A stretch of 34,421 nucleotides of DNA from Burkholderiaceae bacterium. GTDB lineage: Bacteria > Pseudomonadota > Gammaproteobacteria > Burkholderiales > Burkholderiaceae_D. Below, piece by piece: positions 1 through 34,421 of the stretch. The notes under the pieces are model-generated. The model was not told where the DNA came from, searched no databases, and saw only the letters and a program-made list of their open reading frames with translations. How positions within the stretch are numbered: the first letter of the stretch is position 1; each line of letters opens with the position of its first letter. The stretch lies in assembly GCA_023653025.1 (NCBI GenBank), contig JAMNXS010000029.1:1-34421 (forward strand). The letters run 5' to 3'. The translations under genes and the position numbers were made by a program.

Positions 1-1158
1 ATGGCAACCACCGTTTCCCAGACCACAACCGCCGCTGCCGCCGCCGGCGGCAGCGGCTCGCTGCAGCGAATCAAGGCTGACCTGACGGCGGCGCTGATCG
101 CCGCCGGCGTCTCCGATGCCCGCGCCACCGATGCCGCCCCCAAGGGCTTCCCGCGCGGCGTCAGCTGGACCGATGCGCACCGGATGGTGAGCCGGCGCAT
201 CGAGGACAACAACCCGTCCACCCCCGGCAATGTCGTGCTGTCGCAGGACCTGCTCAAGGCCAACCTCGCTGCCACGAAGACGCTGGCCGAGCTGGGCGTG
301 GCCGACCTGGCCCGCTTTCCGCGCGGCACCTCGGTCACCGGCGCCATCGACGCCCTGTACCAGGACACCCGCAGCGGCAGGCTGGCGTCGATGCTGGCGC
401 GGTCCGGCATCTATGACCTGTCGGCCTTCCCGGCCGGGACCTCGGCTTTCGCCGCCTTCAAGCTGATCGAGGACCCTGCGAATCCGGGCAAGATCTCGCT
501 CGACAAATACCGGGAATACCAGGCAGCGACCAGCGCGTTGAAGACGCTAAACATCACGTCGCTCGTCAATTTCCCGCGTGGCACGACGATGATCGAGGCG
601 CAGAAAACGCTCGAGCCCAAGGCCGACCGCATGCTGGCCATGCTCGGCGTGACCAAGGCCAACTTTAAGGATCCGTCCATCTCGTCGCTGACCGCGATCG
701 CCATCCTGACCAGGCTGCCCGAGTCGATACAGCAGATGGCCACGCTGCCGGCCGGCCAGAGCGCCGACCAGCTGGCGCTGCAGGCGGTGGCCGCCAGGCG
801 GCTGGTGGCCATGGGCCATGACAGCCTGGCACCGTTCGCGGCCATGAAGGACTTCGCCGGCAAGACGGTGACGCCGCGCGATGCCTTCACCGTGGCCAAG
901 CTAGCGCCGGCACCGGCCGACCTGCCGCCACCGACGTCGCCCAGCACCGAGCGACTGTTCCAGAGCACGGCGGCGGCGGCACGGCGCAGCTTCGGCCAGC
1001 CGAATCCGGTGACGCAGTCGGTCCTGATGCCGCCGGCCAGCCTGAAGGTCAAGCCGAACCCGCCAGCGACCACGGTCACGGTGGTGACGGCGGCCCAGGT
1101 TCTCGAATTCAACCGGACTTTCTGGACGCGCAACAGCGGGTCTGGCGGAACAACCTGA
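1..1158 (+). CDS. Unknown protein with recurring FPRGTS modules
   Basis: I do not recognise this 385-residue protein. An ATG sits at the first base of the window, so its upstream signals cannot be seen and the true start could lie further left. After an Ala/Gly-rich N-terminus (residues 11-20) the chain contains a degenerate repeat centred on FPRG or FPAG at residues 50, 106, 143 and 191, with a weaker LPAG at 249. Each is preceded by a short LxxLGVxxL-like helix and, in the first four, followed by Ser or Thr and an Ala-rich helix; spacing is about 37-58 residues. Residues 305-360 are rich in Pro, Thr and Ser, like a flexible tail. No signal peptide, membrane segment or catalytic motif is seen. 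The repeats suggest a structural or binding role, but that is inference. Confidence 0.75.
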   Translation: MATTVSQTTTAAAAAGGSGSLQRIKADLTAALIAAGVSDARATDAAPKGFPRGVSWTDAHRMVSRRIEDNNPSTPGNVVLSQDLLKANLAATKTLAELGVADLARFPRGTSVTGAIDALYQDTRSGRLASMLARSGIYDLSAFPAGTSAFAAFKLIEDPANPGKISLDKYREYQAATSALKTLNITSLVNFPRGTTMIEAQKTLEPKADRMLAMLGVTKANFKDPSISSLTAIAILTRLPESIQQMATLPAGQSADQLALQAVAARRLVAMGHDSLAPFAAMKDFAGKTVTPRDAFTVAKLAPAPADLPPPTSPSTERLFQSTAAAARRSFGQPNPVTQSVLMPPASLKVKPNPPATTVTVVTAAQVLEFNRTFWTRNSGSGGTT

Positions 1159-1214
1159 GGATGGGATGGCTCCAGCCCGCCTGATGTGTTATCGCAGGCG
1201 TTACGGCAAAAACT

Positions 1215-1243
1215 TTCCCAAGTACAACGCTGCCGCGTATACT
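1215..1243 (+). promoter_or_regulatory. Candidate sigma-70 promoter for the outer-membrane protein gene
   Basis: TTCCCA (1215-1220, 4/6 to the -35 consensus) and TATACT (1238-1243, 5/6 to the -10) are separated by 17 bases. Transcription would start near 1250, about 20 bases before the chosen start codon at 1271. Confidence 0.4.
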
Positions 1244-1270
1244 CGGTTCATGCAATTTTCTTGTCATCAA

Positions 1271-1873
1271 ATGATGAAAAAACTAACTGCCCTGACCGCT
1301 TTCGCTCTCTCTGCCGCCGCAGCCCACGCGGCCGACCTGAAGCCCTTCGTGATGGTGGATGCCTCGTCCGAGCAGGACGGCGCCACGCTGGCCAATGATT
1401 ACATCAACGCCAACATGACCGTCGGCGTGAAGACGCAGAACAAGATGGAGTACTCGCTGAAGATCGGCGCCAGCGAAAAAACCAGTTCGTCGGGCAGCGA
1501 GAGCTATTCGCGCAACATCGAAGGCAAGATCAAGAAGTCGTTCGACATTGGCATGCCGTTCATTCCCTACGTGTCGGCGCGTCTGGGCCAGAAGACCAAC
1601 AACACCGGCACCATAAAGTCCTTCGCCCACTGGGCCGTCGACGCTGGCCTGAAAGTGCCACTGACCGAGGCCGTCGCCGTCGATGTCGGCGTGCGCTACC
1701 GCGACGCCCTCGACCGCGCCGAGCCCTACCAGAGCACCCGTTACCATGTGATGGGTCTGTACGAGTTCGATCCCCACAACGTGGTCGGCCTGCGCTACAC
1801 GACGAGTACCTCGAACGAAACCACCAGCGAAGAGCGCAAAGGCTGGCGCCTGCACTACCAGCGCAACTACTGA
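1271..1873 (+). CDS. Small outer-membrane beta-barrel protein
   Basis: This 200-residue protein begins MMKKLTALTAFALSAAAAHA, a textbook Sec signal peptide with a Lys-rich start, hydrophobic core and an AHA cleavage site. I chose the ATG at 1271 because the frame's upstream extension is not signal-like; no strong ribosome-binding site is visible. The mature part (about 180 residues) alternates polar and hydrophobic residues in stretches such as YSLKIGASEKT and VAVDVGVRYRDAL, as expected for amphipathic strands of an 8- to 10-stranded barrel. It ends in a tyrosine (HYQRNY), close to the usual C-terminal aromatic signal for the BAM machinery. The cargo or role is unknown. It is monocistronic, with a candidate promoter before it and a hairpin terminator after it. 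Confidence 0.75.
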   Translation: MMKKLTALTAFALSAAAAHAADLKPFVMVDASSEQDGATLANDYINANMTVGVKTQNKMEYSLKIGASEKTSSSGSESYSRNIEGKIKKSFDIGMPFIPYVSARLGQKTNNTGTIKSFAHWAVDAGLKVPLTEAVAVDVGVRYRDALDRAEPYQSTRYHVMGLYEFDPHNVVGLRYTTSTSNETTSEERKGWRLHYQRNY

Positions 1874-1909
1874 CGTCCCGGACTGGCGCCACAAGCGCAG
1901 ACCACACCG

Positions 1910-1947
1910 AAGACCCGGCATCGAAAGATGGCCGGGTCTTTCGTTTT
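1910..1947 (+). terminator. Rho-independent terminator after the outer-membrane protein gene
   Basis: A perfect 10-base stem, AAGACCCGGC (1910-1919) with GCCGGGTCTT (1931-1940), encloses an 11-base loop and is followed by a T-rich run (1939-1947). It lies 36 bases after the stop codon at 1871-1873. Confidence 0.85.
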
Positions 1948-2013
1948 GCGTCGATAATCTCGATTGAATTTCATCAAAAACGTCCGATTTCCTGACATAA
2001 TTTCACGCAAAAC

Positions 2014-2043
2014 CTGACAAATACTTGACGGTCACACTTTAAA
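2014..2043 (+). promoter_or_regulatory. Candidate promoter of the heavy-metal efflux operon
   Basis: The AT-rich interval 1960-2082 is the only non-coding stretch before the efflux operon. CTGACA (2014-2019, 5/6) and TTTAAA (2038-2043, 4/6) are 18 bases apart. A second -35-like TTGACG (2025-2030) pairs only with TACAAT (2053-2058) at a non-canonical 22-base spacing, which would suit a MerR-type distorted promoter less well than the usual 19-20 bases. No regulator gene is adjacent. Confidence 0.3.
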
Positions 2044-2082
2044 CTCTCCGTCTACAATTTCCTGCATCCAAGAAGGGAGCGT

Positions 2083-3435
2083 ATGCTGCACCGCCGCACC
2101 GCCGGACCGACACCGCCTGCCCGGCCGCGTCACCCTGTAGCCGACCGGCTGCATTCACTCGGTTTCCGACTCGCGTTCGCGAGCATGATCGCAGCCGCCG
2201 CTGCGATATTCTTCCCCCTGCCGCCCGCCCAGGCCGAGCCGCGACCTGCCGAAGCCGACACCGTCGTGCTCGGCATCGACGATCTCGTCTATGCCGTGCT
2301 GCAGCACAACCCGGGCTTGAAAGCTGCCCGCTTCACGGTCGATGTCGCCACCGCCGGCGTCACGACCGCCGGCGCCTACCCGAACCCGAGGCTGGAAATG
2401 GGCGGCGGTCGGAACGCGACTCCCTCGGCGCTGTCCGGGCAGGCCGGTACCGTGACCTCGGTCGGGGTCGCCCAGCTGATCGAAAACCCGGCCCTGCGCA
2501 GCGCCCGCATCAACTCGTCGCTGTACGCCGAGCAGGGCAGCCGCCAGGCCCTGTCGCAGGTGCGCAATGAGCTGGTGTCGCAGGTCAAGCTGCGCGCCTA
2601 TGAATACCTGCTGCGTCGCGAAGAAGCGCAGGCCGCCGCCGAGGCGCTCGCGCTGCTCGAGCAGACCCGCGAGCGCATCAAGGTGCGCGTCGAGACCGGC
2701 GAGACCGGCAAGTTCGACCTGATCCGCGCCGACGCCGAAATCGTCAACGCACGGCAGCGCGAGGAGACCGCACGGCTGCAGATCGCGCAGGCGGCGATCG
2801 CGCTGAACCGTCTCGCCGCCGGCATGCTGCCGCCAAAGTGGCAGCTGAATGCCGAGCTGAACGACACCGCCCCCCTGCCCTCGCTCGAGGCGCTGAAGCT
2901 AGAGGCGGTCAAGATGAATCCCGAGATCCGCCTGCTCGAGGCCGAACTCGAGCGCGCGCGCTCGCGCATCGAGGAGGCCCGGCAGCGACTCGTGCCGGGC
3001 GTCGATTTGCGGCTCACGCAGGTGCGCGAGCCGGACGTCAGGCAGGACATCGTCGGCCTGTCGGTGCAGGTACCGATTTTCGACCAGCTGCGCGGCCCGC
3101 GTGCCGAGGCACTGGCCGACCGCGAGCGCACGCTGGCCCGCCTCGAGGGCCGTCGCGCCGAACTGCTGCAGCAGCTGGAACTGGCCGCGCGCAGCGTCGA
3201 GATCGCGCGCGTGCGCGTGCAGGCGCTGTCCGAAGGCGCGGTGAAAGCCTCCGAGGCCGCGCTGCGGGTTGCCGAAGCCGCCTACCGCTTCGGCGAGCGC
3301 GGCATCCTCGAGGTGCTCGATGCCCAGCGCGTGCTGCGCGCGGTGCGGCAAGACCTGCTGCTGGCGCGCTTCCAGTTGCAGTCGTCGCTGATCGAGCTCG
3401 ACACCCTCGCCGGCCGCTACGCTGCCGACCGCTGA
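2083..3435 (+). CDS. CzcC/TolC-family outer-membrane efflux factor
   Basis: This 450-residue protein is the outer-membrane channel of the tripartite efflux system completed by the next two genes. A long N-terminus carries a signal sequence (hydrophobic residues about 31-45, cleavage near PAQA at 48-51). Two TolC-type halves follow, with long heptad-rich helices (for example around residues 195-260 and 285-320) and the family's conserved turn near NPGLKAARF and NPEIRLLEAE. The C-terminal half contains RFGERGILEVLDAQRVLR, typical of CzcC/CusC proteins. The length matches the family (about 420-470 residues). The ATG at 2083 is preceded by AAGGGAG (2073-2079). The adaptor gene starts 38 bases after the stop, in the same operon. 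The substrate is not shown by this subunit. Confidence 0.9.
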   Translation: MLHRRTAGPTPPARPRHPVADRLHSLGFRLAFASMIAAAAAIFFPLPPAQAEPRPAEADTVVLGIDDLVYAVLQHNPGLKAARFTVDVATAGVTTAGAYPNPRLEMGGGRNATPSALSGQAGTVTSVGVAQLIENPALRSARINSSLYAEQGSRQALSQVRNELVSQVKLRAYEYLLRREEAQAAAEALALLEQTRERIKVRVETGETGKFDLIRADAEIVNARQREETARLQIAQAAIALNRLAAGMLPPKWQLNAELNDTAPLPSLEALKLEAVKMNPEIRLLEAELERARSRIEEARQRLVPGVDLRLTQVREPDVRQDIVGLSVQVPIFDQLRGPRAEALADRERTLARLEGRRAELLQQLELAARSVEIARVRVQALSEGAVKASEAALRVAEAAYRFGERGILEVLDAQRVLRAVRQDLLLARFQLQSSLIELDTLAGRYAADR

Positions 3436-3473
3436 CTCCCGACTACCGACCCATCTCACGAATACCGCCAACC

Positions 3474-4646
3474 ATGAATGCCCTGACCACTCCCCTGATG
3501 ACCGGCCTGCTCGGCGTCACCCTGCTGACCGCCGGCTGCGGCAAAGACGAGGCGCAGGCAGCGAAGCAGCCCGCCAAGGCCGAGGCCAGCGCCCCGGTGA
3601 AAGATCCGATGGAGGTCGTGCTGACGCCCGAAATGGCCCGCCAGTTCAAGGTCGAGTCCGCGACCATGACCGACATCGCGATCACCCAGAACGTCGCCGG
3701 CCGCATCGAGGCCAACGAGCGGCTGACGATGCGCATCGGCGCCTCTGTCACCGGCCGCGTTGTCAATGTGCTGGCCGAAGTCGGCGACCGCGTGAAGGCC
3801 GGCCAGACGCTGGCCAAGCTCGCCAGCCCGGAGCTGACCAACGCCCAGCTTGCCTACCTGCGGGCGCTGTCGCAGACCAAGCTGGCCGAACGCACCGTCG
3901 AGCGCGCACAGGCGCTGGTGGCGGCCGACGTGATCGGCTTTGCCGAGCTGCAGCGGCGCGAGGTCGAGCTGTCGGTCGCGCGCGCCGAATTGCGTGCCGC
4001 ATCCGACCAGCTGCGGCTGATCGGCCTGTCGCAGGCGGCGATCGAGCGCCTGCGCGAAACCGGCGCGATCGCGCCCGAGGTGCCGATCACGGCCACTCGC
4101 AGCGGCATCGTCATCGAGCGTAAGGTCAGCCAGGGCCAGGTCGCCCAGCCGGGCGACCCGCTGTTCACGGTGGCCGACCTGTCGAACGTCTGGGTTATCG
4201 GCGCGCTGCCGGAGCAGGATGCGAACTCGGTGCAGGTCAACCAGCGGGTCGAGGTCGACGTGCCCGCGCTCAACGGCGAAAAGCTGACCGGCCGCATCGT
4301 GTTCGTCAGCGATACCGTGCAGCCGGACACGCGCACCGTGCCGATCCGAACCGAAGTGCAGAACCCCAAATACGAGCTCAAGCCGCAGATGCTGGCCTCG
4401 CTCAAGCTCAACGGCAAGTACGTCAAGCAACTGGCCGTGCCGGCGGCGGCCGTGGTGCGCGAGAACGACAAGGACTATGTCTTCGTCCGCCTCGACGACC
4501 ACCGCTTCCGCCTGACCGAGGTCACGCTCGAACCAGCCGCCGGCGAGTTGCGTCCGGTGCGCAAGGGTCTGGACGAAGGCACGCCGATCGTGGTCGACGG
4601 CAGCTTCCACCTGAACAGCCAGCGCAAGCGCGCCGAGCTGGAGTGA
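3474..4646 (+). CDS. RND periplasmic adaptor lipoprotein (CzcB-like)
   Basis: This 390-residue membrane-fusion protein links the inner-membrane pump to the outer-membrane channel. The start at 3474 gives MNALTTPLMTGLLGVTLL followed by TAGC, a signal peptidase II lipobox, so the mature protein is predicted to be a lipoprotein on Cys22. A barrel-sandwich/lipoyl half-motif (ASVTGRVVNVLAEVGDRVKA) is followed by an alpha-hairpin (residues about 125-185), the second lipoyl half (ITATRSGIVIERKVSQGQ), a beta-barrel domain and a C-terminal membrane-proximal domain ending with the HLNSQRKRAELE tail. No His-rich N-terminal metal-binding extension, as in some CzcB proteins, is present. The frame stays open far upstream across czcC, but that is coding shadow. 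The pump gene begins 4 bases after the stop. Confidence 0.92.
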   Translation: MNALTTPLMTGLLGVTLLTAGCGKDEAQAAKQPAKAEASAPVKDPMEVVLTPEMARQFKVESATMTDIAITQNVAGRIEANERLTMRIGASVTGRVVNVLAEVGDRVKAGQTLAKLASPELTNAQLAYLRALSQTKLAERTVERAQALVAADVIGFAELQRREVELSVARAELRAASDQLRLIGLSQAAIERLRETGAIAPEVPITATRSGIVIERKVSQGQVAQPGDPLFTVADLSNVWVIGALPEQDANSVQVNQRVEVDVPALNGEKLTGRIVFVSDTVQPDTRTVPIRTEVQNPKYELKPQMLASLKLNGKYVKQLAVPAAAVVRENDKDYVFVRLDDHRFRLTEVTLEPAAGELRPVRKGLDEGTPIVVDGSFHLNSQRKRAELE

Positions 4647-4650
4647 CGTC

Positions 4651-7600
4651 ATGACCGGACTAATCAAGGCGGCGCTCGAGCAGCGCCTGATCATGGTAGT
4701 GATCGCCCTGGCGCTGATCGGTTTCGGCATTCGTGCCACGACCAAGCTGTCGGTCGATGCCTTCCCGGACGTGACAAACATTCAGGTGCAGATAGCCACG
4801 GAGGCGCCGGGCCGCTCGCCGGAGGAAGTCGAGCGCTTCGTGACCGTGCCGCTGGAGATCGCGATGACCGGCCTGCCGGGGCTGACCGACATGCGCTCGA
4901 TGAATCGCAGCGGGCTGTCGATCATCACGCTGGTCTTCACCGACCAGACCGATGTCTATTTTGCGCGCCAGCTCGTCATGGAGCGGCTGATGGAAGTGCG
5001 CTCGCGCCTGCCGGACGGCATCACGCCGGTGCTGGGCCCGGTCTCGACCGGCCTCGGCGAGGTGTTCCAGTACACGCTAGAACACCCGGACGACGGCAAG
5101 CGCAAGCTGTCCGAGTCCGAGTTGATGGATCGCCGCTCGCTCCAGGACTGGGTCGTGCGGCCGATGCTGCGCTCGATCTCGGGCGTGGCCGAGATCAACT
5201 CCTTCGGCGGCTTCGAGAAGCAGTACCAGGTGCTGGTCAACCCGGATCGGCTGCGCCATTACCAGATCGGCATGGAAGAGGTGCGGTCGGCGATCGCGGC
5301 CAACAACGCCAACTCGGGCGGCGGCATCCTGCCGCAGGGCGCCGAGCAATTCCTTGTGCGCGGCGTCGGCCTGACCCGCACCGTCGAGGACATCGGCAAC
5401 ATCATCCTGAAGGAAGAGCGCGGCATTCCGGTATTCGTGCGCGACGTCGCCTCCGTGAAAATCGGCCCGGCGGTTCGCCAGGGCGCCCTAATCAAGGACG
5501 GCGTCACCGAATCGACCGGCGGCATCGTCATGATGCTCAAGGGCGGCAACGCCAAGGAAATCGTCGGCCGCATCAAGCAGCGCGTCAACGAAATCAACAG
5601 CAAGCAGATGCTGCCGGGCGGGCTGCAGATCGTGCCCTTCTACGACCGCACCGAGCTGGTCGATGCGTCTTTGTGGATGGTCGGCAAGGTGCTGATCGAG
5701 GGCGTGATCCTGGTGGTCGTGGTGCTGCTCATCTTCCTCGGCGACCTGCGCTCGTCGCTGGTGGTGATCGCCACGCTGGTCATCACACCGCTGGTCACCT
5801 TCATGATCATGAACCGGATCGGGCTGTCGGCGAACCTGATGTCGCTGGGAGGGTTGGCGATCGCGATCGGCCTGATGGTCGACGGCACCGTGGTGGTGGT
5901 CGAAAACGTCTTCCACAAGCTTGGCCATGCCAAGCCGGAAGAACGGGTCAAGGTCGTGCTCGAGGCCACGCTCGACGTGGCCAAGCCGACCATCTACGGC
6001 ATCTCGATCATCATCCTCGTGTTCCTGCCGCTGATGACGCTGACCGGCATGGAAGGCAAGATGTTCGGCCCGCTGGCGCTGACCATCGCCATCGCACTCG
6101 CGGTGTCGCTGGCGGTGTCGCTGCTGCTCTCGCCCGCCCTGTGCGCATACATCCTCAAGGGCGGCGCCGACCATGACACGAAGCCGATCGCCTTCATGAA
6201 GCGCCACTACCTGTGGCTGCTGAATCTGGCGATGTCGGCCCAGAAAAAAACCGTGGCCGCGGCCGTGCTGCTGCTGATCGGCTCGTTCGCGCTGTTCCCT
6301 CTGCTGGGCAAGAGCTTCATCCCCATCATGAAGGAAGGCTCGATCACGCCGACCATCGTGCGCATGCCCAGCATCTCGATCGACGAAGCGGCCAAGATCG
6401 ATCTCGAAGTCATGCGGCGCGTGAGCGAGATCCCGGGCGTGCGGATGGCCGTCTCCCGGCTCGGCCGCGGCGAGTCGCCGGCCGACCCGTCCGGCCCGAA
6501 CGAATCGGATCCCATCGTCTCGCTGACGCCGGATTCCGGCCGCCTGCAAACCGAGATCGAAGACGACATCCGCAAGGCCGTGGCCGACCTGCCCGGCGTG
6601 CAGATCATCATGAACCAGCCGATCGCGCAGCGCGTCGACGAAATGCTGACCGGCGTGCGCTCGCAGCTGGCGATCAAGATCTTCGGCGACGACCTGAACG
6701 AGCTCAAGCGCCTGTCCGAGCAGGTGGCGATGATCGTCAAGCAGGTGCCCGGCGCGCGCGACATCCGCGTCGACCGCCTGTCCGGCCAGCAGACGCTGAC
6801 CATCGACATCGACCGCCGCGCGATCGCACGCTACGGCATCAATGTCGCCGATATTCACGAAGTCATCGAGACTGCCATCGGCGGCAGCGAGGTCAGCCAG
6901 CTGTACGAGGGCGAGCGCCGCTTCGCGATCCTGCTGCGCTACCCGGAAGGCTTCCGCAATTCGGTCGACGTGATCCGCGAGACCCTGCTGCGCACCGCCG
7001 ACAACGCGCTGATACCGCTCGACAGCGTGGCAGAGGTCAAGGTCGTCGATAGCCCGCCGACCATCATGCGCGAGACCGGCAAGCGCCGCGTCGTGGTCGG
7101 CGCCAACGTCGCCGGGCGCGACCTCGGCGGTTTCGTGGCCGAGGTCCAGCAGCGCGTCGATGCCCAGGTCAAGCTGCCCGAGGGCTACTACTTCTCGTGG
7201 GGCGGGCAGTTCGAGAACATGCAGCGCGCGATGGGCACGCTGATGATCATCGTGCCGCTGACCATCGTCGCCATCTACTTCCTGCTGTTCATGATGTTCA
7301 ATTCGGTGCGGCTGGCGGCGCTGATTATCACGGTGCTGCCGTTTGCCTCGATCGGCGGCGTGTTCGGCCTGGCCATCACCGGCGAATACCTGTCGGTGCC
7401 GGCGTCGGTCGGCTTCATCGCGCTATGGGGCATTGCGGTGCTCAACGGCGTGGTGCTGGTGACTTACGTGCGCAAGCTGCGCGAAGACGGCGTCCCGATC
7501 GACAAGGCGCTGCGGGAAGGCTGCGCGCAGCGCTTCCGGCCGGTGATGATGACGGCCACCGTCGCGCTGCTGGGCCTGGTGCCTTTCCTGTTCGCGAACG

Positions 7601-7770
7601 GCCCCGGCTCCGAGGTCCAGCGCCCGCTGGCCGTGGTCGTCATCGGCGGACTGATCACCTCCACCCTGCTGACGCTGGTGGTGCTGCCGGTGCTCTACCG
7701 CTGGTTCGAGCCGCCGGTGGTCGAAAGCGAGGAGGCGCGCCACGCACGCCTGACCAACACCGCCGTCTGA
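4651..7770 (+). CDS. CzcA-family heavy-metal RND efflux pump
   Basis: This 1039-residue proton-driven pump is the inner-membrane engine of the system. It shows the family layout: TM1 (about 13-30), a large periplasmic porter loop, TM2-TM6, a second periplasmic loop and TM8-TM12. VDAFPDVTNIQVQI and the porter signature NQPIAQRVDEMLTGVRS are CzcA-like rather than CusA-like. The TM4 proton-relay segment reads AIGLMVDGTVVVVEN (405-419): Asp411 and Glu418 correspond to CzcA Asp408 and Glu415, but the position of CzcA Asp402 is Ala405. That DFG-to-AIG change occurs in other subgroups of heavy-metal RND pumps, so a Co/Zn/Cd specificity should not be assumed. The export of a metal cation is well supported; which metal is not. 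The gene is last in the operon, 4 bases after the adaptor. Confidence 0.93.
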   Translation: MTGLIKAALEQRLIMVVIALALIGFGIRATTKLSVDAFPDVTNIQVQIATEAPGRSPEEVERFVTVPLEIAMTGLPGLTDMRSMNRSGLSIITLVFTDQTDVYFARQLVMERLMEVRSRLPDGITPVLGPVSTGLGEVFQYTLEHPDDGKRKLSESELMDRRSLQDWVVRPMLRSISGVAEINSFGGFEKQYQVLVNPDRLRHYQIGMEEVRSAIAANNANSGGGILPQGAEQFLVRGVGLTRTVEDIGNIILKEERGIPVFVRDVASVKIGPAVRQGALIKDGVTESTGGIVMMLKGGNAKEIVGRIKQRVNEINSKQMLPGGLQIVPFYDRTELVDASLWMVGKVLIEGVILVVVVLLIFLGDLRSSLVVIATLVITPLVTFMIMNRIGLSANLMSLGGLAIAIGLMVDGTVVVVENVFHKLGHAKPEERVKVVLEATLDVAKPTIYGISIIILVFLPLMTLTGMEGKMFGPLALTIAIALAVSLAVSLLLSPALCAYILKGGADHDTKPIAFMKRHYLWLLNLAMSAQKKTVAAAVLLLIGSFALFPLLGKSFIPIMKEGSITPTIVRMPSISIDEAAKIDLEVMRRVSEIPGVRMAVSRLGRGESPADPSGPNESDPIVSLTPDSGRLQTEIEDDIRKAVADLPGVQIIMNQPIAQRVDEMLTGVRSQLAIKIFGDDLNELKRLSEQVAMIVKQVPGARDIRVDRLSGQQTLTIDIDRRAIARYGINVADIHEVIETAIGGSEVSQLYEGERRFAILLRYPEGFRNSVDVIRETLLRTADNALIPLDSVAEVKVVDSPPTIMRETGKRRVVVGANVAGRDLGGFVAEVQQRVDAQVKLPEGYYFSWGGQFENMQRAMGTLMIIVPLTIVAIYFLLFMMFNSVRLAALIITVLPFASIGGVFGLAITGEYLSVPASVGFIALWGIAVLNGVVLVTYVRKLREDGVPIDKALREGCAQRFRPVMMTATVALLGLVPFLFANGPGSEVQRPLAVVVIGGLITSTLLTLVVLPVLYRWFEPPVVESEEARHARLTNTAV

Positions 7771-7797
7771 CCCGCCACATCGTCCGTCGCGCCGGGT

Positions 7798-7803
7798 TAC
7801 ACT
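7798..7803 (+). promoter_or_regulatory. Possible -10 element for a near-leaderless lipid kinase transcript
   Basis: TACACT (4/6) lies 10 bases before the ATG at 7814 in the 43-base gap after the pump gene. No convincing -35 and no Shine-Dalgarno sequence are visible, so transcription from here would begin only a few bases before the start codon. Confidence 0.25.
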
Positions 7804-7813
7804 TGCCCGCGCG

Positions 7814-8794
7814 ATGGACACCACTGACCTTCCCCTGCCTGCCGCGGCCATGCGCCCGGCGCCGGCCGCCAGCGGCCGCAGCCAGACCGTTATCCTGCTC
7901 AATCCGCACGCCGGCGGCGGCCGCGCCGCGCGCCTGAAGCGCCCGCTCGAGGACAGCCTGTCGTCGGCAGCCGAGCGCCCGATGCTGTTCGTCAGCCATG
8001 ACGCGGCACTCGCGCGCCGCATCGTCGATGCGCTGCCGGCCGGCAGCCGCGTGATCGTCATAGGCGGCGACGGCAGCGTCAGCCAGTTGCTGCCGTCGCT
8101 GGTCGCTGGCGGCCATGTGCTGGGCGTGGTGCCGCTCGGCAGCGGCAACGACACCGCCCATGCGCTGGGCCTCGGCCGAATGGGCTGGCGTGCGGCGCTC
8201 GACCATGCGCTGCAAGCTCGCCCGTCACCGATCGACCTCGGCGAAGTCCGCTGGGCCAATGCGCGCGGGTTCGAGCAGCACGGACTCTTTATCTCCAGCC
8301 TGTGCGCCGGCTTCGATGCCGCCGTCACCCAGCATGCTCTGGGGCTGCCGCGCTGGCTGAAGGGCAAGCCGCGCTATCTCGGCGCGACGCTGCTCGAACT
8401 GCTGGCGCTGCGCCAGTTCGACCTGCGCGCCGTCATCGAAGGCCGCGCCGTCCATGCCGGCCCGGTGCTGCTGGCCAGCACGCTCAACACCAGCAGCTAC
8501 GGCGCTGGCATGCCGATGGCGCCCGGTGCGACCATCGACGACGGCCAGCTAGACCTGCTGCTGGCCGACGGCATGGGCCTTGCCCGCGTGCTCGGCCTGC
8601 TGCCGCGCATGCTCGCCGGCCGCCACCTCGGCCAGCCCGGCGTGCTGCACCAGCGCTTCGCCCGGCTCGGGCTGAAGGCCGGTACGCCGACGCCGCTGGC
8701 CGCCGACGGCGAATTCCTCGGCGAAGCGGTCGATATCGAGGTGAGCGTACGTCCCGGCGCGCTGCTGGCCGTGCGCAACAGGGAGACGACATGA
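7814..8794 (+). CDS. Diacylglycerol/sphingosine kinase-fold lipid kinase (YegS/DagK-like)
   Basis: This 326-residue soluble protein has the DAGK catalytic fold. VILLNPHAGGGRA (residues 27-38) is the nucleotide-binding N-terminal loop, GGDGS (84-88) is the family's catalytic glycine-rich motif, and PLGSGND (107-113) corresponds to the usual PxGTGND with Ser for Thr. The C-terminal beta-sandwich domain is present, with ADGEFLGE near residues 296-303 as in YegS-like proteins. The expected reaction is ATP-dependent phosphorylation of a lipid hydroxyl; the lipid is unknown. No Shine-Dalgarno sequence precedes the ATG. Its TGA overlaps the ATG of the adenylate cyclase gene in an ATGA, so the two are probably co-translated, which hints at a link between lipid phosphorylation and cyclic nucleotide signalling. 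Confidence 0.85.
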   Translation: MDTTDLPLPAAAMRPAPAASGRSQTVILLNPHAGGGRAARLKRPLEDSLSSAAERPMLFVSHDAALARRIVDALPAGSRVIVIGGDGSVSQLLPSLVAGGHVLGVVPLGSGNDTAHALGLGRMGWRAALDHALQARPSPIDLGEVRWANARGFEQHGLFISSLCAGFDAAVTQHALGLPRWLKGKPRYLGATLLELLALRQFDLRAVIEGRAVHAGPVLLASTLNTSSYGAGMPMAPGATIDDGQLDLLLADGMGLARVLGLLPRMLAGRHLGQPGVLHQRFARLGLKAGTPTPLAADGEFLGEAVDIEVSVRPGALLAVRNRETT

Positions 8795-10389
8795 GCCTGC
8801 CTGCTGTTCCGCCGACTGCTGCCGTCCCGAGCACGGGGCAGGACTCCGGCACATGTTTCGCCGGCCGCGGCATTGCGTCGACCGTGGCAACGATGAGCAT
8901 GCTCGGCAGCCTCGGCCGGCAAGTGCTGATCGAGTACGGCATCGTCGATATCGACCTCGATGGCTGGTACCCGTTCCAGCTGCGGCGCAGCATGCACGAT
9001 GCCGCCTTCCGCCGCTTCGGCGAAGAGGCCTTGTATGCGTTCGGCCTCGCGAACGTGAATTTTTTTGCCGACACCATGCAGCTTGTGCGCGCGGCCAACG
9101 ACCAGTATCGCGAGGCGGTGCGCGAGGCCACCCGCCATGCGCAAGTCGAGGATGCGCTGGCCACGCTGTTCGAGCGCAATGTGGCCGCCTTCGATGATGC
9201 CGTCCGCGGCTCGGTTCGCAGCCACTTCGACGGGTTCGGGGCGAGCTCGGTCCGGCTCGGCCCGACCTTGTTCGAACTGGAGATCACCAGCATCAGCGCG
9301 CCGGCGCACGAGGCTTTCCAGCGCGGGATCATGTCGGGCATGCTGACGCAGTTCATTGCCGACCAATGGCAGTTCGAACTGCGTTTCGATCCATCGCGCA
9401 CGCGCCACGGCGAAGACTGGACGCGCTTTGTCTGGACCTGCGAATTCCGCTGGCAGCCCACGGGGCGCAGCAATGCGGAAATGTCCACCGCCCTCATGGT
9501 CAGCGCCCGCGATGCGCTTCTCAACAAGGTGCTGGCAGAGTCGGACGCGCAGCGCGCAGTGGCCACCGAGGCCTTACACCGCCTCGAGGCTTTGTCGGCG
9601 CAACTGGCCAAATACCTGCCGCCGCAGATCCGCGACGCGCTGGTCGAAGGACGGCACGATACCCGTATTGCGACGCGGCGCAAGAAGCTGACCGTTTTTT
9701 TCAGCGACATCAAGGGTTTCACCCAGACCTCGGAGAGCCTGCAACCGGAAGCGCTGACCGAGTACCTGAACGAGTATTTTTCCGAGATGACCCGCATCGC
9801 GCTCGAGCACGGTGCCACCATCGACAAGTACATGGGCGATGCGATGATGGTGTTTTTCGGCGACCCGGAATCGCGCGGGGTGCGCGAGGACGCCCGAGCT
9901 TGCGTGCTGATGGCGCTGCGCATGCAGGAGAGGCTGCAGTGGCTGCAGCAGCGCTGGCGCGCGCAAGGATTCGAGAACCCTTTCGAGATCCGCATCGGCA
10001 TCAATACCGGCTACTGCAATGTCGGCAACTTCGGCAGCGACCAGCGGATCTCCTACACCATCGTCGGCGCCGAAGTGAATCTTGCACAGCGGCTCGAGGC
10101 AAACGCCGACGCCGGCGGCATCCTGATGAGCTACGAAACCTGGGTCAATGTGCGCGACCTGGTCGATGCCGAGGAGCGGGAGGCGATTCGGATGAAGGGC
10201 ATCGGGCGCGAGGTGCGCACGTATGCGGTCCGGCACCGCAGAGCCGCCGAACAACCGCGTCTACTCGAGCTGGAACACCCGGCGGGCATCTCGGTGCGCC
10301 TGCAGTCGGACACGCTCGATCCGGAAGAGCGTCGCCGGCTTGCCGACCATCTCGACGCACTGTCGAGGTCGCTGCGCGAAGGCAGCTGA
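8791..10389 (+). CDS. Class III adenylate cyclase with an N-terminal sensor-like domain
   Basis: This 532-residue protein has a C-terminal class III cyclase domain (residues about 298-480). FFSDIKGFT carries metal ligand Asp306, DKYMGD carries Lys346 and metal ligand Asp350, SYTIVG places Thr423 at the second base-selecting position, and NLAQR supplies Asn430 and Arg434. Lys plus Thr indicates class IIIb ATP specificity. Before it lies a signalling helix with LAKYLPPQIRDAL (272-284), typical of bacterial cyclases. Residues 35-225 form a separate soluble domain with no membrane segment (DLDGWYPFQLRRSM is its clearest stretch); it vaguely resembles V4R/haem-NO-binding-type sensors, but I cannot confirm that. 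The start is fixed by the ATGA overlap with the lipid kinase; GGGAG (8781-8785) lies 5 bases before the ATG. Confidence 0.9.
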   Translation: MSLPAVPPTAAVPSTGQDSGTCFAGRGIASTVATMSMLGSLGRQVLIEYGIVDIDLDGWYPFQLRRSMHDAAFRRFGEEALYAFGLANVNFFADTMQLVRAANDQYREAVREATRHAQVEDALATLFERNVAAFDDAVRGSVRSHFDGFGASSVRLGPTLFELEITSISAPAHEAFQRGIMSGMLTQFIADQWQFELRFDPSRTRHGEDWTRFVWTCEFRWQPTGRSNAEMSTALMVSARDALLNKVLAESDAQRAVATEALHRLEALSAQLAKYLPPQIRDALVEGRHDTRIATRRKKLTVFFSDIKGFTQTSESLQPEALTEYLNEYFSEMTRIALEHGATIDKYMGDAMMVFFGDPESRGVREDARACVLMALRMQERLQWLQQRWRAQGFENPFEIRIGINTGYCNVGNFGSDQRISYTIVGAEVNLAQRLEANADAGGILMSYETWVNVRDLVDAEEREAIRMKGIGREVRTYAVRHRRAAEQPRLLELEHPAGISVRLQSDTLDPEERRRLADHLDALSRSLREGS

Positions 10390-10428
10390 ACATCCGCAGC
10401 AGACTCCGCAGCAGTAGGTGAAACCGGA

Positions 10429-12033
10429 TCAGGTGCGCGGCGTGGCGCGGCGCTCGAAATGCGCGGCGCTGGCCACCGCCCACTGGCTGCGCCAGGGCTC
10501 GGGCTGCGAGGCGAGCAGCGCTTCGTCGAGCAGCGCGCCCGGCGCCACGAACGTCAATCTCGACGACAGCGTGACGGCCTGCCCCGCCGCGTCGCGCACC
10601 ATGATGTGCTCGGCGCTGATTTCCGACGGATGCGTGAGACCGGCGGCGCCGACCAGTTCGGCCAGCGCCTGGACCGTCAGCTCATGGAAGTTCTTTACCC
10701 GCTCGGCCTTGTCCGGCACCACCAGCGCGCGCTGGCGGTCGGGATCCTGCGTGGCCACGCCGGTCGGGCAGTGGTCGGTATGGCAGCTGCGCGACTGTAT
10801 GCAGCCGAGCGCAAACATGAAGCCGCGCGCCGAGTTGCACCAGTCGGCGCCGAGCGCGACGGCGCGCGCGACGTCGAAGGCCGAAATGATCTTGCCCGAC
10901 ACGCCGATCCTGACCTGGTCGCGCAGCCCGGCGCCGACCAGCGAGTTGTGTACCATCCGCAGCCCTTCGCGCATCGGCATGCCGACATGGTCGCTGAACT
11001 CGACCGGTGCCGCGCCGGTGCCGCCTTCGCTGCCGTCGACCACGACGAAGTCCGGGCAGATGCCCGACTCGAGCATGGCCTTGACGATGCCGAACCATTC
11101 CCACGGCTGGCCGATGCAGAGCTTGAAGCCGACCGGCTTGCCGCCGGAGAGCTCGCGCAGGCGGCGAATGAAATCCATCAGTTCCAGCGGCGTCGAGAAC
11201 TCGCTGTGCGCGGCCGGCGACACGCAATCCTGCCCCAGCGGCACGCCGCGCGCGGCGGCGATCTCGGCCGTCACCTTGGCCGCCGGCAGCACGCCGCCGT
11301 GGCCGGGCTTGGCGCCCTGCGAGAGCTTGATCTCGATCATCTTCACTTGCGGCGAGCTGGCATTCTCGGCGAACTTCTCGGCGTCGAAGCGGCCGGCCGA
11401 ATTGCGGCAGCCGAAGTAGCCAGAGCCGATCTCCCAGATCAGGTCGCCGCCATGTTCGCGGTGGTAGGACGAGATCGAACCTTCGCCGGTGTCGTGCGCA
11501 AAACCGCCCATGTGCGCGCCGCGGTTCAGCGCGCGGATCGCGTTCGGCGACAAGGAGCCGAAGCTCATCGCCGAGATATTGAAGATGGAGGCCGAATACG
11601 GCTGCAGGCACAGCGGCCCGCCGATCTGCACGCGGAAGGTCGCCGGGTCGGCATGCCGGGGTATCGCCGAATGGCCGATCCACTCGCTGCTGCGGTCGTA
11701 CACGGCCTTGATGGTGCCGAAGCCCCGCTTGTCGTTCTCGCGCTTGGCGCGCGAATAGACCATCGCGCGCTGGTTGCGCGAGAACGGCAACTGGTCTTCG
11801 TCGCTCTCGAGGAAATACTGCCGGATCTCGGGGCGGATGTATTCGAGCAGGAAGCGCAGGTGCCCGGTCACCGGGTAGTTGCGCAGCACGGCGCGCCGGG
11901 TCTGCCGGTAATCATGCCAGCCGACGGCGAACAGGCCGAGCGACAGCAGCGACAGCCAGGGCGACAGCGGAAACAGCAGGAAAATGCCGAAACCCGTCAG
12001 CACCCAGGGCAGGAAACGCGAATACTGAGCCAT
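10429..12033 (-). CDS. Membrane-anchored GltB-like FMN/iron-sulfur oxidoreductase
   Basis: This 534-residue protein matches the central FMN-binding and iron-sulfur part of glutamate synthase large subunit, without the glutaminase domain. Two hydrophobic segments near the N-terminus (about residues 7-37) suggest an inner-membrane anchor with a cytoplasmic enzyme. The barrel signatures are clear: ISAMSFGSLSPNAI, KLSQGAKPGHGG and VDGSEGGTGAAP. Cysteines 411, 417 and 422 are spaced C-x5-C-x4-C (CIQSRSCHTDHCPTGVATQ), exactly the GltB 3Fe-4S arrangement. Two ATGs are possible; GAGGGG at 12040-12045 lies 6 bases from the second (12033) and directly against the first (12039), so I chose 12033. It is downstream of the exported hydratase gene on the same strand. 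The substrate is unknown; true glutamate synthase activity is unlikely without the amidotransferase domain. Confidence 0.88.
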   Translation of the reverse strand: MAQYSRFLPWVLTGFGIFLLFPLSPWLSLLSLGLFAVGWHDYRQTRRAVLRNYPVTGHLRFLLEYIRPEIRQYFLESDEDQLPFSRNQRAMVYSRAKRENDKRGFGTIKAVYDRSSEWIGHSAIPRHADPATFRVQIGGPLCLQPYSASIFNISAMSFGSLSPNAIRALNRGAHMGGFAHDTGEGSISSYHREHGGDLIWEIGSGYFGCRNSAGRFDAEKFAENASSPQVKMIEIKLSQGAKPGHGGVLPAAKVTAEIAAARGVPLGQDCVSPAAHSEFSTPLELMDFIRRLRELSGGKPVGFKLCIGQPWEWFGIVKAMLESGICPDFVVVDGSEGGTGAAPVEFSDHVGMPMREGLRMVHNSLVGAGLRDQVRIGVSGKIISAFDVARAVALGADWCNSARGFMFALGCIQSRSCHTDHCPTGVATQDPDRQRALVVPDKAERVKNFHELTVQALAELVGAAGLTHPSEISAEHIMVRDAAGQAVTLSSRLTFVAPGALLDEALLASQPEPWRSQWAVASAAHFERRATPRT

Positions 12034-12039
12034 GATCAT

Positions 12040-12045
12040 CCCCTC
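12040..12045 (-). promoter_or_regulatory. Ribosome-binding site that decides the GltB-like start
   Basis: GAGGGG on the minus strand is 6 bases from the ATG at 12033 and has no spacing from the upstream ATG at 12039, favouring the downstream start. Confidence 0.6.
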
Positions 12046-12126
12046 GTGTTTGCCGGCGCCGCGTGTTGTGATGTGCTGTATTGTGGCGTGTTGCCGCCCG
12101 CGTTAGCCGGGGTTGCGGTGCGCAGC

Positions 12127-12987
12127 TTAATTGAACTCGACAGTCACCGACGGATCGCCGGGCAGGCCGACGTAGGTCATCCGTATCTTCATGCCGGGGC
12201 GGGTCGGCTGCGGCGGGAAAAATCCGCCGAGGCTCAGCAGGTCGCCTTTTTTCAGCGCGATGCCCTCTTTCTTCAGTTCCTTCGCCAGCCAGATCGCGAC
12301 ATTCAGCGGATGCTCCATCAGCACCGAGCCGGCCGCGCGGCTGAGTTCCTTGCCGCCGTCGGCCTCGTCGACCATGACCACGCTCATGCCGGCCAGCGCA
12401 TCGGCAAAGGCCTGCGTGCGCTGCACCGGCAGTTCCATGCCGAGCACGCCGCCGCGAAATCCCAGGTTGGTGGCGAGGAAATTCGAGCCGCTGAATTCGC
12501 CCTCGAGCATCAGGTCCGGCAATTCGATGAAGGGCACGACCGACTCGAGATGGGCCAGCGCCTCGAGCGGGGTCTTCGCGTCGGCCAGGCCGCCGTCTTT
12601 CACCTCGACGATCAGGTCGGCCTCGTACAGCGGGCGCGCGCCGAAGTCATGCGGCAGCTGCGCGATGATGTCGACCATGTTGCGGTCGTACATGGTGGCC
12701 CATTTCGGGCCGTTGATGCCGAAGCGCTTCTGCAGCGCCGGGTTGGTCAGGCCGGCCTTGTAGCCGACCGGGTCGCCGAGCACGGTGCGAAGTTTCGTGC
12801 CCAGCTTGCGCTTCGCGCATTCGGCGTCCTCGTAGCTGATGTCGTTGCCAAAACCGGGGCTGGGGCGGCGCTGCGCAAAGTCGGCGACGTAGGCATCGAC
12901 TGCTGCGTCGGTCGGGCAGGCGGCCATGGCCGGCAGGCTTGCAAGAGCGGCAATGCCGATCATGGCGGCGGCAAAATGCTTCAACAC
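12127..12987 (-). CDS. Exported 2-keto-4-pentenoate hydratase homologue
   Basis: This 286-residue protein has the MhpD/fumarylacetoacetase-type hydratase fold but starts with a signal peptide (VLKHFAAAMIGIAALASL, then PAMA-A). The start is set by AAGGAG (12992-12997) just before GTG at 12987, with TTG at 12984 as an alternative; an ATG 10 codons upstream lacks a site and would spoil the signal. Family motifs include VGYKAGLTNPALQKRFG and MYEADLIVEV-like residues (LYEADLIVEVKDGG), where Glu and Asp stand in the E-x-E/D metal site, with another Glu in FIELPDLML and FLATNLGFRGG. Hydratases of this fold normally act in the cytoplasm on aromatic meta-cleavage intermediates, so the export signal is unusual. 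Its natural substrate is unknown. It lies upstream of the GltB-like gene (93 bases between them) and may share its transcript. Confidence 0.82.
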   Translation of the reverse strand: MLKHFAAAMIGIAALASLPAMAACPTDAAVDAYVADFAQRRPSPGFGNDISYEDAECAKRKLGTKLRTVLGDPVGYKAGLTNPALQKRFGINGPKWATMYDRNMVDIIAQLPHDFGARPLYEADLIVEVKDGGLADAKTPLEALAHLESVVPFIELPDLMLEGEFSGSNFLATNLGFRGGVLGMELPVQRTQAFADALAGMSVVMVDEADGGKELSRAAGSVLMEHPLNVAIWLAKELKKEGIALKKGDLLSLGGFFPPQPTRPGMKIRMTYVGLPGDPSVTVEFN

Positions 12988-13079
12988 GGGTCTCCTTGTT
13001 CTGGCAGCCGGCCACATGCGCTGACTGGGCCGGCTGCGCCGAGCATAGCATGCACTGCCGCGGATCCCGGCACGACGGC

Positions 13080-15038
13080 TCAGAACCTGAAGCGCTCGAC
13101 TTCCTGCCGGGTGGTATCGGCAAGGCTGGAGAGCTCGACGACAGTCGCCGTGATTTCCTCGGCGGCGGCGGCATTGCTGCGCGCGATGCGGTCAAGGCTG
13201 CCGAGGCTGTTGTTGATCTCGTCGATGGCCGAGCGCTGCTCCTCGAGCGCGGCCGATATGCGCTGCAGCATCTCGTCGGTTTCACCCGCGCCGCTCTCGA
13301 TGCTGGCCATGTCGTCGCTGACGCCGCGCACCGTCACCACTGCGCGGCTGATCTCATTGACTGCCTCCTGCACCAGCTTGGCAATCTCCTGCGAGCTCTC
13401 AGCGCTGCTCTGCGCCAGCTTGCCGACCTCGTCGGCCACCACGGCAAAGCCCTTGCCATGCTCGCCGGCTCGGGCCGCCTCGATGGCGGCGTTCAATGCG
13501 AGCAGGTTGGTCTTATTGGCGATTTTTTCGATGACCTCGGTGATCTTGTTGATCTTCTCCGAGTTCGCGCCGAGGTTGTTGACGGTGGCGACCAAATCTT
13601 CCATCTTGCCCATGCCGCTGCGCATGGTGCCGATCGAGTCGCGCGACTTGTCGCTGGCCAGCGCCGTGTTGCGCGAGACATCGGCCACCGACGTGGCCGA
13701 CTGCTTGACCGCCACCGCCACCTGGCTGATGGCATTCGTCTGGTTCTGTGCGCCGCCGGCAATCTGGCCGATGGCATTGCTGGTCTCGACGGCCGCGTTA
13801 GCCACCAGACGCGTATTGCCGTGCACGGTGCGCATGGCCTTCGCCACGGCCTGCAGCGAGGTATTGATGTTGCGCTTGAGGACGTCGAGCTCGCCGCGTC
13901 CCTCGGCCTCGACCTGCACGTCGAGCTGGCCGCCGGCGACGTCCTGCATCACGCGGCCCACGTCGCCCATCAGCGCCTGCAGGTCGGCCATGGCTGCCTG
14001 CACCTCGGCCACCACTTGCTGGAAGTCGCCCTGCATCTTGACGGTCACGGTGGCCGAGAACTGGCCGGCGCGCAGCGCTTGCGCCACCTTCATCACCTCG
14101 CCCAGCGTGACCTCGATCTGCTCGACGCTCGCATTCACCGCGTCTTTCATCGCCAGCAGGTCGCCGCGCAGGTTGGCCGTGATCCGCTGCCGCAGGTCGC
14201 CGGCGGCCATCGCCGCCACGGTGCGATTGACTGCGGCAATCGCTTCCTGCTGGGTCTGCATCAGCTGGTTGAAGGCGCGCGCGGTCTGGCCGACCTCGTC
14301 GTCGGCATCGAATTCGACGCGGCGCGAGAAATCCGACGTCTCGGCGACCTGGGTCGCGGTGTTGCGCATCTCCTCCAGCGGCCGCGTGATCGAGCGCACG
14401 ATCCAGTAGCCGAGCAGCAGGCCGAGCAGCACGCCCACCACGGTCACGATGGAGTTGATGATCGTGTTCCTGACACCCGTCTCATGCGCGGTCAGGTATT
14501 CGTCGCTGGCAAGCTTGAGCTGCAATTCGATCAGCTCGGAAAACTTGCCGCTGATGGGATCGATCACCGGGTACAGGCGCTCGACCGAGAATTTGGCCAG
14601 CCCTGCCTTGTCCTCCTGCTCGAGCATCAGTTTCAGCATGTCGAGCTCGACCTTGGTCTCCTTGAGCATGGGTTCGATCTCGGCCAGCAGCTTCTGCTCC
14701 TGCGGCGTCAGCGAATGGCTGCGAAAGCGAGCCCATTTTTCAGCGATGGCCTTCTCCGCGTCGGCGACGCTTTTGCGTCCTTCCTGCCAGGTGAAATTGC
14801 CGTTGCGGACCTTGTGCGTCGCATCGACGATGTTCACCGCGTACATGTCGGCAATGACCTTCAGGTCGCGCAGCGGCACGACCCGCAGTTCGTACACCTC
14901 CCGAAAACTCTCGATCGCCGCGCTCTTGGAGCGAGCGCCGTTGACGCCGATGACGATGGCCACGACGCTCAGCAAACCGACCAGCAGCATCAGGCGGGTG
15001 GCGACGCGGAAGTTTTGCAGCGAGAAGGTACGGCTCAT
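13080..15038 (-). CDS. Methyl-accepting chemotaxis protein
   Basis: This 652-residue transmembrane chemoreceptor has TM1 (about 15-33), a periplasmic four-helix-bundle sensor (about 35-190), TM2 (about 191-214) and a HAMP domain (about 215-268). Two further HAMP-like or linker helices contain [11 protein letters not shown] and [11 protein letters not shown] (about 280-390). The signalling hairpin tip is unmistakable: [19 protein letters not shown] begins near residue 508, followed by [18 protein letters not shown]. The chain ends EVERFRF, so there is no NWETF-type CheR/CheB docking tail. The ligand is not apparent. A minus-strand promoter and an inverted repeat lie upstream. It fits with the flagellar operon at the right of the window. 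Confidence 0.95.
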
Positions 15039-15112
15039 GATCGGTAGGCTCCCGTTAGCCGGCGGCCATCGTCACGGACGGCGTCGGCTGGTGTCATCTG
15101 GACTCGGCATGC

Positions 15113-15133
15113 CGTCCGGGACAGTTCCGGACG
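15113..15133. repeat. Perfect inverted repeat in the chemoreceptor leader
   Basis: CGTCCGG (15113-15119) and CCGGACG (15127-15133) form a perfect 7-base inverted repeat with a 7-base centre. It lies about 4-24 bases downstream of the predicted transcription start of the chemoreceptor gene, so it could be an operator or a leader hairpin. Confidence 0.6.
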
Positions 15134-15143
15134 TTGCTGCTAG

Positions 15144-15173
15144 ATAATAAACGAAGGAAAGGTTTATTGTCAT
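15144..15173 (-). promoter_or_regulatory. Sigma-70-type promoter of the chemoreceptor gene
   Basis: On the minus strand ATGACA (15173-15168, 5/6) and TATTAT (15149-15144, 5/6) are separated by 18 bases inside an AT-rich island. Transcription would start near 15137, giving a leader of about 100 bases. The motif does not match the flagellar sigma-28 consensus often found before chemoreceptor genes. Confidence 0.5.
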
Positions 15174-15232
15174 TCGGCAACAAAATTCCGTCGGCGGGAC
15201 CGGCTCAGGCGGCCGGCCGCAGCCTGCCCGGG

Positions 15233-16558
15233 CTAGCCGGCAGCAACCAGTGCCTGCCAAATCCGGCGCTCGAGGTCGGTCGCGGCCCCAAGCGGCTGCA
15301 GCCGTCGGCCGAGGTCGGCCCGGTCGGCCAGCGCCGCGACCTCCTGCAGCCGCGACACGGCGGCCCGGTACTGGGCGAGCGCATAGGCGGGATTGGCCGA
15401 CACCAGGGCCGGCGACCAGCCACCGTCGGCGGCCGGGGCATCGTTGCGGCGGCCGAATTCGATTTCCTCGAACATCTCGCGAATCTCGACCTCGGACAGG
15501 TGCAGCGAGCGCCACTGGCTGCGCAGGGTCGCCCGCTGGAGGTCGGTCAGTTCGGGATCGCCGGCGGCGGCGACCAGTTCCTGCCGGAGCTTTTCGCGGT
15601 TCAGCCGCAGCTGTTCGGTAAAGCCGGAGGCCAGCACCGCCGCCGGAATAGAGAAAATGCCGATGCCGACCAGCGCCAGCACCACGGTCACGAAACGGCC
15701 GGCCGGCGTCACCGGCGAGATGTCGCCGTAACCGACCGAGGCCAGCGTGACCACCGCCCAGTAAATGGCTTGCGGGATGTTCTCGAACTTGTCCGGCTGC
15801 GCGCCGCGCTCGAGCAGGTAGCCGAGCGCGGCCATGATGAAGACCAGCAGGCACATCACGAGCGACGAGGCCAGCAGCACCGGCGCCTCCTTTTTCAGCA
15901 CGGCGAACATGGTGTCGTTCGCTGTCGAGTAGCGCGACAGCTTCAGCAGCCGCACCAGGCGCACGATGCGCAGGAAGCGCAGGTCGATGAAGCCGCTCAG
16001 CAGCAAGTGCAGCAGAAACGGCAGGATGGCGGCAAGGTCGAGCAGTCCGTGCCACGACACGAGAAAGCGCCAGCGCATGCGCGCCGCGGGCCGGGCCGGA
16101 TCGTCTTCCGGGCTGGCGTAGATCCGCAACGCGTACTCGGCGGCGAACACGACGAAGGACGCGATGTCGATCACATGAAACAGCGTGCCGAACTGCAGGT
16201 GCAGGCTGTCGACCGACTCGCAGACAATCGACACCACCGATGCGACGATCCAGAAAATCAGGAACAGCTCGACCGCCATGTTCAGGCTGCCGCCATTGGG
16301 GTCGGCGAACATCAGCGCATGGACCTTCTGACGCAGGGTGCGGCCTCGGTTACGCGCCCGGAACTCGGCCACGGCCGACGCCAGCGAGCGCCAGGCGCCG
16401 ACGGCGGGCAGCGCGCGGGTCGCGGCTGCGGCCGGAGCGGATCCGCGATTGCCGCGATTGCCGCGATTGCCGCGATTGCCGTCATCGCCGTCATCGCCGC
16501 CATCGCCGTCATAGCCGCCGTCGCCATCGTCATTCGTCAGCTTGCCCGGTCGCTGCAT
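15233..16558 (-). CDS. Voltage-gated-type potassium channel
   Basis: This 441-residue protein is a six-TM Kv-like channel. S1 lies near 93-113, S2/S3 near 125-190, and S4 carries charged residues at every third position (R194, R197, R200, R203, K206, R209). The pore helix leads into the selectivity filter TLASVGYGD (271-279), with Ser in place of the usual first Thr of TVGYG, which is tolerated in K+ channels. The C-terminal 120 residues are cytoplasmic and helical, with no recognised RCK or cyclic-nucleotide-binding domain. The N-terminus (8-40) is low-complexity Asp/Gly followed by four NRG triplets, encoded by a 9-base tandem repeat. GGGGAG precedes the ATG at 16558. The gene is divergent from a cation/proton antiporter 111 bases away. 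Confidence 0.9.
   Translation of the reverse strand: MQRPGKLTNDDGDGGYDGDGGDDGDDGNRGNRGNRGNRGSAPAAAATRALPAVGAWRSLASAVAEFRARNRGRTLRQKVHALMFADPNGGSLNMAVELFLIFWIVASVVSIVCESVDSLHLQFGTLFHVIDIASFVVFAAEYALRIYASPEDDPARPAARMRWRFLVSWHGLLDLAAILPFLLHLLLSGFIDLRFLRIVRLVRLLKLSRYSTANDTMFAVLKKEAPVLLASSLVMCLLVFIMAALGYLLERGAQPDKFENIPQAIYWAVVTLASVGYGDISPVTPAGRFVTVVLALVGIGIFSIPAAVLASGFTEQLRLNREKLRQELVAAAGDPELTDLQRATLRSQWRSLHLSEVEIREMFEEIEFGRRNDAPAADGGWSPALVSANPAYALAQYRAAVSRLQEVAALADRADLGRRLQPLGAATDLERRIWQALVAAG
16438..16535. repeat. 9-base tandem repeat inside the channel N-terminus
   Basis: Four near-identical copies of the plus-strand unit CGATTGCCG, followed by several drifting copies (GTCATCGCC, GCCATCGCC), encode the NRG and Asp/Gly triplets of the potassium channel N-terminus. 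Because the unit is a multiple of three, changes in copy number would keep the reading frame. Confidence 0.75.
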
Positions 16559-16669
16559 GCTTTCTCCCCGCGGGTGTCGTTGGCCCGCATTGTAAGCTTG
16601 CCCCGTCCCGGTCGGCGCATCGGTAAAGCCTTATCATTCAGGCACACTGGTCAACAGGACGCCGCACCG

Positions 16670-18415
16670 ATGGATCACCATATCCCGCTGATTACCACCC
16701 TCGCTGCCGCGTTCACGCTCGCGCTGGCCTTCGGCACGCTGGCCGTGCGCCTGAAAATGCCGGCGCTCGTCGGCTACCTGCTGGCCGGGGTGGCGATCGG
16801 GCCGTTCACGCCCGGCTTCGTCGCCGATGCCGGGCTGGCGACCGAACTGGCCGAGATCGGCGTCATGCTGCTGATGTTCGGCGTCGGCCTGCACTTCTCG
16901 ATCGACGACCTGATGGCCGTGCGCAAGATCGCCGTGCCGGGCGCCGTGCTGCAGATTGCCGTGGCCACGGCGCTGGGCGTGGCGCTGGCCACGGGCTGGG
17001 GCTGGGACCTCGCCGCCGGGCTGATCTTCGGGCTGTCGCTGTCGGTCGCCAGTACCGTGGTGCTGCTGCGCGCGCTCGAGGCGCGCGGCATGCTGGATTC
17101 AATGAACGGGCGCATCGCCGTCGGCTGGCTGGTGGTCGAAGACCTGGTCATGGTGCTGGTGCTGGTGCTGCTGCCGGCGGTCGGCGAGCTGATGGCAGGT
17201 ACCGGCGGCAGCGGCGGCGGCAGTGTCGGCACAGGCGGTAACGCGCACGGCGCGCTGCTGGCCACGCTCGGCTCGGCGCTGCTGAAGGTGGCGCTGTTCA
17301 TTGGCCTGATGCTGGCCGTCGGGCGCAAGCTGCTGCCGCGACTGTTGTGGCTGGTCGCGCAGACCGGCTCGCGCGAGTTGTTCCGGCTGTGCGTGGTCGC
17401 GGCCGCCATCGGCATTGCAGTCGGCGCCGCGCAGTTGTTCGGGGTGTCGTTCGCGCTCGGCGCCTTCTTCGCCGGCATGGTGCTGCGCGAGTCGGAGTTC
17501 AGCCAGCAGGCCGCCGAGGAATCGCTGCCGCTGCGCGATGCCTTCGCCGTGCTGTTCTTCGTATCGGTCGGTATGCTGTTCGACCCGCGCGTGCTGGTCG
17601 AACAGCCGCTGCAAGTGCTGGCCGTGGTGGCCATCATCATGCTCGGCAAGTCGCTGGCGGCCGCGCTGCTGGTGCTGGCCTTCCGCTATCCGCTCAACAC
17701 CTCGCTGATCGTGTCGGCCAGCCTCGCGCAGATCGGCGAATTCTCGTTCATCCTCGCCGGGCTCGGCGTGGCGCTCGGCCTCATGCCGGAAGCCGGGCGC
17801 ACGCTGGTGCTGGCCGGCGCCATCGTCTCGATCGCGCTCAACCCGCTGCTGTTTGCCGCCATCGAGCCGCTGCGCCGCTGGATGCAGGAACGCTCGCCGC
17901 TGGCGCGCCGGCTGGCCAGTTCGGCCGATGCGCTAGGCGAGCTGCCGATGAGCACCGAAGAGAAATACCTGTCCGGCCAGACCGTGCTGGTCGGCTGGGG
18001 CCGGGTCGGGCGGCGCATCGCCGAGGCACTCGATACCCACGGCATTCCGTATGTGGTGGTCGAGCGCAATCGCGAGCTGGTCGAACGCCTGCGTGCCGAC
18101 GGCAAGGCCGCGGTGGCCGGCGACGGCGGCGACGCCATGGCGCTGATCCAGGCCCACATTGCACGCGCCGCCCTGCTGGTGATTGCCGTGCCGGATACCG
18201 TGGACGTGCGCGCCGCGCTCGGCTGCGCGCAACAGCTCAACCCCGCACTGCAAGTCATGGTGCGCCTGCACAGCGAAGATGAGGCGCGGCTGCTGGCCGA
18301 CCAGGTCAATGGCCGCATCTTCTTGGGCGAGGCCGAGCTCGCGCGCGGCATGATCGCCGAGGTGCTGCAGCGCTACGGGCTGCAGGATCAGCGCCGCTCG
18401 GCGATGAACACGTAG
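16670..18415 (+). CDS. Kef/YbaL-type monovalent cation/proton antiporter with RCK domain
   Basis: This 581-residue CPA2-family antiporter has about twelve hydrophobic segments over residues 5-385, with GYLLAGVAIGPFTPGF near 35-50 and LMFGVGLHFSIDDL near 66-80 as in KefB/YbaL proteins. A cytoplasmic TrkA-N (RCK) domain follows, with the nucleotide-binding loop GWGRVG at 442-447 and VVVERNRELVE as the second strand. The length (581) and order agree with YbaL (about 560). Such proteins export K+ or Na+ in exchange for protons; regulation through a bound nucleotide is expected. The ATG at 16670 is the first after the divergent promoter gap; its ribosome-binding site is weak (AGGA at 16655-16658). 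The 3' end overlaps the convergent methyltransferase gene by 28 bases. Confidence 0.9.
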   Translation: MDHHIPLITTLAAAFTLALAFGTLAVRLKMPALVGYLLAGVAIGPFTPGFVADAGLATELAEIGVMLLMFGVGLHFSIDDLMAVRKIAVPGAVLQIAVATALGVALATGWGWDLAAGLIFGLSLSVASTVVLLRALEARGMLDSMNGRIAVGWLVVEDLVMVLVLVLLPAVGELMAGTGGSGGGSVGTGGNAHGALLATLGSALLKVALFIGLMLAVGRKLLPRLLWLVAQTGSRELFRLCVVAAAIGIAVGAAQLFGVSFALGAFFAGMVLRESEFSQQAAEESLPLRDAFAVLFFVSVGMLFDPRVLVEQPLQVLAVVAIIMLGKSLAAALLVLAFRYPLNTSLIVSASLAQIGEFSFILAGLGVALGLMPEAGRTLVLAGAIVSIALNPLLFAAIEPLRRWMQERSPLARRLASSADALGELPMSTEEKYLSGQTVLVGWGRVGRRIAEALDTHGIPYVVVERNRELVERLRADGKAAVAGDGGDAMALIQAHIARAALLVIAVPDTVDVRAALGCAQQLNPALQVMVRLHSEDEARLLADQVNGRIFLGEAELARGMIAEVLQRYGLQDQRRSAMNT

Positions 18416-19194
18416 CGGTTCAGGCTGAAAAAATAATCGCCTTCGGCGCCGATGGCACGCGCATCGTCGCGCCACGCGCGGATGTCGTCGGCCGTCAGGC
18501 CGAGGCGTCCGGCCGCAAAATCGCCGATCAGGCGCATCATGCCGACGCTGTAGGTATCCGGGTCATAGCCGAGATTCAGCAGCGGCACGACCTCGACGCG
18601 CACGTCGGCGAAGCCGGCCTGCAGCAGGCGACGCTTCAACGTGCGTGGCAATTGCGGATGGGGTATGTGCTGGTTCCAGGCCTCAAGCACGCGGCGCATG
18701 CGCGCATCGTCGTGACTGGCCCAAACGGCGGATTCCCAGTCGGTGTCGACCAGCACGGCGCGGCCGCCGGGCCGGATCACGCGCGCCAGTTCGGCCAGCG
18801 CGGCATCGATCTGCTCGACATATTCGTACACCTGCGAGGCCAGCGCGACATCGAAGCGCCCGTCTTCCCACGGCAGCCGGGTCACGTCGGCGCGCTCGAA
18901 CGCCACCTGCGGCAGACCGGCGCAGCGCTGCCGCGCGATGGACAGCATCGGCGGCGCGATGTCGACGCCGATCACGCTGCCCTGCGCGCCGACCGCCTGC
19001 GCCAGCACCTCGGTCGTCAGGCCCGGGCCGCAGCCGATGTCAAGCGCCTGCTCACCGGACTGCGGTGCCAGCAGCGCCAGTACCTTCGCGCGCTGCGCGA
19101 CGACATCCGACGTCAGGTAGACGGCCGTCAGCGTGCGTGATGCCTGTTCGTCGAATTGTTCTTCTGCCGTCGGTGCGGCGTTCATAGTTGTCAT
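18388..19194 (-). CDS. SAM-dependent methyltransferase
   Basis: This 268-residue class I methyltransferase has motif I DIGCGPG (52-58), motif II VIGVDIAPPML with the acidic residue that binds the SAM ribose, FERADVTRLPWEDGRFDVAL around motifs III-IV, and VIRPGGRAVLVDTDW after it, the pattern of UbiE/COQ5-like enzymes. The substrate cannot be told from the sequence; small molecules are most common in this family. The ATG at 19194 overlaps the stop of the upstream alpha/beta hydrolase in an ATGA, so translation is probably coupled; a second ATG three codons on (19185) is possible. Its 3' end overlaps the convergent antiporter gene by 28 bases, leaving no room for an intergenic terminator. Confidence 0.88.
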   Translation of the reverse strand: MTTMNAAPTAEEQFDEQASRTLTAVYLTSDVVAQRAKVLALLAPQSGEQALDIGCGPGLTTEVLAQAVGAQGSVIGVDIAPPMLSIARQRCAGLPQVAFERADVTRLPWEDGRFDVALASQVYEYVEQIDAALAELARVIRPGGRAVLVDTDWESAVWASHDDARMRRVLEAWNQHIPHPQLPRTLKRRLLQAGFADVRVEVVPLLNLGYDPDTYSVGMMRLIGDFAAGRLGLTADDIRAWRDDARAIGAEGDYFFSLNRYVFIAERR

Positions 19195-20234
19195 TGGGTG
19201 TCGATGCGTATCAGTCCGTCGAGCAGCGCCCGGTGAAAACGCTCCGGTGCCTGCATTTGCGGCGCGTGGCCGAGATCGGCGAACAATACCAGCTTCGCTC
19301 CCGGAATCCGCTCGGCGGCGCGGCGCGCCAGCTGCGGGTAATTGCCGATGCGTGCCTTCACGTCCGGCGGCGCGATGTCCTTGCCAATGGCGGTATTGTC
19401 CTTCTCGCCGATCAGCAGCAGCGTCGGTACGGCGAGCTGGCCGAACTCGTGCACGACTGGCTGCGTGTAGATCATGTCGTACAGAAGCGCCGAATGCCAG
19501 GCGACGATGTCGCGCCCCGGGCCGCGGAACATCCCGGCCAGCATCTGCACCCAGCGCTCGTACTCGGGCCGCCACTCGTTAACGTAATAGGTGATGCGCT
19601 CGTAGTTGCGGATGCGCTCGGCCGTCACCTGCAGCTCGCGCGCATGCCACTGGTCTATGCTGAGCGAGGGCACGCCCTCGGCCTTCCAGTCCTCGAGCCC
19701 GATCGGATTGACCATCACCAGTTGCTCGACGCGCTCGGGGAACATCAGCGCCATGCGGGTGGCCAGCATGCCGCCGGTCGAATGGCCGATCACGGTGAAG
19801 CGCGAAATGCGCAGCGAATCGAGCAAGGCCTTCGTGTTGTGTGCCAGCTGCTGGAAGCTGTACTGATAGGCCGCCGGCTTGGTCGATTTGCAGAAGCCGA
19901 TCTGGTCCGGAACGATCACGCGATAGCCCTGCTGCTGCAGGAAGCGCATCGTGCCTTCCCAGGTCGCCGCGCAGAAGTTCTTCCCGTGCAGCAGGACGAC
20001 GCTGCGGCCGTTCGGTTTCCCGGGCCGCAGATCGAGATAGGCCATCTGCACCGGCTGCCGCTGAGATTCGAAACGGAAGCGCTGCACCGGCGCCGGGTAG
20101 TCGAAGCCTTCGAGTTCGGGGCCGAATTCGGGGCCGTATTCGGGTCCGGACAGCCGCTCGTCGGCATGCGCGCCGCCGACGCCCGCCGCCAGCGCCGCGA
20201 CCAGCAGCGCACACCGGATGAGCAGGCTACTCAT
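19191..20234 (-). CDS. Exported alpha/beta hydrolase
   Basis: This 347-residue protein begins MSSLLIRCALLVAALAAGVG and has a cleavage site near GAHA-D, so it is predicted to be periplasmic or secreted. The fold motifs are complete: oxyanion region LLHGKNF (81-87), nucleophile elbow GHSTGG with Ser152 (150-155), acid Asp279 in IGEKDNT and His323 in ADLGHAPQ. A short YGPEFGPELE repeat (33-42) follows the signal. The substrate is unknown; haloalkane dehalogenase-like and carboxylesterase branches share this arrangement, but the nucleophile here is Ser, arguing for an esterase or C-C hydrolase. Its ATG (20234) overlaps the end of the YoeB toxin gene by 8 bases, and its TGA overlaps the methyltransferase ATG, placing it inside a four-gene overlapping chain. 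Confidence 0.88.
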   Translation of the reverse strand: MSSLLIRCALLVAALAAGVGGAHADERLSGPEYGPEFGPELEGFDYPAPVQRFRFESQRQPVQMAYLDLRPGKPNGRSVVLLHGKNFCAATWEGTMRFLQQQGYRVIVPDQIGFCKSTKPAAYQYSFQQLAHNTKALLDSLRISRFTVIGHSTGGMLATRMALMFPERVEQLVMVNPIGLEDWKAEGVPSLSIDQWHARELQVTAERIRNYERITYYVNEWRPEYERWVQMLAGMFRGPGRDIVAWHSALLYDMIYTQPVVHEFGQLAVPTLLLIGEKDNTAIGKDIAPPDVKARIGNYPQLARRAAERIPGAKLVLFADLGHAPQMQAPERFHRALLDGLIRIDTQ

Positions 20235-20493
20235 AATGCGACCACATTCTCAGTATCTTCACTGCACGCTCCTCCTTGAGGACCTGATAGACAAGACGAT
20301 GCTGGATATTGATACGCCTCGAGCATGCGCCGGCCAGATCGCCCACCAGGGCCTCGTGGCGCGGAGGATTCTGAAACGGATTGCTCTCGAGTTCCGACAG
20401 CAGCGCTTCGGCTTGCGGCCGCAGTCCGGCGGCCGTCAATTTTTTTGCATCCTTTTGTGCGTCGCGGGTGAAGTGGAGCGTCCACTTCACCAT
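20227..20493 (-). CDS. yoeB: YoeB/Txe-family mRNA interferase toxin
   Basis: This 88-residue protein matches YoeB (84 residues), a ribosome-dependent endoribonuclease that cleaves mRNA in the A site. It shows the family start VKWTLHFTRDAQKDAKKL, the NPFQNPPRHEAL segment with the catalytic-region Glu47, SRRINIQHRLVYQV with Arg60 or Arg66 in the catalytic position, and a C-terminal SHYE with His86 matching the essential terminal His of YoeB. The ATG (20493-20491) overlaps the end of the antitoxin gene by 7 bases, the standard arrangement. Unusually, its own end overlaps the start of the downstream hydrolase by 8 bases. All key residues appear present, so the toxin is probably functional. Confidence 0.92.
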   Translation of the reverse strand: MVKWTLHFTRDAQKDAKKLTAAGLRPQAEALLSELESNPFQNPPRHEALVGDLAGACSRRINIQHRLVYQVLKEERAVKILRMWSHYE

Positions 20494-20729
20494 TTGACGG
20501 TTTTGCTGGTCTTCGCCAGCGGCGTGTTCATCCCCTTGCGGATCGATTCGCGCATACCGGGCACGGCGAGCAGATGCAGGGTCTCCTGAATCGCGGCCCA
20601 GTCCTCCTCGGAGACCAGCACGGCCGAATTGCGCTTGCCGGATATCACCACCGGCTGGTGCGATTCGGCGGCCTCGTCGATCAGCTTGAACAGATTGGCT
20701 CTCGCCTGGCTTGCAGTCAGCACATCCAT
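20487..20729 (-). CDS. yefM: YefM/Phd-family antitoxin
   Basis: This 80-residue protein is the antitoxin partner of the following YoeB toxin. The N-terminal two-thirds has the Phd/YefM DNA-binding fold (MDVLTASQARANLFKLIDEA, then HQPVVISGKRNSAVLVSEED), and the C-terminus (about 55-80, with LAVPGMRESIRKGMNTPL) is the flexible part that wraps the toxin. GGAGGG lies 5 bases before the ATG at 20729. Autoregulation by the antitoxin or the complex is expected for the family; paired ACGTAC sites directly upstream are candidate operators. Confidence 0.92.
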   Translation of the reverse strand: MDVLTASQARANLFKLIDEAAESHQPVVISGKRNSAVLVSEEDWAAIQETLHLLAVPGMRESIRKGMNTPLAKTSKTVKW

Positions 20730-20741
20730 GTCGCCCTCCGG

Positions 20742-20759
20742 ACGTACAAAAAAACGTAC
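20742..20759. promoter_or_regulatory. Candidate operator of the antitoxin-toxin genes
   Basis: Two ACGTAC copies (20742-20747 and 20754-20759) are separated by exactly six A residues, 12 bases apart, just upstream of the antitoxin ribosome-binding site. YefM-type regulators bind short GTAC-containing palindromes, so this is a plausible autoregulatory site. A weak minus-strand promoter (TTGCGG, 18 bases, TAGCAT) lies just upstream of it. Confidence 0.45.
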
Positions 20760-20819
20760 GACATGCTAGACCAGGTTGGCGCCCGTCCGCAACAGGAAAA
20801 AGGCAAGGAAAAAAAGCAA

Positions 20820-20852
20820 GGAAAACGACGAGCCGGCGGGCAAGCGCCCGGC
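20820..20852 (-). terminator. Candidate terminator after the MHS-family transporter gene
   Basis: Directly after the transporter stop, the minus strand has a GC-rich hairpin at 20852-20832 (outer arms GCCGG and CCGGC, or inner arms CGGGC and GCCCG) followed by TCGTCGTTTTCC and further T-rich stretches to about 20801. The T run is interrupted, so efficiency is uncertain. Confidence 0.4.
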
Positions 20853-20854
20853 CA

Positions 20855-22168
20855 TCAGTCGAGGTCGGGCTGGCGATGTCGCTCGGCAATGAACAGTGCA
20901 GCGACCAGGCCTACGATCGCCCCAAACATCACATAATAGGAAGGCGCCAGCGGCGTGCCGGTGACGGCGATCAGCCAGGTGACGATCAGCTGGGCGAAGC
21001 CGCCGAACAGCATGACCGCAAGGTTGTACGCCAGCGCAAGGCCGGTCGAGCGCTGCCGTACCGGGAACTGCTCGGCCAGCGCCGTCGAGATCGCGCCGAA
21101 ACCGACGGCGATCGCGCTGCACAGCGTCATCTGCATGACCAGCAGCCGCGGCAACCCCGGCTCGGCGATCACCCAGCCCAGCAACGGGTATGGCAGCACC
21201 AGATAAAGGAAGGCGGCCGACATCAGCACGGGCCGGCGGCCGATACGGTCGGACAGCATGCCGAACAGCGGAATCAGCAGCGTCAGACAGAGCAGGCCGG
21301 CGACTTGCGCGCTGAAGGCGGCGCCGAGCGGAATCTGCAGCTGGGTCTTCGCGAACGTGGGCATGTAGATCAGCACCACATAAAACATGATGGTCGACGA
21401 CACCACCAGCCCGAACGACACCAGCACCGCGCGCGCCTGTGTGCGCAGCAGCGACAGCAGGCCGGCGGTGGCGGACGGGGCGGCGGGGTCGTCCCGCGCC
21501 GAACGGGCGGCCTCGACGAAAGCCTCGGTTTCCTCGAGATGGCGGCGCATCCACAGGCCGACCGGGCCGATCAGCAGGCCGACAATGAACGGCAGCCGCC
21601 AGCCCCAGCTGTCGACCTGCTCCGGCGTCAGGCCCTGCGTGACCAGCATGCCGGCCGTTGCGCCGCCGAGCGCGGCCAGCGCCTGTCCGACCATTTGCAG
21701 CGAGCCGTAGAAGCCGCGCCGGCCAGGCGGCGCGCTCTCGATCAGGAAGGCGGTGGCGCTGGCGAACTCGCCGCCAGTGGCCGCGCCCTGCAGCAGGCGC
21801 GCCAGCACGATCAGCGCCGGCGCCGCCGCACCGATGGCCGCATGGGTCGGCGCGAACGCGATCATGGCGATCGAGATCGTCATCAGCAGGATGATCAGCT
21901 GCAGCGCGGCCTTGCGTCCGCGGCGGTCGGCGTAGATGCCGATCAGCACGCCGCCCACCGGGCGCATGAAGAAGCCGACGCCGAAGGTCGCCATCGCCAG
22001 CAGTAGCGACGCGTACTCGGTATCGGACGGAAAAAAGAGCCGCGAGATGATCACCGTCAGAAACCCGTAGACAACGAAGTCGTACCACTCGAGCGCATTG
22101 CCGATGACGGCGGCGACGATCTGGCGGGTGCGGGGTGTGCGGGGTGTGGAGGTCAGGCTGCTGGACAT
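20855..22168 (-). CDS. MHS-family (metabolite:H+ symporter) MFS transporter
   Basis: This 437-residue protein is a twelve-TM major facilitator transporter of the KgtP/ProP/CitA type. It starts with the family hallmark GNALEWYDFVVYGF and RLFFPS, has the MFS loop motif GIYADRRGRKAALQ between TM2 and TM3, GGEFASATAFLIESAPPGRRG after TM4 as in MHS proteins, a central cytoplasmic loop with RRHLEETEAF, and the second loop motif GMLSDRIGRRPVL between TM8 and TM9. These carriers import carboxylates or compatible solutes with protons; the actual substrate cannot be assigned. I chose the ATG at 22168 over an upstream one because it gives the standard length and start and has AAGGAAAA upstream. Confidence 0.9.
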   Translation of the reverse strand: MSSSLTSTPRTPRTRQIVAAVIGNALEWYDFVVYGFLTVIISRLFFPSDTEYASLLLAMATFGVGFFMRPVGGVLIGIYADRRGRKAALQLIILLMTISIAMIAFAPTHAAIGAAAPALIVLARLLQGAATGGEFASATAFLIESAPPGRRGFYGSLQMVGQALAALGGATAGMLVTQGLTPEQVDSWGWRLPFIVGLLIGPVGLWMRRHLEETEAFVEAARSARDDPAAPSATAGLLSLLRTQARAVLVSFGLVVSSTIMFYVVLIYMPTFAKTQLQIPLGAAFSAQVAGLLCLTLLIPLFGMLSDRIGRRPVLMSAAFLYLVLPYPLLGWVIAEPGLPRLLVMQMTLCSAIAVGFGAISTALAEQFPVRQRSTGLALAYNLAVMLFGGFAQLIVTWLIAVTGTPLAPSYYVMFGAIVGLVAALFIAERHRQPDLD

Positions 22169-22200
22169 CGGTCGTTTTCCTTGTTCTTGTCGGGCGCTCG

Positions 22201-22238
22201 GCTCGGCGGGTCGAGTCGGAAGCGGGCTCGGCGGGTCG
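22201..22238. repeat. 13-base direct repeat in the divergent gap
   Basis: GCTCGGCGGGTCG occurs at 22201-22213 and 22226-22238 (25 bases apart) in the 217-base gap between the MHS transporter and the NnrU-like gene. No function can be assigned. Confidence 0.6.
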
Positions 22239-22385
22239 CCTCGGTGCTTGCCGGTCACGTAACCGACATCCTAAACGTCCTGCGGGCGGAGCGGGCAAGT
22301 CGCCGCCCGCCGGTCCGGCCCGCCCCGGCGGCGCGCTTCAGTTACACTCGCGCACTGTTCATTGCCACCCTTGCGGAGAATTCCC

Positions 22386-23057
22386 ATGATCCTGCTGATC
22401 GCCGGCCTCATCCTGTTCCTTGGCGCGCACTCGATGCGCGTCTTTGCCGATGGCTGGCGCAGCGACGTGATCGCCCGGCTCGGCGAAAAACCGTGGAAGG
22501 TGCTGGTCACGATCGTCTCCGTGATCGGCTTCGTGCTGATCGTCGTCGGCTACGGCGACGCGCGCACGGCCCCCGTCGTGCTGTGGAATCCGCCACTCTG
22601 GACGCGCCATCTCGCCGTTCCGCTGACTGCCATCGCCTTCATCCTGCTGGCCGCCGCCTATGTGCCGCGCAACCGCCTGAAAGCCCGCATCGGGCATCCG
22701 ATGGTGGCCGGCGTCAAGCTCTGGGCCTTGGCCCACCTGCTGGCCAACGGCACGCTGGCCGATCTGCTGCTGTTCGGCGGCTTCCTCGCGTGGGCGGTCG
22801 TCGATTTCATGGTGTCGCGCCGCCGCGACCGCGCCGGTTCGGTCAGCTACCCGGAGGGCACGCTGTCGCGCACGCTGCTGACGGTCGTTATCGGCCTCGT
22901 CGCCTGGGCAGTGTTTGCGATGGCTCTGCATACCCGCTGGATCGGCGTCTCGCCGCTGCCCATGCCGCGCGGCAGCGCCATGCCGGAGGCGGCCGTCGGC
23001 CAGCCGGCGGCCACCGAAACCGCCGCGCCGCCGGGTGCGGCCGACTCACCCCGCTGA
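22386..23057 (+). CDS. NnrU-family membrane protein
   Basis: This 223-residue protein matches NnrU, an integral membrane protein of unknown biochemical role first linked to nitric oxide and nitrite reduction genes. It starts MILLIAGLILFLGAHSMRVF, has about five to six membrane segments, and carries the family's GHPMVAGVKLWALAHLLANG region with its conserved His and Asn, then SVSYPEGTLSRTL. The C-terminal 40 residues are an Ala/Pro-rich extension not needed for the family. GGAGAA precedes the ATG at 22386; a TTG eight codons upstream is less likely. A TACACT (-10-like) lies at 22343-22348. No nitrite or nitric oxide reductase genes are nearby, so a role in denitrification is not supported here. 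Confidence 0.85.
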   Translation: MILLIAGLILFLGAHSMRVFADGWRSDVIARLGEKPWKVLVTIVSVIGFVLIVVGYGDARTAPVVLWNPPLWTRHLAVPLTAIAFILLAAAYVPRNRLKARIGHPMVAGVKLWALAHLLANGTLADLLLFGGFLAWAVVDFMVSRRRDRAGSVSYPEGTLSRTLLTVVIGLVAWAVFAMALHTRWIGVSPLPMPRGSAMPEAAVGQPAATETAAPPGAADSPR

Positions 23058-23136
23058 CAGCACCGACCGCCCGGGCGGCCGCCGCCGCCCTCGCCTCTTC
23101 CACCCCTCCCGCCGCTCCCCCAGGTGCCGCCCGCCG

Positions 23137-23194
23137 GACCGGCACAAGCCCGGCACCAGACCGGCACCAGACCGGCACCAGACCAGCACCGGCA
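23137..23194. repeat. 11-base tandem repeat
   Basis: About five imperfect copies of an ACCGGCACCAG unit lie just downstream of the NnrU-like gene. No function is apparent. Confidence 0.7.
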
Positions 23195-23433
23195 CTCCGC
23201 CGCCAACACCCCGCGATTGAAAAATTCTGAAACAGGGACTGGCAGCGCGAATCTTCCTGATGATAATCGGTCTATATCGCCATGTTGCTTTCCATAGCCT
23301 GAAGCCCAGGCTGGCGGCTGCCGAACTTGCCTGTTGAACAACGCACTGGTCCGCTGCCCGCTGCGTTTCGAGCGCACATCACGCCGCTGCGCCTCCGAGC
23401 GAGTAACAAATTTTGCAATCAGACGGTAATCAA

Positions 23434-23462
23434 TTGCACTCTGACGCCATAATATTTATTAT
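23434..23462 (+). promoter_or_regulatory. Candidate promoter of the hydratase-fold gene
   Basis: TTGCAC (23434-23439) and TATTAT (23457-23462, 5/6) are 17 bases apart in an AT-rich island 50 bases before the start codon at 23513. Confidence 0.4.
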
Positions 23463-23512
23463 TTGGTTTAATTTGTGACCGACTAGTTTTCCCTCATCTC
23501 AAGGAGACCAGC

Positions 23513-24355
23513 ATGCTGATGTCGACCCAAGCCAACCGGTACGCGCACGCGCTGCTGAAGGCACGCGCTGGCGGCACCTTGCATCCCCTGTTGACGGCGG
23601 AAGCGAAGCTGAACATCGACGACGCCTACGACGTCGCCCGCAGCCTGCTGAACATCCGCATCGCCAACGGCGAAACGCCGCTCGGCCGCAAGATCGCCTT
23701 CAGCAACCGCCGCGTGCAGGCGCGCTACGGCAAGACCGAGCCGATCCGGCAGCCGCTCTGGACCACGCTGTATGACAGCACGGTCGAGTTCGCGATGGAC
23801 AACTCGGCCATCCACAGCCTGACCAAGGCGCTGCAGCCGCGCATCGAGCCGCAGATCGTGTTCAAGCTGGCGCGCACACCGGCGGCCGAAGCAAGCCTGC
23901 AGGATCTGGCCGAGTCGCTGGAGTGGATGGCGCACGGCTTCGAAATCGCCGTCTCGCCTTTCCGCAACTGGGAATTCGACGCCGCCGACGTGGTCGCCGG
24001 CTTCGGCCTGCACCGCAAGCTGATCGTCGGCGAGCCGCGCATGCTGTCGCGCCAGGGCCGGCGCACGCTGGGCGACGTGCTGGCATCGGCCAGCCTGTCG
24101 ATGTCCCGGCTGGTGGCCGGCAGCGGCGGGATCTGCGCCGCCGGCTTCGGCAACGACCTGATGGAAAGCCCGCTGCATGCGCTGCACGCGCTGCATCGGC
24201 AGCTGCATGCGCAAAAGGCGTTCCAGCCGCTGCAAGCCGGCGAGATCATCGCCACCGGCAGCTGGACCGATCCGCTGCCGGTCAAGCGCGGCGAAGTATG
24301 GATGAGCGCGTTCGGCCAGCTCAACCTGCCCGGCCTGCGCGTGGCCTTCAACTGA
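23513..24355 (+). CDS. Hydratase/decarboxylase-fold enzyme (2-keto-4-pentenoate hydratase family)
   Basis: This 280-residue cytoplasmic protein belongs to the same superfamily as the exported homologue at 12127 but is only distantly similar. The family start ANRYAHALLKARAGG, GETPLGRKIAFSNRR and the metal-site region PRIEPQIVFKLA are visible, followed by HGFEIAVSPFRNWEF with a third Glu. The usual E-x-E pair reads E-P-Q here: the second carboxylate is Gln. The family catalyses hydration or decarboxylation of 2-keto acids from meta-cleavage of aromatics with Mg2+ or Mn2+; the altered ligand leaves activity uncertain. AAGGAG (23501-23506) sits 6 bases before the ATG. The Dps gene follows by 27 bases and may be co-transcribed. 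Confidence 0.82.
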   Translation: MLMSTQANRYAHALLKARAGGTLHPLLTAEAKLNIDDAYDVARSLLNIRIANGETPLGRKIAFSNRRVQARYGKTEPIRQPLWTTLYDSTVEFAMDNSAIHSLTKALQPRIEPQIVFKLARTPAAEASLQDLAESLEWMAHGFEIAVSPFRNWEFDAADVVAGFGLHRKLIVGEPRMLSRQGRRTLGDVLASASLSMSRLVAGSGGICAAGFGNDLMESPLHALHALHRQLHAQKAFQPLQAGEIIATGSWTDPLPVKRGEVWMSAFGQLNLPGLRVAFN

Positions 24356-24382
24356 CGCCGCGCCCCGGTCCAGAGGGAAACC

Positions 24383-24871
24383 ATGCCCCCTACCCCCGTA
24401 CCCGCCATCGATTTCGGCATTGGCGAAGCCGACCGCCTGCAGATCGTCGATGGCCTCAAGCATCTGCTCGCCGACACCTACACGCTCTACCTGAAGACGC
24501 ACAATTTTCACTGGAACGTGACCGGCCCGATGTTCCAGACGCTGCACCAGTTGTTCATGGAGTTCTACACCGAGCAGTGGACGGCGGTCGACCTGATCGC
24601 CGAGCGCATCCGCGCCATGGGCGTGCCGGCGCCGGGCACCTACGAGGAATTCGCGAAACTCACCACGATCAAGCCCAGCCCGGGCCTGCCGAAGGCGCGC
24701 GAGATGATCATCGAACTGATTGAAGGGCAGGAGACGGTGGCGCGCACCGCACGCCAGATGTTCGACGTGGCCGCCGACGCCAACGACCAGCCGACCTGCG
24801 ACCTGCTGACCCAGCGGATGCAGATTCACGAGAAGAATGCGTGGATGCTGCGGAGCTTGCTGGAGGAGTGA
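24383..24871 (+). CDS. dps: Dps-family DNA-binding ferritin
   Basis: This 162-residue protein is a Dps miniferritin, which forms dodecamers that oxidise and store iron with peroxide and protect DNA. The inter-subunit ferroxidase ligands are in place: His43 in NFHWNV, His55 and Glu60 in LHQLFMEFYTEQ, and Asp70 and Glu74 in VDLIAERI. The length is typical. The short N-terminus lacks the Lys-rich tail used by E. coli Dps to bind DNA, so DNA binding is not assured. GAGGGAAA precedes the ATG at 24383. OxyR- or starvation-type control is usual for the family, but no operator was recognised. Confidence 0.92.
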   Translation: MPPTPVPAIDFGIGEADRLQIVDGLKHLLADTYTLYLKTHNFHWNVTGPMFQTLHQLFMEFYTEQWTAVDLIAERIRAMGVPAPGTYEEFAKLTTIKPSPGLPKAREMIIELIEGQETVARTARQMFDVAADANDQPTCDLLTQRMQIHEKNAWMLRSLLEE

Positions 24872-24880
24872 CTGTTATTT

Positions 24881-24898
24881 GCCCGCATCCCTACGGGC
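24881..24898. repeat. Short inverted repeat after dps
   Basis: GCCCG and CGGGC arms with an 8-base loop lie between the convergent dps and orphan genes. There is no T run on either side, so it is at most a weak, factor-dependent terminator. Confidence 0.35.
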
Positions 24899-24944
24899 GA
24901 CTCATTGCCTTGACGACCGTCGAAGCAATTCAGGTATCCGGGCA

Positions 24945-25976
24945 TCAACGACGCTTGCTGATTCTGGCTTCACACCGCTCGATGACGATTTCCAACGCAC
25001 GGGAAAATGGCGAGTCCACATCTTGCCCGTCTCCGGACGGATCCATCAGGTAAGCTGCAAACGTGCGTATTCCCTCAAGGCACCGTACGTCCAAACTCCC
25101 AGAGTTAACGGGGTCTCTGTGTATGCGGACTGTCCATCGGACCAAATCCCTTGCAGGCAAAGTCTCGCTGAAGCTTGCGAAAAGGGAAAAGTTTTCGTTT
25201 TTAATTTGTTCAAGTTCTGCCCCAACCGAGCACGACTCTTTGTGTTTACCTCTAATCAGATCCTGCACCTCATATGGCATATACTCTTCAGGGTCGAGCT
25301 GAGAATTGGTCGGCAGACACTCCTTTATTACGCTTTGGTAAATACCGTTTATGAAAACGTAAGCTTCAGTCCCGAGGGAGTCTGTTATGGCTTCACCCAA
25401 CTTTGAATGTACCTCCTTCAAAATTTCGCCTTTGACACCGTGATCAAACCATGTACCCTCTTCGTCGATCGGCATGGCTTTGATTACCTCAATGACGATG
25501 TTCCGGACAACTGGAGTCAATGCTCTCATCAGCGAAGACCTTGCGTATTCTTCAGCCTTGGCGGCATTTTGGGCCAGATCCCTGAAGAAATCTAACTCGT
25601 CGTAGCTAGCAAGTGCTACGTACTTGTCTACCTTTTCCGGCGTAGCAATCGTCCCTTCCATGCACATGTTTCTCATCACCAGAGCCATTTGCGCCGAATC
25701 GATCTGGCCGGCCTTTGCGTTGATCGTGCTCAGGCTCTGCAACAGCGACTGTTTATCAATGTGATCCTTGGCCACATTGCTTGCCTGACTAGCCCAAGTC
25801 CTCACCGACATGCTGTTTTTGTCAAACAGTCGTTTGAAAAAGCCGTTGATTCCTGAACTCTCGAAGAGAACGATTTCGTTTTTTTGCTCGTTGAATCGGA
25901 CAAACACGTTTTCCTTGCCGGAGATGTTTCCTTCGAAAGAAACGCCGGAAAGATGTTGAATGTCGAATTTCATCAT
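24945..25976 (-). CDS. Unknown low-GC orphan protein
   Basis: I do not recognise this 343-residue protein. A 60-base sample (25501-25560) has 30 G+C (50%), far below its neighbours, and codon use is correspondingly AT-rich, which suggests acquisition by transfer. The N-terminus (MMKFDIQHLSGVSFEGNISG) looks like a beta-rich domain. The middle, about 85-230, is helical with DELDFFRDLAQNAAKAEEYA and WFDHGVKGEILKEVHSKLGE. The C-terminus ends in basic residues (RISKRR). No signal peptide, membrane segment or catalytic motif is visible. GTG at 25979 and ATGs at 25976 and 25973 compete; AAGGGG at 25982-25987 fits 25976 best. A perfect inverted repeat lies immediately upstream. Confidence 0.75.
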   Translation of the reverse strand: MMKFDIQHLSGVSFEGNISGKENVFVRFNEQKNEIVLFESSGINGFFKRLFDKNSMSVRTWASQASNVAKDHIDKQSLLQSLSTINAKAGQIDSAQMALVMRNMCMEGTIATPEKVDKYVALASYDELDFFRDLAQNAAKAEEYARSSLMRALTPVVRNIVIEVIKAMPIDEEGTWFDHGVKGEILKEVHSKLGEAITDSLGTEAYVFINGIYQSVIKECLPTNSQLDPEEYMPYEVQDLIRGKHKESCSVGAELEQIKNENFSLFASFSETLPARDLVRWTVRIHRDPVNSGSLDVRCLEGIRTFAAYLMDPSGDGQDVDSPFSRALEIVIERCEARISKRR

Positions 25977-25992
25977 CACGCCCCCTTTTCAG

Positions 25993-26014
25993 CCGGTTAT
26001 CTGTCAGTAACCGG
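25993..26014. promoter_or_regulatory. Perfect inverted repeat, candidate operator
   Basis: CCGGTTA (25993-25999) and TAACCGG (26008-26014) flank an 8-base centre, 17 bases upstream of the orphan gene's start and about 190 bases before the divergent antiporter. It has no T run, so it is not a terminator; it could be a repressor site or a hairpin next to the orphan's ribosome-binding site. Confidence 0.55.
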
Positions 26015-26204
26015 GGCGGTGAGGCGGCCCCGCGAACGATGAATGTCTGATGCACCAACGGCCGATGCGGTCGTCTGGCCACACCAAGCCCCAGTCTCGC
26101 CTCGCTGCACCCAAAGACCCTGCCCTCGGCATGGCAGCGGCTTGGAGCAACCGGTCATTCCGGATATTCTTCCTGAGCGGAAACAATCCAGACCAGGAGC
26201 CTCC

Positions 26205-27467
26205 ATGTCCCCCACTACCGTGCATATCGTCGCTGCCGTCATTTTCGCGCTGGCGCTGATTCACACCTTTTCGACGTCGTTTTTCGAGCACCTCGCGCAC
26301 ACCCGCCCCGCGCATGCCGGGGCCTGGCATCTGCTCGGCGAGGTCGAAGTGGTGTTCGGGTTCTGGGCCATGATCCTGATCGTCGCGATGGCCTTCCTGT
26401 CCACCGGCCAGCAAGCCATTGCCTACCTCGACAGCCGCAACTTCACCGAGCCGCTGTTCGTGTTCGCGATCATGGTCGTGGCCGGCAGCCGTCCCATCCT
26501 GCAGGCGGCGCGCATGGCGGTCGACGGTATCGTGCGGGTGCTTCCGCTGCCCCGGCCACTGGCGTTCTTCTTCACCGCGCTGTCGTTCGTGCCCCTGCTC
26601 GGCTCGCTGATCACCGAGCCCGCGGCCATGACGCTGGCCGCGCTGCTGCTGCGGGATGCGGTGTTCAAGGGCGCCTCGAACCGCCTGCGCTATGCAGCGC
26701 TGGGCGTGCTGTTCGTCAATGTGTCGATCGGCGGCACGCTCACGCCGTTTGCCGCGCCGCCGGTGCTGATGGTGGCCGCGAAATGGAATTTCGACATCGT
26801 TTACATGATCACCCATATCGGCTGGAAAGCGTCGATCGCCGTGCTGATCAACGCCACCGTGCTGACGCTGGTGTTTGCGCGCGAGATACGCGCGCTGCCA
26901 CCGGTTCCGCCGTCGGAAGAAGCCCGCGTGCCGCTGCCCTTGCTGGTGCTGCACCTGCTCTACCTGCTGGGCATCGTGGTGTTCGCCCACCATCCGGCGG
27001 CCTTCATGGCGCTGCTGCTGCTGTTTATGGGCACGGCCACCGCATATCCGCAGCACCAGGATCGGCTGATCCTGCGCGAGGGCCTGCTGGTAGCCTTCTT
27101 CCTTGGCGGGCTGGTCGTGCTGGGCGGGCAGCAGCAGTGGTGGCTGCAACCGCTGCTGCTGCAAATGGATGCCACGTCGGTCTACTACGGCGCCACGGCG
27201 CTCACTGCCATTACCGACAACGCGGCGCTGACCTACCTCGGCTCGCTGGTCGAGGGGCTGTCGGACGAATTCAAGTACGCGCTGGTCACCGGCGCCGTGA
27301 CCGGCGGCGGCCTGACCATCATCGCCAACGCGCCGAACCCGGCCGGTGCGTCTATCCTGCGCTCGCGTTTTGATGACGGAGCAATCAATGCGCTCGGGCT
27401 GCTGGCGGGGGCGGCGCTGCCGACGGTGGTGGCGATCGGGTGCTTCCGGCTGTTGCCGAATCTTTGA
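26205..27467 (+). CDS. Putative Na+/H+ antiporter
   Basis: This 420-residue membrane protein has about ten to twelve hydrophobic segments and belongs to the putative Na+/H+ antiporter group of the ion-transporter superfamily. Recognisable stretches are FHLAHT-like FFEHLAHTRPAHAGA near the start, SFVPLLGSLITEPAAMT (TEPA motif), VSIGGTLTPFAAPPVLM and, near the end, AITDNAALTYLGSLV and NAPNPAGASILR, the family's paired half-helix motifs. The start at 26205 has AGGAG 7 bases upstream; the frame is open further left but without membrane-protein character. Transport of Na+ for protons is inferred from the family only. It is convergent with the flagellar operon across the repeat cluster. Confidence 0.85.
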   Translation: MSPTTVHIVAAVIFALALIHTFSTSFFEHLAHTRPAHAGAWHLLGEVEVVFGFWAMILIVAMAFLSTGQQAIAYLDSRNFTEPLFVFAIMVVAGSRPILQAARMAVDGIVRVLPLPRPLAFFFTALSFVPLLGSLITEPAAMTLAALLLRDAVFKGASNRLRYAALGVLFVNVSIGGTLTPFAAPPVLMVAAKWNFDIVYMITHIGWKASIAVLINATVLTLVFAREIRALPPVPPSEEARVPLPLLVLHLLYLLGIVVFAHHPAAFMALLLLFMGTATAYPQHQDRLILREGLLVAFFLGGLVVLGGQQQWWLQPLLLQMDATSVYYGATALTAITDNAALTYLGSLVEGLSDEFKYALVTGAVTGGGLTIIANAPNPAGASILRSRFDDGAINALGLLAGAALPTVVAIGCFRLLPNL

Positions 27468-28135
27468 CGTGAATTCGGGGGTTGGGATGGCGGGTTTCGC
27501 TGCGCTCTACCCGCCCTACGTATCGTTTTTGCCGGGGCCTTGGGCAGCGGGTGGGACGGCGGGTTTCGCTTTGCTCTACCCGTCCTACGTACTGGAACCT
27601 TGGTGGGGTTGGGGTGGCGGGTTTCGCTTTGCTCTACCCGCCCTACGTATCGTTTTTGTCGGGGCCTTGGGCGGCGGGTGGGACGGTGGGTTTCGCTTCG
27701 CTCTACCCGCCCTGTGGTGATCGTCAATCGCTTCAATCGAAAGGGCGGGCAGAGTGAAGCGAAACCCGCCATGCAAACGCCAACACCGGAAAGTTCCAAT
27801 TACCGTAGGGCGGGTAGAGCGCAGCGAAACCCGCCATGCAATCCCCAACACCAGAGAGTTCCAAGTACCGTAGGGCGGGTAGAGCGAAGCGAAACCCGCC
27901 GTGCAAACCCCAACACCGGAAAGTTCCAGGTACCGTAGGGCGGGTAGAGCGAAGCGAAACCCGCCGTGCAAACGCCAATACCGGAAAGTTCCAGGTACCG
28001 TAGGGCGGGTAGAGCGAAGCGAAACCCGCCGTGCAAACGCCAATACCGGAAAGTTCCAAGTACCGTAGGGCGGGTAGAGCGCAGCGAAACCCGCCGTGCG
28101 AACCCCAACACCAAAAACCTCCAAGGCCTGCGCAC
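27468..28135. repeat. REP-like repeat cluster between convergent genes
   Basis: No gene is credible here. A 32-base element with self-complementary ends (GGCGGGT ... ACCCGCC) occurs about ten times. Four copies in one orientation begin at 27489, 27558, 27616 and 27685 (spacings 69, 58 and 69). Six in the opposite orientation begin at 27739 (degenerate), 27804, 27869, 27934, 27999 and 28064, an exact 65-base period. The 33-base intervals of the second group are nearly identical (each has an ACCGGAAAGTTCCA-like core with small changes), so it is a tandem array. The element can form a hairpin and may act as a bidirectional transcript end for the antiporter and fliJ. Confidence 0.9.
27804..28128. 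repeat. Five 65-base tandem units
   Basis: Five successive units differ by only a few bases, for example GCAGCG against GAAGCG inside the palindrome and CCAACACC against CCAATACC in the interval. The last unit runs into fliJ-proximal sequence at about 28128. Confidence 0.85.
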
Positions 28136-28567
28136 TTAACGGAGGTTGAACAACCTCAGCCCCGCCTCGTCCAGCGCCCGCTGCTCGACCTTGGCCGCCG
28201 CCAGCGCGCGGTTGCGCTCTTCGCGCTCGACCATGGACTCCATCTTTACCTGCTCGCGCAACGCGAGCGTGTGCGCATGCTTTGCTTCGGCAAGGGCAAG
28301 ATGAACCTGCTGCAACTGCGTTTCCACCTTGCGGCGCAGGCCGCGCAGGTGCTCGAGGAATTTGCGGTAGGTGATCGTGTCCTGAATCGAGTGCGCGTTT
28401 TTTTGCGTCTCGTTGTAGCGGGCGATGTAGTCGTCGCGCAGGCGGTCGAGATGGGCGAGGCTGGCCTCGAGCTTGTCGACCTGTGCGCGCACCGCATTCA
28501 GCTGCGCCTGCGCATCGCGCACGGCAGACTGTGCCTTATCGGCGAGAACGGTCCAGGTATTATTCAT
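28136..28567 (-). CDS. fliJ: Flagellar export protein FliJ
   Basis: This 143-residue protein is highly helical with heptad character throughout (for example LNAVRAQVDKLEASLAHLDRLRDDYIARY would span one long coil; only its start, LNAVRAQVDKLEASLAHL, is quoted as the key region). FliJ is the coiled-coil stalk that joins the FliI hexamer to FlhA in the flagellar export apparatus. Sequence conservation in FliJ is weak, so the assignment rests on length (usually about 147), helical pattern, FRNxxxY-like YRKFLEHLRGL region and position directly after fliI. ATG at 28567 is preferred over the adjacent GTG at 28570. The gap to fliI is 16 bases. Confidence 0.85.
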   Translation of the reverse strand: MNNTWTVLADKAQSAVRDAQAQLNAVRAQVDKLEASLAHLDRLRDDYIARYNETQKNAHSIQDTITYRKFLEHLRGLRRKVETQLQQVHLALAEAKHAHTLALREQVKMESMVEREERNRALAAAKVEQRALDEAGLRLFNLR

Positions 28568-28583
28568 CACGTAGCCGCCCCGC

Positions 28584-29909
28584 TCAGGCGCCAGTCAGTT
28601 CGCGAATGCCGTCGCGGGTGCGCTGGTAATCGACGCCCTCGTGCATGTCCTGCCGCAGAAAGGCTTCGAGCTGCGGCCGCAGCGCGATTGCGAGATCGAT
28701 GTCGGCATTCGATCCGGCTTCATAGGCGCCGACCGAGATCAGGTCCTGGTTCTGCTGGTACAGCGACCACAGCCGGCGTACGCGGTTCGCGAGCTTGAGA
28801 TCGTCCGGCGGCACCAGGTTCTGCATCACGCGCGAGATCGAGCCGTTGAGGTCGATCGCAGGATAGTGCGCGGCGTCGGCCAGCTTGCGCGACAACATTA
28901 CCTGGCCGTCGAGCGACGCGCGCGCGATGTCGACGATCGGGTCCTGCGCATCGTCGCCTTCGGCCAGCACGGTGTAGATCGCGGTAATCGCGCCATAGCC
29001 GTTACGGCCGACGCCGGTGCGTTCGATCAGGTTCGGTAGCAGCGCAAACACCGACGGCGGATAGCCCTTCGCGGTCGGCGGCTCGCCGATCGCAAGGCCG
29101 ATCTCGCGCTGCGCATGCGCGACGCGCGTCAGGCTGTCCATCAGCATCAGGACATTCTTGCCCTGGTCGCGGAAGTATTCGGCGATCACGTGCGTCAGGT
29201 GCGTGGCCTTGAGCCGCATCACCGGCGACACGTTGGCGGGCGCGGCGATCACGACCGACTTGGCCCGGCCTTCGGGCCCGAGCACTTCATTGATGAAAGC
29301 CTGCACCTCGCGGCCGCGCTCGCCGATCAGGCCGATGACGACGACATCGACCTTGGTGTTGCGGGTAATCATGCCCAGCAGCGAGCTCTTGCCGACGCCG
29401 GAGCCGGCGACGAGGCCGATCCGCTGCCCGCGTCCCATCGTCAGCAGGCCGTTGATGGCCTTGACGCCGACATCGATCACCTGATTGATCGGGCCGCGCT
29501 CCATCGGGTTCAGCGGCAGGCCGAGCAGGGCGAGGCGGTCGGGGCAGTCGGGCTTCGGGCCGCCATCCAGCGGCTCGCCGAAGGCATCGATCACGCGCCC
29601 CAGCAGCGCGGGGCCGAGCGAGGCTTCCGAGGAATTGGCCAGCACGCGCACGCTGGCGCCGGGGCCGATGCCGACCGGCTCGGTGAAGGGCATCAGGAAC
29701 AGGGTCTGGTCATGGAAGCCGACCACCTCGGCCTGCACCTTGTGGTGGCCGACGGCCGATTCGACTTCGCACAGCGCACCCAGCGGCGCCATAATGCCGC
29801 GCGCCTCGAGCGTCATGCCGACCAGCCGCACCAGCGTACCGGTATGGCAGGCCTCCGGCACGCGCGCCTGCGCGACCAGGCGCTCGACGACCGCGGCGTA
29901 ATCAGGCAT
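28584..29909 (-). CDS. fliI: Flagellum-specific ATPase FliI
   Basis: This 441-residue protein is the ATPase of the flagellar type III export apparatus, related to the F1 beta subunit. The Walker A loop is GSGVGKSS (169-176), GLIGERGREV carries the catalytic Glu region (193-202), the Walker B strand ends in LMLMD (254-258), and QREIGLAIGEPPTAKGYPP (267-285) is the signature of the FliI/YscN family. The length agrees with Salmonella FliI (456). Its ATG overlaps the end of fliH by 8 bases, consistent with co-translation of a complex partner. Confidence 0.96.
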   Translation of the reverse strand: MPDYAAVVERLVAQARVPEACHTGTLVRLVGMTLEARGIMAPLGALCEVESAVGHHKVQAEVVGFHDQTLFLMPFTEPVGIGPGASVRVLANSSEASLGPALLGRVIDAFGEPLDGGPKPDCPDRLALLGLPLNPMERGPINQVIDVGVKAINGLLTMGRGQRIGLVAGSGVGKSSLLGMITRNTKVDVVVIGLIGERGREVQAFINEVLGPEGRAKSVVIAAPANVSPVMRLKATHLTHVIAEYFRDQGKNVLMLMDSLTRVAHAQREIGLAIGEPPTAKGYPPSVFALLPNLIERTGVGRNGYGAITAIYTVLAEGDDAQDPIVDIARASLDGQVMLSRKLADAAHYPAIDLNGSISRVMQNLVPPDDLKLANRVRRLWSLYQQNQDLISVGAYEAGSNADIDLAIALRPQLEAFLRQDMHEGVDYQRTRDGIRELTGA

Positions 29910-31287
29910 CGCCGTCCGCCGGTGCAGCGGTCTCGATCGTGCGCTCGGCCTTGTCGGTGAGCGTGACGTCTTCCACCTGCGTGCTGCCGCGCTGGCCGTC
30001 GGCGAGGCGCTCGGACAGCGTTCCGCCGGCGGCGCGCCAACCGGGCGCAGCCGGTTGCGACAGCGAGCGCTTGAGGCCCGAGATACGGCGCTGCATCAGG
30101 TCTTCGACCACGCTGCCGTCGAGCGAGACGCGCACGCTGCCGCGCTCGAGCAAATGGTCAGGACGCAGGATCAGGCTGTCGGCGAACGACGCGACGGTCG
30201 GGCGGTAAGCTTCGAGATCGTCGGGATGCAAATGAACGATGACGGCCTTGTCGCCGGCCGCGTTCAGCTCGCGCAGCGCATTGTCGACCAGCCGCGAGAT
30301 GGCCTGCGGCGATTGCGCGAGTTCGCCGCGCACCAGCTGCTCGGCCAGATGGACGGACAGCTGCTTCATCGGCTCGAACAGCGCATCGGCGTCATAGGCC
30401 AGTTGCTGCAGGCCGTCGATCACTGTCTGCAGTTGCGCCAGCCGCGCTTCATGTTCGCGTTGCTCGCGCCGCTGCCGGTCGGATTGGAGTTCGCTGCGAG
30501 CCTGCGCCGCACCGGCGGCCAGGCCCTCGTCATAGCCCTGCTGGTGAGCCACGGGCCGCTCGGCCTCGCGACCCTGCGCAAGGCCGGCCTGCATTCCCTG
30601 TTCATAGCCCTCGGCGCGGGCGGCTTCGATCATCTGCTGTACGGCCTCGCTGCCGGGCAGCTCGGCGGCGGCCGCTTCAGCGTCGGCGATCTCGGCGGTG
30701 TTTTCGGCATCGGCAGCATCGGCAGCATCGGCCGCCTCGGCAGCAGGGTCGGCAGTGGCGGCGACCGCCGTCTCGCCACCGATCTCCGACTGCACGCCGT
30801 GCAGCTCGGCCACCGGCGGCGAGCTGTCGGTCTGTGCCGTAATGGGCCCGTCGAGCGCCGGGTCCTGTGCTGCCATGGCATCGGCCACGGGCGCAGCCTT
30901 GGCCGCATGGTCGGAGGCCTCGTCGGCATCGGTGCCGATCGCGCGGGCAGACGGGTCAGCCGCAGCATCGGCCCTGAAGCCGTCGGCCGTGGAGCCTTCA
31001 GCCCTGAAGCCGTCGCCCGGTTGCGCGGCCTCGGCCACAAAACCCTCGGCATGCGGCGTGTCTGTCGCTTCCTCGTCGGCCCGCAGCCGCTGGTCGACCT
31101 CGAACGAGTCCGGCGCCGGGCCGCTCATCAGCGCATCGAGCCCGAACCCGCGGGCCGGACGCTCGTCGCGCGCTTCGATGAACTGCGGTTGTTCTTTTTC
31201 GAGCAGGTTCTGGATGGCGAACGGATTCGATACCGGATCGAACATCCGGTTCGGCATCCAGCGCTTGGCTGCCCGGGGGTCAGACAA
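29902..31287 (-). CDS. fliH: Flagellar assembly protein FliH, long form
   Basis: FliH is the peripheral stator that binds FliI and FliN. Residues about 213-415 are the family domain: a GxxxG-type helix (EGYEQGMQAGLAQGREA, 227-243, and YDEGLAAGAAQA, 252-263), then the dimer helix and the C-terminal domain with VIVHLHPDDLEAY. The protein is 461 residues against about 230 in Salmonella. The extra length is mostly a low-complexity Ala/Asp/Glu stretch (about 62-212, with a GFRAEG repeat) plus a 45-residue tail. I set the start at TTG 31287, because GCGGAG (31294-31299) lies 6 bases before it; it overlaps the fliG stop by 8 bases. The first in-frame ATG is 10 codons later (31257) and remains possible. 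Confidence 0.88.
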   Translation of the reverse strand: MSDPRAAKRWMPNRMFDPVSNPFAIQNLLEKEQPQFIEARDERPARGFGLDALMSGPAPDSFEVDQRLRADEEATDTPHAEGFVAEAAQPGDGFRAEGSTADGFRADAAADPSARAIGTDADEASDHAAKAAPVADAMAAQDPALDGPITAQTDSSPPVAELHGVQSEIGGETAVAATADPAAEAADAADAADAENTAEIADAEAAAAELPGSEAVQQMIEAARAEGYEQGMQAGLAQGREAERPVAHQQGYDEGLAAGAAQARSELQSDRQRREQREHEARLAQLQTVIDGLQQLAYDADALFEPMKQLSVHLAEQLVRGELAQSPQAISRLVDNALRELNAAGDKAVIVHLHPDDLEAYRPTVASFADSLILRPDHLLERGSVRVSLDGSVVEDLMQRRISGLKRSLSQPAAPGWRAAGGTLSERLADGQRGSTQVEDVTLTDKAERTIETAAPADGDA

Positions 31288-32335
31288 AGTCGGCTCCGCC
31301 CGAGGCCAGGATCAGCTCGCCCTTCTCGGACAGCTTGCGCGCCTGGCGCATGATCTTCTTCTGCGCGTCTTCCACTTCGGTCATGCGCAGCGGACCCTTG
31401 GCTTCCATGTCGTCGAGGAACATGCCGCGCGCGCGGCTGGACATGTTGTCGAGGAACTTGGTCTTGACCTCTTCGGTCGCGCCCTTCAGCGCAATCATCA
31501 GCATGTCCGGCTCGACGGCGCGCATCAGCGCCTGGATGCCTCGGTTGTCCACCGCCGCCAGGTTCTCGAAGCTGAACATGTTGTCCTGGATGCGCAGCGC
31601 GAGCTCTTCGTCGATCTGGCCCACGCCCTGCAGGATCGAGGATTCGAGCTCGACCTTGGTGAAGTTCATGATCTTCGCCGCCGCCTTCACGCCGCCGAAG
31701 CTCGACGACGAGGCCGACGCGTTGCTCGAGAACTGCTTCTTCATGATGGTCTCGAGCTCTTCCATCGCCGACGGCTGCACCGTGTCGAGGCTGGCCACCC
31801 GCTGCACGACTTCGGCGCGCGATTCTTCCGGCAGGAAGGCCAGCACGTCGGCGGCGACCTCGGACTCGAGCACCGACAGAATGATGGCCGTCACCTGCGG
31901 ATGCTCGCCGCGAATCATTTCGGCGATGGCGCGCGCGTCCATCCACTGCAATATCTCCAGGCCGCGGCTGGCGCGGTTGGGCATGATGCGCGATAGCACC
32001 GACGCCGCCTTATCCGGGCCGAGCGCGCGCTTCAATACCGTTTCGACATATTCGGTCGTGCCGAGCGACAGGCTGGTCTGCTTCTTCAGCATGTCGACGA
32101 ATTCGTCGAGCACCCAGTTGACGGCTTCCTGCGACATGTCGGCCACCGACACCATGGCCGCGCCCAGCTCCTGCACCTCTTTCGGATCAAGGTAGCTGAT
32201 GATGTTCGACGCCAGGTCCTCGCCGAGCAGGAGCATCAGCACGGCGGCGCGCTGCACATTGGTGATCTCGGACAGCTCGCGTTTGAGCTCGTCCGACATC
32301 GGCGGTGGGGTCTGGATTGCGGTGTTCTCTGCCAT
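31280..32335 (-). CDS. fliG: Flagellar motor switch protein FliG
   Basis: This 351-residue rotor protein joins the FliF ring to the C ring and carries the torque-generating helix. The N-terminal domain (about 20-110) begins TNVQRAAVLMLLLGEDL and binds the FliF tail; the middle domain has the EHPQ motif (GEHPQVTAI); the C-terminal domain retains the charged torque residues in LKGATEEVKTKFLDNMSSRA and MFLDDMEAKGPLRM. The length is slightly above the usual 331-340. GAGG with 7 bases spacing precedes the ATG at 32335. A small gene resembling the FliF tail lies 39 bases upstream. Confidence 0.96.
   Translation of the reverse strand: MAENTAIQTPPPMSDELKRELSEITNVQRAAVLMLLLGEDLASNIISYLDPKEVQELGAAMVSVADMSQEAVNWVLDEFVDMLKKQTSLSLGTTEYVETVLKRALGPDKAASVLSRIMPNRASRGLEILQWMDARAIAEMIRGEHPQVTAIILSVLESEVAADVLAFLPEESRAEVVQRVASLDTVQPSAMEELETIMKKQFSSNASASSSSFGGVKAAAKIMNFTKVELESSILQGVGQIDEELALRIQDNMFSFENLAAVDNRGIQALMRAVEPDMLMIALKGATEEVKTKFLDNMSSRARGMFLDDMEAKGPLRMTEVEDAQKKIMRQARKLSEKGELILASGGADFV
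31294..31299 (-). promoter_or_regulatory. Ribosome-binding site supporting the TTG start of fliH
   Basis: GCGGAG on the minus strand, inside the 3' end of fliG, is 6 bases from TTG 31287-31285. No comparable site precedes the first ATG. Confidence 0.5.
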
Positions 32336-32374
32336 GGTTAACCTCGGTTGCTGCGTCGTCTCTGTGCGTGCTGG

Positions 32375-32605
32375 TTACTTCTTTTTCGGGGCGCCGGCGC
32401 CCTTGAGCATGTTTTTCACCATCAGGACCACGCGGCCCTTCTCTTTCTCGGTCAGGTACTTGACCAGCACCAGCTTGTCGTCATAGCTCTTGGCGCTCGA
32501 CAGCATCTCGCTGGGCAGCGCGGCCTTCTTCTTCGGCTTGAACTTCTTTTTCATCGCCTCGAGGTCATCGGGCGTCATGTCGGGCTTTTGCTCTTCCGGC
32601 ATCAT
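32375..32605 (-). CDS. Small FliF-tail-like protein between fliF and fliG
   Basis: This 76-residue product repeats the FliG-binding C-terminus of the adjacent FliF. Aligned by eye, its residues 13-69 match the last 56 residues of FliF with about 26 identities and one gap: DDL and KPKK in the linker, then ML..A.SYDDK, then GRV.L..KNM. It lacks the FliF ring-building domains and both membrane segments, and ends in a basic tail (GAGAPKKK). It starts at ATG 32605 (or the next codon), 31 bases after the fliF stop, and ends 39 bases before fliG; the ribosome-binding site is weak. The sequence similarity is direct; the inference is that it binds the FliG N-terminal domain. I know of no named family for it. 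Its coding character and its place inside the operon argue against a random open frame. Confidence 0.8.
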   Translation of the reverse strand: MMPEEQKPDMTPDDLEAMKKKFKPKKKAALPSEMLSSAKSYDDKLVLVKYLTEKEKGRVVLMVKNMLKGAGAPKKK

Positions 32606-32636
32606 TGTTCCAATTCTTGTAATTTCTTCGTCGCGC

Positions 32637-34421
32637 TCAGTTGCGGACCATGTTCTTCAGCACCAGCGCCACCCGGCCCGACTCCTGCGAGACCAGCATG
32701 CGGATCAGGGCGACCTTGTCATCATAGCTGTTCGCGGTGTCCAGCATGTCGGCCGTGAAGGTCGGCTTCTTCGGCTTCATGGCCTGCATGCGGGCACGCA
32801 GGTCGTCCAGGCTTTCGCCTTCCTCGAGCTCGACTTCGCCCTCGGCCAGTTCTTCGTCGTCGCCTTCCTCGCCCTCGCCGCCTTCTGCGGCAGGTCCGGC
32901 CAGCTGCAGCGCTTCTTCGGCGGCCTTCGCCTCTTCGGCCGCCTTGGCCTCGGCGGCGGCTTTCGCCTCTTCCTCGGCCTTGGCCGCCAGTTCCGCCCTC
33001 GCGGCCTCGGCCGCCTTGTCCTCGAGCGCCTTCAGTTCTTCCGGGGTCGGGCCCGGCGGCGGCAGGATCTGCTGCGTGATCGTCGGGCCCTTGACCATCG
33101 GACGCACGACGGCCAGCAGGAAGACGATGATCACGAAGGCAGCGATTGCGATCTTGATGACGTTCTGGATGTCCGGATCCGCATACCAGGGCTTCGGCGG
33201 CTCGGGAGCGAGCGTCTCGAAGCGGGCCGGTGCCACGGTCACCACATCGCCGCGCTCTTCGTTGTAGCCGACGGCGCTGCGCACGAGGTTGAGCATGCGG
33301 TCGAGTTCCTGCTGCGTGTACGGCTGCGTGGTCGGGGCGCCCGGGGGTAGCGGCTTGCCGTCGGCCGGCGGCGGCGCCGGGCGCTCGGCGACGACCACGG
33401 CGACGGTGACGCGCGAGATCTGGCCCGGCGAATTTTTCACATGCCGCACCTGCCTATCCATCTCGAAATTGCGGGTCGAGCGTGTGGTCGTGATCTCGTT
33501 GGTCGCCGGCTTCTGCTCGTCGGTGTTGGTGTTTTTAGTCAGGTCGGCATCCGGCGGCGGCGAGTTCGTCATCGCGCCCGGAATGCCCTCCGGATCGAGC
33601 TTGAACTTGCGCTCGGTGGTCAGTGCCTCGGAACGCGGCTTGACGCCCTTGTCCTGATTATCGAAGTCTTCGGTCGTGGTCTCGACCTGCGTGTAGTCCA
33701 TCGTCAGGTTGACCTGCGCCTGCACGGCGGCCTCGCCGACCACCGGCGCAAGCAAATCGACCACGCGGTTCTTGTAGGTTTCCTCGGTGCGCTGCTTGTG
33801 CGACATCTGCGCGACCGACAGGCCCATCGCCGCATCGACCGGGTTGTCGGCGGTCAGCAGGTTGCCCTGGTCATCGACCACGGACACGTTCTCCGGCGTG
33901 AGGTAGGGCACGCTGGACGACACCAGATGCACAATGGCCTTCACCTGCGGCGTCGACACGCCGCGGCCGGTATGCGGCGTCACCACCACCGAAGCCTTCG
34001 GCGTGGCGCGCTCGCGCACGAACACCGACTGCTTCGGCAGCGCCAGATGGACGCGCGCGGCCTTGATGGTCGAAATCTGCATGATGCTGCGCGAGAGTTC
34101 CTGCTCGATCGCGGTGTTGTACTGCACCTGCTCCATGAACTGGCTGGTCGTCATCGACGACTTTTCCTTCAGCGACTCCATGCCGATCGGCTGCGCTTCC
34201 TTCGGTATGCCCTGCCCGGCCAGGAAAATCCGTGCCTCGTGATAACGCGCCTCCGGCACCGTGATCTGGCCGCTGCTGGTATCGACCCGCGGCTTGAAGT
34301 CGCCGGCCTTCAGCGCCTCGATGGCGGCCTGCTTGTCGGTCTCGGTCATGCCCGGCATGATCGGGCGGTACGGCGTGCTCTGCGTGAACTGGAGTGCGGT
34401 CGCCACGATCACCAGCAGCAG
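32637..34421 (-). CDS. fliF: Flagellar MS-ring protein FliF (5' end outside window)
   Basis: The reading frame is open to the window edge at 34421, so the N-terminus (cytoplasmic start and part of TM1) is missing; the visible part has 594 residues. It begins in TM1 (LLLVIVATALQF), followed by ring-building motifs: FLAGQGIPKEAQPIGMESL, EQELSRSIMQISTIKAARVH and VRERATPKASVVV. TM2 is VIKIAIAAFVIIVFLLAVV. After TM2 comes an unusually long Ala/Glu-rich segment (repeats of AKAAEEAKAAEEA and an acidic GEEGDDEELAEGEVELEEGE stretch) and then the FliG-binding tail ML..ANSYDDK...GRVALVLKNM. With the missing start it would exceed 620 residues, against 560 in Salmonella. It heads the visible operon. Confidence 0.95.
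   Translation of the reverse strand: MLLVIVATALQFTQSTPYRPIMPGMTETDKQAAIEALKAGDFKPRVDTSSGQITVPEARYHEARIFLAGQGIPKEAQPIGMESLKEKSSMTTSQFMEQVQYNTAIEQELSRSIMQISTIKAARVHLALPKQSVFVRERATPKASVVVTPHTGRGVSTPQVKAIVHLVSSSVPYLTPENVSVVDDQGNLLTADNPVDAAMGLSVAQMSHKQRTEETYKNRVVDLLAPVVGEAAVQAQVNLTMDYTQVETTTEDFDNQDKGVKPRSEALTTERKFKLDPEGIPGAMTNSPPPDADLTKNTNTDEQKPATNEITTTRSTRNFEMDRQVRHVKNSPGQISRVTVAVVVAERPAPPPADGKPLPPGAPTTQPYTQQELDRMLNLVRSAVGYNEERGDVVTVAPARFETLAPEPPKPWYADPDIQNVIKIAIAAFVIIVFLLAVVRPMVKGPTITQQILPPPGPTPEELKALEDKAAEAARAELAAKAEEEAKAAAEAKAAEEAKAAEEALQLAGPAAEGGEGEEGDDEELAEGEVELEEGESLDDLRARMQAMKPKKPTFTADMLDTANSYDDKVALIRMLVSQESGRVALVLKNMVRN

What the first reader, a model, noticed from the sequence alone, without database searches (positions are those of the whole stretch)
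32375..32605. A free-standing copy of the FliF FliG-binding tail encoded between fliF and fliG
The 76-residue product matches the last 56 residues of the neighbouring FliF at about 26 positions by eye, including the linker (DDL, KPKK) and the whole FliG-binding segment (SYDDK, GRV, KNM). Known biology: the FliF C-terminus binds the FliG N-terminal domain and fixes FliG to the MS ring. A soluble copy could hold FliG before ring assembly, cap surplus FliG subunits, or change FliF:FliG stoichiometry. That the linker is shared too points to duplication of a fliF 3' segment rather than convergence. I know of no described system of this kind.
Basis: partly seen in the sequence, partly recalled or inferred. 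Interest (0 to 1): 0.8.

Follow-up and report, generated by a model that had tools for sequence, protein, structure and literature searches.

The report
Free-standing FliF tail shared with phages
A freshwater bacterium and its relatives carry a small separate copy of the tail by which the flagellar base ring grips the rotor protein FliG, and T4-like phages, at least one of which seems tied to the same bacteria, carry the same small protein, which suggests, untested, that it controls or blocks assembly of the flagellar motor.

Summary
In detail: X (76 aa, 32375-32605, minus strand) aligns to the last 56 FliF residues at 26 of 57 columns (E 7e-15). X lies at the fliF-fliG junction in 17 of 21 genomes of its genus; in the other four no junction of this flagellar type is readable. 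It is under purifying selection; its core is constant, its N-terminus varies.

Two results go further. (1) In two other families of the order, tail copies sit on non-FliF membrane proteins. (2) Two overlapping scans of viral contigs found 123 and 147 stretches encoding relatives; all 80 read were stand-alone proteins of X's kind. Of 20 such records searched, 9 hold the T4 capsid protein. Phage and host X share about eight residues that FliF mostly lacks. One phage carries a transport gene closest to this genus.

Most likely X is a soluble FliG-docking decoy or holder, born from a fliF 3' duplication and captured by phages. FliG binding is inferred: AlphaFold could not show docking, and the direction of transfer is not proven (AU p 0.17).

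The parts
32375..32605 (-). gene X: free-standing FliF-tail protein, 76 aa, stop TAA at 32375-32377
   Evidence: open frame; at the junction in 17 of 21 genus genomes; omega 0 to 0.03 in the core of eight pairs of close relatives
32399..32569 (-). conserved FliG-docking-like core of X (residues 13-69), with lysine-rich linker KFKPKKK and the segment AKSYDDKLVLVKYLTEKEKGRVVLMVKNML
   Evidence: aligned to FliF residues 539-594; shared with phage proteins
32637..34421 (-). fliF, 5' end cut by the window edge
   Evidence: PF01514 7.7e-58, PF08345 3.7e-36, TIGR00206 1.4e-75
32640..32807 (-). FliF C-terminal tail (residues 539-594 of the open frame), the counterpart of X
   Evidence: BLASTP; profile match of genus FliF tails to six other FliF tails, probability 96.6
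31280..32335 (-). fliG, 351 aa; presumed partner of X and of the FliF tail
   Evidence: TIGR00207 3.7e-94; FliG_N, FliG_M, FliG_C in Pfam
31964..32266 (-). FliG N-terminal domain (PF14842), the presumed docking site
   Evidence: Pfam and genome scan
32606..32636 (-). 31-base gap from fliF stop to X start, with a weak GGA element before ATG
   Evidence: gaps 18-48 bases in the 14 genus genomes measured
28136..31287 (-). fliH, fliI and fliJ, the rest of the cluster downstream of fliG
   Evidence: PF02108 9.5e-12, T3SS_ATPase_C 1.2e-25 with ATP-synt_ab 6.5e-79, PF02050 4.6e-12

Best explanation
X is a stand-alone copy of the FliF tail that docks on the N-terminal domain of FliG. It arose by partial duplication of fliF in the lineage of this genus, lost everything that tethers the tail to the membrane ring, and is made with FliF and FliG from one gene cluster. 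It most likely works as a soluble competitor of the FliF tail: by sitting in the FliG groove it holds FliG in a folded but unassembled state, or caps surplus FliG, and so sets when and how much FliG joins the MS ring. T4-like phages of these bacteria took up the gene; a phage copy made in excess would keep FliG off the MS ring or pull it away, and so block new motors or stop rotation in infected cells. Shown here: homology, genus-wide conservation at this locus, purifying selection in host and phage, lack of a membrane segment, the phage family. Inferred: FliG as the target, the competitive mechanism, its purpose, the phages' hosts beyond one contig, and the host-to-phage direction.
For: Homology to the FliF tail. 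X and the genus FliF tails each match a set of six other FliF tails (two conventional, four of family f78) by profile (X: probability 94.5, E 8.1e-8; FliF tail: 96.6, E 5e-10). A tblastn of one phage protein against 72,556 plasmids gives a single match at E up to 1, the C-terminus of an annotated fliF (41.5% over query residues 20-60, E 4e-3). In Salmonella FliFC wraps FliGD1, with strong density for all its C-terminal residues (PMC11087270, passages), so this tail is a FliG-docking element by established knowledge. X is at the junction in 17 of 21 genus genomes. Core omega is 0 to 0.03 in eight of the nine pairs with dS 0.20-0.62 and 0.20 in the ninth, G015-G017, which are of different subgroups. 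The second, conventional fliF-fliG pair in G000, and that of G013, overlap by 4 bases without an X, so X goes with one flagellar type. Phage copies are under purifying selection (median omega 0.107, maximum 0.35, 42 pairs) and share diagnostic residues with X. A phage binding-protein gene (PBP_like_2; pstS by recall) is closest to this genus: in all 18 genus genomes with a match identity is 72-78%, in the best other genome 71%. That free FliG can need help is on record: mVenus-FliG was stable in E. coli only with FlhF (PMC11236974, passages).
Against: No binding was tested. The first AlphaFold model failed (mean pLDDT 49.9, pTM 0.28). The second (66.7, pTM 0.50) folds most of FliG_N and the X helices, but the output holds no interface measure; Foldseek gives no match at E 1e-3 or better, and its first twelve are FliG or C-ring entries, best 5wuj_B at E 1.3e-3 and rmsd 8.4. 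X has changed residues that all 18 FliF tails compared keep (R9 to K, V12 to T or S, counted from the S of SYDDK), which could mean a changed partner. In the other families tail copies are membrane-anchored, which suits an anchor better than a soluble holder. The AU test does not reject a clade of host X without the phage rows (p 0.172). The host link rests on one gene of one phage contig; a second neighbour gene was not informative.
Confidence: 0.45

Rival explanations
1. X is a structural subunit of the finished motor: it fills FliG N-domains that have no FliF tail, for example where ring symmetries differ, and the membrane-anchored versions in other families are extra anchors of the same kind.
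For: In Salmonella a 33-mer MS ring and a 34-mer C ring were seen together (PMC11087270, passages). Anchored tail proteins: one hydrophobic segment next to fliF in f123, one to four at other loci in f17. Co-location with fliF and fliG.
Against: A filler needed by one or a few subunits hardly explains uptake by many phages. X has variable low-complexity N-termini, up to 238 aa in all.
Confidence: 0.17
2. The gene was born or honed in phages as a motility blocker and was then taken into the flagellar locus of the genus, where it now serves as a brake.
For: X scores higher with its best phage row than with the best of six genus FliF tails in 16 of 16 genus rows. In the second scan 147 viral stretches encode relatives. 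The AU test does not exclude it.
Against: The free tree puts the phage clade inside host X, with G014 and G009 next to FliF. X and phage agree with this genus's FliF against FliF of other families at two positions, E at 15 and L at 21. X sits in the same place in all junctions read.
Confidence: 0.13
3. X and the phage protein keep the two-helix form but bind something other than the FliG groove: FliF itself, the export apparatus, or nucleic acid by the lysine-rich linker.
For: Lysine-rich linker and ends; changed and charged residues in the turn; no docking shown.
Against: Key positions of the tail are kept or nearly kept in X and phage rows (L-5, Y1, D3, K4, L11, R18, K24); same locus as fliG.
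Confidence: 0.17
4. X is a decaying relic of a duplication or an over-called open frame.
For: One relative, G783 of f123, does have a broken remnant at the same place; G014 lacks a clear ATG start.
Against: Omega of at most 0.18 in the five whole-gene pairs and 0 to 0.03 in the core of eight pairs of close relatives; median omega 0.107 in phages.
Confidence: 0.03

Closest known systems
FliF C-terminal FliG-binding tail (solved FliF-FliG complexes 5wuj, 5tdy and Salmonella C rings)
   Same: Homologous tail, linker included; same gene neighbourhood
   Different: X has no ring-building domains and no membrane segment; it is a separate soluble chain
FlhF FliG-interaction domain (PMC11236974, passages read)
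   Same: A non-FliF protein shown to bind FliG, and reported to stabilise it, before it engages FliF
   Different: FlhF is an SRP-type GTPase; its domain has another fold and binds mainly FliG-MC; X should bind FliG-N in place of FliF
YcgR and EpsE motor brakes (recalled, not read)
   Same: Separate proteins that act on the rotor
   Different: No sequence relation known to me; X has no Pfam match at all
Phage-encoded host-mimic and takeover proteins; microProteins made from one domain of a larger protein (recalled)
   Same: A single interaction domain cut out of a host protein and used alone
   Different: None aimed at FliG turned up in the listings; PHROGs has no family that matches it well

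Membership tests
FliF (MS-ring protein) | YscJ_FliF and YscJ_FliF_C domains | tested here: not met
   X has no Pfam or NCBIfam match at E up to 1
FliF (MS-ring protein) | Transmembrane helices | tested here: not met
   no hydrophobic segment in 16 of 16 genus X (simple Kyte-Doolittle scan)
FliF (MS-ring protein) | C-terminal FliG-binding tail | tested here: met
   by sequence only: 26 of 57 identities, profile match; binding itself not tested
FliG-binding proteins (functional class) | Physical binding to FliG N-domain | tested here: inconclusive
   AlphaFold runs give no interface measure and low to middling confidence
FlhF | SRP-type GTPase domain with N-terminal FID | tested here: not met
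   no Pfam or NCBIfam match in X
Phage accessory (takeover-type) genes, for the viral relatives | Encoded in genuine phage genomes outside the core set | tested here: met
   DNA polymerase, helicase, primase, NrdA or GTP cyclohydrolase within 5 kb in four contigs, 5 of 9 neighbours scanned; gp23 family in 9 of 20 records; variable neighbours
Phage accessory (takeover-type) genes, for the viral relatives | Effect on the infected host | not testable with these tools
   needs phage and host in culture
Known phage (PHROGs) and defence (PADLOC) families | Profile match | tested here: not met
   X: none; 3 of 8 phage proteins only at E 0.12-0.23 to families of unknown function; PADLOC none in 3 of 3 at E up to 0.1

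The most novel reading that the evidence does not exclude
T4-like phages of freshwater Burkholderiales carry a captured FliF-tail mimic that docks on host FliG and shuts down or reprograms the flagellar motor during infection; the host copy in the flagellar locus is the parent regulator. This would be a phage effector aimed at the C ring by mimicry of its own anchor.
Probability: 0.35. Interest if true: 0.9.

Novelty: new variant of a known kind. Interest (0 to 1): 0.78.

Why it matters
If X binds FliG, it separates in nature two things that are hard to separate in the laboratory: docking of FliG on the FliF tail and insertion in the ring. It offers a ready soluble inhibitor of the MS-C ring interface. 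The phage copies would show that lytic phages act on the rotor itself, a target that did not come up in my searches, and would give a handle on why phages interfere with motility. The recurrence of tail copies on other membrane proteins in two more families, and on one protein in a third, suggests that extra FliG docking sites are a repeated need of this flagellar type.

Tried and rejected
Weak matches of X in other genera of its family and order (E 0.02-0.9): I printed frames at nine of the 13 loci fetched for them (L019-L022, L024-L026, L028, L030); none shows a FliF tail there. By recall several look like thrS or ABC ATPases. I take them as chance and did not count them.

X as an extension of fliF by frameshift: rejected, because FliF keeps its own full tail and stop, and X has its own start.

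AlphaFold of X read through into FliG with 4 rows: failed. A shorter X-FliG_N construct with 52 rows folded better, but docking could not be read. I take neither as evidence for or against binding.

Profile search of PDB sequences with the tail alignment: only chance matches (best E 0.031). Phage records: no match for two phage proteins (E limits 0.01 and 10) or for X (0.1) in 50,697 records. A viral scan for relatives of the window's FliG found none. The Bax1-I neighbour of phage X (PF01027): its best matches are genus genomes but at 28-31% identity, so it is no host evidence.

The tree test did not reject a clade of host X without phage, so the host-to-phage direction stays a preference.

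Full report
OBSERVATION. The window ends in a flagellar cluster on the minus strand: fliF (cut at the window edge), X, fliG, fliH, fliI, fliJ. X is 32375-32605, 76 aa. X has no Pfam or NCBIfam match at E up to 1. BLASTP of X with the neighbouring FliF: 26 of 57 identical, E 7e-15. Shuffling X 2000 times gave a maximum score of 61 against the observed 131. In the own genome only two places match this tail, FliF and X.

CONSERVATION IN THE GENUS. The genus has 21 genomes in the collection, the own included. X stands at the fliF-fliG junction in 17 of 21: complete or nearly so in 16, and as an N-terminal part at a contig end in G010. In G017 fliF lies off the contig; in G014 the frame is open but has no clear ATG, a TTG start giving 53 aa. 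The four others show no junction of this type: G004 and G018 have no FliF match, in G011 the FliF contig ends before the junction, and G013 has only a conventional fliF. Public records with the contigs of three of these species are titled Oxalobacteraceae or Burkholderiales. The core of about 55 residues is constant, the N-terminus is not: with the first plausible start X is 70-109 aa in 11 of the 14 genomes measured, and 224-238 aa in G002, G006 and G012, with PAK-type repeats. No membrane segment was found in 16 of 16. Of 120 pairs, 26 have a core dS under 1.2. Nine of these have dS 0.20-0.62: eight, between close relatives, have omega 0 to 0.03, and one across subgroups 0.20; the highest of the 26 is 0.29. 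Five whole-gene pairs give 0.02-0.18.

TWO FLAGELLAR TYPES. G000 has a second fliF and a second fliG on contig C108. There, and in G013, fliF and fliG overlap by 4 bases, there is no X, and the FliF tail ends in VVKNWVGAE, much as in conventional FliF. X belongs to the other type.

TAIL COPIES ELSEWHERE. Of 399 genomes drawn from the order, 12 have the tail of this type (own included), in families coded f1, f12, f17, f18, f42 and f123. Of 398 drawn from the phylum, 6 matched the X profile: the own, one more of the order, and four of one other family, f78, all four in FliF-sized frames. In family f123, 5 of 74 genomes have the tail; in 3 a second copy follows fliF directly, on a 127-178 aa protein with one N-terminal hydrophobic segment (G685, G740, G761); in G783 a broken remnant lies there; G778 has none. 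In family f17, 15 of 26 genomes have the tail; in 14 it ends a non-FliF protein of 255-438 aa with one to four hydrophobic segments by a simple scan, and in G786 there is a weak match in a 103-aa frame. In nine of the 14 a FliF tail was found too, on another contig; in the other five no FliF tail was found, perhaps because the genomes are incomplete. In f18 one 283-aa protein with one hydrophobic segment ends in a divergent tail. G323 (f42) and G538 (f12) have only FliF. Pfam gives no match over cut-off for the eight of these proteins that I scanned. The eight copies compared keep mostly FliF-type residues and in the trees group with FliF tails rather than with X, so they look like separate duplications.

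PHAGE RELATIVES. A scan of the viral contigs (2.9 million) with the combined tail alignment matched 204 stretches, of which 123 encode a relative; a second scan with an X and phage alignment matched 204, of which 147 do; the two overlap. Each returned the best 80. I read the 80 of the first scan: 80 of 80 are stand-alone frames of 63-110 aa, 56 distinct proteins; the others were not read. They have the plan of X: a short, mostly acidic start, a lysine-rich linker, the core, a lysine-rich end. The contigs look like phages: of nine neighbour proteins scanned against PHROGs, five in four contigs match DNA polymerase (phrog_262), DnaB-like helicase, primase, ribonucleotide reductase large subunit and GTP cyclohydrolase, four match nothing. 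The polymerase of one is up to 49% identical to those of Synechococcus phages such as S-SM2 gp43, T4-like by recall. Of 20 records of 35-365 kb searched whole, 9 have the T4 major capsid family PF07068, in two groups of E-value (1e-141 to 1e-151, and about 1e-100), in contigs of 118-365 kb; the other 11 may be fragments. Neighbours vary; in 16 of 80 loci the same kind of membrane protein, of the Bax1-I family in the one scanned, lies 6-8 bases upstream of X. The core is under purifying selection, median omega 0.107, maximum 0.35, in the 42 pairs with dS 0.1-1. GC of the viral loci is 0.33-0.47, against 0.45-0.59 in ten genus loci. No match was found in 50,697 phage records for two phage proteins or X; PHROGs and PADLOC have no good match.

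RELATION OF X, PHAGE PROTEIN AND FLIF. One search compares 16 X, 52 phage, 6 genus FliF, 12 other FliF and 8 other tail rows. Counted from the S of SYDDK, X and phage rows mostly share K-1, L5, V8, K9, T12, E13, K14 and K16 (16 is K in only 6 of 16 X rows), where FliF tails mostly have N, V, I, R, V, S/A/Q, E or Q, and S. At 15 (E) and 21 (L in 4 of 6, else M) the FliF of this genus sides with X and phage, while the 12 other FliF rows have D at 15 and mostly N, T or S at 21. In the tree of 94 rows and 57 columns, the rows of G014 and G009 lie between FliF and the rest of X, and the 52 phage rows form one clade (100/99) placed inside X, next to G019, G016, G007 and G003 (99/99). Without phages, X is one clade (100/100). 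Holding all host X together costs 15.7 log units but is not rejected (p-AU 0.172); few columns limit both trees. I therefore prefer: fliF 3' duplication in the genus lineage, then capture by phages; the reverse order remains possible.

HOST OF THE PHAGES. One X-bearing contig (L182) carries a periplasmic binding protein (PBP_like_2; pstS by recall). In 96 related genomes its matches in all 18 genus genomes that have one are 72-78% identical and rank first; the best genome outside has 71%. This ties that phage, or its donor, to the genus. A second neighbour gene of another contig gave only 28-31% in the genus.

DOES X DOCK ON FLIG? By established knowledge the homologous FliF tail wraps FliGD1 (PMC11087270, passages). 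A search of 72,556 plasmids with a phage protein finds one match at E up to 1, the end of an annotated FliF of Octadecabacter, in a cluster fliE-fliF-fliG-fliH-fliI without an annotated X. X and FliG of the window are in one frame, separated by one TAA, so both could be folded as one chain. The long construct failed. The short one gave pLDDT block means of 79-90 for chain residues 101-170 of FliG_N, 55-66 for the last 39, and 73-77 for residues 41-70 with the X helices 41-54 and 56-68, pTM 0.50. Foldseek found no match at E 1e-3 or better; the first twelve are FliG or C-ring entries, 5wuj_B first (E 1.3e-3), which only recognises FliG. Docking is thus inferred, not shown.

MECHANISM. A tethered tail anchors; an untethered one competes. 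Since X lacks ring and membrane parts and is made from the same cluster, the simplest use is to occupy the FliG groove off the ring, as a holder or brake. FliG alone was unstable in E. coli and stabilised by FlhF in one study (PMC11236974, passages), and Vibrio FliF needs FliG or FlhF to form rings efficiently in E. coli (PMC11481574, passages), so supply of FliG matters. For a phage, the same protein in excess would be a motility blocker. The structural-filler rival rests on the 33/34 mismatch (PMC11087270, passages).

KNOWN OR NEW. In the listings (titles and starts of abstracts), over open-access full texts only, I saw no free-standing FliF tail and no phage effector on FliG. Beyond the three papers named, of which I read passages, no paper was opened. 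By working principle it resembles single-domain decoys and phage mimics (recalled), hence new variant of a known kind; the family itself is not in the libraries searched.

Noticed in passing
window 27478-28112: Two tandem arrays lie just downstream of fliJ: 65-base unit, 5.7 copies, 93% matches (27742-28112), and a 127-base unit, 1.9 copies (27478-27713). They translate in places to RAGRAKRNPP-like peptides.
   Followed up: partly
G000:C108 (locus L096) 3880-6701: The own genome has a second, conventional fliF-fliG pair without X, so two flagellar systems.
   Followed up: partly
L087 6097-6876, L089 3436-4203, L091 4753-5949 and 11 further f17 loci: Membrane proteins of family f17, away from fliF, end in a FliF-type tail; no Pfam match over cut-off in those scanned. 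They may be extra FliG anchors.
   Followed up: partly
L086 about 5530-5979, L136 4613-5149, L137 3646-4029: In family f123 a protein with one hydrophobic segment and a FliF-type tail follows fliF directly, like a mini-FliF of TM2 plus tail.
   Followed up: partly
L138, after 1836: G783 has a broken remnant of a tail copy between fliF and fliG.
   Followed up: no
L182 7432-8454: A phage contig with the T4 capsid family carries a periplasmic binding protein gene (pstS by recall) closest to this genus (up to 78%), which points to its host.
   Followed up: yes
L159 4303-4980 and 15 other viral loci: A divergent membrane protein, Bax1-I family in the one scanned, lies 6-8 bases upstream of phage X in 16 of 80 loci.
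   Followed up: partly
L044, L046, L048: X of G002, G012 and G006 has a long N-terminal extension with PAKTAAV-type repeats.
   Followed up: no
L072-L075: FliF of family f78, kin to the window's genome at phylum level only, has a tail between the conventional and the window type; the X profile gave one match per genome, in the FliF-sized frame.
   Followed up: no
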